64,000 bases of DNA. It comes from Glutamicibacter sp. JC586 (lineage in GTDB: Bacteria; Actinomycetota; Actinomycetes; Actinomycetales; Micrococcaceae). The notes under the pieces were generated by a model, which saw only the letters and a list, made by a program, of their open reading frames with translations, made no database searches and was not told the DNA's origin. This document shows positions 1 through 64,000 of this stretch, piece by piece (within the stretch, counting starts at the first letter, position 1; every line of letters begins with the position of its first letter). The DNA is taken from contig NZ_VHIN01000022.1 in assembly GCF_009805585.1 (NCBI RefSeq), positions 62,001-126,000 of the forward strand. Reading direction: 5' to 3'. The position numbers and the translations under genes are program-made.

Positions 1-493
1 TCAGCTCACAGAGATGCGCCGTGAACAGATCGGATTCGTTTTCCAATCCTTCAACCTCGTTCCGACCATCACTGCGCAAGAGAACATCTTACTTCCACTG
101 TCTTTGGCGGGAAAGAAGCACGACAAGGCCTGGTTCAACACGGTCATCGATGCCTTGGGCTTGCGCGAGCGACTGACACACAAACCACACGAACTTTCTG
201 GTGGCCAACAGCAGCGCGTGGCCGTGGCTCGTGCTCTGCTCACTCGACCCGAGGTGGTCTTCGGTGACGAGCCGACCGGCAATTTGGATTCGCGCACGGG
301 CGCCGAAGTTCTCTCGTTGATGCGCTCGTCCACTCGCGAAATGGGCCAGACCATCATCATGGTGACCCACGATCCTGTCGCCGCATCTTATGCCGACACG
401 GTGCTGCTTATGAAAGACGGCTCGCTCGTCGGAACCATCGAGGGGCCTACCGTGGCTACCGTGTCCGAGGCACTTGCCTCATTGGCGGAGTAA
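1..493 (+). CDS. ABC transporter ATP-binding protein (5' end outside window)
   Basis: This is the C-terminal part of an ABC ATPase of the MacB/LolD-like exporter class, which powers a membrane permease by ATP hydrolysis at the cytoplasmic face. The reading frame is open to the window edge (in frame from base 2), so Walker A lies outside. Visible are the Q-loop (FVFQSFNLVP), the signature LSGGQQQR, Walker B followed by DEPTGNLD, and the H-loop VTHDP. The stop is three bases before the ATG of an FtsX-type permease, so the two are co-transcribed and form one exporter. The internal ATG at 14 is not a true start, since essential ATPase motifs lie upstream of it. The substrate cannot be told from sequence; peptides, lipids or antibiotics are typical for the class. 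Confidence 0.93.
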   Translation, partial: QLTEMRREQIGFVFQSFNLVPTITAQENILLPLSLAGKKHDKAWFNTVIDALGLRERLTHKPHELSGGQQQRVAVARALLTRPEVVFGDEPTGNLDSRTGAEVLSLMRSSTREMGQTIIMVTHDPVAASYADTVLLMKDGSLVGTIEGPTVATVSEALASLAE

Positions 494-496
494 ATA

Positions 497-2992
497 ATGC
501 TGCATGTAGCGCTTTCAAATATTAAAACGTACGCCAGACGTTATATTGCTGTGGTGTTGGCGGTTGCCATTGGTACCGCATTCCTCGCTGCAACACTGGC
601 GGTCAACTCATCAACGCAAGCAACCCTAAAAAACTCCCTGGGCGAGGCATATAAAGATGCCGATCTGGTGGCGTACGCCGACGCAGACCTGGATCCCGAC
701 GCCGAGGAAATGTCCACACTTTCCCCGGATACGGTCGCTGACATCCGTGCCCTGAGTGGTGTCTCAAAGGCCTACGGTTTAGGTTATGTCTACGGTCAGA
801 TGCACACGGCAGACAACGGTTATACAGTTCAGATCCAGTCTGTTGACCCTAAACAGGGTCTGGGTGGGCTGGAACTGGTGGAAGGCCGTGCTCCGCTGTC
901 CGATAACGAGATGATGATCGATGAAGCTCACGCTGAAACGATGGGTGTCTCGGTGGGCGATGTAGTTGCTTTGGACGATGAACAAGGCAAAGCACAGAAC
1001 GTAAAGATTGTTGGTCTTCAACGATCTTCAGCTAACCCACGCACTTCGGCCTATGCGTTAGCCGGAATGAGTGAAAAAGCGTGGAGTCACATTGCTGGTG
1101 AGCAGGCTTCGTTCGACAGTATCGTGATCAACGGTGATGCTTCCTTGGATGCTGTCACAGATGAACTTCTTGATTACTTCGCTACGAAGAAGATGAAGGA
1201 CATCGCGGTCGTTACCGCGGATCAAAAGGTGATTGACGATGTAGCTCAGATGACTGGTGGTTCCGATCAGCTGACCATGATTCTACTGATCTTCGCCCTG
1301 ATTGCCTTGGTGGTTACCGGCCTGGTTGTTGTTAATACGTTCTCGGTAGTCATTGCCCAGCGCACCCGCGAATTGGCTCTGCTCCGAATTCTTGGTGCCA
1401 AGCGCAAGCAGATCCGCAGTTCGGTGCTCCTAGAAGCCTTGGTCATCGGCGTGCTGGCCTCGGTTGTTGGTGTTGTGCTTGCGGTTGCCTTGCTTGCAGG
1501 CCTGATCGCTATCCTGCATGCAACGGTTCCGGCAATGTCATATGCCGCCCTAGCAGTGACCCCATTTGGTCTCATTGTGCCAATTATCGTGGGTATCCTC
1601 ATGACGGTGATCGCCGCGAGTTTGCCAGCTCGTAGAGCCATGAAGCTGGCTCCGCTAGCGGCGCTTCGCCCATTTGACGCGGCAAGCATGAAGAACCGTG
1701 CAGGCATCGTGCGCATCATCTTTGGTGCCTTGCTGACCGCTCTCGGTGCGGCGCTGTTGATTTATGGTGCGCTCAAGGGTGATCTGCTTATCGCATTCCT
1801 TGGTGGGCTGCTCTCCTTCCCTGGAATCCTGATGCTGGCATCCTTGTTCGTACCACGTAGCGTGGCCGGTATCGGCAAGCTTGTTGCGGGTAACTCGACC
1901 GCACGTCGTCTTGCTGCACTGAATGCGGTGCGTAACCCTGGTCGCACCACGTCGACTGCTACAGCCCTGCTCATTGGTGTAACGCTAGTGACCATGATTA
2001 TGGTTGGTGGGCAGACCGCCAAAGCCAGCATGAATAATGCCATTGCCGGTGAGTACCCAGTGGATATGAACGTATCCTTCTACGAGGGCAACGTGAACGA
2101 TGCCAAGGCCAAAGAACTTGCTCAGAAAATCAACGCGGTCGAAGGGGTCACTGCTACCTCAACGTTCGTTGTGACTGACGTACCGGTTGACCTAGGCGAA
2201 GAGGAGCCGATCAACATTGGCTTGCTCTCGGTGGATCCTGAATCATTCTCCAAGACGGTTCTCGATCAGAAGATCGTTCCACAGCCAGGGGAGCTCGTGT
2301 TCTCCCAGTGGGACTACGAAAAGCCAACAATTAAGATTGGCAACAAGACGCTGAAGGTCAAAAATTCGGGCGCTCTTCTTGCTGGTAACCCAATTGCCGA
2401 AGAGACTTTCAAGTCGTTGGGTATCAAGAGCGATAACGAGTACCCCGGGATCACCATCAAGGTAGATGACGGAATTTCCGGTTCTAAGATCAACGAGTTG
2501 GTCACCGAAATTTCAGATATCACCGGCGTTGATTCTTCGATGATTGACGGTGGTGTAGTCATGAAGTCGATGTTCTCTCAGATCATCGACGTACTGCTGA
2601 CCATTGTTTCTGCGCTACTGGCTGTTGCCGTCCTGATTGCCTTGATTGGTGTGGCGAATACGCTGAGCCTATCGGTGTTGGAAAGGACCCGTGAGAACTC
2701 GCTACTTCGTGCCCTGGGACTAAAGAAGAAGCAACTTCGAAGCATGCTTGCGACCGAAGCCGTGCTAATCGGCGGTGTCGCTGCCTTGCTCGGAATGATC
2801 CTGGGTGTGGCCTACGGCTTGCTCGGTGCGCGCGCTGCTCTATCTGCGATGGGACCGATGACCTACTCCATTCCATGGTGGCAGCTTGTTGCGGTCCTTG
2901 CGATCAGCATCATCGCGGCGTTGCTTGCCTCCATCACTCCTGGCCGACGAGCTTCCAAGCTGTCGCCGGTTGAAGGCCTGGCGACCGAGTAG
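497..2992 (+). CDS. ABC transporter permease, FtsX/MacB type
   Basis: This 831-residue membrane protein has the duplicated layout of large actinobacterial FtsX-type permeases. An N-terminal membrane helix (about residues 14-35) is followed by an extracytoplasmic MacB-like domain, a first FtsX core of three helices (about 260-390), two hydrophobic helices near 405-450, a second extracytoplasmic region (about 500-690), and a second FtsX core at the C-terminus (about 700-825). It starts four codon positions after the ATPase stop and is expected to pair with it. No regulator or two-component system is visible downstream; a strong hairpin ends the unit. Export or mechanotransmission of an unknown substrate is inferred from the family. 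Confidence 0.93.
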   Translation: MLHVALSNIKTYARRYIAVVLAVAIGTAFLAATLAVNSSTQATLKNSLGEAYKDADLVAYADADLDPDAEEMSTLSPDTVADIRALSGVSKAYGLGYVYGQMHTADNGYTVQIQSVDPKQGLGGLELVEGRAPLSDNEMMIDEAHAETMGVSVGDVVALDDEQGKAQNVKIVGLQRSSANPRTSAYALAGMSEKAWSHIAGEQASFDSIVINGDASLDAVTDELLDYFATKKMKDIAVVTADQKVIDDVAQMTGGSDQLTMILLIFALIALVVTGLVVVNTFSVVIAQRTRELALLRILGAKRKQIRSSVLLEALVIGVLASVVGVVLAVALLAGLIAILHATVPAMSYAALAVTPFGLIVPIIVGILMTVIAASLPARRAMKLAPLAALRPFDAASMKNRAGIVRIIFGALLTALGAALLIYGALKGDLLIAFLGGLLSFPGILMLASLFVPRSVAGIGKLVAGNSTARRLAALNAVRNPGRTTSTATALLIGVTLVTMIMVGGQTAKASMNNAIAGEYPVDMNVSFYEGNVNDAKAKELAQKINAVEGVTATSTFVVTDVPVDLGEEEPINIGLLSVDPESFSKTVLDQKIVPQPGELVFSQWDYEKPTIKIGNKTLKVKNSGALLAGNPIAEETFKSLGIKSDNEYPGITIKVDDGISGSKINELVTEISDITGVDSSMIDGGVVMKSMFSQIIDVLLTIVSALLAVAVLIALIGVANTLSLSVLERTRENSLLRALGLKKKQLRSMLATEAVLIGGVAALLGMILGVAYGLLGARAALSAMGPMTYSIPWWQLVAVLAISIIAALLASITPGRRASKLSPVEGLATE

Positions 2993-3005
2993 GAACCAAG
3001 GATAG

Positions 3006-3058
3006 AAGGGTGGGACCTAGAGCAGCATCATGAGCTGCCTACGGGTCCCACCCTTTTC
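3006..3058 (+). terminator. Intrinsic terminator of the ABC exporter operon
   Basis: A perfect 12-bp stem (AAGGGTGGGACC, 3006-3017, pairing with 3044-3055) has a nested AGCAGC/GCTGCT-like inner pairing in its loop and is followed by a short T run. It lies 13 bp after the permease stop. Confidence 0.85.
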
Positions 3059-3102
3059 CATGTCAGAAGCACTGACTTTTTGCCGTTTGGTAGATTGACG
3101 TC

Positions 3103-3447
3103 GTGAATATTGAACTTACTCGCTTCAGAGTATTGACCGGGAAAAGCTCCGTAGTTGACCAGTGGATGAAACTGCTCAATGACAATCTACCGGCCGTATT
3201 GAAAACGTTGGACGATGAAAAGATGTACATCGAGACCATATTCAGCGAGACGCTGGACGGAGTCGATTACCTTTACTGGTACAGCATGCAGGGCGAAGGT
3301 GGGATCGAGGTTCAAAACTCAGAACACCCGATTGATCAAGAGCACCTAAAATTCTGGAGAGAATGCATCGACCCAGATTTCACGCCACAACAGTTGCTAC
3401 CTCGGGTGAGCATGATTCCTGATCGAATCCGTTCATGCATGAGTTAG
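3103..3447 (+). CDS. DUF6176 family protein
   Basis: A small soluble 114-residue protein starting with GTG. From memory it matches DUF6176, a family of about 110 residues with conserved stretches such as YWYSMQGEGG and FWRECID; the function of the family is unknown to me. The fold resembles an antibiotic-biosynthesis-monooxygenase-like small alpha-beta barrel, which is only an impression. The start codon is preceded at 6 nt by TAGATT (3091-3096) with no Shine-Dalgarno sequence, so the transcript is probably leaderless. It is monocistronic: a terminator lies before it, and a 34-bp palindrome lies between it and the convergent condensin operon. Confidence 0.75.
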   Translation: MNIELTRFRVLTGKSSVVDQWMKLLNDNLPAVLKTLDDEKMYIETIFSETLDGVDYLYWYSMQGEGGIEVQNSEHPIDQEHLKFWRECIDPDFTPQQLLPRVSMIPDRIRSCMS

Positions 3448-3463
3448 AGTCGATGACTTAACG

Positions 3464-3497
3464 TTTAATGGCCGGTTCACGTGAACCGGCCATTAAA
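3464..3497. terminator. Bidirectional terminator, perfect 34-bp palindrome
   Basis: The two 17-bp arms (3464-3480 and 3481-3497) are exact reverse complements, meeting at the centre CAC|GTG. The arms begin with TTTAATGGCC and end with GGCCATTAAA, so both strands give a GC stem with a T-rich 3' side. It separates the DUF6176 gene from the convergent jetC-like gene. Confidence 0.8.
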
Positions 3498-3511
3498 GTC
3501 TCTGATCGGCG

Positions 3512-6500
3512 CTAGCCGCGTAGGGTGATTGTTGTTGCCATTGCTGGCGAACGGCCCGTAGTCACAAAGCCCGAGATATTCGATCCCGGGTGTTTGATGA
3601 TGTCCGTAATCGAGCCCAGATGCCGACTCAAGTCGATCTTGTCCTCTGGCGCTGCAAGCACCAGATGGAAACCGAACTCCTGAAGAGCGCGTATGCCTGC
3701 AGCCGCATATTCAGAGTTAGCCTGAATAAAGGCCTCATCGATCATCACGGTTCCGAAAGAAGTGAATCCGGCCGAGGCAAAGCCGAGTTGGTAGGCCAAT
3801 GCTGCACCCATGATGAAGGACGTAAAGCGCTGCCCTTCACCTCCAGACAGTGTTCCAGGCTCAAGTCCCGTCTCAATTTCACCATTGGGTTTGTGCTCAT
3901 TACAGCTGATCACTACATGCTGTCGGACATCGAGAACCGTTGAACGCCAAGCATTCATCGCTGGGTCGCTGAGCGCGGTGACCAATGCTTCCAATGCTTG
4001 GTAGGAAGTAGCCAGAGACGACTCATCCTTGGTGGTGTAAGCCTCTTGCAGGGCTTGTTTGAGTTCCTTCCGGAAGGTTCCGGCTTCCACAGGAATGGCG
4101 TTTTCAACTTCTAAGCGCAGGATTGATCCGTGCTCAAAAGTGACTTCAGCCAGAATTTGATTCAGCGGTTTGATGCGTTCAGAAATCATTCGACGCTCTT
4201 CATCCAGAAGCTGCAAGAGATCGCTAAAACGTTCGTAGGAGCGGTTGGCGAAGTATTCACGGAACTGCGCCTCATGGTGAGGTAAACCGTCAGCCACGAT
4301 CTGTTCGTGAAGTTGTGCGTAGTGCTCGGCCGCTTCGGGGGTGGTTCCATGCGTCTGAGCGTGCGAGGAGCCAAAGTCCCGAGCAAAACGACGGAAGGTT
4401 TCGCTCAACGCGCTACCGACTTCTTGTCGCTGGCTACTTAGAGAGTTCAACTGACTGCCCAGCTGCAGTTTGACCTCAGCGAAAGCCTCGCTGATCTTTT
4501 CACTTGGCGGGCAGCTACCGGAGATGACCTGTTCCAGAACAGGACCTAGCAACTGGTGCTGACGTAGCGAAAGCGGAATCTCCTGCTCCCACTGCGCTGC
4601 TGGTTCTTGCGCGGTGGACAGGACTTGCTGAGCCCGCTCAACCTGTAGCTGTAGATCTTGGATCCGTGAGCGAACCAGTGCCAAGTCGCCCACGAGTTTT
4701 TCTGCTTCAGCTTTGGCAGTTTCTAGTTGCTGCCGGACGCGTGAGGAATCACCGGATAAGGACAGGGCATCGCCAAGTTTTTGCTCACCGCGACGCAACG
4801 CCTCCAGCGCACCGGATGAATCAAGCTGGCTGAAGCTGCGTTCGTCAGCGATGATGGCTTTGAGCAGCTGGGACTTGGCAACAACTTGGTTTTTCGCAGC
4901 GCTTCGCTCATCGGCGGCCTTCTGCGCCTTGATAATTTCCTGCTCTTGTCGCGCGGCTTTAGTCTGCAACTCAGCGATCTTTGATTCATTGGTGAAGCCC
5001 AAAAGATACTCGGAGGCCGGCAGCCCGCGGGTATCTCGCTCGAACGTGCCTGCACCAGATTTGATCGTTCCGGCCGGGGTAATGGCCTTGGGATGAACAT
5101 GCATCGCGGAATCATTATCAACGCAAACCAACGGATAGTCTGCGGTAATTTTTGATTTTAGCCACCGGCCTGCGTCTCCTGGAGCGAAATCGAGTTTGGT
5201 GACCAGATCGGCGGGTCCAGCATCTGCTGATTTTGGTTGCTGCGAAATATCGGTCCAACGCACTCGACCCAGCCCATCAAGCTGATCGATGGCGTGGGTC
5301 ACCTGCGAGAGCAATTCACCAGGAACCAACAAGGTTCGCGCCAAGGAATGAAGCGCCTTTTCAGCGGCCAAGCGCCACGTGGAAGCGTCCGCGGAAACAT
5401 CCATCAGTTCGCCGGCGAAGGGCAACTGATCTTCACGAAGTGAACAGGCCGAAGCGATGGCTCGACGGGCGGCAATCGCCCGCTCGTCAATGTTGCTGGC
5501 CCGACGCTGGTACGAACGAATCTGCTCATCCAGCGACTCTGCACGCTTGCGAAGATTGACCAAATTGGCCATCGCCTCATATTCGACAGTTTGCGCATCT
5601 TGGGTAATCGAGGTCAGCTGCTGCAACGTGCGTGCAGCATTCGCGCGGAGCTCTTCAAGACCGGTCGCCGTGAACTCAAAGGTTAAACCAGCATCAGACG
5701 CTTGCTGCTGCAAAGCCCGAACAATGTTCTCTTTTTCGCTCAACGTCTTACGGGCAACATCGGCTTCACGTTCAAGGAGCATGAGCGAAGCGGAACCTGC
5801 CGAATCATGTGCGGCCTCTAGGGACTGCAACTGATCATCCAGTTGTTCCTTGCGCGCACGCAACTCTTGTTCCTCAGCTTGCAGCTTTGCCAATTCACTT
5901 TGATGAGCGCTCAAGTCATTACGCAAGACCAGCTGACGAACCTGAGTTTCCAGATTTTGCACATCGCTGTCCAGCAGCTGACGGGTCTGAGTGATCTGTT
6001 CGGCTAACACGCGGTAAGCCTGATCCTGAGCAGGAACTTCTGCCAGTGCATCGCGTTGTGCACGAGCTGTATCCAGCTGACGGTAAATGCCACGTAGGTG
6101 GGCAAAGTCTTCTACTGCAGCGGCCGCGGCTTTCAGTGTTGCCGGTTCTTCCAGGACTTCGTGGCGGAAGAAAAGGTTCACGCCCTTGGCAAGCCCTTTA
6201 CCATTTTGCAAGGTACGTAGCAGCGCGAAAGCCTTGTCACTTTCCACGCCGAGCCGTCGGCGCAGGCGTTCGATGAAGGCCTTGTGAGTGTCAAAAGCTT
6301 CGGTCGGTGACAGCGCCTTGGACAGCGAGGAGACCGTGAAACGGCGAGGACCATGGTTCTCTAGCTCCGCGATGTCTACCTTGCCTTCGCATAAGAGGTA
6401 ATGCTTAGAAACCTGGCCTTCCAGACCTGCATCCGGCAAATCGAAAACGGCACCGGCGGTGAGCGTATTGCCCATTCCATCGTCGTAGCTAAGGATGATG

Positions 6501-6838
6501 GCGCTCCAAGTTGCCCCCGGGCGCTGGAACACGGTTCCTTCACTGGTTTTGAACTGACGACCTCTCATATAAGAGAAGGTCGTACGGCGGTCTTCGCGGG
6601 TGGCTGCGTCGTTGGCAGATTCGTTCAGGCGCGGGGTCGCGAAGAAAACGTGACCCATGGCGTCAAACAAGGTCGACTTGCCGACTCCGGGGTGCCCTGT
6701 CACAAGAGTTCCAGCACGGTCCACCTCAAGATCATGAAGTCCGTGGAAGGTACCCCAATTAACGATCTGAACCCTGCTGAGTCGATGTTGACCTGGATTG
6801 ATCGCGCCGCCTAGGGGAAGAGTCATTTCAATGCTCAT
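3512..6838 (-). CDS. SMC-like ATPase, JetC/MksB homologue of a Wadjet-type condensin
   Basis: A 1108-residue SMC/MukB-like ATPase, the DNA-loop-extruding subunit of Wadjet (JetC) or MksBEF (MksB) complexes. Walker A is GHPGVGKST at residues 48-56. Long glutamine- and glutamate-rich coiled coils occupy roughly 270-480 and 660-800, with a hinge-like segment between them. The ABC signature LSGGEGQR and the Walker B TVMIDEAF lie near the C-terminus (about 990-1045). It starts 3 bp after the jetB-like stop and is the last gene of a jetA-jetB-jetC operon. A JetD gene (DUF3322/DUF2220, TOPRIM nuclease subunit), which normally follows jetC in Wadjet, is absent; a terminator ends the operon instead. 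The family assignment is firm; the biological role without JetD is open. Confidence 0.9.
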   Translation of the reverse strand: MSIEMTLPLGGAINPGQHRLSRVQIVNWGTFHGLHDLEVDRAGTLVTGHPGVGKSTLFDAMGHVFFATPRLNESANDAATREDRRTTFSYMRGRQFKTSEGTVFQRPGATWSAIILSYDDGMGNTLTAGAVFDLPDAGLEGQVSKHYLLCEGKVDIAELENHGPRRFTVSSLSKALSPTEAFDTHKAFIERLRRRLGVESDKAFALLRTLQNGKGLAKGVNLFFRHEVLEEPATLKAAAAAVEDFAHLRGIYRQLDTARAQRDALAEVPAQDQAYRVLAEQITQTRQLLDSDVQNLETQVRQLVLRNDLSAHQSELAKLQAEEQELRARKEQLDDQLQSLEAAHDSAGSASLMLLEREADVARKTLSEKENIVRALQQQASDAGLTFEFTATGLEELRANAARTLQQLTSITQDAQTVEYEAMANLVNLRKRAESLDEQIRSYQRRASNIDERAIAARRAIASACSLREDQLPFAGELMDVSADASTWRLAAEKALHSLARTLLVPGELLSQVTHAIDQLDGLGRVRWTDISQQPKSADAGPADLVTKLDFAPGDAGRWLKSKITADYPLVCVDNDSAMHVHPKAITPAGTIKSGAGTFERDTRGLPASEYLLGFTNESKIAELQTKAARQEQEIIKAQKAADERSAAKNQVVAKSQLLKAIIADERSFSQLDSSGALEALRRGEQKLGDALSLSGDSSRVRQQLETAKAEAEKLVGDLALVRSRIQDLQLQVERAQQVLSTAQEPAAQWEQEIPLSLRQHQLLGPVLEQVISGSCPPSEKISEAFAEVKLQLGSQLNSLSSQRQEVGSALSETFRRFARDFGSSHAQTHGTTPEAAEHYAQLHEQIVADGLPHHEAQFREYFANRSYERFSDLLQLLDEERRMISERIKPLNQILAEVTFEHGSILRLEVENAIPVEAGTFRKELKQALQEAYTTKDESSLATSYQALEALVTALSDPAMNAWRSTVLDVRQHVVISCNEHKPNGEIETGLEPGTLSGGEGQRFTSFIMGAALAYQLGFASAGFTSFGTVMIDEAFIQANSEYAAAGIRALQEFGFHLVLAAPEDKIDLSRHLGSITDIIKHPGSNISGFVTTGRSPAMATTITLRG

Positions 6839-6841
6839 CGA

Positions 6842-7528
6842 TTACTCCTGCACCAATTCGGGGGTCTGTTCAACTAGTTCGTCATTGTCGTCAGCAGTGA
6901 GATTGAATGCTGGTTCGTTGGCATCGATTGCCGCGATATAACGAGGGATGTCTTGGATATTGCTCAATGGCAGAGCCATCGCCAACGCAGGAGAAATGCG
7001 GAATTCGTTCTCCAACTCAGTGCTGGTCAGCAAACGTAAGGACTGCAGGCGGCCAATAGCCGCATCGCAGGACTCTGCGAAACGCTTGTCATCACGATCG
7101 GTTGACTGACGGTGTTCCGCAAGGATTTCGTGCATCGTTGACCGGGAAACCACCGCATCTGTTCCACTACCGGAGTGTTGTTCTAGCAGCAGGCGTAAGC
7201 GCAAAGCCAAGAGCGTTTCATCGCGCTTGAGTGGACGGCGAGGTGCAATGGGAGCGGTATGCACCTGTTCAATTTGTGCCGGCGTGAGCATCGCAATTTT
7301 TCGATCCATGTCCAGGGTCAAAGACAAGAAAATTTCCGAGAAATAATCGGAGATGGTTTGTTGCTGATCAAGGAGCAACTGCCAAGCTGCTGCGTCGACA
7401 GATCCATCGAGGTAGGGTCCCCGCAAGAGACGGACCAGTAATTGGCGCAGTACAAGAGAGAAGTTTCCGGTATCACCGTCGAACAGTGGTTCGGTGATCG
7501 GTGCGGCGTAGGCATCGTTCGTGGTCAT
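6842..7528 (-). CDS. DUF4194 protein, JetB/MksE homologue
   Basis: A 228-residue protein of the DUF4194 family, the MukE/MksE-like winged-helix partner that joins the kleisin to the SMC ATPase in Wadjet and MksBEF complexes. The sequence is helical and charged, with the GNFSLVLRQLLVRLL segment near the N-terminus and an acidic tail. Its ATG overlaps the stop of the DUF3375 gene by 4 bp, and the SMC-like gene starts 3 bp after its own stop, so translation of all three is coupled and fixed stoichiometry is likely. Length and position in the operon agree with JetB. Confidence 0.88.
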   Translation of the reverse strand: MTTNDAYAAPITEPLFDGDTGNFSLVLRQLLVRLLRGPYLDGSVDAAAWQLLLDQQQTISDYFSEIFLSLTLDMDRKIAMLTPAQIEQVHTAPIAPRRPLKRDETLLALRLRLLLEQHSGSGTDAVVSRSTMHEILAEHRQSTDRDDKRFAESCDAAIGRLQSLRLLTSTELENEFRISPALAMALPLSNIQDIPRYIAAIDANEPAFNLTADDNDELVEQTPELVQE

Positions 7529-8985
7529 AGCGGCTCCTTCGTGAAGTGTAGGGCGGGGAGGATTGCGGTTCTCATCGAGCCGTCAAGTTGCTGGAATTCA
7601 ATATTGATCAGTTCGCTCTCATTGAGCGTTTCGCCATTGGTCCGGCCGATTTCCACCAGCGCGCGGATGGAATTTAAATGCCGGTGTTCATCTTCTAAGG
7701 CGTCAAAGACCGTGCCCAAATCCACCGTATTGTCAGCTGACGCTTCAAGATGTGCAGTGATCGAGGACCGCAAGAACTTCATATTGGCTTGTGGGGTGCT
7801 CGGATTGCGGACAATGTCGGACTCGTTGAATTCGGGAGCATGGGCCAACGGTGGCGGCGCTACATGCTCGGAAGGATCGTAGATTCCGAGCCCGAAAAGT
7901 GTCATGAACTGCGGGGTGTATAGATCTATCGGGGCCAGTCCACGGCGCGGTTTCAATGCTGTGGACTTGCTGATGGCAAGTTCTGCCTCACGAACCGCTT
8001 GCCGTAGCAACTCGGCTTGTTTGTAGTCTTCGGACTGCACAAAGGCGTGTAAGGATTCGGAGAGCTTGCCATAAGAGGTATGAACTTCGGCGGCTTGCCG
8101 GCGCAGTTCACGCAACAAATTGGTGAGAATCTGGCGTTCGGTGGCATCCAAATCGTCCACAAAGTCGCGTTCGAGTACTTCAGCAAGGGCCGAACGAAAA
8201 CGTTGCTGCGCGTCGGGAGAATTAAGGAACTCGGTGAAGCCACTAAAAGTTTCACCCTCGGCGGTAGAACGTAGCTGACGGTCTGCTTCGAGCACCTGGC
8301 CTACAGCCACTCCCTTAGCTGTGGAAGCATCGAGAATACCTTCACGCAGTGAATGCAACATGTCCTGGACACCATCACGCATACGACGGAAGTCTGCTGG
8401 CAAACTGGAAGCCAAATCCAAGAGTGAACGCGTAGCTGACAATGCAGTGGTTCGCGAGAGTACCGCGGGTTCATCACCACTACGTAGCTGCTCAATTTGG
8501 GCTTGGCGAATAGCGATCTGCGATTCAAGCGCGCGAATTCGAGCTTCTGGATCCGGATCGGTTTCATGAACCAACGATTCCAAGGAAGAAAGCAAGGTGT
8601 TCAGGCGAGAGGAGTTCAGGTGTGAGTCGTCGGTCGAAAAATCTGCCAGAAAACGTAGTGACCGCATGGTTTGAGCACTCGGTTCATAAACAAAGCGTCC
8701 ATCGATCAGTGGACGAGCCAAGATGCCTTGCTTGACCCAGCTTTCGGCAAAGTCCTGTGCAGAGTAGGACTGGGAGATCTGCTCATCGCTCTTACGCGCT
8801 TGCTTCAGGAAAGAATCGAGAGAAGCGTGAAAAAGTTCCAACGCAACTCGGGAGCGGTCCGCAGTGAATTCGGCGCGGATAAAAGCTACCGCCCAGGGTT
8901 GAGCCGTCAATAGACGATACGCTGCTGAGCTTTTGAACTGCTGAGCCTGAAGCCACAAACTATTCGCGCGGTGCGAGGGCTGCAT
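7525..8985 (-). CDS. DUF3375 protein, JetA/MksF kleisin homologue
   Basis: A 486-residue DUF3375 protein, the MukF/MksF-like kleisin subunit (JetA in Wadjet). It has an N-terminal winged-helix region rich in short helices (motif SSAYRLL at the start), a central coiled-coil stretch (about 150-190 and 290-345) and a C-terminal domain. It is the first gene of the operon. An AAGGAA Shine-Dalgarno sequence lies 5 nt before the ATG, and a TAGAAT box on the minus strand (9021-9026) is a plausible -10 element. Kleisins bridge the two SMC heads; with JetB and JetC this makes a complete condensin core but not a complete Wadjet system. Confidence 0.88.
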   Translation of the reverse strand: MQPSHRANSLWLQAQQFKSSAAYRLLTAQPWAVAFIRAEFTADRSRVALELFHASLDSFLKQARKSDEQISQSYSAQDFAESWVKQGILARPLIDGRFVYEPSAQTMRSLRFLADFSTDDSHLNSSRLNTLLSSLESLVHETDPDPEARIRALESQIAIRQAQIEQLRSGDEPAVLSRTTALSATRSLLDLASSLPADFRRMRDGVQDMLHSLREGILDASTAKGVAVGQVLEADRQLRSTAEGETFSGFTEFLNSPDAQQRFRSALAEVLERDFVDDLDATERQILTNLLRELRRQAAEVHTSYGKLSESLHAFVQSEDYKQAELLRQAVREAELAISKSTALKPRRGLAPIDLYTPQFMTLFGLGIYDPSEHVAPPPLAHAPEFNESDIVRNPSTPQANMKFLRSSITAHLEASADNTVDLGTVFDALEDEHRHLNSIRALVEIGRTNGETLNESELINIEFQQLDGSMRTAILPALHFTKEPL

Positions 8986-9198
8986 GTACTTCCTTGATCT
9001 TTAGGACGCCTAACCAATCAATTCTAAGTCATTGGCCTCAACAGAAAATGTGTATCTATCCAGCCAGGGTGGCAATAACTCATAGATCCGGAAGAATCGC
9101 CGGTGAAAGACTGTCGTCGTATCGCCATTCTGTGTAGGGTCGCACTTACTAGATGACGACCGGTTTTCTGAAAATCTCTAAAGCTAGGTGCGGTGCAC

Positions 9199-9207
9199 GG
9201 AGGTGAG
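9199..9207 (+). promoter_or_regulatory. Strong Shine-Dalgarno fixing the start of the lipoprotein
   Basis: GGAGGTGAG lies 5 nt before the ATG at 9213 and supports that start, which is also the first residue of a good lipoprotein signal peptide. Confidence 0.7.
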
Positions 9208-9212
9208 GATCA

Positions 9213-10490
9213 ATGAAGTTCTTCTCGGCGGTAATTTCGATCTGTCTTGTGATGACTCTGGCTGCTTGCAGTGACCCAGGTGACCAGCAAAGCCCCTCGA
9301 CCAATGCCTCTACCAGCGATGATGATCAGCGTATTGCTGGTGTCAAAGCAGAGATTAACAGGCTGGCTGATGGGTACGATTACGATGCTGCGATCAAGCT
9401 AGCCAAAGACGATGCTAGCGATGAACTCAACTCCATGGCCCGAGGCCTTGAAGAGGAAAAAGAGCAAACTACGCCGTGGGAGCATCCGGAGAAGATCCCG
9501 CACCTGTTTTTCCATTCGCTCATCGTGGACACCGATCGAGCATTTGACCAAGACAGTCGTTCGGGCGGATACGAGGACTATATGGTGACCCAGAAGGAAT
9601 TCTCACAGATCCTCCAGGAGCTCTATAAGAGGGACTATGTGCTGGTTAATCCTGAAGACTTTGCAGCGCTGAACAAGCAGAAGAAGATGGAATATCGAAA
9701 GATCATGCTGCCTAAGGGTAAAAAGCCGCTGGTCTTATCGGTTGACGACCTGAGCTACTACGAGTACATGGACGGCGATGGATTCGCTAGCAGACTAGTG
9801 CTGGATGATCATGGCAAGGTCCGCAACGAGTACGTCGACGCTGCCGGGAAGAAGCAGCTTGGTGCTTTTGACGTCACCACGATGGTTGATGACTTTGTCG
9901 GCGAACATCCTGATTTCACGTACCGCGACGCCCGGGGCCTTGTAGCAATGACGGGCTATAACGGTGAATTTGGCTACCGCACCTCACCAAGCCAATATCC
10001 GAAGAACAAGAATCTTGCAAAGGATCAAAAAGACGCAACGGCCATTGCTGAAGCTATGAAAAATACGGGGTGGGTATTTGCCTCGCACTCTTGGGGTCAT
10101 CTGAATACGGGCTCAGTGAGCATGGCGCGCCTTCAAAGTGACACCAAACTATGGAAAGAGGAAGTTGAGCCCATCGTTGGTCCCACGGATCAATACATCT
10201 ATCCCTTCGGTGCTGATATCGCTCAAACCAATACCTATTCAGGTGCTCGTTACGAATACCTGAAAAGTCAGGGATTTGATTACTTTTATGGGGTGGACGG
10301 GACTACAGAGTCGTGGATGCAACAGGTCGGTGGTTACCAACGACAGATGCGCATTAACATTGACGGGCTTCAATTCGCCAAAGAAAAAGCTGGTGATCGT
10401 CCTGTACTGGCGAACTTCTTCGACGTCGACAAGGTGATCGACCCAGCGCGAAAAGCGCTGGATCGATCTAAAAAGTCTACAAAGCCATAA
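9213..10490 (+). CDS. Polysaccharide deacetylase-like lipoprotein
   Basis: A 425-residue exported protein. The signal peptide has a lipobox LAAC with the lipidated cysteine at residue 19, followed by a Ser/Asp-rich tether. The body looks like a NodB/polysaccharide-deacetylase fold: a strand ending in VLSVDDL, consistent with the first metal-ligand Asp pair, and the segment ASHSWGHLNTGS, which fits the H-x3-5-H metal motif. These enzymes remove acetyl groups from cell-wall glycans at the outer face of the membrane. The gap between the motifs is longer than usual, so activity is inferred, not proven. It is transcribed divergently from the condensin operon, and its 3' end overlaps the convergent nuclease/helicase gene by 14 bp. 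Confidence 0.75.
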   Translation: MKFFSAVISICLVMTLAACSDPGDQQSPSTNASTSDDDQRIAGVKAEINRLADGYDYDAAIKLAKDDASDELNSMARGLEEEKEQTTPWEHPEKIPHLFFHSLIVDTDRAFDQDSRSGGYEDYMVTQKEFSQILQELYKRDYVLVNPEDFAALNKQKKMEYRKIMLPKGKKPLVLSVDDLSYYEYMDGDGFASRLVLDDHGKVRNEYVDAAGKKQLGAFDVTTMVDDFVGEHPDFTYRDARGLVAMTGYNGEFGYRTSPSQYPKNKNLAKDQKDATAIAEAMKNTGWVFASHSWGHLNTGSVSMARLQSDTKLWKEEVEPIVGPTDQYIYPFGADIAQTNTYSGARYEYLKSQGFDYFYGVDGTTESWMQQVGGYQRQMRINIDGLQFAKEKAGDRPVLANFFDVDKVIDPARKALDRSKKSTKP

Positions 10491-13400
10491 AGGCGCCGAG
10501 TTGTGACAACGCAGCCGGGGAAGAAGGCAAATAATCCGTGAGTCGCTCACTACGGACGATGACGGCTTTCCATTGACCGCGAGAAATCGCGACATTGATT
10601 CTATTGCGATTCAACAAGAACTCAATGCCACGCGAGGCATCATCAGCGCTGGAACAGGCCATGCTCATTAAGACGACTGGGGCCTCTTGACCTTGGAACT
10701 TATCTACCGTGCCAACTTTGACCGCTTCAAGACCATGGTCTGCAAGCTCTTCGCGGACCAAGTTCACTTGAGCGTTATAGGCTGCGACAACAAGAATGTC
10801 ACTGGGCTCCAACGCACGTACAGCTTTGCCTGGTCCTGGATTCCATGGCAGACCTAGGTGTTCAAGAATGAGGTCTATGATCGCGTCCGCTTCCTGTTTC
10901 GAACTGACCGTATTGCCACGGTGTTCTACAATACGCGTGCTGACTCCGGCCGGGGTGCCTTCGAGAACCCGCAGTCCGGCAGCATGTGCTGAAAACAGCT
11001 GGTTGTCGTAGCTCAAAGCTGAGACCTTGGCACACAGTTCGGGGTGCATCCGCCATGAGGAGGCAAGGAAATAACCCAGTTCGGAAGGCAATACGGGTGC
11101 ACCAGCGGAGAGCCATCCCAAGGCAGACTCATCCACCGGCTGAGGATGTGAACCCTGGGTGACCTGAGGCAGCTGCTGTGGGTCCCCGAGCAATAACAAG
11201 TTCCGCGCAGCGCGCGAGACGGCCAAAGTATTGGCCAGAGAGAACTGTCCGGCTTCGTCGATGACCAGCAGATCCAGCGATCCGGCCGGCACTTTGGAAC
11301 CGGTCAAAGTCCACGCAGTGCCACCGACCAAAGCGCCGTCGGCGGAATTCAAAGCTTGCGCAACTGAATCTTTTGAAGTCCCCGCCCATGGAACAGGATC
11401 CTTGTGTTTGACTTCTTTGGCGACCACTTCGGGATCGACACCGGCTTCAACGGCTTTACGTAAGACGTTTTCCACCACTGCATGTGATTGAGCAACGACA
11501 CCGATTTTCCAACCGGCATCGATCAACTCACGAATCACGTGGGAAGCTACGAAGGTCTTGCCAGTACCCGGAGGCCCCTGGACCGCAAGATACGAGTTAT
11601 CAAGATCCTTGAGAGTTTCAACTACGGCCGAGTAGATTTGCGGTTGACCATCCGCCATTACTGGCTCAGCTGGTGCGGGCAATGACTTCAGTCGTGGTGC
11701 AATACGACGAAGGATATCGATTCCCGGTTGCTGGGGCAGTGTCGGTACTGTGGCCCCAACCTTTTGCGCAATTTCATTCAACGCGTCATCGATGCTCTTG
11801 GTCATCAACGGTTTGTCTGGAGTCAGCGCAACAGGGAATGAACCGTAGGGTGGGATTTTTGCTGTGGACTTCTCGGCGACAATTAGCCACCCCTCACCGA
11901 CCTCCACGACGGAAGTATTAAAAGCACCGCCACGTAGCGACTCATCTACTTCCATACCTTCAGGAAGTGGGCCGGTGAACATGGCAAAGACTGCCGAGCC
12001 GGGGGACAGCAATGAGCCTTCAGCCAAGGTGCCTTTCAGCTTAGTGATTCGAGTGAAAGTGCGCGCCTTTGGTGTGGCCTTATGCCAGTCCTCGATCACC
12101 TGCGCACTGTCCACCGTAAAGACTCCTCGAACATCGCTCCATTCATCCACAGGTGCCGAGAGCCGGTCGTAGTGTTCCCACCAGAACTGCTTTTTCTCGC
12201 GACGGTTGTAACCGGTGGCAGCGGCAACCATAGCGATAGCACGATCATCATCGCTCAGTGGCTGTCCTTGGGGAAGGGAGGTTAGATACTTCTGGAGGCG
12301 TAGCTCCTCGGGGGTCGGCTCGTACTCGTTGGTGGTTTCTTCTAACAGGGGCAGCTCAGGCGCCGATGCCGGGTGATGCTCTTCCAGAGACAGAAGCCAG
12401 TCGCGCAAGCGCAAGGTTGAGAGACAGTCGTACTCGTTGTAGTCAGCAATGGATTCCAGCACCGCATTGGCGGTGGGTTCATCATTGGCCGCGCGTGCCT
12501 GCATGTAATGGGCATACGCGACGACGGAGGCGCCGGCATCGGTAACGTCCCCGCCACGTAGATGGGATCCCATATATAGGGGTTCGAGCTTCTTGATGGA
12601 ATATGAGCGGGTAGAGACAACTAGTGAGTTGCGCACGGTTTCATAGAGGTCCACGAGTAGGTTCTCGCGCAGCCAGGCATCTACTTCCTCTTCACCGGCG
12701 ATATGGACCTGAGAAAGCTTTCGCAGTGCAGACTTTTCGTAGGCAGCGTAGTGGTAAATCTTCATCTGTGGGTAGCGTTGGCGACGCTGCTGCACGTAGC
12801 TGATGAATTCTAGGAAGGCTTGGCGTTCTTCGGCGCGGTTGTGAGCCCAAAAAGGTCGGAACACCGGTTCGCCGGTGTCATGTTCAATGACGCCGAAGAG
12901 GTACTCCAAACCCCAAGAACCATCGGTTTTTTCCTGGTACAGCGGGTCGCCTTCAAAATCGAAGAAAATATCACCCGGGTTGGGCGCTGGCAGCGAAGTG
13001 ATGGTTTGTGAGGATTTGACCCTGAAGCTTACCCCTTGCACTGAACCATCGACTTGACCCAAACCAAGTTGCATTTGTGCCTGGTCAACCATCCGGGCTA
13101 GCGATGTTCCTGGCTGTGCCTTAACCTCGGCCAGCTCTTGAATAGTGAAGATCTGGCGCTGTCGCAGCTTTTCGCGTTGCGTCATGGACATGCCAGCGAC
13201 CAAGAGAACGTCGTGTGTTGCCTGCACCTGCTCGCCGCAGTAATCGCACCGTCCACAAACGCGGATTTGGTCGGAGTTCCAGAGCACCGGCGTCTGTGCT
13301 GAACGATGCTCGTTGATCATTTTGAGGAAGCGAGCACGCTGCGCCCTGAAGACGGGGAGTATCTCATCGACGCGATGCACTGAGTGGGTGCCATCGCCGA

Positions 13401-13932
13401 GCACGAGGGTGGTTTTCGTCGAAATAGGGATGTCTTCTGCGATCATCTGATCCGCATAGGCGGCCACTTGAAGCAGGGCACTGACCCGAGCGTGGCGAGC
13501 TAACTTGGTATCCCAGACCGCCCACGACCCGTCAGGCTGACGGACCAAGAAATCGGCAAAACCGATGAAGGAACCGTCGAAAAAAGTCGCCTGGAAAATG
13601 ACATCAGCACCACTGCGTAGCACAGAGATGGTTTGTTCATGTGCCGCGCGTAGTCCTTCGGGGCTCATCGTTGGCCGCTCATGGAACTGCTTAACTCCAG
13701 TGCCATTGGCCGGATCATATTCGCCGTAGGTATTGATCAGTTCAGCCAACACGTTATGTTCATGCACGTCGCCAAGCACTGCGGTGCGTTCGAGCATTTC
13801 ATCACGGACGTCTTCGAACGCTGGGCGTCGCCCGAGCTTCACGTCAAGCTTGTACAGCGACTGGAAATTGCAGTCAACGGCCACTGCAAGGTCACTGGCA
13901 GAGAAGATGAATTGATCTTCCAAAAAGAACAC
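10477..13932 (-). CDS. TM0106-family RecB-like nuclease fused to superfamily 1 helicase
   Basis: A 1151-residue multidomain protein starting with GTG behind a GAAAGG ribosome site. The N-terminal 250 residues resemble the TM0106 family RecB-like nuclease, including VWDTKL (the E/D-x-K type motif) and a cysteine cluster CGRCDYC that may hold an Fe-S cluster or zinc. The middle has an RNase H-like exonuclease domain (FFDFEGDP near 330, HYAAYEKSALRKL near 395). The C-terminal half is a DNA2/NAM7-type helicase: Walker A GPPGTGKT (about 785), Walker B VIDEAGQF, and the motif VI region NVAISRG near the end. It probably resects or processes nucleic acid ends. The 3' end overlaps the convergent lipoprotein gene. 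A defence or repair role is inference. Confidence 0.88.
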   Translation of the reverse strand: MFFLEDQFIFSASDLAVAVDCNFQSLYKLDVKLGRRPAFEDVRDEMLERTAVLGDVHEHNVLAELINTYGEYDPANGTGVKQFHERPTMSPEGLRAAHEQTISVLRSGADVIFQATFFDGSFIGFADFLVRQPDGSWAVWDTKLARHARVSALLQVAAYADQMIAEDIPISTKTTLVLGDGTHSVHRVDEILPVFRAQRARFLKMINEHRSAQTPVLWNSDQIRVCGRCDYCGEQVQATHDVLLVAGMSMTQREKLRQRQIFTIQELAEVKAQPGTSLARMVDQAQMQLGLGQVDGSVQGVSFRVKSSQTITSLPAPNPGDIFFDFEGDPLYQEKTDGSWGLEYLFGVIEHDTGEPVFRPFWAHNRAEERQAFLEFISYVQQRRQRYPQMKIYHYAAYEKSALRKLSQVHIAGEEEVDAWLRENLLVDLYETVRNSLVVSTRSYSIKKLEPLYMGSHLRGGDVTDAGASVVAYAHYMQARAANDEPTANAVLESIADYNEYDCLSTLRLRDWLLSLEEHHPASAPELPLLEETTNEYEPTPEELRLQKYLTSLPQGQPLSDDDRAIAMVAAATGYNRREKKQFWWEHYDRLSAPVDEWSDVRGVFTVDSAQVIEDWHKATPKARTFTRITKLKGTLAEGSLLSPGSAVFAMFTGPLPEGMEVDESLRGGAFNTSVVEVGEGWLIVAEKSTAKIPPYGSFPVALTPDKPLMTKSIDDALNEIAQKVGATVPTLPQQPGIDILRRIAPRLKSLPAPAEPVMADGQPQIYSAVVETLKDLDNSYLAVQGPPGTGKTFVASHVIRELIDAGWKIGVVAQSHAVVENVLRKAVEAGVDPEVVAKEVKHKDPVPWAGTSKDSVAQALNSADGALVGGTAWTLTGSKVPAGSLDLLVIDEAGQFSLANTLAVSRAARNLLLLGDPQQLPQVTQGSHPQPVDESALGWLSAGAPVLPSELGYFLASSWRMHPELCAKVSALSYDNQLFSAHAAGLRVLEGTPAGVSTRIVEHRGNTVSSKQEADAIIDLILEHLGLPWNPGPGKAVRALEPSDILVVAAYNAQVNLVREELADHGLEAVKVGTVDKFQGQEAPVVLMSMACSSADDASRGIEFLLNRNRINVAISRGQWKAVIVRSERLTDYLPSSPAALSQLGAFMAL

Positions 13933-14013
13933 GGGGCCGGCGCCTTTCGCTGACTAATACCTACCTAGTCAACGTAGCACCGGACCCCGACAGAATCGAC
14001 GTTCTGTTAACTG

Positions 14014-14325
14014 CTAGTCTTTGGACTTCTTGGCTCCGCCGATGAGCAAAGAAAGCAGCGCAACTCCGGCGGTGACGCTATTGACGGCTGGCCAAGCACC
14101 AATTTTCTTTGCCAGTGGATGGGAGGCGCCAAAACCACCGACGTAGGCGCTGATGAGCGCTACTGCCTTGCCGGTTCCGGCGTCTTTCTTCCACATCAGG
14201 AAAGAGCCAACGCCTGCGGCGCCGAGTACCACTGCTGCCAACTCACGCTTCTTTGTGGCACGGCCTGTTGCATAGCCGCCGGCTAGTCCGGTGATTGCCA
14301 AGGCAGTTGAAGCTAATCGAGACAT
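14014..14325 (-). CDS. Small hypothetical membrane protein
   Basis: A 103-residue hydrophobic protein with a good GGAGGAAA Shine-Dalgarno sequence before its ATG. About three membrane helices are visible (near 3-22, 31-46 and 78-94), with a KK-rich loop and a lysine-rich C-terminus (GGAKKSKD). I do not recognise the family. It stands alone between the nuclease/helicase gene and the divergent M50 peptidase gene, with which it shares a 160-bp promoter region. Confidence 0.7.
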   Translation of the reverse strand: MSRLASTALAITGLAGGYATGRATKKRELAAVVLGAAGVGSFLMWKKDAGTGKAVALISAYVGGFGASHPLAKKIGAWPAVNSVTAGVALLSLLIGGAKKSKD

Positions 14326-14484
14326 GAATTTCCTCCAGATATTTTGCGCAAGATCTCGCTATGCAGACTATGCCTAACACCTGTGATGTTTCATAGAACG
14401 CTGTTCTCTTGCTGGGTCGAACGACGTAGGTGCGAACTGTACTGGTAAGAATGGATGGGATCCGGTGGTTTTAGAGGAGTATTA

Positions 14485-15204
14485 ATGAACGTGGACATTG
14501 CTGATACTTGGCATCGTTTGGCCCAGCCGGTCAACGTTGAGTTGAATCTCTGGCAGTGGCTGATCGTCTTGGCCGTGGTGTTACTTGCGGTGATACCCAT
14601 GCCCATTTGGCGCTTCACTGGCTTGTATTCAACACTGGTTCACGAGCTTGGCCATATAGTCTCCGCGCTTTTGACCGGAAGGTATGTCACCGGGTTGCGG
14701 CTGGGCTGGAATCACTCAGGTGAGGTGGTTAGTAAAGGGCGCGGCAAACTTTCGGTGATCGTCTCGGGGCTGTTTGGCTATCCAGCACCGCTGTGGGTAT
14801 CAGCCATCATGTTCTGGGCTATTTCTGCTGGTTATGCAGGTCGAGCCTTGGGAATCTACGCACTGTTTTTCCTATTGGCACTGGTCTTCGTTCGCAACTG
14901 GCCGGCTTTCGTCGTCTGCGCGCTTAGTGTTGTGCTCGCACTGGCGGTCGTGTTCTTTGCACCGGTGGGAGCCTACATTTATTTGTCGCTGTTGATTGCA
15001 GGTTTCTTATTGATCGCAGGATTGCGTGACTACATCAAGTTACTTTCGGTACACACTCTCAGAAGGCATGATTTGGAGCAATCTGATGCCTACCTCATTG
15101 CTCGGTCAACTAATACTTTTGCAACCCTGTGGCTCTTGATCATCTTGCTCTTGGGGGCAATCGCCCTGTGGTTCTCGGCGCTAAGCCTATTGACCTTGTT
15201 CTGA
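14485..15204 (+). CDS. M50B-like membrane metallopeptidase
   Basis: A 239-residue polytopic membrane protein with the zinc motif HELGH at residues 53-57, inside the first helices, as in M50B (SpoIVFB/site-2-protease-like) intramembrane peptidases common in actinobacteria. Further helices fill the rest of the chain. The start is set at 14485, because AGAGGAG lies 5 nt upstream; an in-frame ATG 30 bp earlier has no ribosome site. A second-ligand Asp motif of the usual NPDG type is not evident, so it may be a shortened or divergent member. Its 3' end overlaps the convergent YihY gene by 18 bp. Confidence 0.8.
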   Translation: MNVDIADTWHRLAQPVNVELNLWQWLIVLAVVLLAVIPMPIWRFTGLYSTLVHELGHIVSALLTGRYVTGLRLGWNHSGEVVSKGRGKLSVIVSGLFGYPAPLWVSAIMFWAISAGYAGRALGIYALFFLLALVFVRNWPAFVVCALSVVLALAVVFFAPVGAYIYLSLLIAGFLLIAGLRDYIKLLSVHTLRRHDLEQSDAYLIARSTNTFATLWLLIILLLGAIALWFSALSLLTLF

Positions 15205-16380
15205 GTCTTTACGAGCCTGCTTCTTTTGAAGTGCGTTTTTCGTACTCGCGTGTGAGGCTACCCATGCTGCTACCGCAACGAGACCCATAGGCAACCATTT
15301 GGTCTTTCTCTTGACTCTGCGATCTGGGTCGATATCCATATCTGCTAGTGGATCACCACCATGCTTGATGCGAACTTCCTGCGCATGAACAAGATCCTTG
15401 TAGTTTGCTAGCTCTTGTTTGGCGACCAACGTGTCATCGCGCAGAGGCAATAGAACTTCCTCTGCCGCAGGTAAGCCAGTGCGTAGCTGGCGCAGGCGGG
15501 TGAACTCGATATCCACTTGGGCGCCCAATAGCAAGGCGATATTGCTGATCCAGCAGGCCAGCACCAAAATGATGACACCACCAATAGCGCCGTAGGTGGC
15601 CGAGTAACTGGCAAATTGTGAAAGGTAGATGCCAAAGCCCACCAAAGACAGACCAAGAATGACCAGTGCAGTCAATGTGCCAGCGGAGAACCAACGGAAT
15701 TTTGGACGTTTAACGTTTGGCGTGAAGTAGTAGAGCAGTGCAAGCACCAGCAAGACCATGACCAGCATGATCGGTGGCTTGGCTATGTTCAGTATCAAGA
15801 CGAAACTATCGCCCAAACCGAAGACGTTACCGATACCTCGTGCTACAGATCCTGAAGTCACCAGGAGGACCAAGGTAATCACCGCGACCAGCATGATCAA
15901 GATGGTAATGAGAAACATCTGAGGACGGCGCTTCCACTGTGGACGTCCTTCCGGAACACCATAGAGCCGGTTCATGCTTCGACTAAAAGCTGTGACGTAG
16001 CCAGAAGTACTCCATAGGGCACCGAGTGAACCGGCAAGGATCACCCAGAAGGTTCCGCCGGCTTGAGAAGCGAGTCCATTTAGCAGTTGCTCTGCTGTGT
16101 CCAATAACTGTTGCGAGTCCCCACTAGCAGCACGTCCGTTTGGAGCTAGGCCCTGTTCCAAGATGTCCATGATCCATTTGGTTCCGCTTTCGCTGGCTCC
16201 AGCTAGTGACAGCAGAGAGACCAACGCAAGCAAGCCGGGGAACATTGCCAAAACCATGAAGTAGGAGAGCGATGCTGCGACGTCTAGGCCATCGCTTCGG
16301 AAAAACTCACGCAGTGCACGCGGGAAGCAGGAAAGCGATTCTTGCATGTGCTCTTTGGTGAATCTGCCTTGGCTGGGCAT
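15187..16380 (-). CDS. YihY/BrkB family inner-membrane protein
   Basis: A 397-residue integral membrane protein of the YihY/virulence factor BrkB family, with about six membrane helices between residues 30 and 290 and family motifs such as DGLDVAASLSYFMVLAMFP and the ATYGAIGGVI region. The last 110 residues are a charged cytoplasmic tail with one further hydrophobic stretch (WLPMGLVAVAAWVASHA). The family was once thought to be ribonuclease BN, but that was later corrected; its function is unknown and it may act in envelope transport. It is monocistronic, transcribed away from the long rpf leader. Confidence 0.88.
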   Translation of the reverse strand: MPSQGRFTKEHMQESLSCFPRALREFFRSDGLDVAASLSYFMVLAMFPGLLALVSLLSLAGASESGTKWIMDILEQGLAPNGRAASGDSQQLLDTAEQLLNGLASQAGGTFWVILAGSLGALWSTSGYVTAFSRSMNRLYGVPEGRPQWKRRPQMFLITILIMLVAVITLVLLVTSGSVARGIGNVFGLGDSFVLILNIAKPPIMLVMVLLVLALLYYFTPNVKRPKFRWFSAGTLTALVILGLSLVGFGIYLSQFASYSATYGAIGGVIILVLACWISNIALLLGAQVDIEFTRLRQLRTGLPAAEEVLLPLRDDTLVAKQELANYKDLVHAQEVRIKHGGDPLADMDIDPDRRVKRKTKWLPMGLVAVAAWVASHASTKNALQKKQARKDSEQGQ

Positions 16381-17023
16381 CGGGTTCCCCTGTCTGACAA
16401 ACTAATTAGCTAGTGCGGTGAACTGGTTTCGCACATCACACTACCTAAATGCTCCGTCAGTGACTAGGAGATTTGGTGCCGTGCCGTGTACTTTGTGCCC
16501 TGGCGACGCAAAAGCAAGACACCAAAATTGCCTTAGACAGCCAAGTGCCGGCGTCCAAGCTAGGTAAGAAACAGGGTGGTTTTGAAAGTTGCGAAAGTGC
16601 TAGATCGTGCCCGCGCAAATAGCGAGGCTCGAGCCTCGTTTGAGGCAACGAAACACCCGAAAAATGTAAGTGAAACCCATATCACACAAAGTTGTTTGGA
16701 ATCTACTCAGGCTATGTAACAATCTTGCACGCTCACAAGGAGTTTAAGGGCGAAAAAAGTTTCAAAAAAACTTTTTTGGCGGAGATCGTGACCTGTGTTT
16801 TCGCGGAATCTGGGCGTTTCCTGAGTTGCGGAGACGGTGGGGGTTCGGGTTAGGGTCTTTATAACGTTTCGATAACACTCGCTGTGTTATGGGGAAACAG
16901 GTACTGCCGGGACTTCCACATCGCTCACCAGGGCAGTATTTCATACAACGTCGAAATGCGACGCTGAGCGATGCACGAAGATGGTCTTGGACGACCTGAG
17001 CGCGGGAAGAGCACTGGAGAATC
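16381..17023. other. 643-bp gene-free region with structured rpf leader
   Basis: No credible gene lies here. From left to right it holds a perfect 16-bp palindrome CGAGGCTCGAGCCTCG (16623-16638), a weak promoter-like pair TTGTTT (16692-16697) and TATGTA (16713-16718), an AT-only-flanked hairpin (16753-16777), and a set of stems nearer the rpf gene: ATAACAC/GTGTTAT (16872-16890), TACTGCC/GGCAGTA (16902-16908 with 16932-16938), ATCGCTCA/TGAGCGAT (16920-16927 with 16965-16972) and CGTCG/CGACG (16949-16963). The second and third of these interleave, as in a pseudoknot or two alternative folds. This suggests an RNA switch controlling rpf; the known c-di-AMP (ydaO) consensus found before other actinobacterial rpf genes was not recognised. 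Confidence 0.5.
16753..16777 (+). terminator. A/T hairpin in the rpf upstream region
   Basis: A perfect 10-bp stem AAAAAAGTTT/AAACTTTTTT with a 5-nt loop. The T run makes it resemble a weak terminator or attenuator, although its stem is almost free of GC pairs. It lies about 245 bp before rpf and about 35 bp after a possible -10 box. Confidence 0.35.
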
Positions 17024-17797
17024 ATGATCCAGCAGAAGACTAAGAAATTGATCCGTCGCGGCGGAGCCTCGTTGGCAGCCGTAGCAGTAGCCGGTGGCGC
17101 AATCGTCGCTACCACCGCACCAGCAAACGCAGCTGGCGCAGGCACCTGGGACAAGCTCGCACAGTGCGAGTCCGGCGGAAACTGGTCCATCAACACCGGT
17201 AACGGCTACTACGGTGGCCTGCAGTTCACCCTGCAGACCTGGAAGGCATTCGGCGGTTCGGGCATGCCTCAGAACGCTTCGAAGGCTGAGCAGATCCGCG
17301 TTGCAACCAAGGTTCAGGCTGCACAGGGCTGGGGCGCGTGGCCAGCATGTACCGCAAAGCTTGGCATCAGCGGTTCGGCTCCAAAGGTTTCGAGCAGCAC
17401 CTCGACCGAGACCAAGTCGACCACCTCGACTCAGTCCAAGTCGACTACTTCGACTCCAAAGAAGTCGACCACCTCGACTGAAACCAAGAAGACCTACACT
17501 GCTCCAAAGGCAGCTGAGACCAAGTCTTCGACCAATGCTTCGGTCAAGTCCACCAAGCAGGTTGCACCAAGCACCTCGGGCAAGCGCACCGCAGAGGTTG
17601 CCAAGGCTCCTAGCTTCAACATCGACGTCACCGACTCAGGCAAGAACTACACCGTCAAGTCCGGTGACACCCTGGGCAAGATCGCTAAGCAGCTCGGTGT
17701 TTCCGACTGGCGCGGCCTGTTCGTACTGAACGACGATCAGCTGACCAACCCAGACGTAATCCTGGTAGGCCAGACCCTGAACGTTCCAGCGAACTAA
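17024..17797 (+). CDS. Resuscitation-promoting factor-like transglycosylase with LysM domain
   Basis: A 257-residue secreted cell-wall hydrolase. The signal peptide ends at APANA (residue 36). The Rpf/transglycosylase domain covers about 38-117, with the catalytic Glu49 in CESGGNW and the typical YYGGLQF and WGAWPAC motifs. A Ser/Thr/Lys linker follows, containing four 8-residue repeats (126-157), then an Ala-rich stretch. A LysM peptidoglycan-binding domain (about 207-256, YTVKSGDTLGKIA) ends the chain. Such proteins cleave peptidoglycan and promote regrowth of dormant cells. The gene has GGAG before its ATG, a long structured leader upstream and a strong terminator downstream, so it is monocistronic and probably controlled at RNA level. 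Confidence 0.92.
   Translation: MIQQKTKKLIRRGGASLAAVAVAGGAIVATTAPANAAGAGTWDKLAQCESGGNWSINTGNGYYGGLQFTLQTWKAFGGSGMPQNASKAEQIRVATKVQAAQGWGAWPACTAKLGISGSAPKVSSSTSTETKSTTSTQSKSTTSTPKKSTTSTETKKTYTAPKAAETKSSTNASVKSTKQVAPSTSGKRTAEVAKAPSFNIDVTDSGKNYTVKSGDTLGKIAKQLGVSDWRGLFVLNDDQLTNPDVILVGQTLNVPAN
17399..17494 (+). repeat. Four tandem 24-bp coding repeats in the Rpf linker
   Basis: Four in-frame copies of an 8-codon unit give TSTETKST, TSTQSKST, TSTPKKST and TSTETKKT (residues 126-157). The DNA is repetitive (TCGACCACCTCGACT recurs), so copy number could change by slippage. The segment is a flexible, probably wall-spanning linker between the catalytic and LysM domains. Confidence 0.85.
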
Positions 17798-17818
17798 TTT
17801 TTCGCTAGACCACTTGTT

Positions 17819-17854
17819 AGGTCCACAACATGTCATGAGGCATGTTGTGGACCT
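17819..17854 (+). terminator. Intrinsic terminator of rpf
   Basis: A perfect 14-bp stem (17819-17832 with 17841-17854, core GGTCCACAACATG) has an 8-nt loop and is followed by TTCTT. The ATG at 17842 sits in the right arm, which argues against its use as a start of the next gene. Confidence 0.88.
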
Positions 17855-17910
17855 TTCTTGCGTTTAAGAACAAAGACGACGGGTCAGATGTGGCGCGGTA
17901 CTCTGATGCC

Positions 17911-19296
17911 ATGCCGAATACAGGAACGGGTCAAAGCCCAGCTAGGGGAATTCTGGGCAGCGGATTTGAACAATCCGCACTGCTCAGGACTACAGAGTCA
18001 GCACAATCAAGACGCCCGCATTCTTGGTGGTGTGGCCCATTGAATGTTGAGCAGCTGGCTTTGAGATCTGTTGCGCTGGTCGCTGACGCGATCGAATCCC
18101 TAGATGCGCAACTTTTGAGAGGTACGTTCGGACCCGTTACCGCGCGCGCTGAGCAGGTTGCTGCAGCCTTCGGGTCGACTGCTCACCTGCGTATCAACGG
18201 CAACAGAGTCAAAGGGTTTGCCCAACACTCAGGGTTTTATCGAACCATGGATGGTTGGGTCAGGACTCACGCGAATTACCCGCATCACGAGCACCGACTG
18301 TTGCAAGCTCTCGGAGCGCAGGGCAGGGTCTCTTTAGCTGACGCTTTACAGAAGCTCACCTCGATCCAAGCACAAGAGCTCATCGTTGATGCTGGTGGGA
18401 TTGCCGCAAAAGTTCAGAGTAGAAAGCAATGGCTGGGCTCAGCGGCAGGCAAGGCGGCACAAGAAGGGCATTGGGCCCAATTTTCTCACCATCATGGAAC
18501 TGGGCAGAGCGTGTGGGAGCCGAACGCCGAAGGGTACGGGCCTCTATCGGGGCTGAAAGTCCTTGATATGACCCGAGTGATCGCTGGCCCCACGGCCACC
18601 AAAACTCTTGCAGCCTTCGGAGCGCAAGTTCTGCGGGTTGATGGTCCACGATTCCCGGAGCTCACTGAGCAACACATTGATACTGGTTTCAGCAAGCGCA
18701 GTACCGTTCTGGATATTTCTAATCCTGCCGACAAATCCGTCATGGATGATCTCTTAGCAGAGACCGACGTGTTGATCTGTGGTTACAGACCAGGTTCCCT
18801 AGGACGTTTTGGATTAGGGATTACGCAGTTGCAAGAGAAATACCCGAACATGATCATCGCAGAATTGAACGCCTGGGGATATGACGGTCCGAGTAGCGCC
18901 CGGCGTGGGTTCGATAGCATCGTGCAAGCTGCCTGCGGGATTGCTGATGCTTATCGCAGTGAGGATGGAACCCCTGGAGCATTGCCCGTTCAGGCCCTTG
19001 ACCACGCGACTGGATATGGACTGGCTGCCGCGATCATCAGTATGGCCCAGGCGAGGGTGGAACATCGGATCGTGGGTCACGTTAGATTTTCATTGGCCCG
19101 AACTGCCGAGGCGTTATTTGCTTTTGGAACGGCAGTTGAGCCACCGGAGGAACTCAAGCTGCCAGAACTGGGGCATAAGCTAAGTCCCTACGGAAACCTC
19201 GAATATGCACTGCCACCATTTGAAGTTAATGGGCAGTCGCTAGATTTTCCTGCATCGCCGCCGCGATACGGGGAGGATCACCCTCTCTGGCTCTGA
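17911..19296 (+). CDS. Family III CoA-transferase (CaiB/BaiF)
   Basis: A 461-residue protein of the CaiB/BaiF class, which moves CoA between carboxylic acids in the cytoplasm. The family core starts near residue 210 with GPLSGLKVLDMTRVIAGP, followed by GAQVLRVDGP, DVLICGYRPGSL and GYDGPSSARRGFDSIVQAA. The N-terminal 200 residues are a second, degenerate copy of the fold, as in actinobacterial members of double length. The start was placed at 17911, not 17842, because 17842 lies in the rpf terminator and TACTCT (17899-17904) sits 6 nt before 17911, suggesting a leaderless message. It converges on and overlaps the PaaX gene by 19 bp. The substrate is unknown. Confidence 0.85.
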   Translation: MPNTGTGQSPARGILGSGFEQSALLRTTESAQSRRPHSWWCGPLNVEQLALRSVALVADAIESLDAQLLRGTFGPVTARAEQVAAAFGSTAHLRINGNRVKGFAQHSGFYRTMDGWVRTHANYPHHEHRLLQALGAQGRVSLADALQKLTSIQAQELIVDAGGIAAKVQSRKQWLGSAAGKAAQEGHWAQFSHHHGTGQSVWEPNAEGYGPLSGLKVLDMTRVIAGPTATKTLAAFGAQVLRVDGPRFPELTEQHIDTGFSKRSTVLDISNPADKSVMDDLLAETDVLICGYRPGSLGRFGLGITQLQEKYPNMIIAELNAWGYDGPSSARRGFDSIVQAACGIADAYRSEDGTPGALPVQALDHATGYGLAAAIISMAQARVEHRIVGHVRFSLARTAEALFAFGTAVEPPEELKLPELGHKLSPYGNLEYALPPFEVNGQSLDFPASPPRYGEDHPLWL

Positions 19297-20150
19297 GCAC
19301 TAGAAATTGAATCGGCGAAGAGCTTGGCTGGATTCTCGAATACTCGAGACAGTGATAAGAAGCGGTCCCGACTGGCAGCGCCCGGCCATTGTGCCGGCAA
19401 CATATAGGAAGGCAACCCGGGATCTAGGTACGGCAAAGCGCGCCATGCATCAACCATGTGCACATAACCGAAATAGGCGGCGCTCGGGTCTGTGACCTGC
19501 GAGTCAAGTGCCACCGTGGCGTCCAAGAACTGCTGGTGTAGGGAACTGAGGTACTTCAGATCCCACCATTGCTGGGCTGCTTGCTGAGCGCTTTCAGGAA
19601 AATACGGCCGGTCGGCAGTGAAGAGGGTTGCCTGCGAGCGAGCGTTGAGCGCAACAAGAACTGCGGTGACTTCTTCGCGAAGATACTCGGGAAAAATCCA
19701 AAGACCCGAAGATACTAGGCCGCCGCCGAGCTGCTGAAAGTGTTTTCTGATTTGGTGGCGCAGCGCTCGTTGTTTCTCAGGAAGGGAATAGGTCACCAAG
19801 CACCACTGATCGCTGGCGGACATTTCGCGTGGCGTGAAGATCCGCCGAATTCCCCGTTCAAACATCGCTTGCGCTGCACCTGGGACGTTCAACAGGGCTG
19901 AATCTGCAGTTTCCAGAATCTTCCTGTCGATCAGGCGGGAAATTGCCGTCTGGGCCGCTGGGGCAGATATTCCGGCTGCTTGGGCCAGCTCCAATAATTC
20001 AGTACGTGGAACCGGCTCTGAATGATTCCTTATATATAGGCCAATGATGGTGCGAATAATTGATGTTGCGCTACCGGAACGGACCTCAAAATCGTCGAGG
20101 CTGAAAGCTGATAATGCAGAGTCAGTTGCCAATTTCTGTACGCACCGCAA
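19278..20150 (-). CDS. PaaX family transcriptional regulator
   Basis: A 290-residue protein of the PaaX family: an N-terminal winged helix-turn-helix (about 25-90, including SAPAAQTAISRLIDRKIL), a central ferredoxin-like domain (WCLVTYSLPEKQRALRHQIRKHFQQLGGG) and the PaaX C-terminal domain. Such repressors sense aryl-CoA or related catabolites. It overlaps the 3' end of the tryptophan 2,3-dioxygenase gene by 29 bp and is therefore co-transcribed with it, which suggests control of tryptophan/kynurenine breakdown. The first ATG is used; a TTG a few codons later is an alternative start with a smaller overlap. Confidence 0.85.
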   Translation of the reverse strand: MRCVQKLATDSALSAFSLDDFEVRSGSATSIIRTIIGLYIRNHSEPVPRTELLELAQAAGISAPAAQTAISRLIDRKILETADSALLNVPGAAQAMFERGIRRIFTPREMSASDQWCLVTYSLPEKQRALRHQIRKHFQQLGGGLVSSGLWIFPEYLREEVTAVLVALNARSQATLFTADRPYFPESAQQAAQQWWDLKYLSSLHQQFLDATVALDSQVTDPSAAYFGYVHMVDAWRALPYLDPGLPSYMLPAQWPGAASRDRFLSLSRVFENPAKLFADSISSAQSQRG

Positions 20151-20988
20151 ACAGCTCTGGGAAGAAAGTCAGGTCGAGTGCGCGCTTGAGGAAGTCAACT
20201 CCGGATGAACCGCCGGTGCCACGCTTGAAGCCGATGGTTCGCTGAACAACGCGCAAGTGGCGGTAACGCCAAGCTTGGAAATTATCTTCGAGGTCTACGA
20301 GATCTTCGCATGCTTGGTAGAGGCTCCACGTCGTGTCCTCTGATTCGTAGATTTCCTTAAAAACGGGAATCAGCGCTTCTTGGTAGGTCCATGGCTTCGT
20401 GAAGTCTCGGGAAAGAATTTCTTCTGGGATGTCATAACCCCGACGTGCCAGAGCGGCCAGGAATACGTCGTAAAGCCCTGGTTCATGAAGCAAGTTGGAC
20501 AACAACTCGTGAGCTTTGGGATCTGATTCATGAACCTTGAGCATGCCCTGATGCTTGTTGCCCAAAATGAATTCCACGGCCCGGTATTGGAAGGACTGGA
20601 ACCCCGAGGAAGAACCGAGGAAACCTCGGAACTGTGCGTATTCACGCGGCGTGAGGGTAGCCAGAACAGACCATTGCTCGGTCAGGGTCTTTTGAATGTG
20701 TTTTACCCGGGCGAGGCATTTGAGCGCTTTGCCGATGTCGTCTTGACCGAGCAGTCGACGAGCCTCGATGAGTTCGTGCAGCATGAGCTTGAGCCACAGC
20801 TCGCTGGTTTGATGCTGGATGATGAACAGCATTTCGTCGTGGTGCTCCGGAACGCTGACCGGCTGCTGTGCGGAGAGGACCTGGTCCAGATTCAGGTAAC
20901 TGCCGTAGGACATGGTGTTTCTGAAATCGGTGCGGACACCTTCTTCGATGTCACGCTGGTTTTCGGTCTGTGGTTTCTTGCTGCTCAT
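20122..20988 (-). CDS. kynA: Tryptophan 2,3-dioxygenase
   Basis: A 288-residue haem dioxygenase that opens the indole ring of L-tryptophan to N-formylkynurenine, the first step of the kynurenine pathway. Family motifs are clear: YGSYLNLDQVL near residue 28, HHDEMLFIIQHQTSELWLKL (about 50-68, with the substrate-site His), SSSGFQSFQYR and the C-terminal GTGGSSG. Length fits the bacterial family. No kynureninase or formamidase gene is adjacent; the downstream overlapping gene is a PaaX regulator. It is divergent from an FMN reductase gene, sharing a 139-bp intergenic region. Confidence 0.95.
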   Translation of the reverse strand: MSSKKPQTENQRDIEEGVRTDFRNTMSYGSYLNLDQVLSAQQPVSVPEHHDEMLFIIQHQTSELWLKLMLHELIEARRLLGQDDIGKALKCLARVKHIQKTLTEQWSVLATLTPREYAQFRGFLGSSSGFQSFQYRAVEFILGNKHQGMLKVHESDPKAHELLSNLLHEPGLYDVFLAALARRGYDIPEEILSRDFTKPWTYQEALIPVFKEIYESEDTTWSLYQACEDLVDLEDNFQAWRYRHLRVVQRTIGFKRGTGGSSGVDFLKRALDLTFFPELFAVRTEIGN

Positions 20989-21127
20989 GGGGCCATCATA
21001 TCAAGAGCATTACGAGCGTCACAATATTGAAAATATCTTATTGCGACCTAAACGAAGGATGGGAATAACTCAACAATCGAAAATGTTGAAACATGCATAC
21101 GCATATAAAAGTAGAAGGATGGACATC
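20989..21127. promoter_or_regulatory. Divergent promoter region kynA / FMN reductase
   Basis: Two related short inverted repeats are visible: ATATTGAAAATAT (21024-21036) and ATGTTGAAACAT (21083-21094), both with a TTGAAA core. They could be binding sites for the PaaX-family repressor or another regulator. The sites are short and the region is AT-rich, so this is tentative. Confidence 0.3.
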
Positions 21128-21814
21128 ATGAGCAAGTCAGTCGTAGTGATCAGCGGAGGTCTTAGTTCGCCATCAAGCTCTTCCATGCTGGGGAGTCAGA
21201 TCGGGGAAAGTATCGTTGGGAAACTGGCAGCTACTGGAACTGGGGCAAAACTGAACAATATAGAACTGCGCGAGTATGCAGGGGAAATCACCAACAATAT
21301 GCTCACCGGATTCGCCTCACCGAATCTGCAGCGCGTCATCAACGCCGTGACCGAGGCGGATGTACTCATCGCAGTATCACCGGTGTTCACCGCTTCCATT
21401 TCAGGACTCTTTAAATCGTTCCTGGATATCCTTGATCCAAAAACCCTTATGGGGAAACCTGTGGTCCTTGCCGCCACCGCCGGAACCCAGCGACATCAGC
21501 TAGCCATCGACTATGCCATGCGTCCAATCTTTGCCTACCTGCGAGCGGACATCATGCCCACCACCGTCTTTGCCGCCTCTGAAGATTTTGGTGGACAAGG
21601 GATCACCGGAACGCTCACCGAGCGCGCTCGCCGAGTGGCCCACGAAGTTCTTATTTCTCTGAGCGCCAAGGACGGCACACTGAAGGGTGACGACGAGTTA
21701 GGTGACACTCGATCCATCGCGCCGTCTGTCAGCGAATTTGCGGATCCCAACGATGGGATGACCTCTCTCCCATTCGAAACTCTCCTGGCAAACCTGCGGC
21801 CCGCGGGCAAATAA
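21128..21814 (+). CDS. NADPH-dependent FMN reductase family flavoprotein
   Basis: A 228-residue flavodoxin-like protein. The start of the fold, VVVISGGLSSPSSSSMLG, is the phosphate-binding loop for FMN; VSPVFTASISGLFKSFLD and AATAGTQRHQLA are typical of the actinobacterial CE1759-type FMN reductases. It supplies reduced flavin to partner monooxygenases or acts as a quinone reductase. The start at 21128 is chosen because AAGGA (21115-21119) lies 8 nt upstream; a longer in-frame reading upstream runs into the divergent kynA gene. Neighbouring genes for aromatic breakdown make a role in that pathway possible but unproven. Confidence 0.87.
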   Translation: MSKSVVVISGGLSSPSSSSMLGSQIGESIVGKLAATGTGAKLNNIELREYAGEITNNMLTGFASPNLQRVINAVTEADVLIAVSPVFTASISGLFKSFLDILDPKTLMGKPVVLAATAGTQRHQLAIDYAMRPIFAYLRADIMPTTVFAASEDFGGQGITGTLTERARRVAHEVLISLSAKDGTLKGDDELGDTRSIAPSVSEFADPNDGMTSLPFETLLANLRPAGK

Positions 21815-21947
21815 CAGGTGCTGAAATGTTAGTACGATGTGCCTTGGGACCGGAAGCTAGGTACGATCAAAAAATGTGAGCCAGTTCATCGAAGTGAAAA
21901 CTGGCGGCTCACCTTGGTATGAACTGAAGTGAAAGGTGTCATTGCTG

Positions 21948-22733
21948 ATGCTATCCGAGGAAACGATCACGGCTATTGCCGATGAGCTGGTTCAGGCCGG
22001 CCGTACGCGCACTCCCGTAGCGCGTCTGACCGCACGGTACCCGGAAATGACAGTGGAAGATTCCTATCGCGTGCAGAACCTCTGGCGCCAGCGTAGTGAA
22101 GCTGCCGGGCGAACCCTTGTCGGGCGCAAAATTGGATTGACCTCTAGGGCCATGCAGATGGCCACCGGCATCACCGAACCCGACTACGGAATCATCTTCG
22201 ATGACATGGTTCATGACTCCGGGGCGGTCTTCAACTTTTCTGAATTCACCGGCGCACGCGTCGAAATGGAACTCGCTTTTAAGTTGAAGAAGGATATCGA
22301 AGGTCCGCGGGCGAACATTTTCGATGTACTTGAAGCTACCGAGTACGTGATCCCGGCATTAGAAATCCTTGACGCCCGAATTGAGATGGAAGGGCGCACC
22401 ATCGTTGATACCATCAGCGACAACGCGGCTATGGGAGCGATGGTCATAGGTGGCAACCCGGTCAAACCAGATGCCGTCGACCTGCGCTGGGTCTCGGGCA
22501 TCCTTTTCAAGAACCAGAGTGTCGAGGAAACCGGAGTGGCAGCAGGTGTACTGAACCATCCAGCCGCCGGGGTGTATTGGCTGGCCAATAAGATCGCAGC
22601 TCACGGCGATAAGCTCAAGGCTGGAGAACTGATTCTTGCAGGTTCCTTTACCCGACCGATGTGGGTTAACGCGAACGACACTGTCTTTGCTGACTACGGA
22701 GCACTAGGAACTGTTACATGCCATTTTCAGTAG
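21948..22733 (+). CDS. hpaH: 2-oxo-hept-4-ene-1,7-dioate hydratase
   Basis: A 261-residue hydratase of the 2-keto-4-pentenoate hydratase/fumarylacetoacetase-like fold, which adds water to 2-oxohept-4-enedioate in homoprotocatechuate breakdown. Typical stretches are GRKIGLTSRAMQ, EPDYGIIFDDM, EMELAFKLKKD (metal-binding acidic residues) and AGSFTRPMWV. AAAGGTG (21932-21938) is a good ribosome site for the ATG at 21948; the GTG at 21936 lies inside that site. It overlaps the next gene by 16 bp, and that gene codes for the aldolase of the next step. Other hpa genes (hpaD, E, F, G) are not in the window. Confidence 0.88.
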   Translation: MLSEETITAIADELVQAGRTRTPVARLTARYPEMTVEDSYRVQNLWRQRSEAAGRTLVGRKIGLTSRAMQMATGITEPDYGIIFDDMVHDSGAVFNFSEFTGARVEMELAFKLKKDIEGPRANIFDVLEATEYVIPALEILDARIEMEGRTIVDTISDNAAMGAMVIGGNPVKPDAVDLRWVSGILFKNQSVEETGVAAGVLNHPAAGVYWLANKIAAHGDKLKAGELILAGSFTRPMWVNANDTVFADYGALGTVTCHFQ

Positions 22734-23527
22734 AACCAGATTCATCGTTCAAAGATGCGCTGAAAGGCGCCGAACACAGCCTGACCGGTATCTGGGTGTG
22801 TTCAGCCTCCCCACTGATCGCAGAAATTTGTGCCGGCGCAGGTTTCGACTGGATCTTTATTGACGGTGAACATTCACCGAATGATCTGCAGAGTATCTTG
22901 GCTCAGCTCCAAGCTGTGCGCAGCTACCCAGTTATTCCGGTGGTCCGTCCCGCGGTCAATGATCCGGTGTTGATCAAGCAGTTCCTAGATCTTGGCGTGC
23001 AGTCATTGATTATCCCGATGGTCAATGACGCGCAACAAGCTGCCAATGCGGTGGCTGCTTGTCACTATCCACCCAAGGGAGTGCGCGGAGTTGGCTCGGC
23101 TCTGGCCCGATCGGCCCGATGGAATCGAATCCCGGACTACCTGACGCGCGCCGATGAGACCATCACTGTGATCGTTCAAATTGAATCCGATGAAGCGGTA
23201 AAAAACGTCGAAGACATTCTTGGCACGGAGGGTATCGACGGTATCTTTATTGGTCCTTCTGACCTAGCGGCGTCCATGGGCGTCATCGGACAGCAGAACC
23301 ACCCAGATGTGGTCGACGCGGTGCTCACCTCGATCAAAGCGGCCAAATCGGCCGGCAAATATGCGGGGGTTAACGCTTTCGATTCGGCGACTGCGCGGCG
23401 TTATATGGACGCAGGAGCGGACTTCGTCGGAGTGGGTGCAGACGTTGCGTTGTTGGCTCGTGCGACCGAAGCCCTGGCAGCAAGTTTTCGCGACGAGGTA
23501 AGTGCGAAGGCTCCCAAAAGCTACTGA
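22718..23527 (+). CDS. hpaI: 4-hydroxy-2-oxoheptanedioate aldolase
   Basis: A 269-residue class II aldolase of the HpcH/HpaI family, which splits 4-hydroxy-2-oxoheptanedioate into pyruvate and succinate semialdehyde. The motifs GFDWIFIDGEHSPND near residue 40, VRPAVNDPVLIKQFLDLG and QIESDEAVKNVEDI (the metal-binding Glu) and the IDGIFIGPSDLAASMG loop are all present. It starts inside the last codons of hpaH (16-bp overlap), so the two are translationally coupled and work in sequence. The two genes alone cover only the last steps of homoprotocatechuate degradation, so the upper genes must be elsewhere or the pair acts on another dicarboxylate. Confidence 0.9.
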   Translation: MPFSVEPDSSFKDALKGAEHSLTGIWVCSASPLIAEICAGAGFDWIFIDGEHSPNDLQSILAQLQAVRSYPVIPVVRPAVNDPVLIKQFLDLGVQSLIIPMVNDAQQAANAVAACHYPPKGVRGVGSALARSARWNRIPDYLTRADETITVIVQIESDEAVKNVEDILGTEGIDGIFIGPSDLAASMGVIGQQNHPDVVDAVLTSIKAAKSAGKYAGVNAFDSATARRYMDAGADFVGVGADVALLARATEALAASFRDEVSAKAPKSY

Positions 23528-23560
23528 CGCTTCGGTTCTAGGCAAGCGCTCAGGGCGAGG

Positions 23561-24922
23561 ATGCGCGTCGCTGGGTGCCCGGCGAGACTAATGGTGGCAA
23601 CATTGAGAATGATGAGTCACGAAAAGAAACCCATGAAGGCCGTGATGTTGCGTCTGCGCAACGGTTGGCCAATGCCCCTTGCTTTGCAGGGTGTGTTTGA
23701 GATCCTGCAATCCGTTGTCTTTTGCATAGCCTTGATCATGTTGCCGTTGGTCGCTGTGTACTTCAGCGGTGGCTTCTTGGAAGACTCTTTTAACGTCATT
23801 TTGCAATTCGCCGGGTTCCTCTGGCTGATGATCCACGGCGTTCCTATCGAAGTGTTGAATCTTGGCACTGGCCAGGACCCGAGCTCCGTTTCCGGATGGT
23901 TGACGCTCATTCCTTTGGGACTTTCGCTGCTTCCTTTTGCATTTTGTTTGCGTGCAGGACGACGCATAGCACGTGCCTCGTACACCGATCAGTTGTGGCA
24001 AGGGCTACTAGGGGCATTCACCGCCTACGGAGCTGTTGGTGCAGTGGTGGGATTGCTCGTCAATAATAGCTATGCGCGGGTCAATCTTTTTGCCGCAATT
24101 TTCATTCCGCTGATCATTGCGGCCCTGGGCCTGATCATTGGAGCACGCCGCGAAGCCGGATCTTGGGCGCGCCTGTTTGGTGTTGATATCGCGTCCTATA
24201 TTCAGCGACTTTCACCTCACCGACGCTGGGCTGGATCTTATGTGTGGCATGTAGTCGTAGCCGGTTTCTTGGGCTACGTCGCTGCCGTAGGCATCAGTGG
24301 TTTGCTGCTGACCATCAACCTGGGGTTGCACTGGACTGAAGTTGCCAATGTGTATCAAGAATTGCGTCCCGGGCCCATTGGTTCGGCAGCATTGACCCTG
24401 GTGCAATTGGCGTTGATCCCTAACGCTTCGTTCTGGGTCTTGTCGTGGGTCAGCGGCGGTGGGTTCACCCTCGGTACGGGTAGCACGTTATCGAGTTTAG
24501 AAACTACCGTAGGTCCTCTACCTTCTATTCCTATGCTGGCATCCATTCCCTCGGGTGACGCGTCAAATCATTGGTTGTTCATGCTCATTCCAGTGGCCGC
24601 CGGAATCCTTGCGGGCTGGTATTTCTTGCGTGGGGGAGAGAACCACCTAGAGGACTGGTTCGCCCGTCGCATTCCGTTCAACTTGCTTTCCCTGGGAGCA
24701 TCGACGGCGTGTCTGTCAGTATTCACCGGAATCGTCGCCGGTGTGCTGAGCCTGTTCGGCTCGTGGCTGGTGTCCGGTTCTTTGGCCATCGGACGACTGA
24801 CGGACCTTGGACCGAATATTTGGCTGACTGCCGGTGCGCTAGCTCTACAGGTCGGTGTTGGTACAGCGATCGGCTACCTGATTGCTCCACTGTTTGAGAC
24901 CGACCCAGTGCTTGAAGGCTAG
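23561..24922 (+). CDS. perM: DUF6350 integral membrane protein, PerM-like
   Basis: A polytopic membrane protein of up to 453 residues with about ten hydrophobic helices. Its family features and position just upstream of purN match DUF6350/PerM, a mycobacterial protein (the gene before purN) tied to cell division and growth under stress. Typical stretches include PLGLSLLPFAFCLRAGRRIARA near residue 115 and NHWLFMLIPVAAGILAGW in the C-terminal half. The start is uncertain: the first ATG has a close GAGG, but in-frame ATGs at 23612 and 23633 fit the usual family N-terminus better. A strong terminator ends the gene. Confidence 0.78.
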   Translation: MRVAGCPARLMVATLRMMSHEKKPMKAVMLRLRNGWPMPLALQGVFEILQSVVFCIALIMLPLVAVYFSGGFLEDSFNVILQFAGFLWLMIHGVPIEVLNLGTGQDPSSVSGWLTLIPLGLSLLPFAFCLRAGRRIARASYTDQLWQGLLGAFTAYGAVGAVVGLLVNNSYARVNLFAAIFIPLIIAALGLIIGARREAGSWARLFGVDIASYIQRLSPHRRWAGSYVWHVVVAGFLGYVAAVGISGLLLTINLGLHWTEVANVYQELRPGPIGSAALTLVQLALIPNASFWVLSWVSGGGFTLGTGSTLSSLETTVGPLPSIPMLASIPSGDASNHWLFMLIPVAAGILAGWYFLRGGENHLEDWFARRIPFNLLSLGASTACLSVFTGIVAGVLSLFGSWLVSGSLAIGRLTDLGPNIWLTAGALALQVGVGTAIGYLIAPLFETDPVLEG

Positions 24923-24935
24923 GGACTAGAGACAC

Positions 24936-24968
24936 CAAAGGCTGACGGAAAAATTCCGTCAGCCTTTG
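24936..24968 (+). terminator. Intrinsic terminator after perM
   Basis: A perfect 15-bp stem (24936-24950 with 24954-24968, core GGCTGACGGAA) with a 3-nt loop, starting 14 bp after the perM stop. Confidence 0.85.
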
Positions 24969-25004
24969 CTTTACCCTGGTGTAAGTTCAGCAGGCGTGAG
25001 TCCT

Positions 25005-25100
25005 TTAGTCGAAGCGAACAACGCTCACATTTGAGAATTCGACGCTGCCATCTGCTGCGTAGTGCATAGTGGGCCCACCCGAAGTCCTAGCTCCAACCAT
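25005..25100 (-). other. Possible gene remnant in perM-DinB spacer
   Basis: A 31-codon minus-strand reading (MVGARTSGGP... ending SVVRFD) looks protein-like and stays open further upstream to a stop, but it has no ribosome site and no recognisable family. It may be the tail of a decayed gene. The rest of the spacer shows nothing. Confidence 0.2.
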
Positions 25101-25203
25101 TTGGATGTCGTCTCTTTGAATGAAGCTCAACGGTTATTCGTATGGCAAGGAAAAGTCGCTACGTCAGCGTTGTAGCGAAGCCGCCAATTCCGAAGCGTGA
25201 GTG

Positions 25204-25749
25204 CTAGCGGCTATCAGACTCTAAATCCCATAGATGATGCACAAAATCGTGCCAGGCATACTGATTCAAAGTTTGAACTGTGAATGCTGATCCGTTCGAG
25301 CGTAGGCCCCGCCGTGAGTACGAGGACGCGGGAATTGCATCCAATTTGTTTGCATAGTTTTTGGCAGCCTCACGTAGCTGCGAGATGACATCCATTGGTT
25401 CAAGAGCGTTGTAATTCCCTTGCTCAGCGGCCAGATCCTGATCCCAGTTTGGGAAGGTAGGTTCATCCTTGGTGAGCATCAGATCTAACCGCTGATTCAT
25501 GATTACCAACATGTGCGCCACATGCGTGACGTATTCCTGATCGCTCCACCGGGCTGGGTTAGTTCTACCCCGTGCCTGGGGCCTGTCTAGCACTTTGACA
25601 TAACGCTCCACCCCGTGAGGAAGTTGCTCAATTACGTCTCTAAGGCCCACCGAACGGACGTCGTACCCGCACTCGGGGCAGACAGAGTCCAATACAAAGG
25701 TCCAATTTTTCTGATCAGGAACGATTCCACTCATGCGTTCATCATGCAT
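25204..25749 (-). CDS. DinB-like superfamily protein
   Basis: A 181-residue protein of the DinB/maleylpyruvate-isomerase-like four-helix bundle superfamily. The N-terminus carries CPECGYD, a small cysteine motif often seen in actinobacterial members. Putative metal ligands are the histidines in YVTHVAHML (about 90) and in WHDFVHHLWDLE near the C-terminus. Proteins of this fold are often thiol-dependent transferases using mycothiol or bacillithiol; activity here is not known. It is monocistronic and divergent from purN, with a 93-bp gap. Confidence 0.78.
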   Translation of the reverse strand: MHDERMSGIVPDQKNWTFVLDSVCPECGYDVRSVGLRDVIEQLPHGVERYVKVLDRPQARGRTNPARWSDQEYVTHVAHMLVIMNQRLDLMLTKDEPTFPNWDQDLAAEQGNYNALEPMDVISQLREAAKNYANKLDAIPASSYSRRGLRSNGSAFTVQTLNQYAWHDFVHHLWDLESDSR

Positions 25750-25842
25750 CCAGATGCGCAGATTTAGTAGTTTGCGACTGAGCCAAGCAACAATATTGAC
25801 CGAATGAAAAATCTGTCAGCACCAAACCGTAGAATTGAGTTC

Positions 25843-26412
25843 ATGCGCATTGTGGTTTTGGTTTCAGGTACCGGTTCTAATCTTCAGGCAGTGATTGACG
25901 CGGTACAGGCCGGTGAACTGCCCAATGTAGAAATTGCCGCAGTCGGGGCCGACAAGCACGATACTTTCGGGGTGCAACGCTCTGCGCAAGCTGGCATTGA
26001 AACGTTTGTTGTGAACTTCAAAGACTACGAAGATCGCAGCGACTGGAATCATGCGCTGACCGAAAAGTGCCAGTCCTACGCACCGGACTATGTAGTTTCC
26101 TCGGGCTTCATGCGCATTGTTGGCGAAGAATTCATTAACGCCTTTGACGGCACCTACATCAACACCCATCCAGCCCTCCTGCCTTCTTTCCCCGGTGCAC
26201 ACGGGGTACGCGATGCTCTGGCCTACGGCGTGAAAGTCACAGGCTGCACCGTGCATATCGCTGATGCCGGTGTTGATACCGGTCCAATCCTGCGCCAAGA
26301 AGCGGTGGCCATTGAAGAGAATGACACCGAAGATACGCTGCACGAGCGCATCAAGGTAGTTGAGCGCCGCCTGTTGATTGCCACCCTCGCGGACTTAGCC
26401 GCGGGAAAATAG
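25843..26412 (+). CDS. purN: Phosphoribosylglycinamide formyltransferase
   Basis: A 189-residue enzyme of de novo purine synthesis that transfers the formyl group of 10-formyl-THF to GAR. The start MRIVVLVSGTGSNLQAVID is the family N-terminus; the catalytic region is clear with INTHPALLPSFPGAHGVRDAL (catalytic His and surroundings) and the Asp in HIADAGVDTGPIL. The start at 25843 is supported by TAGAAT (25830-25835), 7 nt upstream, suggesting a leaderless transcript; a longer in-frame reading from 25804 would cover that promoter. In many actinobacteria purH follows directly; here purH lies 8.4 kb downstream. Confidence 0.96.
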   Translation: MRIVVLVSGTGSNLQAVIDAVQAGELPNVEIAAVGADKHDTFGVQRSAQAGIETFVVNFKDYEDRSDWNHALTEKCQSYAPDYVVSSGFMRIVGEEFINAFDGTYINTHPALLPSFPGAHGVRDALAYGVKVTGCTVHIADAGVDTGPILRQEAVAIEENDTEDTLHERIKVVERRLLIATLADLAAGK

Positions 26413-26443
26413 CTTCCTAACACGGCGTAAAATTGGTGGCGAG

Positions 26444-27958
26444 ATGACTGAGCAAAAACCACAGCCTGAATCGGCCGCGCCCACCGAATTGTTTACCGCA
26501 GCGGAACTAGACACCGCACTCAAAGTGCTCTCGGTCGTGCATCAGTTGGATTCTGCTGACGAGCGTCATATTGCCGTACGCCGTGCGACGAGCAACATGT
26601 TCAAGGCGGCCAAACGGTTCCGCAAATCTCAGAAGCGCGCAGAAATTAGCTCTGCAGACCGCGCTCTGATCCACAGCACTGCTACCGGTTCGCCCCAGCG
26701 CCTGGATGACGAAACCATGGGGCTTGACCTGCGCACGCCGACCCAAGGTGCCAGCGCCGGTGAATTCCGCCGGCCACGTGGCTGCTATATCTGCAAGAAG
26801 CGTTACACCACGGTGGACGCCTTCCACCATTATCTCTGCCCCGACTGCGCTGCCGCTGGACGTGAACGTCGTGATGCGCACGCAGACCTGACCGGCAAAC
26901 GTGCTCTGCTCACCGGTGGCCGCGCAAAAATTGGCATGCACATTGCGCTTCGATTATTGCGCGACGGCGCCCACACTACGATCACCACCCGATTCCCTAA
27001 AGACGCGGTGCGACGTTTTGCTGCGATCGAAGACAGCGGAGAGTGGATTCATCGCCTGCGCATCGTCGGGATCGACCTGCGAGATCCAGCGCAGGTTATT
27101 TCCTTGGCCGATAAAATTGCCGCGCAGGGCCCACTGGACATTTTGATTAACAATGCCGCCCAGACGGTCCGTCGAACCAGCAACTCCTATCAGCACCTGA
27201 TCGAATCCGAACGACAACCACTGGGCGGCGAGCTTCTGTCCAATAACGGGGGACCGGAACTCTGGGGTGAAGCTAATCCTCCAGCCGAGCATCCAAAGAC
27301 CTTAGCTAGTGCCTTCCGGTTGGAAGACTCGGCCCTGCTGGCCCCGACAACCTCGGGAACCTATGACGCGCAGCAATTGGCGGACCTAGCGATGAAGGCA
27401 GGCTCGGCAACGCTAGAACGCATCAGCGCAGGCACGGCGATCGACGCCGGCGGCCTTGTTCCAGATGTGGTCACCGAAAATTCGTGGACTCAGATCTTGG
27501 GAAATGTTGACGCACTAGAAATGCTCGAAGTGCAGTTGTGCAACGTCACCGCACCGTTTTTGCTGGCCTCACGACTACGCCCGGCTCTAGCCGCAAGCGA
27601 TGCGCGTCGCAAGTACATTGTGAACGTCTCTGCGATGGAGGGGCAGTTCTCGCGTCGGTATAAGGGTGCTGGCCACCCACATACCAATATGGCAAAGGCC
27701 TCGTTGAATATGCTCACTCGAACCAGCGCTGAAGAGATGCTGAAAACCGACGGCATCTTGATGTCGGCGGTGGATACCGGGTGGATCACCGACGAACGTC
27801 CGCATGACTCCAAGGTCCGCATGGTTGCCGAAGGATGGCATGCGCCACTGGATTTGATCGACGGGGCTGCCCGTGTCTACCAGCCGATCGTGGATGGAGA
27901 ACGCGGAATTGACCTTTACGGCTGCTTCCTGAAGGACTACGAACCTTCGCCGTGGTAA
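26444..27958 (+). CDS. SDR-fold oxidoreductase with N-terminal zinc ribbon
   Basis: A 504-residue protein with three parts. Residues 15-95 form a helical, charged segment. Residues 114-135 hold a CxxC...CxxC zinc-ribbon (Cys114, Cys117, Cys132, Cys135). From 148 onward there is a short-chain dehydrogenase fold with the nucleotide loop TGGRAKIG (157-164), the NNAAQTVRR motif and VNVSAMEG (the Ser strand). At the place of the usual YxxxK the sequence is TNMAK, so the catalytic Tyr is replaced by Thr while the Lys is kept. Such SDRs with a metal-binding N-terminus occur in other actinobacteria, but I know of no assigned function. It follows purN by 31 bp. Confidence 0.8.
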   Translation: MTEQKPQPESAAPTELFTAAELDTALKVLSVVHQLDSADERHIAVRRATSNMFKAAKRFRKSQKRAEISSADRALIHSTATGSPQRLDDETMGLDLRTPTQGASAGEFRRPRGCYICKKRYTTVDAFHHYLCPDCAAAGRERRDAHADLTGKRALLTGGRAKIGMHIALRLLRDGAHTTITTRFPKDAVRRFAAIEDSGEWIHRLRIVGIDLRDPAQVISLADKIAAQGPLDILINNAAQTVRRTSNSYQHLIESERQPLGGELLSNNGGPELWGEANPPAEHPKTLASAFRLEDSALLAPTTSGTYDAQQLADLAMKAGSATLERISAGTAIDAGGLVPDVVTENSWTQILGNVDALEMLEVQLCNVTAPFLLASRLRPALAASDARRKYIVNVSAMEGQFSRRYKGAGHPHTNMAKASLNMLTRTSAEEMLKTDGILMSAVDTGWITDERPHDSKVRMVAEGWHAPLDLIDGAARVYQPIVDGERGIDLYGCFLKDYEPSPW

Positions 27959-27976
27959 ACGACGAAGGTCCGGTTG

Positions 27977-30900
27977 CTACTTCTTGAGTGTCAGCCGCAC
28001 GGTGCGCACCTCGAAGGGGCCCAACGCCAACTGAAGCGAACCCTCGCTCAGCTCGATTGCACCGTCATCTAGGTGTTCTTCGAGCAAGCTTGCTGTGCTG
28101 GCCGAGCCCAGTTGGGCGTTGATCTTCAACTCTCCGTGAGCACGACGTCCCAGCGACTCGTAAACACGCACCACCAGGTCACCGGAGCGGTCAGCAGCTA
28201 GCTTCACACTGGAAACCACCAGTCCATCGCCGGAGATAGAAACCAGTGGGGATACCTCTTGTGCTCCTAAGACCACGCGTTCATCACTGTTCAGAAGTGC
28301 GCCGGCTTCGGTAACTCCCGCGATATCCGCTCCGATGACCAGGCCATAACGGTGGGTTTGTACGCCCTGATCGGTGTGTGGATCCGGGAAGCGCGGAGCA
28401 CGTAGCAAAGATAGGCGTACCGTGGTGGTGACCTGTGCATCCTTGGCATCACGAGTGACGTCAAAGCCGTATATCGAATCATTGATCAGGCCTACCCCAA
28501 AGCCAGGTTCTTCGGCCAAGACAAAGCGATGCATCGAAGTTTCAAACTTTGCCGCTTCCCAGCTGGTATTCACATGTGTGACTCTCTTGTGATAACCAAA
28601 CTGGGTTTCCGCGATGGTCTGCTCGGCACGAACATCAATGGGGAATGCGACCTTAAGGAACTTTTCGGCCTCATGCCAATCGGTGCTTTGGCTGATGTGA
28701 AGGGTGTTCGAGCCTGGGGCCAAGCTCAGTTCTTGTACGAGCTTTGACTGGGAGAAGCTACGAGTCACGGTGATGAGTTTTGCACCGCTTGGTGTCGTGG
28801 ATAGTTCTAGTGAATCTACCTCGCGCAGGTCGGTTACCTGATTACGGTAGTACTTGTCGACATCCCAGGCGTCCCACATGTTTGGGAAGTCCTGATGCAA
28901 TTGCAAGAGGTTTGCTTCTTGGCCAGCCGCGATCGACTCGCGACCAGTGGCCAGATCTATCGCCGAAGTGATCAAGCCTTGGGCATTGATACTTATTTGG
29001 ACAACACCGTTATCTAAGACGTAGCCACCGTCAGCTTCCGAAACCTGCACAGAATCATCCTGGACGATCTGCAAGGACTTAGCCTGCCCGAAAGCTACCG
29101 CGTTGCGGGTAAAGGCTGCACCGTTGAAGGTTATGGACGTGGAACCGGAACCGGTCAACTGCTGTTGCGCAGCGAGAATCAATGCCTCGGCCTGCTCGAT
29201 GACCTGCGCGTACCGGTCCACTACTTCACGATGTACCCAGGCGATGGACGTGCCTGGCAAGATGTCATGGAATTGGTGCAACAGCACGGTCTCCCACAGC
29301 TCGTCGAGCTGCTCGTACGGGTAGTCGGCTCCGGTGTAAAGCGTCGCTGTGGTGGCCCATAGCTCGGCCTCAACCAACAATTGCTCGGTACGACGATTGC
29401 CTTGTTTGGTCTGGTGCTGGCTGGTAAGCGTCGCGCGGTGTAGTTCCAGATAGAGCTCGCCCACCCAGACCGGCGGGTTGGGAAGTTCCTTTTTGGCACG
29501 GTCGAAGAAGTCGTTGGGGTGCTCCCAGCGGACTTGAGCGCTGCCTTCCAAATTGGCTAAGCGCTTGGCCTTGCCGGCCATCTCGCGGGTAGTTCCACCG
29601 CCGCCATCTCCCCACCCCACCGGGGCAATGGAATTATTGGTGACACGCGCTTCACGGAACTGACGTGCAGCCTTGGCCACTTCCTCGCCGGAGAGCTGAG
29701 AATTATAGGTATCCATCGACGGGAAGTGACTGAAAATGCGTGAGCCATCAATACCTTCCCAAGCAAAGGAGTGATGCGGGAACTTGTTCTGCTGATTCCA
29801 AGAGATCTTCTGAGTAAAGAACCACTCAAAACCGGCACGACGCATCAGCTGGGGCAGGGCAGGGGAGTAGCCGAAGGAATCGGGCAACCATACGCCCTTG
29901 GAAGTCACCCCGAATTCATCGCGGAAGAACTTCTGACCATAAAGGAACTGGCGAACCAGCGATTCGCCCGAAGGCATGACGGTATCCGACTCGACCCACA
30001 TGCCACCCAAGGGGAGGAAACGTTCATCAGCAACAGCTTGCTTGACCCGATCCCAAACTTCCGGGCGGTGGGACTTGAGCCACTTGTATTGTTGGGCGCT
30101 GGACATGCCGTAGAGGAAATCGGGTTCATCTCCGAGCAACTCAACCATCGAAGAAGCGGTGCGTGAAACCTTACGGATGGTTTCGCGCAGTGGCCACAAC
30201 CAAGCGGAATCAATATGTGAGTGGCCGATGGCAGAAATTTGATGGGCACTGTGTTCTGCCGGGGCAGCTAGTACCGAGGCGAGTTCATCACGTGCAGCCT
30301 GAGCGGTAGCGGTAATGCTTTGAAGATCAAGAACATCAAGTGCGTTGTCCAAAGCTTGAAGGATCTGCATCTTGCGCGGACTTTGCGGTAGTTGTTCTTG
30401 CAGGTCCAACAACACTTCGAGGTCTAAGGCCAGGTCTTGAACTACTGGCTCAAAGACGGCAAGGTCCACGCGCCGTAGGGTGTAGAGCTTGGAAGACGAA
30501 GAGGTGAGAATGTCGCCCTGCTCGGTGGGCAAGAACGGGTGATGATCAAGCAGTACCGGATTGGATGCAGCCTCAAGATAGAGATCTACAGACTCGTTGC
30601 CAGCTGCCGATTCGGCGATAGGCACCCACTGGTTGCGTGGGTTCAAAGCCTTGATGGTGATGCCGTCGGGGCGGTAAATGAGGCCCTCGCATTGGAAGCC
30701 TGTCATATTCACATCAAAGCCAAGATCTATAACAGCTTCGATGCGGCGACCAGCCCATTCGGCTGGAACCTGTCCTTGAAGATGGAACCACGTGGTGCCC
30801 CAAGCTGCACCCCATTGGGTGCCGACCGCTGTTGACGTGTAGTTCAAAGCCAGAGCTTCAGCAGGGGCAATCGGTTCACCCGGAAGCTCGTGCCATGACA

Positions 30901-30997
30901 CCTCCAATGGAATCGAGTCCGAGTAGATGGCAGGCAAAACTCTTTCCTGCAGTACTCGTTTGACTCGACCGGTGGTCAGGGAAGTGTCATCGTGCAT
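27977..30997 (-). CDS. Alpha-mannosidase, GH38 family
   Basis: A 1006-residue glycoside hydrolase family 38 enzyme that removes alpha-mannosyl residues. The catalytic domain starts with GHSHIDSAWLWPLRET (zinc-binding His and Asp) near residue 255, with the nucleophile region WLPDSFGYSPALPQLMRRAG near 365 and the FHDILPG motif near 590. The C-terminal half is the beta-sandwich region of the family. The start at 30997 has GAAAGG 6 nt upstream; a longer reading to 31180 adds an unconserved 61 residues and crosses the TetR promoter. No signal peptide is visible, so it acts in the cytoplasm. It is divergent from a TetR regulator that probably controls it. Confidence 0.93.
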   Translation of the reverse strand: MHDDTSLTTGRVKRVLQERVLPAIYSDSIPLEVSWHELPGEPIAPAEALALNYTSTAVGTQWGAAWGTTWFHLQGQVPAEWAGRRIEAVIDLGFDVNMTGFQCEGLIYRPDGITIKALNPRNQWVPIAESAAGNESVDLYLEAASNPVLLDHHPFLPTEQGDILTSSSSKLYTLRRVDLAVFEPVVQDLALDLEVLLDLQEQLPQSPRKMQILQALDNALDVLDLQSITATAQAARDELASVLAAPAEHSAHQISAIGHSHIDSAWLWPLRETIRKVSRTASSMVELLGDEPDFLYGMSSAQQYKWLKSHRPEVWDRVKQAVADERFLPLGGMWVESDTVMPSGESLVRQFLYGQKFFRDEFGVTSKGVWLPDSFGYSPALPQLMRRAGFEWFFTQKISWNQQNKFPHHSFAWEGIDGSRIFSHFPSMDTYNSQLSGEEVAKAARQFREARVTNNSIAPVGWGDGGGGTTREMAGKAKRLANLEGSAQVRWEHPNDFFDRAKKELPNPPVWVGELYLELHRATLTSQHQTKQGNRRTEQLLVEAELWATTATLYTGADYPYEQLDELWETVLLHQFHDILPGTSIAWVHREVVDRYAQVIEQAEALILAAQQQLTGSGSTSITFNGAAFTRNAVAFGQAKSLQIVQDDSVQVSEADGGYVLDNGVVQISINAQGLITSAIDLATGRESIAAGQEANLLQLHQDFPNMWDAWDVDKYYRNQVTDLREVDSLELSTTPSGAKLITVTRSFSQSKLVQELSLAPGSNTLHISQSTDWHEAEKFLKVAFPIDVRAEQTIAETQFGYHKRVTHVNTSWEAAKFETSMHRFVLAEEPGFGVGLINDSIYGFDVTRDAKDAQVTTTVRLSLLRAPRFPDPHTDQGVQTHRYGLVIGADIAGVTEAGALLNSDERVVLGAQEVSPLVSISGDGLVVSSVKLAADRSGDLVVRVYESLGRRAHGELKINAQLGSASTASLLEEHLDDGAIELSEGSLQLALGPFEVRTVRLTLKK

Positions 30998-31263
30998 GGC
31001 GGCCTTTCGAAGGTCGGATCCCCGAAAGTCAGCGGGGCAGTTCACTGCCAGACTATCGAAAAATATCTGATGAAATGCTATTTCTGGAGGGCGTGGGGAT
31101 AGATTTCTGGCAAAAGACTTACGGTGGTGGCAACGGTGCGTCTTTTCTGGAAAAATCGCTGAAGCTCGAATCATTACCATCGGGTAATCTATCCAAGGCT
31201 CGATTAGCGGCCGGTGAGAGACATTCGCCGACGCGCACCATTGTGGAAAGGCACAATCGATCT

Positions 31264-31851
31264 ATGCGCTCTGATGCACTGCAACGACGTGAGACGATCC
31301 TGCGCACGGCACGAGAACTCTTTGCCCAGCACGGAGCCAACGTGGCCATGGACGTAATTGCTGAACGGAGCAACGTCGGAATCGGTACCCTGTATCGCAA
31401 CTTCGCAGCCCGACCCGAGCTAGTTGAAGAAGTCACGGTAACGACCCTTCAAGAGATTCTTGACGCGGCTCACAAAGCCCAGGCCGACCTCTCTACAGAC
31501 CAACACGCATGGTCAAATTTCTTAGATCAGCTGGTCAACCTCAACCTGGGGGCGCTCAGCGAAGCGCTAGGTACCGCATTGCCTTCCACCTTGAGCACGC
31601 GAGTACTCACCGTGCAACGTCAGTGCGCCATAGCAGTGAGCGAAGTCTTAGAAGCGGCGAAGGGCTTTAATCTGGTGCGTGCGGATCTAAACGGGGTGGA
31701 ACTGATCACCGTTATCGGTGCGGCAACCAGACCGCTGGGGCGGGCCTTCAAAGATCAGGCGCCGCAACTTCAAGAACGCTTGGTGGCCATCATGTTAGAT
31801 GGTTTGAAACCAGAGAATACTACCGCCTTACCAGTTGAGAAAAGTCTGTAG
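31264..31851 (+). CDS. TetR family transcriptional regulator
   Basis: A 195-residue one-component repressor. The N-terminal helix-turn-helix (about 10-55: RRETILRTARELFAQHGANVAMDVIAERSNVGIGTLYRNF) is typical; the rest is the ligand-binding helical domain. The start at 31264 follows a GGAAAGG ribosome site; the reading frame is open further upstream to 31075, but that extension has no TetR homology. It is divergent from the alpha-mannosidase gene, which it is likely to regulate. The ligand is unknown. Confidence 0.88.
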   Translation: MRSDALQRRETILRTARELFAQHGANVAMDVIAERSNVGIGTLYRNFAARPELVEEVTVTTLQEILDAAHKAQADLSTDQHAWSNFLDQLVNLNLGALSEALGTALPSTLSTRVLTVQRQCAIAVSEVLEAAKGFNLVRADLNGVELITVIGAATRPLGRAFKDQAPQLQERLVAIMLDGLKPENTTALPVEKSL

Positions 31852-31925
31852 CATCCGCCCCACACGTTTCTCCCAGTTCCCGCGCGGTCACCGAAATTTT
31901 CTAGGCTTTTTAGCCTGAGAAGTTT

Positions 31926-32426
31926 TCAGCGGGCATGAACAAGGTTGGCGAAAGGTAGTTTGCCGTACTGTTCGCGGAAGCTTGAGTGATATGAAGCCAA
32001 GGTGGGGTTCAGTTCTTCGGGCGGCATTTCTTTCCAGGCCACGAGTAGCTTCCCAGCTCCCTTTAGCTGCCAAATCAGTCGACCATCCCAGTGTCCTGGT
32101 GGTTTGCCATTTCCGAAGTCAACAAATTCTTGGATCTGTCGGCGTAGTCCTCGGTTGCCTTGGCTGCCGGGACTGGCTTTGCCGATGTAGAGAACCTCGG
32201 CGCCTGCCACCCATTCGGCTGCCAATTGCTCAGATTTGAGTGAAGGATTTTTCTTCTTGAACACTCCAGCGGTGCTGCGGTTCAGGTAGCGGGGTTCAAA
32301 GTTTTTAGGTGCTACGAGAACAAAAATTCCTTGATGCTGAGGGATGCGGTTGATCTCCAATGAGGCCACGGAACGGAACCCGGTAAACCCGTTGTCCTTA
32401 AGACTCAACTGGTCAAACTGCATCAA
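31926..32426 (-). CDS. GIY-YIG nuclease-like protein
   Basis: A 166-residue protein. The pair GIFVLVA (about 34) and VLYIGKA (about 78), followed by the Arg/Gln helix NRGLRRQIQEF, fits the GIY-YIG endonuclease fold, with the Arg of the first helix in place. The expected C-terminal catalytic Glu may be one of the residues in KEMPPEELNP. Such stand-alone proteins may act in DNA repair or mobile-element cutting; no partner gene is evident. It is convergent with the TetR gene, 74 bp away. Confidence 0.65.
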   Translation of the reverse strand: MMQFDQLSLKDNGFTGFRSVASLEINRIPQHQGIFVLVAPKNFEPRYLNRSTAGVFKKKNPSLKSEQLAAEWVAGAEVLYIGKASPGSQGNRGLRRQIQEFVDFGNGKPPGHWDGRLIWQLKGAGKLLVAWKEMPPEELNPTLASYHSSFREQYGKLPFANLVHAR

Positions 32427-32515
32427 TTTATTCCCGTCGTTGTGCTAGGCAAGGTCTACCGCCAAGGAAGTGACGACGATCTTTCAATTGTACTGGCCGC
32501 AAGGGTGTTTGTTCA

Positions 32516-33853
32516 TTACCCCAACTGGCGACCCTTGGTTTCTGGCGCGAACTTCGCCATGAACACGATGGCCACAAAGACCAGCACCGTGGCACCAGCG
32601 AAAAGTCCTGGTAGTCCTACCACTGGCCACAATGCAGCGAAGAGTAGGGGCCCAAAGCCAGCAGCAAATCGTGACATGGTCGAGGCCCAGCCAAAGCCAC
32701 TGGCGCGAAGCTCGGTCGGGTACATTTCGGAAACGTAGGCGTACAGCACCGGAATGGCTACCTGAACCACCACTCCGAAGACCAACACCCAGCCAACGGC
32801 AGCAGCTGGAACCTTGAGGTTTACTGCGACCAAAATCAGGATGAGCCCGGAGAGCGGAGCAGAGACGGCAAGCAGCCATTTGCGGCCAACCCGTTCCACC
32901 AGCAAGGCGGCAATCACCACGCCTATCAAGCCCATCAAAGCCATCACTGCCGTGGCAAAGAAGGACGTAGACTGCGCCATGCCGGCCTCGGTCAAGATGG
33001 AAGGAAGCCAAGTCAGTGCAAGGTAGTACACCAGTAGAACGGTGACGAATAGTAGCCAGCTGGTTGCGGTAATCTTCCACGAATAACGCCACAACGACAC
33101 GACTTGGTCATACCAGCGCGCTGGGCGTTCTTGGGACACCTGCTCAATGACGTAATCGCGAGCAGTAGCACCGGTACGCTGAACCAATTGGTCGATAACC
33201 TGTCGTGCTTCAGCGTCGCGGCCCTTCGCAGCTAGGTAGAGCGGAGATTCTGGAACTGAACGACGTACTAAGAAGACCACAAATGCGGGAAGAATCATCA
33301 CTACTAGAATCAAACGCCAGTTATCCGCCGTGGCCATGACCCAGCCGGACACAAAGAAAGACAGCGCGGCCCCGATGGGCCACCAACCATCCATGGCGGT
33401 GAGTACTCGACCGCGTAGTTTGGCCGGCGTGAATTCGCCAACCAGCGCGTAGTCCACTGGGATACAACCACCTAGGCCAAGACCTGCCAAGAAGCGGAAA
33501 GCCACAAAAAAGCCGAAGTTCGGCGAGAGTGCGCCGAGGACAGTGAATATGGCGAACATCAGCAAGGTCAGGCTGAAGGCCTTCTTGCGACCAAATCTGT
33601 CGGCGATTCCGCCCCATACAAAAGCGCCCAAGGCCATGCCAACCAAGTTAGAAGTGCCCAACAGCGCTGCGGTAGGGCGATCCAGCCCCCACTCTTTGGC
33701 AACCAGAGGAATGAGTGCACCATTCAGGGTCACGTCCCACGCATCAAACATGAATCCCAAGCCACCAATGATAAAAATGGCGCCTTGAACCTTCCACTTA
33801 AACGGAAGTTCTTGAACGATGGTGGTGCCCGAAGGGCTAGGAGCAGAAGACAC
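32516..33853 (-). CDS. MFS transporter, sugar/aromatic acid porter type
   Basis: A 445-residue secondary transporter with twelve membrane helices. It starts with GTG behind GAGAAAGG. The family signature after helix 2 (GGIADRFGRKKAF, about 80) and its repeat after helix 8 (LVERVGRKWLL) are present, and GCIPVDYALVGEFTPAKLRGR marks the SP/AAHS-type porters that carry sugars, organic acids or aromatic acids. The long cytoplasmic loop between helices 6 and 7 (about 205-245) fits. No catabolic gene is in the same transcription unit, so the substrate is unknown. Confidence 0.88.
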   Translation of the reverse strand: MSSAPSPSGTTIVQELPFKWKVQGAIFIIGGLGFMFDAWDVTLNGALIPLVAKEWGLDRPTAALLGTSNLVGMALGAFVWGGIADRFGRKKAFSLTLLMFAIFTVLGALSPNFGFFVAFRFLAGLGLGGCIPVDYALVGEFTPAKLRGRVLTAMDGWWPIGAALSFFVSGWVMATADNWRLILVVMILPAFVVFLVRRSVPESPLYLAAKGRDAEARQVIDQLVQRTGATARDYVIEQVSQERPARWYDQVVSLWRYSWKITATSWLLFVTVLLVYYLALTWLPSILTEAGMAQSTSFFATAVMALMGLIGVVIAALLVERVGRKWLLAVSAPLSGLILILVAVNLKVPAAAVGWVLVFGVVVQVAIPVLYAYVSEMYPTELRASGFGWASTMSRFAAGFGPLLFAALWPVVGLPGLFAGATVLVFVAIVFMAKFAPETKGRQLG

Positions 33854-34002
33854 GAAGGTGCGCCTTTCTCAATGCGAGTCAAAGTTGTGTGTATCGCGTC
33901 GAAGCATAACCGAAAAGTACTCTCTGATCGTAGCTCCCTACGCTTCTTTGCGTGGTGCGTCAAGGTCTGTTGTCGGGGCTTAGTTGGGAGTACTCTCTGG
34001 AC

Positions 34003-34779
34003 ATGGGAGTAGATTGGACCGCTCTCGAAGAGGCGATACGGGTGACCGCCCTTCGGCACGCGGCGGAAGTAATAAGTGGACACCCCGACCAAGACTTCTA
34101 TGCCATTGCCCTTCACGGGGTGAGCACCGAAGAAAGTGAAAACATCGCCATGCCGTTGCTGGCACTGAATTCGATCCAGGCTCTGGAACGTGATCGCAAC
34201 GCTGCTTCACGAGAAGAATTGGTGGAGCGAGGCGAAGACGCCGATGATCTTGCCGACTATGAAGACCGCGAGGATGCGGACTTCGAGAGTTCAGAAGAAC
34301 CTCAGGACGTCACAATCGATGAAGAGACCATAGTGATTTCCGACTCGGATGACCAAGAAGCCGAAGACCCTGAAGCTGAACCAATCGACGACGAAGATCT
34401 GGATGAAGTGTTAGCTTCTCTCGAAGCTGGACTCGACGCAGACGATTCCGAAAGTTTCTATTCAGACAAGTGGGAACCAAGCGATTGGCACTGGTCAGCA
34501 ATAGATTTGTGTGAGGATCCCGCGGCGAGCATCTGGTCTGATGCAATGACTGACCTAGCTGCCCACGAAGGGTGGGAAGTCACTATCAAACGCTACTATC
34601 ACACGTTGGTATCCGTGGCTCAGAGTTTGCGCGAAGAACTGCAACAACGAACGTCAGCGGACTTGGTCTGTTATGTAGCGGATGAAGATCATGCTGAGAA
34701 ATTGTTGCGCCTTTGCCTTACTGAGAAGCAACTTTCTAGGTATTTCCCGCAGCTTGCGCAGCTCGTTGAAGGGGCATGA
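34003..34779 (+). CDS. DUF4303-like protein with acidic insertion
   Basis: A 258-residue protein. The N-terminal FYAIALHGVSTEES and the C-terminal WHWSAIDLCEDPAASIWSDA resemble the DUF4303 family, whose function is unknown to me. Between them, about residues 60-148 are very acidic (repeated E, D and S), an insertion not expected in the family, and probably disordered. The start at 34003 is chosen because TACTCT (33991-33996) lies 6 nt before it without a Shine-Dalgarno sequence, again suggesting a leaderless message. It lies 97 bp before purH. Confidence 0.6.
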   Translation: MGVDWTALEEAIRVTALRHAAEVISGHPDQDFYAIALHGVSTEESENIAMPLLALNSIQALERDRNAASREELVERGEDADDLADYEDREDADFESSEEPQDVTIDEETIVISDSDDQEAEDPEAEPIDDEDLDEVLASLEAGLDADDSESFYSDKWEPSDWHWSAIDLCEDPAASIWSDAMTDLAAHEGWEVTIKRYYHTLVSVAQSLREELQQRTSADLVCYVADEDHAEKLLRLCLTEKQLSRYFPQLAQLVEGA

Positions 34780-34810
34780 CACGAACTGAATAATACGCGC
34801 GCGCCTTCGT

Positions 34811-34816
34811 TAGAAT
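34811..34816 (+). promoter_or_regulatory. Probable purH -10 box
   Basis: TAGAAT lies 60 nt before the purH GTG and fits the actinobacterial -10 consensus; a good -35 hexamer is not evident. It would give purH its own promoter in addition to any read-through from the DUF4303 gene. Confidence 0.45.
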
Positions 34817-34876
34817 GATGGCGGTGGCCTGTGCGCTGCCCGACCCATTCATTCTCACCGCCGGGAGAAAAATTTC

Positions 34877-36544
34877 GTGAGTAAGACCGTGCTGGACAAA
34901 GTCGCAATCCGTCGCGCACTGATTTCCGTTTACGACAAGACTGGTCTGGAGGAGCTGGCCGCCGGGCTGCACGCCGCGGGCGTTCAGCTGGTGTCCACCG
35001 GCTCTACCGCTAAGAAGATCGCTGCAGCCGGAATCCCTGTGACTGAGGTCGAGCAGGTGACCGGTTCACCAGAAATGCTTGATGGCCGAGTCAAGACCCT
35101 GCACCCACGTATCCACGGCGGCATCCTTGCCGACCGCCGCGTGTCCGAGCACATGGATACCCTGTCTTCGATGGATATTGATCAGATCGATCTGGTCGTC
35201 GTGAACCTATACCCATTCGTTCAGACCGTAGCTTCTGGCGCATCCCAGGACGAAGTTGTTGAGCAGATCGACATCGGCGGCCCAGCAATGGTTCGTTCGG
35301 CTGCCAAGAACCACGCAGCAGTCTCCATCGTTGTAGATCCAAACTTCTACTCGCAGGTCATCACTGCCGCTGCTGAAGGCGGCTTCGATTTGAAGACCCG
35401 TCAGCGCCTGGCCGCAAAGGCCTACGCGCACACCGCAGCATATGACACTGCTGTAGCTTCGTGGACCGCAAGCCAGTTCCTTGATGAAGATGGCGATGGC
35501 GTCATCGATTGGCCAGCTTATGCAGGCGTTGCCCTGCAACGCGCTGCTGCACTGCGTTACGGCGAGAACCCACACCAGCAGGCAGCACTGTACGTTGACG
35601 AGGCAGCACCGGCCGGTATCGCTCAGGCTGATCAGCTGCATGGCAAGCCAATGAGCTACAACAACTACGTTGATGCTGATGCCGCGCTGCGCGCCGCTTT
35701 CGACTTCGAAAAGCCAGCAGTAGCGGTAGTTAAGCACGCCAACCCTTGTGGTGTAGCTGTCGCTTCGGATGACGCAACTGACCCAATCGCAGATGCTCAC
35801 CGTAAAGCGCACGCAACCGACCCAGTTTCCGCCTTCGGTGGTGTCATCGCTGCCAACCGCACGGTGACCAAACAAATGGCTGAAACCGTCAAGGGCATCT
35901 TCACCGAGGTTGTTATCGCTCCAGACTTCGAACCCGAAGCAGTTGAGATCCTTTCGGCAAAGAAGAACATCCGCCTACTGGCACTGCCAGAGGGCTACGG
36001 ACGCAACAAGAACGAGTTCCGTCAGGTCTCCGGCGGCATGCTGGTTCAGGCCGGCGACCGGATTGACGCCGAGGGCGATAACCCAGCTAACTGGACTCTG
36101 GCCGCCGGCGAGGCCGCCGATGCCGCAACCTTGGCTGATCTAGAGTTCGCATGGAGCGCAGTGCGCGCCGCGAAGTCCAACGCGATCTTGTTGGCCAGCA
36201 ATGGTGCAGCAGTTGGCATTGGCATGGGCCAGGTCAACCGCATCGATTCCTGCAAGCTTGCGGTAGAACGTGCCAACACCTTGGGAGTAAAGGTCGAGTC
36301 CGGTGCAGATGCTGCCGGTGGCGCCGAGAACGCCGTTGGCGAGTCTGAGCAGCGCGCCAAGGGTGCAGTTGCCGCTTCGGATGCGTTCTTCCCATTCGCT
36401 GACGGGCTGCAGATTCTGATTGATGCCGGCGTGAAGGCTGTTGTACAGCCAGGCGGTTCGGTACGCGATGAGGAAGTTGTTGCTGCCGCGAACGAAGCTG
36501 GCATCACCATGTACTTCACCGGAGCACGTCACTTCTTCCACTAG
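34877..36544 (+). CDS. purH: Bifunctional AICAR formyltransferase/IMP cyclohydrolase
   Basis: A 555-residue enzyme that performs the last two steps to IMP. The N-terminal cyclohydrolase domain (1-200) begins with [17 protein letters not shown] and carries STGSTAKKI and [18 protein letters not shown]. The C-terminal transformylase domain has [23 protein letters not shown] (the catalytic Lys-His) and SAFGG, and it ends with FTGARHFFH. The start is GTG, with GGGAGAAA about 9 nt upstream. A 21-bp-stem terminator follows. It normally adjoins purN; here eight kilobases lie between. Confidence 0.97.
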
Positions 36545-36565
36545 AAGCACACGGTAGCAAGCCGT

Positions 36566-36616
36566 AAGAACTCAGGCCATGAACGCTTCGCGCGTTCATG
36601 GCCTGAGTTCTTTTAT
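36566..36616 (+). terminator. Strong intrinsic terminator of purH
   Basis: A perfect 21-bp stem (36566-36586 with 36592-36612, starting AAGAACTCAGG) closed by a TTCGC loop and followed by TTTT. Confidence 0.93.
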
Positions 36617-36759
36617 GCACCATGGTTATAGAAAGATGGCTTCGCGCGCCAGGCGAATAGCGCAGGTGGCACCCCTCTCCTGAGCAGGTTCGGATCGCGT
36701 GTTGACCCTTCGCCAAACCACTTCAAAGCCGTTGTCGCCCATCTCAATAGCGCCGACGT

Positions 36760-37075
36760 CTAAGGTCGTAGCCAAAGCGTTGTCGACGTGCGCACCGAGG
36801 GATCCTGCGGACTCATATCGAAGGGTCTACTGACAGGTTTCGGTGCCCACTTGCCAGTAGTGGGGTACAGATTGTTCTTGAGTGGGAAAGTAGCAGTAAA
36901 AAGTGCGCAGTGAAATCCCGGTCTGGTCCGCGATGCTTTCAACCGTGGTTGCTTCGATGCACTGTTGGGCAAAGAGTTCCGTTGCCGCGCGAGCTACTTC
37001 AAGTTCGGTAGCAAAGGTTGTGGACCTGCTGGTCAGCGAAGAAGGTCTCTTCATCACCGGTAGCGAAGTCTGCAT
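36760..37075 (-). pseudogene. Frameshifted TetR-type regulator remnant
   Basis: The minus strand encodes a good TetR helix-turn-helix (LEVARAATELFAQQ, then VESIADQTGISLRTFYCYFP) that stops at 82 residues. Homology-like sequence continues in another frame (RPFDMSPQDPSVRTSTTLW), and a third frame stays open down to about 36625. Intact members are near 190 residues, so this is a decayed gene with at least one frameshift. No recognisable ribosome site remains. It was probably a regulator of a lost or nearby exporter. Confidence 0.6.
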
Positions 37076-37132
37076 CGCCGGCGAAAACCACTTCTAAGGA
37101 TCCAATTGAGCAGACCCCTGCTCTAAACACTT

Positions 37133-37170
37133 ATGGCCCGAGGTTCAAGACTTCTTGAAGCTCGGGCCAT
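37133..37170 (-). terminator. Terminator of the PadR/ABC exporter operon
   Basis: The arms ATGGCCCGAGGTTCAAGA (37133-37150) and 37153-37170 pair over 18 positions with one mismatch and a 2-nt loop. It lies 35 bp beyond the stop of the permease on the minus strand. There is no long T run. Confidence 0.65.
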
Positions 37171-37204
37171 GCGCAATTCATCGGGTGGGTTAGTAGCGAT
37201 CCGT

Positions 37205-40114
37205 CTAGGCCAGCGTCCTGTGCCGCAAAACGTGTAGCCGTCCCTTGGTAAGCAACCATGCCATTACAGAACCTATACAGGGGACAACTAGCAGCATGAT
37301 CGTCAACTGCGTCCACGGAATGATTAGTGCCATGTCCCGGAAGAGCAGCTGCAGTGTTCCTGTAGCAACAATGCCAGCCACAATTCCAAACAGCGTGCCG
37401 ATTACGGAGGTCAAAAACAGCTGCGCCGCTGACAGCGACTTGCGTAGCCGTGGGTCCGCGCCGATGCTGGCCAAAACCGAATGGTCTTCGCGTCCATCGG
37501 CCAACGCCAACCCGGCGGTAATACCCGTAGCACTGAAAGTGACCAAGGCGGAAACGCCAACCAGCAGCCACAAAGCGGAGGTCACGTTGGAATTCGGACC
37601 GGTTTCCAGTTTTTCTGGTCCGTAGTTTTCTCCTGCTACCTCACTCAGTGCGGTCAGTAGCGTGTCGTTGACTGCATCACTGGGAACTTCGTTCAGAGAT
37701 AGCAACACCAGTCGCTCATCGTAAGGCATCCCAATTCTTGAAGCAGTCTCCGGCGAAATAACCGCGTAGTAGGGGATGGGTTTGGTCGGTTCTTCAACGG
37801 TGGCCAACAACGGGAAACTGTGTTGGGGACTGAACGAGGTCCGTAGTGAAGACATTTGCTCGGCGGTATCTACCGATTCTTGGGGCTCGGCATTAGCGTC
37901 GTAGGAAATCAACGTTGTTGTCTCATCCGCGTTCAAATACACCGGATTGCTAACTACCGCCCCGCCCGAGGTCAAAGTTTGCAACGCTTCTGGGCTGGCT
38001 TTTCGTCCGAGCAAGGTTTCTAGGGTTTCTTCACCTCCGACAACGATGGTGGGAAGGCTGCTGGAACCAGAATCATTGGCCATGGATCCCCGACACCGCC
38101 AATCTTGCAGATCAATAGGTTTCCCATCGGTAGCTACGAAACATTGATGGCCAACGGGTTCCTTGAGTGCCCACGTCGAACAATCTGGAGAATGCATGAT
38201 TCCATCGATTTCAACGGAGTTTGGATCTAGTCCGGCGCATTCGTTCTGGTCGAAAGCACCCTGGATGGCTGCGGCGCTAGTGCCATCTCCCAAAACCTTG
38301 AGCGCAGCACTCGACAATTCCTCGGCATTGATCTTTCTAGTAGTGAGCGCGTCGGAAGATGCCGTTCCCATAGCGCCGATGGAGCTAGGTGAATACTCAA
38401 AAACCGTCAGCGGCAACGCCATTTGGTTGAGGTTGTAACTCCACTGGTAATTATCGTTCTCAGTATGCGAAGAACTCGACCAGTAGATCAATATGGCACT
38501 AGATAGTGTTGCAGCTGCAAGTACCGCGGCTACGGCGGGGACGGTTCTTCCGGTGTTCCTAGCAGAATCGCGGGTCGCCAAACGTAGTGGAAGCGGAAGC
38601 CAAGCCGATTTTGCAGCCACTAGCCTGAGCAACGGGGCTGTCAGCAAGATGAGTGAGCTGATCAATCCGATACTACTCATAATGACCAAGGCCAGGGCAA
38701 GGTAACTGCGTAGTTCAAAATCGTGAATGATCTCAAACAGGGACAGCGAAGCGGATAACGCCAGCAACAAGAGTGATAGAGCCAGCCAGAATATACCCCG
38801 CCGCAGACTCTTGCGACTGTGATTGCTGGTTGTTCGGCCCGACTTGAGCGCAACATTCAAAGCTTGGTTTGCCACCATACGGGCGGGACCGTAGGCGGAG
38901 AGAACACCGGCGATAAGTGCCAGCAGGACGACTCCAAGCATCAGTGGCCAGGGAATGTGCAGCCAAAGCAGGTTTTCTCCGTTGTGGAGTTTCCAAAGTA
39001 CCCAGGCAATGCCCACGCCCGTGCCCGCCAGCGTACCAGCGATGCCTCCGATCAGGCCTAGCCATAGGCCACTGGCGCTTACCACGGATTTGAGTGTACC
39101 CGCTTCGGCACCTGTTGCCGCAAGCAGGGCAAGATCTTGCTGCTGCTTACGAGTGCCTACCGCGAATGCTGCACCGGCCAGCAGCCCCACTTCCAACATC
39201 GCCAGAGAAGCGATCAAAGCGCCCGTCATGATGAGGTCGAGGCCATTGCCGCTCGGCGCATCCGCGAAGTCCTTCGCTGATGCTCCAACTTGTTCGGCAG
39301 GTGGGGGATTGCGCAGCAGTTCAGCGGAGGTCAGAATTGCTCCGCGTTGGTTCAGTTCGGTTGCCAGCGTCCAAGTGGCAGGTTTCTGCCCGAGAAGGTA
39401 ATACTTGGTTTCATTGGGGCCGAGCACAAAGTTTTCTGGTAGGTCGTTCGCCGCGGCAAAGAACGTAGGAAACGAATCGTTGGAATTGCTATCGCGCACC
39501 ATACCGACCATGGTGAATTCACCGGCATTGGTCGAGAATCGATCGCCTAACTGCAGGTCGAATCGTTGCATGAAGCCTGGGGTTCCGAAAGCTTCCATGT
39601 TGCTGGTGGCTTTGCGCCCTTCAAGCAGCTTGTATTTCCCATCGAAAGCGGGATTAAGGACGTCTCCGATGACCGCGTCGAAACTTAACGTAGCGTGCTC
39701 GCGTTCGGTCGTCAGGCTGATGCTACTCAGGGGCAGCACGTCGTAGTCAGGTAGTACCAGATCTTTGAAATCATCTAGAGTTCCGTTGCGTTGTCCAGAT
39801 TCTGCGTCAGCATCGCTGATAACGCTACTCAAATCACCCTTGGGACTCTGGGAGATACCGGCGAGGTCCGAGTATTGGAGGCTGACGCGACCGGCGGTCT
39901 GGCCAAATTCGTTGGTTATGGTTTCTTCGGTGCTGGGCATCTTGCTGAATCCGGCGACAAGTGCAGCCGAAATCATCATGATGGGCACAGCGATGAGCGC
40001 CGCAATAAGTGTTGAACGGCCACGATGTCTTTTGATATCTCGCCAAGAGATTCGAAGCGCGAGTTTTAGTTGCTGTTTTTTGGCACGATGTTGTGGTTCA
40101 AGGTTCAGTGACAT
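37205..40114 (-). CDS. ABC transporter permease, FtsX type
   Basis: A 969-residue permease with one N-terminal helix (about 37-58), an extracytoplasmic domain (about 70-280), an FtsX core (about 290-420), a pair of helices (about 440-500), a second large outer domain (about 545-840) and a C-terminal FtsX core (about 850-960). It begins 2 bp after the ATPase stop. Together they form an exporter of the antimicrobial-peptide/lipid type. The N-terminal region before the first helix is rich in Lys/Arg, as expected for a cytoplasmic start. The substrate is unknown. Confidence 0.92.
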   Translation of the reverse strand: MSLNLEPQHRAKKQQLKLALRISWRDIKRHRGRSTLIAALIAVPIMMISAALVAGFSKMPSTEETITNEFGQTAGRVSLQYSDLAGISQSPKGDLSSVISDADAESGQRNGTLDDFKDLVLPDYDVLPLSSISLTTEREHATLSFDAVIGDVLNPAFDGKYKLLEGRKATSNMEAFGTPGFMQRFDLQLGDRFSTNAGEFTMVGMVRDSNSNDSFPTFFAAANDLPENFVLGPNETKYYLLGQKPATWTLATELNQRGAILTSAELLRNPPPAEQVGASAKDFADAPSGNGLDLIMTGALIASLAMLEVGLLAGAAFAVGTRKQQQDLALLAATGAEAGTLKSVVSASGLWLGLIGGIAGTLAGTGVGIAWVLWKLHNGENLLWLHIPWPLMLGVVLLALIAGVLSAYGPARMVANQALNVALKSGRTTSNHSRKSLRRGIFWLALSLLLLALSASLSLFEIIHDFELRSYLALALVIMSSIGLISSLILLTAPLLRLVAAKSAWLPLPLRLATRDSARNTGRTVPAVAAVLAAATLSSAILIYWSSSSHTENDNYQWSYNLNQMALPLTVFEYSPSSIGAMGTASSDALTTRKINAEELSSAALKVLGDGTSAAAIQGAFDQNECAGLDPNSVEIDGIMHSPDCSTWALKEPVGHQCFVATDGKPIDLQDWRCRGSMANDSGSSSLPTIVVGGEETLETLLGRKASPEALQTLTSGGAVVSNPVYLNADETTTLISYDANAEPQESVDTAEQMSSLRTSFSPQHSFPLLATVEEPTKPIPYYAVISPETASRIGMPYDERLVLLSLNEVPSDAVNDTLLTALSEVAGENYGPEKLETGPNSNVTSALWLLVGVSALVTFSATGITAGLALADGREDHSVLASIGADPRLRKSLSAAQLFLTSVIGTLFGIVAGIVATGTLQLLFRDMALIIPWTQLTIMLLVVPCIGSVMAWLLTKGRLHVLRHRTLA

Positions 40115-40116
40115 GA

Positions 40117-40842
40117 TTAGTTGGCAGGAAGCTCCAGTAGATCTGTAGGATCATAGGATTGTGCTGCCTGGTCTACGATTCTTCCGTCCTTGAGAAAAAG
40201 TACCCGGTCAGCCCAACCGGCATGTCGGGCTTCATGGGTCACCAAGACAACCGCGCAACCGGCGTCTGCTCGATGACGCAGTACTTCCATGATTCCGTCG
40301 CCGGAGGCCGTATCTAGCGCACCGGTTGGTTCATCGGCCAGAATCAGGCGGCGCTGGCCAACTATGGCACGGGCGATGGCTACCCTTTGACGTTGGCCCC
40401 CTGAGATTTGGTCCATGAATCGGTCCGCCAGTTCGTCGATGCCCACGGAACGCAGTGCGTCCATGGCTTGGCGACGGGCTTTGCGGGACGGCACGCCATC
40501 TAGCTCTCTGGGCAAAGCGACATTTTCTACCGCCGTCAAAGACGGCACAAGATTGAAATCTTGAAAGACGTAGCCGATAGCTCGGCGACGAAGGCGTGCC
40601 AGCTCATTGATGTTCAGCGCACCCAATGGCGTGTTTTCAACGTAGATATCACCGCTGGTGGCTTTCTCTAAACCTCCTGCCAGGGTCAGCAATGATGATT
40701 TGCCGGAACCTGAAGGGCCCATCACTGCAACAAACTCGCCAGCAGACACGTCTAAGTTGATATCTCGTAGAGCACCCACGGAGTTCGCTCCGTTGCCGTA
40801 TGTCATGCAGACTTTGCGTAGCTGTAGGACCTGATCGCTCAT
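40117..40842 (-). CDS. ABC transporter ATP-binding protein
   Basis: A 241-residue complete ATPase of the MacB/LolD type. Walker A is GPSGSGKSS (about 41-49), the Q-loop YVFQDFNLVPS, the signature ISGGQRQR, Walker B LILADEPTGALD and the H-loop VTHEA. It overlaps the upstream PadR gene by 4 bp (ATGA) and is followed by the permease after 2 bp, so the three genes are a tight operon under PadR control. Confidence 0.95.
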   Translation of the reverse strand: MSDQVLQLRKVCMTYGNGANSVGALRDINLDVSAGEFVAVMGPSGSGKSSLLTLAGGLEKATSGDIYVENTPLGALNINELARLRRRAIGYVFQDFNLVPSLTAVENVALPRELDGVPSRKARRQAMDALRSVGIDELADRFMDQISGGQRQRVAIARAIVGQRRLILADEPTGALDTASGDGIMEVLRHRADAGCAVVLVTHEARHAGWADRVLFLKDGRIVDQAAQSYDPTDLLELPAN

Positions 40843-41438
40843 CGCGTCGGCTCCTTCGTCGCATTGGTCGGTTCTGCAGCGTGGGAGGCAGGACTCTTTG
40901 AGGTGCGGAAGCGATGTTTGCGCAGCCAGCCTTCGCAGTGATCAAGCCAGCGGATTTCGGCCTCTGCGCCAAAGACCAGTGAATCCAGCACGAGAATCCA
41001 GGCAACATCTTGCGAGTCATTGGAGTCCGACTTCGCTGCTTCACGGCGCTGCCGGGTATAAGTCTGCAAGTTGCGCATCGAAGCAGTGCGTTGCGCCTGC
41101 AAGAGCATTTCTACATCCACATTGTCTAGGGTCATTGCCAGGGACAACTTGATGGCCAGTTCGTTGCGGGGTGGATTAGTTGCAACAACGGGCGCGGCAA
41201 ACCACTGGGAAACTTCGGCCTTGCCCGACGCGGTGATTCGGTAGACCACGTGACCTTCTCCGTCATCGCCGTCCTTGATGGCCAAGCCATCGCGCTCCAG
41301 CCGGTCAAGGGTCGTGTATACCTGTCCGATATTCAGTGGCCAGGTGGAACCGGTGCGTTCTTCGAATTCGCTGCGTAGCTGGTATCCATACATCGGCTGG
41401 TCGTGTAATAGGGCAAGAAGAGAATGTCGGATAGACAA
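40839..41438 (-). CDS. PadR family transcriptional regulator
   Basis: A 199-residue repressor with the PadR winged helix at the N-terminus (RHSLLALLHDQPMYGYQL, then NIGQVYTTLDRLERDGL) and a C-terminal helical dimerisation region (Vir_C-like). It is the first gene of the operon with the ABC exporter, the usual arrangement in drug- or peptide-sensing exporters, where the inducer releases PadR from its own promoter. Two ATACTGAGTAT sites lie upstream. Confidence 0.92.
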   Translation of the reverse strand: MSIRHSLLALLHDQPMYGYQLRSEFEERTGSTWPLNIGQVYTTLDRLERDGLAIKDGDDGEGHVVYRITASGKAEVSQWFAAPVVATNPPRNELAIKLSLAMTLDNVDVEMLLQAQRTASMRNLQTYTRQRREAAKSDSNDSQDVAWILVLDSLVFGAEAEIRWLDHCEGWLRKHRFRTSKSPASHAAEPTNATKEPTR

Positions 41439-41478
41439 GGGACCTCCGGAAGGTGCGTGGGAGATGCGAAATGATTAC

Positions 41479-41513
41479 ATACTGAGTATACGTTAAATAT
41501 GGATACTGAGTAT
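41479..41513 (-). promoter_or_regulatory. Two PadR operator-like palindromes
   Basis: ATACTGAGTAT occurs twice, at 41479-41489 and 41503-41513, each a perfect palindrome around a central G, spaced 24 bp start to start, about 40-75 bp before the padR ATG. Spacing near two helical turns and the position in the promoter fit an autoregulatory operator. Confidence 0.72.
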
Positions 41514-41560
41514 GCAAATGAACAGCGCATCCACCTCACTCGTTAAAAAGTGGAGAAATA

Positions 41561-41595
41561 TTGTTCAACAACATCTTGCCAAGGTTGTTCAACAA
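41561..41595 (+). promoter_or_regulatory. Two GntR/FadR-type operators before ycsG
   Basis: TTGTTCAACAA occurs at 41561-41571 and 41585-41595; the second extends to GGTTGTTCAACAACC. The half-sites TTGT and ACAA with a 3-nt centre are the usual GntR-FadR pattern. The same 11-mer lies before pxpA at 50046-50056, whose operon ends with a GntR gene. Confidence 0.8.
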
Positions 41596-41626
41596 CCTGT
41601 AATGTCATGTGGGTTACATTGATTCT

Positions 41627-41640
41627 GTGACAGCTGTCAC
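41627..41640. promoter_or_regulatory. Perfect 14-bp palindrome before ycsG
   Basis: GTGACAGCTGTCAC lies 23 bp before the ATG, within or close to the 5' untranslated region. It differs from the TTGTTCAACAA sites and could bind a second regulator. Confidence 0.4.
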
Positions 41641-41663
41641 CACTATCGCATTGGAACGTCATC

Positions 41664-42884
41664 ATGGCACTTCCTGAGTCAAAGACTGAAATGAGCCCCA
41701 AAGCGCGGCGCACCGCCCTGCTAGGCGCTATGTTCTTGATGGCCACCAGCGCCATCGGGCCTGGATTCATTACCCAGACCACCGAATTCACAGTGAAAAT
41801 CGGCGCGGCCTTCGCCTTCGCTATTGTTGTGTCGATCCTCGTCGACATCGCGGTACAGCTGAACGTCTGGCGCGTTATTGGCGTCTCGGGCATGCGCGCT
41901 CAAGAACTTGGCAATAAGGTTCTGCCTGGTGTGGGCTGGTTCTTGGCAGCCCTTGTATTCATCGGGGGCATGGTCTTCAATATCGGCAACATCGCCGGTA
42001 CCGGACTTGGCGTCAACGCGATGCTCGGTGTGGATGCCAAGATCGGCGGAGCGATTTCAGCTGTCGTCGCAATCCTGATTTTCCTGTCCAAGAAAGCCGG
42101 AATGGCTCTGGACCGCATCGTCGTGCTGCTCGGTGCCATCATGATCCTGTTGATGCTTTACGTAGCTATCGTCGCCGCACCACCGGTCGGTGACGCTCTG
42201 CGCAACGTGGTTCTGCCAGAGAAAATCGACTTCCTGATTATCACCACCCTCATCGGTGGCACCGTTGGTGGTTACATCACCTACGCTGGTGCACACCGCA
42301 TGATCGACTCGGGCACCAGCGGTATTGAGCACGTCAAATCAATTTCCAACATCTCGATCTTGGCTATCATCGTCACCGGTGTCATGCGAGTGCTCTTGTT
42401 CCTGGCGATCCTCGGCGTTGTTGCCGGCGGCGTGGTGCTGGCCAGCGATAACAAGGCAGCTGAAGCTTTCGGCCACGCCGCAGGCGATATCGGTATTCGA
42501 GCCTTCGGCATCATCCTGTGGGCTGCGGCTCTGACCAGCGTTATCGGCGCCGCCTACACCTCGGTTTCATTCATCACCAAGCGGACCACCTCAGAACGAA
42601 CCCGCAATTTGATCACGGTCGCCTTCATCGCAGTCTGCGGCATCATCTACCTGTTCCTGGGTAAGGCACCAGCAACCTTGCTGATCTTCGCCGGAGCATT
42701 CAACGGCTTGATCTTGCCTGTCGGTTTCGCAGTTCTACTGTGGGTTGCGTGGCGTCGTCGGGATCTCATGGGTGGCTATAAGTACCCGAAGGTCCTGCTT
42801 CTGGTGGGCGTGCTCGCATGGCTGTTGAGCGTGTTCCTCGGATGGAACTCGTTGGCCGGGCTAGCAGCGCTCTGGCAGGGCTAA
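41664..42884 (+). CDS. ycsG: NRAMP-like transporter of the 5-oxoproline cluster
   Basis: A 406-residue membrane protein with about eleven helices, related to NRAMP transporters. The first helix region GPGFITQTTEFTVKIGAAFAFAI and VFNIGNIAGTGLGVNAML match the YcsG branch rather than classical metal NRAMPs, whose DPGN and MPH motifs are absent. In Bacillus, ycsG lies in the ycsF-ycsG-ycsI-kip cluster now known as 5-oxoprolinase genes, so import of 5-oxoproline or a related amino acid is inferred. It is followed by ycsI after 12 bp. Confidence 0.85.
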   Translation: MALPESKTEMSPKARRTALLGAMFLMATSAIGPGFITQTTEFTVKIGAAFAFAIVVSILVDIAVQLNVWRVIGVSGMRAQELGNKVLPGVGWFLAALVFIGGMVFNIGNIAGTGLGVNAMLGVDAKIGGAISAVVAILIFLSKKAGMALDRIVVLLGAIMILLMLYVAIVAAPPVGDALRNVVLPEKIDFLIITTLIGGTVGGYITYAGAHRMIDSGTSGIEHVKSISNISILAIIVTGVMRVLLFLAILGVVAGGVVLASDNKAAEAFGHAAGDIGIRAFGIILWAAALTSVIGAAYTSVSFITKRTTSERTRNLITVAFIAVCGIIYLFLGKAPATLLIFAGAFNGLILPVGFAVLLWVAWRRRDLMGGYKYPKVLLLVGVLAWLLSVFLGWNSLAGLAALWQG

Positions 42885-42896
42885 GGCAGGTAGACC

Positions 42897-43706
42897 GTGA
42901 GTAACATCAGTGACATGACCGTGGCCGAACGTTCGGCATTATCCCCAAGCCAAGCTCGTGAGTTCTTCCGCGAAGGCCAAGTGCTTCCCACCGCTGGAAT
43001 CAGCGCTGGGTATGCGCAGGCGAACCTCATGATCGTGCCGCGAGCACTAGCGTTTGATGTTCTGCTTTTTGCCCAGCGCAACCCCAAATCCTGCCCGGTG
43101 CTGGGCGTGCTTGAAGCAGGGGAAGTGTCCGGCGAACTACTGGCTGGCGGAGACATCAGAACCGATGTTCCGAAGTACGTGGTCTATGAAAATGGGGTCA
43201 AGGTTGCCGAACCCACCGACCTGACCGAGTATTGGCGCGATGATTTGGTCACCTTCATCATTGGCTGTTCGTTCACCTTTGAGTCAGCCTTGATGGACAA
43301 CGGAATCTCCGTCGCGCACATTGATCAGGGTGTCAATGTGCCCATGTATAAGACCACTGCGCGCAGCACCACTGCTGGGGTGATCTCCGGTCCAATGGTG
43401 GTGTCGATGAGGCCCATACCGGCGTCGCAGGTAGCGGACGCTGTTCGGATTACCTCGCGATATCCAGCGGTGCATGGGGCGCCGGTACATATAGGCAATC
43501 CGGAAGAGCTGGGAATTACTGACCTGTCGAAGCCAGACTTTGGTGACGCGGTGCAAATTCCCGAAGGTAGTATTCCGGTGTTCTGGGCTTGCGGCGTCAC
43601 GCCACAAGCAGCTGTCATGGAGTCGAAACCATCGCTGGCCATCGGGCATGCACCTGGCCACATGCTGATCACCGACATCAAAGATTCGCAATATCAGGTG
43701 CCATAA
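42897..43706 (+). CDS. ycsI: Putative hydro-lyase, DUF1445/YcsI family
   Basis: A 269-residue cytoplasmic protein of the DUF1445 (D-glutamate cyclase/hydro-lyase) family. Typical motifs are GYAQANLMIVP near residue 40, FIIGCSFTFESAL, PMVVSMRP and FWACGVTPQAA. Relatives of this family include enzymes that interconvert D-glutamate and 5-oxo-D-proline, which fits its place beside ycsG and the pxp genes. GTG at 42897 is taken as start; the in-frame ATG at 42915 is an alternative. A bidirectional terminator lies downstream. Confidence 0.87.
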   Translation: MSNISDMTVAERSALSPSQAREFFREGQVLPTAGISAGYAQANLMIVPRALAFDVLLFAQRNPKSCPVLGVLEAGEVSGELLAGGDIRTDVPKYVVYENGVKVAEPTDLTEYWRDDLVTFIIGCSFTFESALMDNGISVAHIDQGVNVPMYKTTARSTTAGVISGPMVVSMRPIPASQVADAVRITSRYPAVHGAPVHIGNPEELGITDLSKPDFGDAVQIPEGSIPVFWACGVTPQAAVMESKPSLAIGHAPGHMLITDIKDSQYQVP

Positions 43707-43711
43707 CAACG

Positions 43712-43757
43712 AAGTGCTGCGGTGTTCATCCCTTCCGGGAAGAACACCGCAGCACTT
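43712..43757. terminator. Bidirectional terminator between ycsI and add
   Basis: A perfect 16-bp stem (43712-43727 with 43742-43757, core GTGCTGCGGTGTTC) with a 14-nt loop, 5 bp after the ycsI stop and 21 bp from the end of the convergent adenosine deaminase gene. Confidence 0.88.
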
Positions 43758-43777
43758 ATTTAAACCGCAATTCTTCT

Positions 43778-44767
43778 CTAGTGTTGGCTAACCCAAGCCT
43801 CTACTTCTGCCAACCGCTCGCTCTTCGAAGAATCGTCAATGAACGAGGATTCAAAAGAATTTCGGGCCAACTGTGCCAATTGCTCGGTGCTGAAATTGAA
43901 AGCCTTCATCAGCGAAGCGAAGTTGGCGTCCATGTACCCGCCGAAATACGCCGGATCATCGGAATGCACCGAAACCTTCAGTCCCGCCTCAAGCATGGAT
44001 GGCAACGGATGATCCGCCATGGTGTCCACCGCACGCAGACGGATGTTTGACAGCGGGCAGACGGTCAGCGGCATCTGTTCTGCAACGAGTCGCTGCACCA
44101 GCTTCTCATCGTCCAAGCAGCGAATGCCGTGGTCCACCCGCTCTACCTTGAGCAGATCCAAAGCCTGCCAAATGTAGTCGGCTGGGCCTTCTTCGCCGGC
44201 GTGGGCGACAACGTGCAAACCACTTTTGCGGGCTAGGTCGAAGACGTCAACAAAGAGTTCTGGTGGGAATCCCAGTTCGGAGGAGTCCAAGCCGATTCCA
44301 TCGATGTCGTGCTTCTGCGCGATCATTAGGCGCAAAAGCTCCAACGCTTCGCTGGCCGGCGCATGGCGCCAGAAGCAGGCGATGAGTTTGTGTGAGATTC
44401 CCCAGCGATCCTGCGCTTCGCTCAATGCGTCACGGATCCCGGCGATGACATCGCGCAGGTCCATGCCGCGCTCCACATGGGCCTGAGGGTCAAAGAACAA
44501 TTCCACGTGGCGCACGCCTGAAGCGTGTGCACGCTGCAAGTAGGCCATGGTGATTTCGTAGAAATCTTCGCGGGTGCGAAGTACCAGCATGTTGGCGTAG
44601 AAGAGATCCAGGAATGACTGCAGGTTGCTGAACTCATACTGTGCCCGCAGCTCGTCGATTGAGCTGTAGGGCAGATCAATTGAATGCTTGGCGGCCAGTG
44701 ACATGATCATCTCGGGTTCCAGGGTTCCTTCGAGATGGATATGTAATTCGGCAACGGGCAAGTTCAC
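43778..44767 (-). CDS. add: Adenosine deaminase
   Basis: A 329-residue zinc enzyme that converts adenosine to inosine in purine salvage. Motifs in order are HIHLEGTLEP (zinc His pair, near residue 9), HAGEE (about 193, zinc His and catalytic Glu two residues on), and SDDPAYFGG (about 272, zinc Asp). Length is normal. It is monocistronic on the minus strand, and sits between the two arms of the 5-oxoproline cluster; a functional link is not obvious. Confidence 0.93.
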   Translation of the reverse strand: MNLPVAELHIHLEGTLEPEMIMSLAAKHSIDLPYSSIDELRAQYEFSNLQSFLDLFYANMLVLRTREDFYEITMAYLQRAHASGVRHVELFFDPQAHVERGMDLRDVIAGIRDALSEAQDRWGISHKLIACFWRHAPASEALELLRLMIAQKHDIDGIGLDSSELGFPPELFVDVFDLARKSGLHVVAHAGEEGPADYIWQALDLLKVERVDHGIRCLDDEKLVQRLVAEQMPLTVCPLSNIRLRAVDTMADHPLPSMLEAGLKVSVHSDDPAYFGGYMDANFASLMKAFNFSTEQLAQLARNSFESSFIDDSSKSERLAEVEAWVSQH

Positions 44768-45151
44768 AGGGCGGAACCTTTCAGCAACGACTATAGGGTG
44801 CGGTCCTTGGTCTAGCCAGGAACGCGCAAGATTGCCTTAAACCATACGCCGACAAGCTAGGTGCAGGCAGGTCGAAATATCAATCGTGCAGCCAACTTGG
44901 CAGGTGAATATCCTTGGATTTTCATCGTGATGACCCATCCGCGAAAAGAACTCATTGCAAGGTGCCGGGGGCGCTAAAAGTGGCGGAATCACAATGAATA
45001 TTTCGACTGTTCGTGCCAGGCCAGTCAGGTCTCATTGGTCAAGCGCAACGACGGTGGATCTGGCGTAGCGAAGTCTGAAGAAGCTCAATGGCCATGTTGT
45101 CGGTGAGACAGAAATCGCAAGACTGACACGGAGGCGCAACCAGCGTTGACG
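44768..45151. other. 384-bp region without a recognisable gene
   Basis: Neither strand shows a gene with a ribosome site and family features; the short readings are broken by stops. No hairpin or repeat stands out. It separates adenosine deaminase from the end of the GntR/pxp operon. Confidence 0.5.
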
Positions 45152-45829
45152 CTATTCGGATGCCTTGTTGATGTGTTCGAGCAACTCTGCTTCAGCCTTG
45201 TCCAAGTACCCGCGCAGGGCCGTGGCTGCTTCATCGCGTTGGCCCTTATTCAGTAGTTCAACCAGGCGGGCATTTTGCTCCACATAGTGCGAGTGGAAAT
45301 CAGGGGCGTCGCTCATTGCGTGGAAGACCAAACGCATTTTGGCCAGCACACGTCCCATGAGCTCTTGGACCAAAGCGCTGTCAGAGGATCGAACCAGCTG
45401 CTGATGGAACGCCTGATTGGCACTAGCCATTCGTGGAATGTCTTTGGCCGCCAAAGCCGCACGAGCTTCGACAATGATCTTGCCCAGCTGCTCCAAATCC
45501 AGTTCTGGACCCCAAGCCAGGCAAGCAGGCTCAATGGTGCGTCGCACCGCATAAATTTCGCGCACATCATCAGCATCGGGAGACGCAACAAAAACCCCGC
45601 GGTTGGGGATTCGGGTGATGATCAGTTCACTGTCGAGCAGGGTGAAGCTTTCACGCAAGGTATTGCGTGAAAGCCCCAATGACTCCGCCAAGGACTGTTC
45701 AGACAGCTTGTCTCCGGGCAACAATTCACCTTCAGCGATGCGAGTGCGCAAAAGGTTCGCGGCCCAAACGCTGCTGTGCGCATGGGGCGCTTTGGCCGGA
45801 AGCTTGGAGACATTGCTGCTGGATTTCAT
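45152..45829 (-). CDS. GntR family regulator, FCD (FadR) subclass
   Basis: A 225-residue one-component regulator. The N-terminal winged helix (about 20-85: GDKLSEQSLAESLGLSRNTLRESFTLL) is followed by an FCD ligand-binding domain (about 90-215) with metal-ligand type histidines (FHQQL, HSHYVEQN). It is the last gene of the pxpA, pxpBC, biotin carboxylase operon (52-bp gap). The palindrome TTGTTCAACAA before pxpA and before ycsG is the predicted binding site, making it the local regulator; the ligand may be 5-oxoproline or a product. Confidence 0.9.
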   Translation of the reverse strand: MKSSSNVSKLPAKAPHAHSSVWAANLLRTRIAEGELLPGDKLSEQSLAESLGLSRNTLRESFTLLDSELIITRIPNRGVFVASPDADDVREIYAVRRTIEPACLAWGPELDLEQLGKIIVEARAALAAKDIPRMASANQAFHQQLVRSSDSALVQELMGRVLAKMRLVFHAMSDAPDFHSHYVEQNARLVELLNKGQRDEAATALRGYLDKAEAELLEHINKASE

Positions 45830-45881
45830 TAGTCCAATTTATCCCAACTCGTTGCCTAAAATAGAACGGGCGGAGGTCCAG

Positions 45882-47621
45882 TTACTGGATACTGCCCAGC
45901 GCGTCGGAACGACGTACCGCAGCCCCAACGTCAATACTGCCTGCGGTGAATACTCCGTCGCGATGGGCCGCTACGGCAGACTCCATTTTCATGGCTTCAA
46001 CCACGGCGACGGTTTGCCCCTTGGAAACGGTCTCACCGTCTTCGACTGCGAAGCGCACGAGATTGCCATCCATTGGGCTGAGTACGGAGGAAGCATCTTG
46101 CTCGGCAGTATCCTGGGTCTGAGCTGTCTGGGAGGAACCAGCACCCGATGGGTTGCGCAAGGCGTTGGTGAGAGCGGCGGGTAATCCGAGTTGGACCGCC
46201 TTGCCATCGAGCTCAATGGTGATCGTTTCCCGGCTGGTATCTTGCTGGTCAAGATCCATCTCATCGCTGGCCTCGACTTCATTGAGGAATTCGTCCTCAA
46301 TCCAGGTCGTGTAGACCTTCAGCTTTTCCCCATTAAAGTCTTCGTGGTCGATGACCGCACGGTGGAACGGTAGGACCGTCGGAACGCCGGCGATGGTGAT
46401 CTCCTCCAGAGCCAGGCGGGCTCGACGCAACGCCTGATTGCGGTCGGCTCCGTGCACAATGAGCTTGGCAATCATTGAGTCGTAGAACGGTGGAATGATT
46501 GAACCGCTGCGAACACCAGAATCGATACGCACCCCGGCGCCCGTGGGTGCCTCGAAGCGCTCTACGGTGCCTGGAGCTGGAAGGAATCCGCGGGCAGGGT
46601 CCTCGGCGTTGATACGGAATTCAAAGGCATGGCCCTGGGGAGTTGGGTCTTCGCTCAGTGATAGCGGCAGGCCATCAGCGATGCGGAACTGCTCTGCCAC
46701 CAAATCCACGCCGGCGGTTTCTTCGGTGATCGGGTGTTCCACCTGCAAACGGGTATTGACCTCCAAGAAGGAGATCAGACCATCGTGGGCAACCAGGTAC
46801 TCGACGGTGCCGGCGCCAACGTAGCCAGCTTCCTTGCAGATCGCCTTCGCCGATTCGTGGATGCGGGTTCGCTGCTCATCGCTGAGGAACGGCGCCGGTG
46901 CTTCCTCCACCAGCTTCTGGTGACGGCGCTGCAGCGAGCAATCACGGGTACCAACGACGACAACATTGCCGTGGGTATCAGCCAGAACCTGTGCCTCAAC
47001 ATGTCGTGGTTTGGAGAGGAAACGCTCCACGAAGCATTCACCGCGGCCAAAGGCCACGGTGGCCTCACGCGTGGCAGACTCGAAGGCCTCGGAGATCTCA
47101 TCGAGCGAATACGCGATTTTGATGCCGCGGCCGCCACCGCCAAAGGCAGCCTTGATAGCTACGGGCACACCATATTCCTCGGCAAAGGCACGAACCTCTG
47201 CAGCATTTTCGGCAGGACCATCGGTGCCTGGTGCCAATGGTGCCCCGGCACGAACGGCAATCTGACGAGCAGTGACCTTATTGCCCAGTTCCTCAATGGC
47301 CTGCGGCGAGGGGCCGATCCATTTCATCCCAGCGTCAATCACCGCCTGGGCAAAGTTGGCGTTCTCCGAAAGGAAACCATAGCCAGGGTGTACCGCGTCG
47401 GCCCCGCAGCGCTGGGCGATCTCAATGATCTTCTCGATATTCAAGTAGGTGTCAGCGCCGGTGGATCCATGCAGCGGGTATGCCTCGTCGGCACGCCGTA
47501 CGTGCAAGGCGTCGGCGTCTGGGTCCGAGTAAATTGCTGCGGAACTAATATTTGCATCAGTGGCCGCCCGGGCAATGCGAACTGCGATTTCGCCGCGGTT
47601 GGCGATCAGTACCTTTTTCAT
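45882..47621 (-). CDS. Biotin carboxylase with C-terminal biotin carrier domain
   Basis: A 579-residue fusion. Residues 1-450 are an acetyl-CoA-carboxylase-type biotin carboxylase: [19 protein letters not shown] at the start, ATP-grasp loop GGGGRGIK (about 162), and [14 protein letters not shown] (about 285). The last 75 residues are a biotinyl domain with VVEAMKMES, where the Lys carries biotin. The two parts are joined by a Gln/Thr/Asp-rich linker. No carboxyltransferase of the acyl-CoA type is adjacent; the neighbour upstream is the fused PxpB-PxpC protein, whose fold resembles the carboxyltransferase part of urea carboxylase. The gene lies 15 bp after pxpBC in one operon. Confidence 0.93.
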
Positions 47622-47636
47622 GACAATCCTAAGAAG

Positions 47637-49235
47637 TTACTTGGCCGTCAAAGCGGCGGGGGACTGGAGGACAAAACGAATCTTGCTTCCCGGGGGAAGC
47701 TGCGCTGCAGCGCTGAGGTCTTCAGCGATCACCGTGGCGATCACCGGGTAGCCACCGGTGACCGGATGATCAGCGAGGAACAGCACAGGAAGGCCCGACG
47801 GTGGAACCTGCAAGGATCCTCTGGCGACGCCTTCACTGGCGAGCTCCCCGGAGAGCACACGCTGTAAGGGCTGCTGGTCGGTCGACAAGCGGATGCCTAC
47901 GCGGTTCGACTCGCTGGTGGCATTCCAGAGTTGTTCGGTCAGTTGTTGCACCCCGGATGGGCCAAACCACTCGGTGCGAGGTCCGGCGATCACCCTGAGC
48001 TGGTACACCCCCTGCTCATCGGGAACCGGTAGCGTGCTCGGCTGCGGATTGCCGACTATACGTCCGATGGCCGGCTGCTTGACCGGAATGACGGATCCGG
48101 AAACCAGTGGATCGGGGCCAACCCCAGAGAGTGTGTCGGTGGACAGGGAACCCAGAACCGGTGTGAGCGCAATGGTTCCACGCACCGCGAGGTAGCTGCG
48201 CAACCCCAGGCCGTCGGGCTCGATGCTCAGGCGCTCGCCGTTCAGTAGTGCAAAGGGAGCGTTGCTGGCGACCTGCCGTGGGGTGCGTAGCTGGTCATCC
48301 TCAGCCGGGGTAATCCACAGCTGCGCTTGCGCCCCGGTATGTGCCAAAACTTGGTCCCCGCTGGCTTCGAGGGTGATGCGGCTGCCCAGATTTTCAATGA
48401 CCGCCTGGCCTGCCGGGTTGCCGACAAGTCGATTGGCTTGGTGGAATGCGGCGGGGTCTGCCGCTCCGGCGACGCCGACTCCGAGGTTTCCGTAACCGAT
48501 GCGTCCGGCATCCTGGAGCAGGGACTGCAGCCCTGCATCGATGATTTTTAGGCCACCGCCAGGTGCCTGCGCTGGCGCTTCGTCTCGTGCGGCGGGCGCG
48601 TGGCTCACCGAAATTTTCTGGGTAGCCGGGATGAACTGCACAGTATCTTGTGGTCGGATCAACGCTGGATTTTCGCGCTGTAGATCCCACATTTGCAGAT
48701 CGGTATGCCCGATCAACTGCCAGCCACCGGGGGATTGGCGCGGATAAACAGCCGAGTATTCGCCGGCTAGGGCCACTGCTCCGGCGGGCACTTTGGTGCG
48801 CGGGGAGTTTCGGCGTGGGACATTCAAGACGTGGTTTTCGCCGAGCAGATAGGCGAAGCCGGGAGCGAATCCGCCAAATACTGCCCGCCATTTCTGGCTT
48901 GTATGGGCATTGATGACTGCTTCGGTGCTCAGTCCGGTCAGCTCGGCGACTGACGTCAGATCCTCACCACCATAATGAACCGGTACCTCGACCAGCTTGC
49001 CCGCGTTCTGCACTGCAGAAGTGACTTCAAGTTCTGGCAATGCCGTCAGGGCTCGTTCGGCGCTCTGCGGCGAATCGAACTTCAGTAATACTGTCTGGGC
49101 AGCGGCCAAGAGATCGCGTTGTCCGGACAGGGGAGCAGATTCCAAAGCGGCATTGAGCGCAAGGACGGCATCGAGTGAGTCTAGGTCGACGAGCAGATCA
49201 TTGGATCCAGCCCGGTGGATAGCGCGGATGCTCAC
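47637..49235 (-). CDS. 5-oxoprolinase subunits B and C, fused
   Basis: A 532-residue fusion of PxpB (KipI, AHS1 domain, residues 1-205) and PxpC (KipA, AHS2 domain, about 225-530). Marks of PxpB are [33 protein letters not shown] and SPGGWQLIG; of Pxp[20 protein letters not shown] and [15 protein letters not shown]. With PxpA it opens 5-oxo-L-proline to glutamate at the cost of ATP in the cytoplasm. In many bacteria the subunits are separate. Its ATG region overlaps the pxpA stop by 4 bp. Confidence 0.92.
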
Positions 49236-49990
49236 GCGAAGCTCCGGATCTGTACTCCGGCGTTTTCTAATCCGGCGCGGACAGCACGAGCCATGGCCAC
49301 TGCTCCTGCGGTGTCTCCGTGAAGGCAGATGCTTTCGGCTGGCATGGTGATTGTGCTGCCATCGACAGCAACGATGGTTCCTTCGGTGGCCAGACGGATC
49401 ATATTTTGGGTGACCGCTTCGGGGTCATGCAGTACCGCGTTGGCTTCGCGGCGGGAGACCAAGGTGCCATCTGGGTTGTAATTGCGGTCGGCAAAAGCTT
49501 CGGCAACGCCGCGTAGCCCGGCGGCCTCAGCCTTCTGTAGGGCGAGCGATCCAGGCAGGAGCAACACCGGAAGGTCCGTGCCGAAAGCCTTGATGGCATC
49601 GATGACCGCTTGGGCATGTACCTCGTGGTGCACGATCGTGTTGTAGAGGGCGCCGTGGGGCTTGACGTACTTGATTTCTGCGCCGGCGCTGCGAGCTAGA
49701 GCCTGCAAGGCACCGAGTTGGTACAGGACGTCGTCGGCGAGCTCGGTCGCCGAGCAGTCCAGGAAGCGACGGCCGAAGCCGGCCAAATCCCGGTATCCTA
49801 CGTGCGCTCCGATGGTGACGTTAGCACTGACGGCATCGCGGCAGGTTTGTGCGATGGTGCTTGGGTCTCCGGCATGGAAACCGCAAGCGATATTTGCAGA
49901 GGAGACGGAGGTGAAGATGGCGGCGTCATCGCCCATTTTCCAGTTGCCGAATGATTCGCCTACGTCGGAATTCAGGTCTATGAATGGCAT
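49232..49990 (-). CDS. pxpA: 5-oxoprolinase subunit A, LamB/YcsF family
   Basis: A 252-residue member of the LamB/YcsF family, the A subunit of the ATP-dependent 5-oxoprolinase. It begins with [19 protein letters not shown] and contains [39 protein letters not shown] and CLHGDT, all family hallmarks. It is the first gene of the minus-strand arm and lies 109 bp after the formyltetrahydrofolate ligase gene, in a gap that holds a TTGTTCAACAA operator. Length is normal. Confidence 0.95.
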
Positions 49991-50045
49991 TGTGATCCCC
50001 GTCTCGTGAACATGTCTTGGTAAAAGAATGCCCTACTTTCGATAA

Positions 50046-50056
50046 TTGTTCAACAA
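50046..50056 (-). promoter_or_regulatory. GntR/FadR-type operator before pxpA
   Basis: TTGTTCAACAA, extended to ATTGTTCAACAAT (50045-50057), lies 55 bp before the pxpA ATG. It is identical to both sites before ycsG, so one GntR regulator can control both arms of the cluster. Confidence 0.8.
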
Positions 50057-50099
50057 TCTGAGAAAGGTTTCGAAAAATTCAACGCGCTACTGGGGATGT

Positions 50100-51785
50100 T
50101 TAAGACAGGCCTACTGCTTTCCCCTGACCGTCAACACCCATGCGCAGGGCAGCCGGCACCTTGGGTAGCCCCGGCATCGTAGTTAATGCTCCGGTGATGG
50201 CAACAATGAAGCCCGCGCCGGTTTTGGGAATCAATTCGCGGATCTGCAGTCTGAATCCTTGCGGGGTGCCGAGCAGCTGAGGATCATCGGAGAAGGAATA
50301 CTGCGTTTTCGCTATGCAGACCGGCAATCGATCCCAGCCGTTGGCATGGATCTGCTCCAGCATTCGCTGCGCCTTAACCGAGTACTCGACGCCTTCGCCA
50401 CCGTAGATTTCTTGCGTCAAGGTCAGAATTTTCTCTTCTACACTTTGATCGAGGTCGTACAGGTGCTTGAAATCTGCAGGGGACTGGATGGCCCGCACTA
50501 CTGCCTCGGCCAGTGCGCCGGCCCCTGCGCCACCCTGACCCCAGACATCGGCCACCGCACAGGCAATTGCATTCTCGGCCGCCCAGTCGGCGACGACCTT
50601 GAGCTCAGCCTGTGTGTCCTTGCTGAATTGGTTGATGCCAATGACCGGTGGGATGCCGAACTTCTTGATGATGGAGACATGGCGAGCGAGGTTGGGCAAT
50701 CCGGCGCGCACGGCGTCGATGTTCTCGGCGCCGAGCTCTTCTTTGGCAACTCCACCATGCATTTTTAAGGCACGAATGGTCGCGGTGATCACCACGGCGC
50801 TCGGGGCGCAATCGGCATATCGAGCCTTGATGTCCATGAACTTCTCGGCCCCAAGATCGGTGCCGAAGCCTGCCTCGGTCACCACAATGTCCGCCAGAGA
50901 TCGAGCAGTGTTGGTGGCGATAGCCGAATTGCACCCGTGGGCAATGTTGGCGAAGGGCCCACCATGAATGAACGCTGGGGTGCCGGCGATGCTCTGTACA
51001 AGATTCGGTTTGATCGCGTCCTTGAGCAGCAACGTCAAGGCTCCAGCTGCGCCTAAGTCATCGACGGTCACCGGTTTCATCTCATATGTATAGCCGACGG
51101 TCATGCGGCCAAGCCGTGCGCGCAAATCTTCAAGACCGGTGGCTAGGCAGAAGACTGCCATGACTTCAGAGGCTGCGGTAATCTCGAATCCGGTCTCGCG
51201 CGGGACGCCATCTGTTGGCCCGCCCAGTCCGATCACCACGGTGCGCAAGGCGCGATCATTCATATCCAGGACGCGCTTGAAGGTGATGCGTTGCGGGTCG
51301 AGGCCCAATTGGTTTCCGTGGTGCAGGTGGTTATCGACCAGCGCCATCAGCAGGTTGTTGGCGCTGGTGATGGCGTGGAAGTCCCCGGTGAAATGCAGAT
51401 TGATTTCATCCATCGGCAGCACCTGCGACTGGCCTCCGCCGGTGGCCCCGCCCTTCATGCCGAAGCTCGGGCCCACCGAAGGCTCACGCAGGGCGATCAT
51501 GGTTTTTGCCCCGGTTGCTGCCAAGGCATCGGCCAAGCCGACCACCATGGTAGTTTTCCCCTCACCGGCAGGAGTCGGAGACATTCCGCTGACCAGGACT
51601 ACCTGTCCGCGGCGTGCCCTATTTCCCGTGAGTAACGAGAGATCGACCTTGGCCTTGTAGCGTCCGTAGGGTTCCACTGCCTCGTGTTCAATCCCTGCAT
51701 TCGCGGCAATGTCTGCGATGGGCTTGAGCACCGTTCGTGAAGCGATCGCTAGATCACTCATGTCGGCTTCTGGCGTCGTTGCCAT
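50100..51785 (-). CDS. fhs: Formate-tetrahydrofolate ligase
   Basis: A 561-residue enzyme that makes 10-formyl-THF from formate, THF and ATP, the one-carbon donor for PurN and PurH. The ATP loop TPAGEGKTT lies near residue 71, with GPSFGMKGGATGGGQSQVLPMDEINLHFTGD near 105 split over two family motifs, and EAGFGTDLGAEKFMDIK near 290. Length is typical. The start has AGAGGA 9 nt upstream. It is followed by the pxp operon after an operator-bearing gap, so it is probably a separate unit. Confidence 0.96.
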   Translation of the reverse strand: MATTPEADMSDLAIASRTVLKPIADIAANAGIEHEAVEPYGRYKAKVDLSLLTGNRARRGQVVLVSGMSPTPAGEGKTTMVVGLADALAATGAKTMIALREPSVGPSFGMKGGATGGGQSQVLPMDEINLHFTGDFHAITSANNLLMALVDNHLHHGNQLGLDPQRITFKRVLDMNDRALRTVVIGLGGPTDGVPRETGFEITAASEVMAVFCLATGLEDLRARLGRMTVGYTYEMKPVTVDDLGAAGALTLLLKDAIKPNLVQSIAGTPAFIHGGPFANIAHGCNSAIATNTARSLADIVVTEAGFGTDLGAEKFMDIKARYADCAPSAVVITATIRALKMHGGVAKEELGAENIDAVRAGLPNLARHVSIIKKFGIPPVIGINQFSKDTQAELKVVADWAAENAIACAVADVWGQGGAGAGALAEAVVRAIQSPADFKHLYDLDQSVEEKILTLTQEIYGGEGVEYSVKAQRMLEQIHANGWDRLPVCIAKTQYSFSDDPQLLGTPQGFRLQIRELIPKTGAGFIVAITGALTTMPGLPKVPAALRMGVDGQGKAVGLS

Positions 51786-51942
51786 GCTGCGTCCTCTCTG
51801 CTGACCCGGAGAATCCGGAATGCGAGGAAGACCAAGGTCAGTGGTAGTCCCCGATGTGCCTTCAAGCTACCACCAGAGGTTCCACCGCCCGAGCAACGTG
51901 GCCCGCACTTCGCACCACGAAATGCTCAAGCCCCACCGATTC

Positions 51943-53409
51943 CTATCGACGCTGTGCTGGAGCAGAGCCCTTGATGCACACAGCGAAGACGATCCCTATC
52001 GTTGCCAGCACTGCACCGATGATGAACGCGATATGAGCGCCCGAGAACAGGGCCTGCGCAGGGTCAGTACCGGCGTCAATTTTCGCCTTCGAGATCACAG
52101 ACATCACCGTGACGAAAATGGTGGTGCCGATGGCTCCGCCTAATTGCTGTCCAGTGTTGAAAATGGCAGAACCGTGGCCGAAGAGCCGCGGATCCAGGGT
52201 CGCCATGGCCGAGGACATCAACCCGGTCATCAGCAGTGCCAGACCGATGGAGAAGATGATATGGGTGATCATGAACATCCACAATTGCGTTTCCGCGTTG
52301 ATCAGCGTGTAAAGCCACTGGCCGGCGGCGAGCATGATGGCACCTGGGATCAGGACTGGACGTGGACCGTGCTTGTCATAGATGCGGCCGAAAATGGGAG
52401 AGGCAATCGCCTGCGCAACACCGCCAGGAAGCAGCATCATGCCGATCTTCAAAGAATCGATCCCCTTGCCTGATTCCAGCAGCAACGGAACGATCATCAA
52501 CGAGCCGAGCAGGGTGCCAAAGGCGATCATGATCATGATGATCGCAAAGGTGAACCCTCGGGAGCTGAAGGCGGAGAGGTTCAGTAGTTCGCGGACCTGA
52601 CCGGTCAGCTTTAGCTGTCGCTTGATGAAAATCGCTAGCGAAACCAAGCCAATGACAAAGCTGAGAATCGTCAGTGCCGGGTTGGTCGAGGCGTGCTCGA
52701 TGCTGGAAATGGCGTACACCAAGAAACCAAAAGCCAGTGCGGAGAGGACAACTGACAAGCCGTCCACTCGAATGTTGCGCGCATTAGATGGAACCTTGAA
52801 GAAAATGATTCCCAAGATCAGCACTACCGCAGCGATGGGGAGCATCATCGCAAAGATGTAGTGCCATCCCAGGGCGTGCACTACGGCGCCTGAAACGGTG
52901 GGGCCGATCGCAGGACCCACGCCAATGACGATGGAGTTTAAACCCATGATGGTGCCGCGCAGGTGGACCGGTACCAACGTGAGGGTAGTGGTCATGAGCA
53001 ACGGCAAGATGATGGCCGTGCCCAGCGCCTGGATGATGCGGGCTAAGAGCAAGAAGGCAAAACTCGGGGCAATGACCGCGATGACTGTACCCACCAAGAA
53101 GCTGATGATGGCAAACATGAACAGCGAACGGTGGTTGAACCGCTGTAGCAAAAAGCCGGTCGTTGGGATAACCACTGACATGGTGAGCAGGAAGCCGGTG
53201 GTGAGCCACTGGCCGGTCGCTGCGGTGATATTCATATCAGCCATGATTCCTGGCAGTGCCACCGTCAACACTGTTTCATTCAGAATCATCATGAAAGCTG
53301 CCAACGCGAGCGCGGCAATAATGCCGGTGAGCGCCTTGGTGCTCAACGCTGCTTGAGCGGACTGTGGGGGTGAAGCTTGGGGCTCAGTTTTTGTAGGTTC
53401 TGACGTCAC
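51943..53409 (-). CDS. MFS drug efflux transporter, DHA2 family
   Basis: A 488-residue multidrug exporter of the DHA2 (EmrB/QacA) family with about 14 membrane helices. Motif features include LNETVLTVALPGIMADMNI in helix 1, TTGFLLTMSVVIPTTGFLLQRF (helix 2), and RIIQALGTAIILPLLMT; the motif C-like GPAIGPTVSGAVVHALGWHYIF is clear. A divergent TetR gene and two TGTCA-N5-TGACA palindromes lie upstream, the classical layout for an inducible efflux pump. Confidence 0.92.
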   Translation of the reverse strand: MTSEPTKTEPQASPPQSAQAALSTKALTGIIAALALAAFMMILNETVLTVALPGIMADMNITAATGQWLTTGFLLTMSVVIPTTGFLLQRFNHRSLFMFAIISFLVGTVIAVIAPSFAFLLLARIIQALGTAIILPLLMTTTLTLVPVHLRGTIMGLNSIVIGVGPAIGPTVSGAVVHALGWHYIFAMMLPIAAVVLILGIIFFKVPSNARNIRVDGLSVVLSALAFGFLVYAISSIEHASTNPALTILSFVIGLVSLAIFIKRQLKLTGQVRELLNLSAFSSRGFTFAIIMIMIAFGTLLGSLMIVPLLLESGKGIDSLKIGMMLLPGGVAQAIASPIFGRIYDKHGPRPVLIPGAIMLAAGQWLYTLINAETQLWMFMITHIIFSIGLALLMTGLMSSAMATLDPRLFGHGSAIFNTGQQLGGAIGTTIFVTVMSVISKAKIDAGTDPAQALFSGAHIAFIIGAVLATIGIVFAVCIKGSAPAQRR

Positions 53410-53444
53410 TTTTTCTCTTTCTGGGAATCTTCAACTGTCAAATA

Positions 53445-53494
53445 GTGTCATAGAGTGACACAATTTCGTGAGGAAAAGTGTCAGAGTGTGACAG
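53445..53494. promoter_or_regulatory. Two TetR operator-like palindromes
   Basis: GTGTCA-TAGAG-TGACAC (53445-53461) and TGTCA-GAGTG-TGACA (53479-53493) share the TGTCA-N5-TGACA frame and lie between the divergent DHA2 pump and TetR genes, overlapping the expected promoters. They are the likely sites of the adjacent TetR repressor. Confidence 0.75.
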
Positions 53495-53556
53495 GAAACT
53501 AGTTTTCTTCCGGCTTATGAGACGATCGCTAGAGGTTAACAGGTATGGAGGAATGC

Positions 53557-54156
53557 ATGGGGATTCGAGATGAGCGCAAGGCTGAGACCTCGCGCAAGAT
53601 TCAAGCAGCTGCATTGGACCTTGTTGAAGAGTTCGGTTTGGAAGCCACGACCGTTTCACGAATTGCGCAGCAAGTGGGCATCTCGGATCGCACGTTTTTC
53701 CGCTATTTTGATTCCAAAGAATCAGCCATCGTCCCTGGGCAGAGCGAGCTGGTTACCGCGTTGACGGGCCTTGAACTTGCCGCGGGCGCTACTCCGGCAT
53801 CGATCTTCCAAGCTCTGTTGCAAGTGTGCAGGGATCATTTTTCTGCCGAAATTGAACAGCATGAATTCCGTCGCGTGACGCGCCTGATGGTCTCTGTCCC
53901 TAAGCTGCTGTTAATCGCGACCAGTAGGGAACAGGAGCTAGTTGTTGAGCTGAGTCGGTCGCTGGTCGACCGGGGTTTGGTTACACAAATGCAGGCGTTA
54001 TTGATTGCTGAGATGGTCGCGTCCAGCTGGCGCGTCGCTTGGCAGTGTTTCACTCAAGCTGAAAGATCTGGAACTAGCGCTGTGCCTTCCGAATTCTTTG
54101 AGCAGGCGGTCAAAGAGATGGTGCAAATTTCCTCCACTGGCCTAGCGCTTTCCTGA
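53557..54156 (+). CDS. TetR family transcriptional regulator
   Basis: A 199-residue repressor with an N-terminal helix-turn-helix (about 7-52: SRKIQAAALDLVEEFGLEATTVSRIAQQVGISDRTFFRYF in two helices and a turn). The start at 53557 is chosen because GGAGGA (53547-53552) precedes it by 4 nt; the ATG at 53545 overlaps that site. It is divergent from the DHA2 exporter and should repress it through the TGTCA-N5-TGACA sites. The effector is unknown. Confidence 0.9.
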   Translation: MGIRDERKAETSRKIQAAALDLVEEFGLEATTVSRIAQQVGISDRTFFRYFDSKESAIVPGQSELVTALTGLELAAGATPASIFQALLQVCRDHFSAEIEQHEFRRVTRLMVSVPKLLLIATSREQELVVELSRSLVDRGLVTQMQALLIAEMVASSWRVAWQCFTQAERSGTSAVPSEFFEQAVKEMVQISSTGLALS

Positions 54157-54375
54157 GTAGCGCCGGAAGCAGCATTGAGTTATGGGAGATTAACTTAAAT
54201 GTGACAAAGTGCTCCCATGCTATTCATCCCGGTATTTCGGGGCAAAAATGAGATTCCCAAAGGTCATTCGCACCCCGTGGAAGTGTGGTGCAGAGCAAAA
54301 TCGGGTAGATTTGGAACGTTGAGTTCCGGGCGGTTAACCCCGCTTCCGCACGACGTTCAGGGAGACGCCAAACCT

Positions 54376-56598
54376 ATGGCAAAGATTATTTACACCCATA
54401 CCGACGAAGCGCCAATGTTGGCGACCCACTCGTTCCTGCCAATCGTTGAAGCTTTCGCTTCGACCGCAGGCGTGGAACTGGAGACCCGCGATATCTCGCT
54501 GGCAGGCCGCGTTATCGCTACCTTCCCTGACTATGTCACCGAAGAACAGCGCATTTCCGACGCACTGGCCGAACTTGGCGATCTAGCCAAGTCCCCAGAA
54601 GCTAACATCATCAAGCTGCCAAACATCTCGGCATCCATTCCTCAGCTCAAGGCTGTTATCGCTGAGTTGCAGGCCGCCGGTTACGCATTGCCTGACTACC
54701 CGGACAATCCTTCCTCCGATGAAGAGACCGACGTCCGCGCACGTTACGACAAGATCAAGGGTTCTGCAGTGAACCCAGTGCTGCGTGAAGGTAACTCTGA
54801 CCGCCGTGCACCACTGAGCGTAAAGAACTACGCTCGCAAGTACCCACACTCCATGGGTGCATGGACCGCTGACTCGAAGACCAACGTCGCCACCATGGGT
54901 GTTGACGACTTCGCTTCGAATGAGAAGTCCGTTGTCATCGACGCAGACAAGAAGATCTCCATCCGCTTCGTTGGCGAAGATGGCGAAGTTAAGGTTCTGA
55001 AGAAGCCATTCGACGTTCTCAAGGACGAAGTCATCGATGGCACCGTGATGCACGTAGCTGCACTTTCGGAGTTCCTCAAGGCTTCGGTTGCTCGCGCCAA
55101 GGAAGAGGGCGTGCTCTTCTCAGCACACCTGAAGGCCACCATGATGAAGGTTTCTGACCCAATCATCTTCGGTCACGTGGTGAAGGCTTACTTCTCCGAA
55201 CTGTTTGACACCTACGGCGACGAGCTGGCAGCAGCCGGCTTGAACCCAAACAACGGTCTTGCAGCAATCCTCGGCGGCTTGGATGAACTCTCTGACGAGG
55301 TTCGCGCCGGTGTTGAGAAGCTGATCGCTAAGGGCCTTGAAGAAGGTCCAGCAGTTGCCATGGTCGATTCCGACAAGGGCATCACCAACCTGCACGTCCC
55401 ATCGGACGTTATTGTTGACGCTTCCATGCCAGCCATGATCCGTCTGGGCGGCAAGATGTGGGATGCCAAGGGCAACACCGCAGACACCTTGGCTGTTCTG
55501 CCAGATTCCTCCTACGCAGGCATCTACCAGGTTGTTATCGATGACTGCCGTGCCAACGGCGCCTACGATCCAACCACCATGGGTACCGTGCCAAACGTTG
55601 GTCTGATGGCTCAGAAGGCTGAAGAATACGGTTCCCACGACAAGACCTTCGAATTGGCTGCTAACGGCCACGTTCAGATTGTTGATGAGAACGACACCGT
55701 TCTGATTGAACACCAGGTCTTCGCCGGTGACATCTGGCGTGCATGCCAGACCAAGGACGTTGCCATTCGCGACTGGGTCAAGCTGGCCGTAAACCGCTCC
55801 CGTGCCTCCCAGACCCCTGCTGTGTTCTGGTTGGACGAGAAGCGCGCACACGACGCCGTGCTGATCACCAAGGTCAACGAGTACCTCAAGGAACTGGACA
55901 CCGATGGCCTGACCATCGAAATCCTGTCCCCAGTTGAGGCAACCCAGTACTCCATCGATCGAATCCGCAAGGGCGAGGACACCATCTCGGTGACTGGTAA
56001 CGTACTGCGTGACTACCTGACCGACCTGTTCCCAATTCTGGAACTGGGCACCTCGGCAAAGATGCTTTCGATTGTTCCACTGCTGGCTGGTGGCGGACTA
56101 TTCGAGACCGGTGCCGGTGGATCCGCTCCAAAGCACGTGCAGCAGCTGATCAGCGAAAACCACCTGCGTTGGGATTCGCTGGGCGAATTCCTGGCACTGG
56201 CAGCTTCCTTCGAGCACTTGGCCGTGAACAACGACAACGCTCGCGCTCAGGTTCTGGCAGACACCCTGGATGCCGCAACCGGCACCTTCCTGCTGGAAGA
56301 CAAGTCGCCTAAGCGCAAGGTAGGCGAACTGGATAACCGTGGCAGCCACTTCTACCTGGCCAAGTTCTGGGCAGAGGAATTGGCTAAGCAGGATAAGGAT
56401 GCTCAGCTTGCTGAGGCCTTCTCCGCTGTTGCCAAGGCACTGGGCGAGAACGAGGAAGCTATCGTTTCCGAGCTTGCCGAGGTTCAGGGTCAGGCTGTGG
56501 ATATCGCTGGTTACTACCGTCCAGACGAAGCCAAGGCTTCGGCTGTCATGCGCCCAAGCGCAACGCTGAACAAAGCTCTGGAACTGCTGACCAAGTAG
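54376..56598 (+). CDS. icd: NADP-dependent isocitrate dehydrogenase, monomeric type
   Basis: A 740-residue monomeric NADP-IDH of the TCA cycle, oxidising isocitrate to 2-oxoglutarate. The start [22 protein letters not shown] is the family N-terminus; a GGGAGACG site lies 9 nt before it. Substrate-site motifs include [23 protein letters not shown]-like sequence, and [14 protein letters not shown]; the C-terminus is a long helical part. An in-frame reading up to 54217 adds unconserved residues and is rejected. Codon use is very biased, as expected for a highly expressed gene. A strong terminator follows. Confidence 0.97.
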
Positions 56599-56616
56599 TC
56601 TTCCCGGATAGCTAAG

Positions 56617-56656
56617 CCGCTGGCCCCAATCCTCAAGGATTGGGGCCAGCGGTTTA
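56617..56656 (+). terminator. Intrinsic terminator of icd
   Basis: A perfect 16-bp stem (56617-56632 with 56637-56652, core CTGGCCCCAATCC) with a TCAA loop and a TTTA tail. It may also end the convergent gene at 56692. Confidence 0.9.
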
Positions 56657-56691
56657 ACATGCCAGGAAATTGACCGGTTCGCCAAATGGGG

Positions 56692-57666
56692 CTAAGCAAA
56701 AGTAGCGGTGACCCCTGGACGTGAGTTTTTGGATGCTTGTTTCAGTAGATTGCCAACTACCAAAAGATCACTTTCAGGGTTTCTCACGATTTTCCCCTTC
56801 CGATGATCAAAATCGCGATAGTCGATGATGACCAAGTTGATGCCATGTTTGGGAATTTCTTGGGTCTTTCTGGCATCGTAAATTTTTCTTTGTTCTCCGC
56901 GGTTCATTCCTGTTGCGGTGATTTTCGAATCGAAAAATGGTACCGCTTCCGAATGCTGTTTTTCGTGGTATTCGACGATCAGATCATGCTCTTCCCAATA
57001 ACCGTCGACCGGTAGTTTTTTCTGCTTGCCAGTCTTTTCCGTTGGGTCGCCAAGGAGCCATGAGAAAGTTTTCTGATTTTCACATTGCGAGCCAAGATAC
57101 TGGGCGCAAAGTAGTAGTACATAGTGTTCGTCGCGTTTAGGGTAAACAACTGGTTCGTCGACTTGGGCGGTGTAGGCAGGTGGAGGGAGGAATCGTCGTT
57201 TACTTCCCCAACCGAGCTCCCAGCCTTCTGAGTCATCAAAGTAGTCAGCATAGGCTACCGGCAAATCGGACAGGGTTTTGATCTGGGACGCCAGCATGGC
57301 GTACCAACGAACGTATTCATCGTTTCCTGTTTGACTCAGGGAGGTCCTTTGGAGCGAAGGCATACCGTCAAGAATTGCTTCGGCCACGCGAACGTGGCTT
57401 ACATCTTCGGGGAACTGAACGGTGTTGTTAAATATGTTCTCCGCGCCCGTTGAGTAAACGCAAGATTCACGAGCATGGTACGGCCCACCGAACTCGTCGC
57501 GATTGTCCCATTCGGAGACGTTGAATAGGATAATTCTCCAAGCCGATCCCGAAGCGTTCATGCCGGGAAGGATGCGTAGTCCGGCATATCCCAGGCGGTG
57601 TAGCAGGCGAACGGCCTCAAAAATTCTAAGAGGTAGCAATGATTCCATAATCTCCGCTTCAATCAT
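56692..57666 (-). CDS. Hypothetical protein with nuclease-like C-terminal domain
   Basis: A 324-residue protein of two parts. The N-terminal half (about 10-165: RIFEAVRLLHRLGYAGLRI, then DEYVRWYAML and LPVAYADYF) resembles a conserved but unassigned bacterial domain that I recall from other hypothetical proteins. The C-terminal part (about 215-295) carries DGYWEEHDLIVEYHEKQH, FFDSK, NRGEQRKIYDARK and HGINLVIIDY. The set Asp228, Glu232, Glu235-Lys236 and the conserved Arg/Tyr-Asp helix resembles PD-(D/E)XK-type nucleases, but this is inference. It follows the HNH-zinc-ribbon gene by 96 bp on the same strand. The start ATG has no good ribosome site; a second ATG 18 bp on is possible. Confidence 0.65.
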   Translation of the reverse strand: MIEAEIMESLLPLRIFEAVRLLHRLGYAGLRILPGMNASGSAWRIILFNVSEWDNRDEFGGPYHARESCVYSTGAENIFNNTVQFPEDVSHVRVAEAILDGMPSLQRTSLSQTGNDEYVRWYAMLASQIKTLSDLPVAYADYFDDSEGWELGWGSKRRFLPPPAYTAQVDEPVVYPKRDEHYVLLLCAQYLGSQCENQKTFSWLLGDPTEKTGKQKKLPVDGYWEEHDLIVEYHEKQHSEAVPFFDSKITATGMNRGEQRKIYDARKTQEIPKHGINLVIIDYRDFDHRKGKIVRNPESDLLVVGNLLKQASKNSRPGVTATFA

Positions 57667-57762
57667 GATTGGTCGCTTGGCTTTGAATCAGGCCATAACA
57701 TATCGAACTATATAGTCTGACAGCGTTCGTGGCGTTAATAGTTAGCCAAAATCTAAACAGCG

Positions 57763-58935
57763 TCACAGATTTGCTATTTGTTGCCAATTTCTTGTGAAAA
57801 AATCATCTAGTTGCTCGGTCGATAACCGCAACAGGGCTTCAAATCCCGGTTCATTCATTCTAGGGTCATGTTTCTGGACAAGGTAGTCCGTCCCACATGC
57901 TCGGCATTGCCAATCTGGCAACGGACCGGATGGAAGGACACAACCTGCGACAACAAATTCTTCTTCATCAGGCATGCCGGCGGGCATGCCCCAAATATAT
58001 GTACGTGGGTTGAGTTCGCCGCATTCAGGGCAAGAAGGCTTAGAAGAAGATTTAGCCTGTTCCACAATAGATTCATGGATCATTTCGTGGCAATCGGGAC
58101 ATACCAGCATTACGTCATCGACATGATCCTGGATCTCCAAAACGATCCATTCATTCGACGGACGCACTAGATGCGCTTCTATATTTGATACGTCCGCTTG
58201 ACCACAGGATTCACACTCGAGCTCGTTGTCGAAGGACGCTTGAAGGATAGAAATTGCAAGAATCGCGTCTTCTTCGGAGTTCGTTACTCGGGCCGAGCAA
58301 TCACCAGCCTCCAAGAAAATTGGAGCCGGCGACACCATCAACTCGCCAATGACGCTCAAGACCCGTCCAACAACTGATTCTCCGAGATATTGCGACCTTC
58401 GAGGCAGCTTCGCCCCGAGCCGCTGTTCGACCTCCAGTACGGAAATTGGGCTAGCGAACGTAAACAACCGTTCAACTTCGACAACGCCTTCAGTCGCAGA
58501 CTCCACCCGTTCCAGGCTCAGGATCAATGGTGGGGAACTGTTGACTGCTGTGAGGATGAGCGAATCCTGCTCAAGAGTTTGAGTGAAGTTCATTTCGTAG
58601 GAATCCGGTGCACCCGCGAGTGAAGACGCCGTGCCACGAACATTCTTTTCCCAACTCCAAAAGATCGGTTTGCCTGCATACTGGGAGATCTCACCCGAGC
58701 CGGTCAGCTTCCGAGGCCTGCGAAGTGGATACGTCTCGTGTTCCGAGGAAGCAGGCCTTTGTTCTAGCTCCCTACGTTCCAACAACTCCTCAATGAGTTG
58801 GCTCCGCGTTTTAGATTCAAGAGCGCTTTGACCTGCATCAGGAAACACCCGCAAATAATGGTCAATGAGCTGTTTACGATCCATGCGATCAAGTACAGGA
58901 TCAAATCCGTGCGACCTCTTTGTTCCCTCTAGCAT
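57763..58935 (-). CDS. HNH-like nuclease with zinc ribbon
   Basis: A 390-residue protein. Residues 15-60 form a small helical motif like a SAP/HeH DNA-binding segment. Residues 80-225 are unrecognised. An HNH-like core follows: Cys241 and Cys244, the His in IEAHLV (255), then CPDCHEMIH (279-287). After it comes a second zinc ribbon with CPEC (302-305) and CRAC (344-347), including the stretch YIWGMPAG seen in free-standing small bacterial zinc ribbons. The gene has a strong GGAGGAG site and leads a two-gene unit with the nuclease-like gene at 56692. A restriction or defence role is inferred from architecture only. Confidence 0.68.
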   Translation of the reverse strand: MLEGTKRSHGFDPVLDRMDRKQLIDHYLRVFPDAGQSALESKTRSQLIEELLERRELEQRPASSEHETYPLRRPRKLTGSGEISQYAGKPIFWSWEKNVRGTASSLAGAPDSYEMNFTQTLEQDSLILTAVNSSPPLILSLERVESATEGVVEVERLFTFASPISVLEVEQRLGAKLPRRSQYLGESVVGRVLSVIGELMVSPAPIFLEAGDCSARVTNSEEDAILAISILQASFDNELECESCGQADVSNIEAHLVRPSNEWIVLEIQDHVDDVMLVCPDCHEMIHESIVEQAKSSSKPSCPECGELNPRTYIWGMPAGMPDEEEFVVAGCVLPSGPLPDWQCRACGTDYLVQKHDPRMNEPGFEALLRLSTEQLDDFFTRNWQQIANL

Positions 58936-59468
58936 TACTCCTCCAGCGATCTAGTGGCGGCAAGGTACCTTGGCCGATTACCCTGACCGATACTATTGCT
59001 CAGTTGTCTTTTTGATTCAGCGACAAAAGTGCATTCAAGGAAATCCGTCGTCTCCGCGGTGCGTATTATTCATCCACGAAGTGGCGATGCATTTCGTCGA
59101 TCTCAGCATAAGCGCGTTGAAGGACAAATAAGACGAAAAGTGGGTTGAAATCCTGACAATACAGTTACAAGCGTCGGTTGCAGCGTGGATATGCTCGCAC
59201 TCCTCGCGATCACGCATCTGCTCCTAGATCCAAAGATGGTCTGCCGAGCTTCCAACTGATCACAGACCGAGAAATGAAGCGGCGACCAACGAAATTAGTG
59301 CAGCGGATAATATGTTCGTTTGCTGCGGCGGGCATGATTCAAATATTGAATTCAGTGTATTCACCTTTTGCGCGGAGAGATAGTGATTATTTAACGGGAA
59401 AGAAACCAATTTGTCCGAGTAAGACAGTAGGATCAATTCCAAGTCATCTAGGCGCGCAAGGAGGAATG
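58936..59468. other. 533-bp divergent gap, AT-richer than its surroundings
   Basis: The region between the HNH gene and the RNase H gene has no recognisable family in any frame. A plus-strand reading open from 59178 is in frame with the RNase H gene but is low in conserved features and rich in basic and polar residues. The stretch 59280-59420 is visibly AT-richer than its neighbours, as in acquired DNA. Promoters for both divergent genes should lie here. Confidence 0.45.
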
Positions 59469-60488
59469 ATGCCTGTTCCTGTCTCAGGATCACAGTTATC
59501 GATAGTTCTCGACTCCGATGGTGTGCGCCGATTCGCTACTGAGCAGCGACAGACTCAGACTTCACGCATTCTCGCAGCGGTGGAACGCTCGGCATACACC
59601 TGCGATCCGTCAGGAGCCAAGCATGCCTACGTTCCGTTTTCATCGGTCATCAAGTTGGCAGGCCATCACGCGCAACGCAGTGAGCGGGGTCTTCATTTCG
59701 ACTTTTCGGTGACGCTCTGTGATTCCACTCATCGCCCTGTCACGACCCTCTCGGGAACGTGTAAGAACGGTGATCTCGACGTGGCCATTTTGGACTCTTT
59801 AGCTGCACTCACTGGCACCGCCCGCATTAGCACTCCAGCGTCAATTGACCTGCTGATCTCCAATAGTGATGGATTGGGGCATGCTGAACTGGCAGCAAAC
59901 CCGGTCTTTTGCCTGAACCCTCCCTGGCTTTATGGCACCAAAGTGGAGGCGGCGAATCAGGCAAATACCGAAGCGCTCGCGCCCCTCAAGGAGGCGTATC
60001 TTTCGCGTTCATCGGTTATCGCGTACACCGATGGATCCTTGCCTCACCACAGAAGAGACCGGGGCGCAGGTGCAATGGTGACAATGCAGGGTCATTGGGC
60101 CTCGCAAATTGCTCCGCGGAATTTTTCGCGCAGTCCATTGATGGCTGAAACTACCGGTGCGTTATTGGCGATTCGACACACACCCTTGGAGTCAGATCTG
60201 ACAATTTTTAGCGACTGTAGAGCATTGGTGGGATATATCAATTCCATCGCGAACTCAGATTCGTATTCTCGTCGTGCTCATGAGGTCGCACTTGGAATAG
60301 CGCTGGAACGTCGCCGAGGGCAGACCCGTGCCGTATGGGTCCGAGGGCACAACGGCAACTGCTTCAACGAAGCCGCAGACAGAATGGCGATACTTATGGC
60401 CCGCCACTTTAATGCAGGAATCAGTCCTGAACGGACTCATACGTTGATGCAGAAGATCGTTGCTGAAGAGCTGGCTCTGGCCGTCTGA
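59469..60488 (+). CDS. RNase H-fold protein with unrecognised N-terminal domain
   Basis: A 339-residue protein. The C-terminal part (about 180-315) is an RNase HI-like domain: AYTDGSL with Asp188, Glu227 in MAETTGALLAI, Asp249 in FSDCRAL, the His loop VRGHNGN and Asp304 in NEAADRMA, so all acidic catalytic residues are present. The N-terminal 175 residues match nothing I recognise. Such RNases cut the RNA strand of RNA-DNA hybrids. The start at 59469 (or the ATG three bases before) is chosen because AAGGAGG (59458-59464) precedes it; the longer reading has no ribosome site. It converges on the dNTPase gene. Confidence 0.75.
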   Translation: MPVPVSGSQLSIVLDSDGVRRFATEQRQTQTSRILAAVERSAYTCDPSGAKHAYVPFSSVIKLAGHHAQRSERGLHFDFSVTLCDSTHRPVTTLSGTCKNGDLDVAILDSLAALTGTARISTPASIDLLISNSDGLGHAELAANPVFCLNPPWLYGTKVEAANQANTEALAPLKEAYLSRSSVIAYTDGSLPHHRRDRGAGAMVTMQGHWASQIAPRNFSRSPLMAETTGALLAIRHTPLESDLTIFSDCRALVGYINSIANSDSYSRRAHEVALGIALERRRGQTRAVWVRGHNGNCFNEAADRMAILMARHFNAGISPERTHTLMQKIVAEELALAV

Positions 60489-60519
60489 ACCGAACTGCGT
60501 CAGGGCCTGCTCCACATGC

Positions 60520-62052
60520 CTACAAGCCGCGCCCAGCCTCCCAAAGATTGTCCGAAGTTCCGGTGAGTAGTGAGTTCAACGAAACAGCTTGGGCATCAGT
60601 GAAAGAAGCGATGTAATCGACAATGGCGCGTGCCTGGCCCAAACGCTGAATCTCATTTGGTCCGGCCTGCATGAATAGTTCAGGTGAAGTTTCGCGCAAT
60701 TGCCGGTATTCCTCTGTGGTGGCTTCAACGGAGTCTAGGAGACGGCGGGGTGCACGTCCTGCGTCTGCAGGATCATTGAGCCAAGTATTAAAGCCTTCCG
60801 CCAATGAGCGGATGATTCGGGTTTGCCCACGCTGATAAACAGCCAAGTCTGAACGATCAAGGACAAAGCGTGAGTGGACAAATTTGAGAACAACCACGTC
60901 ATGCCATGCTGCATCGCTTAGACGGATATGACCGCTTCGAATCATTGGTGTTCGCTCAACAGTGACCGACTTTTGAAGTCGTTCAATCCAACGACGGGTA
61001 AATGAGGTGACTGCACGGTCAGCTTGTAGCCCACCGTCGTAGGGGACCGCCAACAGTCCATCAACCAAATCGTGGCCCACACGCTCTACTGAATCACGGA
61101 ACGCATCAGGGTTGGCAATCCAAGGATCCTTCGCAACGAGTCGACGCCACGTTAGCTCTAGAGCATGGCCAGGCTGGCGTTGATTCAGGTCTGCGGTCTT
61201 CAGGGCTTTGAACTGGTGTGCGTGGTCCAGCCAGGCTCGAAGCTCTGCGGAGACGCTGGTGTATTGCAAAATTCCTGCGCGGTAAAAATCGTCAAGATCA
61301 TGCACTGCGTAGGCAATGTCATCAGCAATATCCATGACTGAACATTCCAATGTCTGCTGATACTGGGCGATTCCCGGAAATACCGACAGCACGTCTGCCA
61401 TTTCTGCAGCTTCGATGTCGTAGGCGGAGTATTTCATCGCACCAGCAGTGGGATCGGTTCCGATTCCGCGGGGGAGTAGCTCAGGGGAGGTCGGTCCCTT
61501 GGCCTGCCACTCATTACGTGTCCAGGGATATTTCAATACAGCCGCTCGGACAGCTCTGGTGAGGTTTAGCCCGCGAGGTGTTGCACTACAACTATCCAAC
61601 GCGGTGAGAATACGGAAGCTCTGGGCATTTCCTTCAAAACCATCGGAGAGCCCCAGCATGCCTCGGGCGACGCGGTCTAATTCCTGTTCGCCTAGGTGCC
61701 CGAACGGTGGGTGTCCCAAGTCGTGGGCTGCAGCAGCTGCCTGAACCACAACGGGGTCACAACCACCCAAGTCGTCGATAAGTCGCCTAGTAGCTTCATC
61801 AGCTGATCTGAAGCCAATGGCGATAGAGCGTGCAACAGCAGAAACCTTGAGCGAATGCGTCAGGCGGTTGTGAACCAGAGTGCCTGAACCAGCCTGAGGG
61901 ATTACTTGCGTCACGGATGACAAGCGCGAGAAGTAAGGGGAGAAACGAATTCGTTCAACATCTACGCGGAACTCGTCTTCACCCGTATTGTCTTGCTCGG
62001 CGATAGCGCGGTCGCGGCCGCCGTTTTGGTGTGCTTTTGCCCTGATATCCAT
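60520..62052 (-). CDS. dgt: Deoxyguanosinetriphosphate triphosphohydrolase-like protein
   Basis: A 510-residue HD-domain enzyme that splits dNTPs into nucleoside and triphosphate, controlling dNTP pools. The HD motif AAAAHDLGHPPFGHLGE is near residue 105, preceded by RLTHSLKVSAVARS (first metal His) and followed by VMDIADDIAYAVHDLDDF (second Asp). TAGTTT on the minus strand lies 5 nt before the ATG with no ribosome site, suggesting a leaderless message, although read-through from the dehydrogenase gene 40 bp upstream is also possible. Relatives limit phage replication by dNTP depletion, but housekeeping is the default view. Confidence 0.92.
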   Translation of the reverse strand: MDIRAKAHQNGGRDRAIAEQDNTGEDEFRVDVERIRFSPYFSRLSSVTQVIPQAGSGTLVHNRLTHSLKVSAVARSIAIGFRSADEATRRLIDDLGGCDPVVVQAAAAAHDLGHPPFGHLGEQELDRVARGMLGLSDGFEGNAQSFRILTALDSCSATPRGLNLTRAVRAAVLKYPWTRNEWQAKGPTSPELLPRGIGTDPTAGAMKYSAYDIEAAEMADVLSVFPGIAQYQQTLECSVMDIADDIAYAVHDLDDFYRAGILQYTSVSAELRAWLDHAHQFKALKTADLNQRQPGHALELTWRRLVAKDPWIANPDAFRDSVERVGHDLVDGLLAVPYDGGLQADRAVTSFTRRWIERLQKSVTVERTPMIRSGHIRLSDAAWHDVVVLKFVHSRFVLDRSDLAVYQRGQTRIIRSLAEGFNTWLNDPADAGRAPRRLLDSVEATTEEYRQLRETSPELFMQAGPNEIQRLGQARAIVDYIASFTDAQAVSLNSLLTGTSDNLWEAGRGL

Positions 62053-62092
62053 CGTAGAAACTAGCCTAGGTGATCAACATCAGGACGCGACG

Positions 62093-63013
62093 TTAATTGA
62101 TGATTGTATTAGCGAGTTCTTCACCGTGCGCAAAGGCGATGACCTGATTGACTGCCATTTCTGAGACCATCGAGATGAACTGCCCAGTGTCTCCGGCCAT
62201 GTGCGGGGTGATGACGCAATTCGGTGCGCTCCATAGTGCGTGGTCTGCCGGCAACGGCTCAGGATCGGTGACATCCAAGGCCGCATGCAGCCTGCCGGCT
62301 TGCAACTCAGGCAACAGGGCATCGGTGTCGATGATGGGCCCGCGCCCCACATTGACCAGTACCGAGCCGTCCTTCATTGTCGAGAGGAATTCGGCGTCGA
62401 TAAGCTGTTCGGTTTCCTTGGTATGCGGCAGGGCAACAATCACCACATCGGCAGTGGGAAGAAAAGTCCGGAGCCGATCAAGAGAATAGATTGGATAGCC
62501 CTGCTCGTGGACTCGTTCCGTTCGGGCAAATGACGTGAGCTCGGCAGGTTTGAAGGGCAATAGTCGCCCACGGATCTCGTTGCCGACTCCACCAGCACCA
62601 AGGAGCACCACCTTGGACCCGTGCAGCGAGCCCGTCCATGTCCTAGTCCACTGCCGCTCGCGCTGCTGCTGTCCGACCTGTGGCAATTGGCGCAGGGATG
62701 CCAGAACCAGAGCGAGGCAGTGTTCGGCGGTGGCATCTTCCACGGCGCCCGTGGAATTGGTCAATGACACGTGTTCAGGAAGATGCTCTAGAACCCACTC
62801 GTATCCGATGGAGAGCAGGTGGACATGCTTCAGCCCCTTGATGCGGGAGACCCTTGAACAAAGCTCAGGCTTGCTCGGACGTTCGGTGACCAGCACGTCG
62901 GCCGGCGGGGCGTCATTGGGGTCATCATTGATGTGCCAGAGGATCGGTTCGATTCCCGGATGCTGTAGACGGTCGACGAGATCCTGCCAGGGAAGCAATA
63001 CACGTAATATCAT
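62093..63013 (-). CDS. D-2-hydroxyacid dehydrogenase
   Basis: A 306-residue NAD(P)-dependent oxidoreductase of the D-isomer 2-hydroxyacid family. The cofactor loop is GAGGVG (about 139); the catalytic Arg lies in NVGRGPI (about 220), the Glu in DPEPLP (about 248) and the His in ITPHMAG (about 268). The N-terminal substrate domain is short, as in glyoxylate/hydroxypyruvate reductase-like members. A GAAAGGACA ribosome site precedes the ATG. The substrate is unknown. The dNTPase gene follows after 40 bp. Confidence 0.9.
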   Translation of the reverse strand: MILRVLLPWQDLVDRLQHPGIEPILWHINDDPNDAPPADVLVTERPSKPELCSRVSRIKGLKHVHLLSIGYEWVLEHLPEHVSLTNSTGAVEDATAEHCLALVLASLRQLPQVGQQQRERQWTRTWTGSLHGSKVVLLGAGGVGNEIRGRLLPFKPAELTSFARTERVHEQGYPIYSLDRLRTFLPTADVVIVALPHTKETEQLIDAEFLSTMKDGSVLVNVGRGPIIDTDALLPELQAGRLHAALDVTDPEPLPADHALWSAPNCVITPHMAGDTGQFISMVSEMAVNQVIAFAHGEELANTIIN

Positions 63014-63132
63014 AAGAAAATGTCCTTTCGGGTGCTCTGACTATTGTGTCCGCTGGCACACAGGGATGGTGAATCTGGTGACCGGCTCATTACTCTGTGT
63101 CTTTCACTCCAGATTGAAGATCAAATAATTAG

Positions 63133-63138
63133 TAGACT
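63133..63138 (+). promoter_or_regulatory. -10 box of a probable leaderless transcript
   Basis: TAGACT ends 6 nt before the ATG at 63145, with no Shine-Dalgarno sequence in between, so transcription should start at or beside the start codon. Confidence 0.45.
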
Positions 63139-63144
63139 GAACTC

Positions 63145-63378
63145 ATGAATCACAATGGGATTGTCGGTACGACCATACTGATAGGACTTGGCTGGACGGT
63201 GTTTGCCCTTGGCCTTGCCGCGCTATTCTTCGATCCGCTGGTCGGCGCGCTGTTGGCGATCGCCGGTGCGGTATTGATCAGCGGCGGCATGATCACCGAG
63301 GCGTTGAACAGGAAGGGTAAGGCATCCGCAATACTGCCAATCAGCAGAGAAGAAGAAACGCCTACAATTGCTTCGTAG
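63145..63378 (+). CDS. Small membrane protein
   Basis: A 77-residue protein with two membrane helices (about 9-28 and 32-52) and a short polar C-terminus (SREEETPTIAS). I do not recognise the family. The TAGACT box 6 nt upstream of the ATG suggests a leaderless message. An integrase-like remnant begins directly after its stop codon in the same frame; the original C-terminus could have been altered at that junction. Confidence 0.6.
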   Translation: MNHNGIVGTTILIGLGWTVFALGLAALFFDPLVGALLAIAGAVLISGGMITEALNRKGKASAILPISREEETPTIAS

Positions 63379-63863
63379 CTGCCCGCCACGCTCAGCGGGG
63401 CGAGAGGTGAAGAAGTCAGAGCGCTCAAACGACGATGCTGTACTCAAATCACTAGCGACGATGGATCGACGAGTTTTCGTATCGAGGGTCAGACTTTCAA
63501 ATCCGCCACTGACGAGCACGGGAATCTTATTCTTGAAGGCATGAGCGTAGAGGTTCCGTGGACTGTGATCGGACCTGTCGCGCATGCTATTCATATTGCT
63601 GAACGACTGCACGGTCAAGAATTGTTCTTCCCGCCGCGTGAATTTAACGTCATATCAGGCCTTCGGGAACAAGCGGAACCAACGTCAGTAACCACAGAGT
63701 TAAGCCGGATGTCGGCTGGCTCATCGACTGTTACAACGAGCAAGCCGCTCGCCTGTATCGGGAACACGTAATCATCTCAGAAGCCGGCGGGGAGGTCTTG
63801 GATCTTCCGGTCGGAGTCTTGGGTTTCGTTGGATACGCGGGCATATTCGGTCAGCTTTGTTAG
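63379..63863 (+). pseudogene. Frameshifted tyrosine-recombinase (integrase) remnant
   Basis: Two readings in different frames line up as one broken protein. The first (63379 to about 63670) gives GARGEEVRALKRR, like the first catalytic-Arg region of phage-type integrases, then EVPWTVIGPVAHAIHIAERLHG and ELFFP, a stretch I recall from large actinobacterial integrases. The second (about 63681-63863) gives VKPDVGWLIDCYNEQAARLY. N-terminal and C-terminal parts, including the catalytic Tyr, are missing, so it is not active. The identity rests on memory of the family and on one short motif. Confidence 0.45.
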
Positions 63864-64000
63864 TGGTCCTTCGAAAGCGTCTCACAACCAATTCAGCTGA
63901 CACCTCAGTATTATTTGTTCGACCGTCTGAAAATAGGTTCTAAATCGTTACCGTTACACCTTTGCCAACCTATGTTTGATGCGTTACATTTGTTTCTGTC

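Follow-up and report, generated by a model that had tools for sequence, protein, structure and literature searches.

A conserved Wadjet core without its nuclease in Glutamicibacter, most likely an accessory chromosome condensin

Introduction

What does a complete Wadjet-type SMC motor do in a cell that lacks JetD, the nuclease of this system that cuts plasmids? The question is raised by an operon in a stretch of 64,000 nucleotides (hereafter the window) from the genome of the soil bacterium Glutamicibacter sp. JC586, and it bears on what a review calls a paradox, namely that related SMC complexes either secure chromosomes or destroy foreign circular DNA (PMC10586767). A sequence-only reading of the window had described a tight jetABC operon ending at a perfect 34-bp terminator, with no jetD on either side, and had offered two explanations: a complex working only as a chromosome condensin, or one using another nuclease, possibly a RecB-like protein encoded nearby.

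Results

The operon lies on the minus strand and runs from 8985 to 3512 through three intact, full-length and tightly coupled genes. The first, jetA (7525-8985, 486 aa), codes for an MksF-like kleisin (DUF3375) and overlaps by 4 bp with jetB (6842-7528, 228 aa), which codes for an MksE-like KITE subunit (DUF4194) and is separated by 3 bp from the last gene, jetC (3512-6838, 1108 aa), coding for an MksB-like SMC ATPase. Profile matches agree with these ORF coordinates and with the tight DUF3375/DUF4194/SMC-like operon that had been described. In Pfam, JetA matches PF11855 (DUF3375; 347.5 bits), JetB matches PF13835 (DUF4194; 123.9 bits) and also PF21980 (MksE; 34.9 bits for a model cut-off of 27), and JetC matches AAA_29 and SbcC_Walker_B. 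In PADLOC, JetA1 (PDLC00447, 755 bits) and JetB1 (288 bits) are matched at full length and JetC1 (PDLC00518, 1083 bits) over 4-1102. The nearest solved sequences to the three proteins are likewise JetA, JetB and JetC: JetA matches solved JetA chains (E 5e-13), a 22-row profile including the window's JetB matches solved JetB chains (E 9e-11), and JetC matches chain 8dk2_C (E 4.7e-72). We take the solved chains (8as8, 8dk1-8dk3) to come from the Wadjet systems of E. coli GF4-3 and P. aeruginosa PA14, in line with PMC10586767. JetA, JetB and JetC are encoded in a single operon, as in Wadjet, and also correspond to the MksF, MksE and MksB subunits of an MksBEF complex, with MksG absent.

The nuclease is missing well beyond the immediate flanks. 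Neither JetD_C (PF09983) nor DUF3322 (PF11795) has a match in the whole genome, which is 100% complete, and C. glutamicum was positive as a control for both. The absence of jetD beside the operon is thereby confirmed, and a JetD nuclease (DUF3322 plus JetD_C/DUF2220) was found neither in the operon nor, by this profile search for JetD/MksG, elsewhere in the genome. None of the 16 loci read in the genus and none of the flanks of 80 named loci (six of these with fewer than 300 bases downstream) has a jetD either, and a recent deletion is ruled out because no close relative examined carries jetD at the locus. A divergent JetD directly downstream was also considered and rejected: ten ORFs behind JetD-less jetC genes gave no JetD match in a Pfam scan, coding for a multicopper oxidase, an SbcD-like phosphoesterase, a glyoxalase, a PIF1-like helicase, a transposase, a periplasmic binding protein and four proteins without family. 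At three loci outside the window's clade (L206, L214 and L216), an ORF without family in the Pfam scan overlaps or abuts jetC, and for this reason may code for a very divergent partner. A conserved replacement gene was discarded as well: at 31 JetD-less loci that lie outside the clade, no cluster of the genes downstream of jetC spans more than two loci. No gene conserved behind orphan jetC was found.

Where jetC and the DUF6176 gene converge, a script search located a perfect 34-bp inverted repeat (3464-3497), a possible transcription end, whose jetC-side strand folds far better than shuffled sequences (z -5.7). The repeat and its folding bear out part of the earlier description; as the operon terminator it is a plausible candidate and nothing firmer, because it has no T-run and a terminator scan made no call there. 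An inverted repeat of different sequence, with arms of 15-24 bases, follows jetC within 130 bases at six of the 15 other genus loci, the remaining nine having only short inverted repeats. The idea that the 34-bp repeat is the scar of a deletion found no support.

Relatives keep JetABC without JetD at this very locus. The operon occupies the same place in the same neighbourhood at all 16 Glutamicibacter loci read, and jetC is full-length and uninterrupted in 18 of 18 genomes of the genus. JetD is absent from 13 of these genomes and present in five, four of which carry it in a separate operon while one (G112) keeps only fragments. JetA, JetB and JetC distances track those of the neighbouring RecB-like and YihY proteins (r 0.84-0.96), which fits vertical inheritance. 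A search of 72,556 plasmid records gave just eight matches at E 1e-20. Only two of these exceed 35% identity (51% and 37%), both on plasmids over 750 kb, a scarcity that is unlike a mobile defence cassette.

Our phylogenetic trees place the window's lineage in a Micrococcaceae clade in which 51 of 51 rows are JetD-less (local branch support 100%); the 14 of its rows included in a 60-row mixture-model tree again group together (support 100). JetD-less and JetD-bearing members are intermixed in the sister clade. The fewest changes of JetD label, without inference of direction, are six in the 60-row tree and eight in the 122-row tree, where some genomes occur both as a named and as an unnamed record (two of these pairs are identical). 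L078, with jetC split into two ORFs, and L205, for which jetC was not located close to jetA, were left out of the larger tree. That all fixed JetD-less groups share one origin is weakly rejected (AU p 0.046; 46 rows, L245 left out), so that the number of independent JetD losses is uncertain. In a sample of Actinomycetes, JetD is missing within 12 kb at 34 of 59 JetA places, a count that omits fragmentary JetA places and includes as JetD-less G503, whose contig ends in jetC, and G440, where no jetC was found. The absence of JetD is an old trait of the lineage and is common among Actinomycetes.

The jetABC lineage is under strong purifying selection. The dN/dS values of jetA and jetC are 0.02-0.05 in seven of eight pairs, under every neighbour with a value, and 0.13 in the eighth, where two neighbours are lower, several of the underlying dS values being saturated (>1). 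Conservation and purifying selection of this kind would suit any useful function, a point against a condensin in particular. Walker A, the ABC signature and Walker B with its catalytic glutamate are invariant alignment columns in JetC, as expected of a functional SMC ATPase, and the three patterns occur in 51 of 51 clade rows; we used this clade count alone because the patterns were fitted to the clade and miss signatures elsewhere, matching 81, 51 and 66 of 82 JetD-less rows.

We found nothing in the sequences that marks a loss of JetD docking, which is another point against a condensin. Among the 114 positions that JetD-bearing systems conserve, 20 are altered in the clade; two other JetD-less groups are altered at 10 and 15 of them (4.4 and 7.7 expected), but L245, a relative with an adjacent JetD, is altered at 16 of the same 20; the pattern therefore does not mark JetD loss and was dropped as a docking signature. 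The clade retains an N-terminal JetB motif of the LF.GD.G type, which may correspond to the IFDR motif named as JetD-contacting in the same review (PMC10586767).

Discussion

The window codes for a complete JetABC (MksFEB) motor, related to type I Wadjet, which as a Wadjet core without nuclease most likely constitutes a second, accessory chromosome condensin beside SMC-ScpAB; we give this reading a probability of about 0.62. Because the complex has been kept so well, and for so long, it is probably a chromosome-organising complex rather than a broken defence. The genome also encodes ScpA (E 1.4e-52) and an SMC hinge protein (SMC_hinge, E 4.1e-13), the co-residence with SMC-ScpAB looked for in a JetD-less MksBEF. 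The sequence-only reading had named two results that would refute it, a JetD homologue elsewhere in the genome and jetD at the locus in very close relatives; neither appeared. The condensin is by inference the better supported of the two explanations originally offered. The lineage would long ago have lost JetD, or become separated from it, no later than the radiation of the Micrococcaceae clade analysed here. JetC ATPases, held together by the kleisin JetA and by JetB, would load on DNA and use ATP to extrude loops. This would contribute to chromosome organisation or segregation, and the DNA would stay uncut since JetD is missing. We infer three things: that JetABC remains capable of loop extrusion, that it acts on the chromosome, and that the lineage once had JetD.

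The operon shares with Wadjet type I (JetABCD, MksBEFG or EptABCD), including MksBEFG of C. glutamicum, the jetA-jetB-jetC order, the tight coupling and the three protein families; it differs in lacking JetD, both alongside and in the rest of the genome, in forming its own clade in the tree and in its fixed chromosomal place in the genus. In subunit make-up it is like P. aeruginosa MksBEF, which has three subunits and no nuclease and shares its genome with SMC-ScpAB, a two-condensin arrangement. That complex is described as a condensin from which JetD was presumably lost (PMC7485682, PMC10586767), so JetD-less MksBEF is already known; the window's operon, unlike it, belongs to a separate group of organisms and has a putative chromosome role. 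Enterobacterial MukBEF, in the review's account, also combines kleisin, KITE and SMC subunits without nuclease and works on the chromosome, but it apparently replaced SMC-ScpAB (PMC10586767), whereas the window's genome retains an SMC hinge protein and ScpA. No MukBEF chains occur among the solved-structure matches of JetA, JetB and JetC. C. glutamicum MksB, which has MksG, is reported to act on plasmids and to leave chromosome folding unaffected (PMC7083940); that the studied actinobacterium uses MksB on plasmids is a point against a condensin, as is the idea that a JetD-free complex could act on plasmids by compaction or sequestering.

In the literature searched, the JetD-less jetABC of the window's lineage is not remarked on. 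A similar operon is listed for Paenarthrobacter lasiusi S21, presumably of the same family as the window's organism. Its entry 'Wadjet: JetA, JetB, JetC', which like ours is without JetD, stands beside a separate Wadjet type I and differs in that the text seen counts it among defence systems and adds no comment (PMC11719660, Table 6).

JetABC might restrict plasmids with a nuclease encoded elsewhere, such as an unrecognised protein or the RecB-like nuclease/helicase (10477-13932) located 1.5 kb upstream of jetA. The RecB-like gene does neighbour jetABC at each of the 16 genus loci read and lies in the flank covered at 27 of 80 named loci, and 89 of 245 family genomes have both it and orphan jetABC, above chance in a figure not corrected for ancestry (odds ratio 4.9, p 5e-9). 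However, of the 118 genomes assigned an orphan jetABC (a class defined by E-values and match numbers, not locus by locus, with 22 Wadjet-only genomes and G010 excluded), 29 do not have the RecB-like gene, and orphan jetABC is missing from 49 of 138 genomes with the RecB-like gene. The two are not one operon either, because an opposite-strand gene (9213-10490) sits between them, and the lack of a conserved gene behind orphan jetC also weighs against this explanation. Its distribution not being tied to jetABC, the RecB-like neighbour makes a poor stand-in for JetD; its proximity stands, its substitute role is weakened, and we regard restriction with an outside nuclease as improbable. Borrowing of JetD in trans, from a separate Wadjet operon or a plasmid, would be conceivable in the 38 of those 118 genomes with a JetD_C match, fragments included, but the other 80, the window's among them, have none, and the window's JetB shares no more than 20-25% identity with the seven aligned JetB proteins from JetD-bearing operons, which makes such borrowing very hard to credit.

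A JetABC that compacts, silences or traps small circular DNA uncut would agree with reports that the studied actinobacterial relatives act on plasmids, not chromosomes (PMC7083940, PMC10123090). Yet plasmid suppression in B. subtilis is reported to need all four subunits (PMC10586767), so that control without nuclease would be a changed mode; moreover, anti-plasmid systems do not usually hold one fixed position in the chromosome or occur throughout a genus, and JetD-bearing operons are sporadic in the same genus (4 of 18 genomes). We hold this explanation to be unlikely, if still the best of the alternatives. At the other extreme, a decaying Wadjet remnant after jetD loss would fit the mixed sister clade and the JetD fragments of Glutamicibacter G112, but the intact jetC genes across the genus, the low dN/dS and the three ATPase motifs kept throughout the clade refute it there, unless selection acts on a non-protein feature, and it deserves next to no credence.

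The condensin reading suggests, tentatively and at somewhat less than even odds, that Wadjet defence motors became chromosome condensins in Actinobacteria, probably on more than one occasion, with the Micrococcaceae clade as one fixed case and, in some genomes, the condensin beside a still-armed Wadjet cousin. If so, many actinobacterial 'Wadjet' calls would be condensins, not defences. Annotation based on JetA, JetB and JetC alone overcounts defence, because more than half of the sampled Actinomycetes JetA places (34/59) have no JetD within 12 kb. A clade that keeps the motor without the nuclease, and in which some cells also harbour JetD-bearing cousins, would offer a natural comparison for the paradox of SMC complexes that protect or destroy DNA.

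Results

The operon lies on the minus strand and comprises jetA (7525-8985; DUF3375), jetB (6842-7528; DUF4194) and jetC (3512-6838; SMC-like ATPase), whose products match PADLOC JetA1, JetB1 and JetC1 over their full length, as well as JetA, JetB and JetC of solved Wadjet structures. The coordinates bear out the tight coupling described in the sequence-only reading, with a 4 bp overlap followed by a 3 bp spacing. The strongly folding 34-bp inverted repeat that separates jetC from the convergent DUF6176 gene (3464-3497) is indeed perfect and may be a terminator, but a T-run is missing and the terminator scan made no call. The absence of JetD, first noticed around the operon, extends to the whole genome: a profile search with both JetD domains found none in the 26 contigs (100% complete), while identical searches yielded matches in Corynebacterium glutamicum, used as positive control. 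The same genome encodes an SMC hinge protein and ScpA, making JetABC a second SMC system.

JetC is full-length and uninterrupted in all 18 Glutamicibacter genomes examined, the other 17 sequences being 72-94% identical. In the 16 genomes whose neighborhood was read (G536 and G537 were left out), jetABC is always flanked by the same genes, without jetD: an FtsX-like permease on one side and deacetylase-like, RecB-like helicase, 103-aa, M50-like and YihY-like genes on the other, with the DUF6176 gene scored in nine. The absence of jetD at this locus is not a recent loss. In JetD-bearing operons jetC and jetD usually overlap by 4-11 bases; in the same set of loci, same-strand ORFs starting at most 150 bases behind jetC of the JetD-less (orphan) operon occur only at L088, where the ORF is a multicopper oxidase gene, and at five genus loci (L061, L064, L065, L073, L075), where they occupy the antisense strand of the DUF6176 or FtsX-like gene. 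A wider ORF list contains a 248-aa ORF overlapping the jetC end at L087. Among ten loci scanned for 5S rRNA genes (L149-L158), three from Arthrobacter (L150, L155, L156) carry one between 0.1 and 2.7 kb downstream of the orphan jetC, and an rRNA operon beside jetABC may be the cause of their contig ends.

JetD_C occurs in five of the 18 genus genomes. In four of them (G023, G095, G191, G238), JetA, JetC and JetD all have matches in an operon distinct from the orphan one; its jetC is split over two ORFs in G191, and in G095 its jetB is unmatched by the narrow query used. This operon is on a different contig from orphan jetABC, or megabases off, in G023, G095 and G191; in G238, about 12 kb of contig 5 separates the orphan operon from its distant jetABCD relative (L069, L070). 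The fifth genome, G112, has JetD fragments only (L080; contig 2, about 62.9-63.2 kb), with no jetABC detected across the surrounding 19.5 kb, likely a decaying Wadjet remnant.

The RecB-like protein, which the sequence-only reading had singled out as a nearby nuclease, has RNase H-like and helicase parts, and a relative in an Arthrobacter record bears the name “bifunctional RecB family nuclease/DEAD/DEAH box helicase”. Its gene adjoins jetABC at all 16 genus loci whose neighborhood was read, as well as in several genera besides Glutamicibacter; it is missing from 29 of 118 orphan-type genomes, and 49 of the 138 genomes that have it contain no orphan jetABC. It is a neighbor of jetABC, not an obligate partner. 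Orphan jetABC and the RecB-like gene are both present on NZ_CP012477.1 of Arthrobacter sp. ERGS1:01 (L249), whose label as a plasmid (754 kb) may reflect either a secondary replicon or just the labelling of the assembly.

The orphan operons of the family constitute a clade. Across 245 Micrococcaceae genomes, JetA is present in 141, JetD_C in 62 and JetA without JetD in 82; we infer orphan-type jetABC in 118. The named loci, the best 80 of 238, span Glutamicibacter, Paeniglutamicibacter, Zafaria, Zhihengliuella, Arthrobacter, Pseudarthrobacter and others, including one record labelled Sporosarcina (L160). All 80 have JetB and JetC, 79 have JetA (the L161 contig begins in jetB) and none has JetD, six offering fewer than 300 bases downstream, too short to exclude it. 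In the 122-row JetC tree, for which no root was inferred, the family's 51 orphan rows group together, all without JetD, with local support of 100; the adjacent group is mixed, 17 of its rows lacking JetD and five bearing it. Elsewhere, two more JetD-less groups include a single JetD-bearing row, L245. A 60-row mixture-model tree agrees. JetD was probably lost rather than gained, since JetD-bearing relatives are widely spread. The JetD-bearing operon L245 (G520), which branches basally in a group whose other members lack JetD, may have retained or regained JetD.

The operon is maintained by selection. In seven of eight genus pairs, dN/dS of jetA and jetC is 0.02-0.05, lower than for every neighbor having a value; in the closest pair (L061/L065) it is 0.13, with the YihY and M50 genes lower. 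For jetB it ranges from 0.04 to 0.15 across the eight pairs, sometimes not below neighbors. Saturation affects several of the dS values. JetA, JetB and JetC distances correlate with those of neighboring genes, as for a core gene, and ATPase patterns are found in 51/51 clade rows.

In a sample of 295 Actinomycetes genomes, among them that of the window and a few from the same family, JetA occurs in 58 and JetD_C in 32. JetD is lacking within 12 kb at 34 of the 59 JetA places counted, two of the 34 (G503, G440) having a cut or incomplete locus, and 27 genomes have JetA but no JetD anywhere; JetABC without JetD is thus common in Actinomycetes.

Discussion

MksBEF without MksG is a kind of system already known. 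An operon of this type in Paenarthrobacter lasiusi is listed as “Wadjet”, without comment in the available part of that paper (PMC11719660), and no description of a fixed JetD-less actinobacterial lineage was found in the literature searched, which comprised titles, abstract openings and few subscription papers. As expected from their families, JetC dimers would bind and hydrolyse ATP and be bridged by JetA, itself bound by JetB, and the complex would extrude DNA loops. In Wadjet, finished extrusion of a small circle is the proposed JetD trigger (PMC10586767). A study on C. glutamicum, whose MksB is accompanied by MksG, reports effects of MksB on plasmids and not on chromosome folding (PMC7083940), which counts against a role of orphan JetABC in folding only. 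An accessory chromosome condensin is the reading that we prefer: without JetD, the motor would fold DNA only, with the MksBEF of Pseudomonas aeruginosa as precedent for a motor lacking the nuclease.
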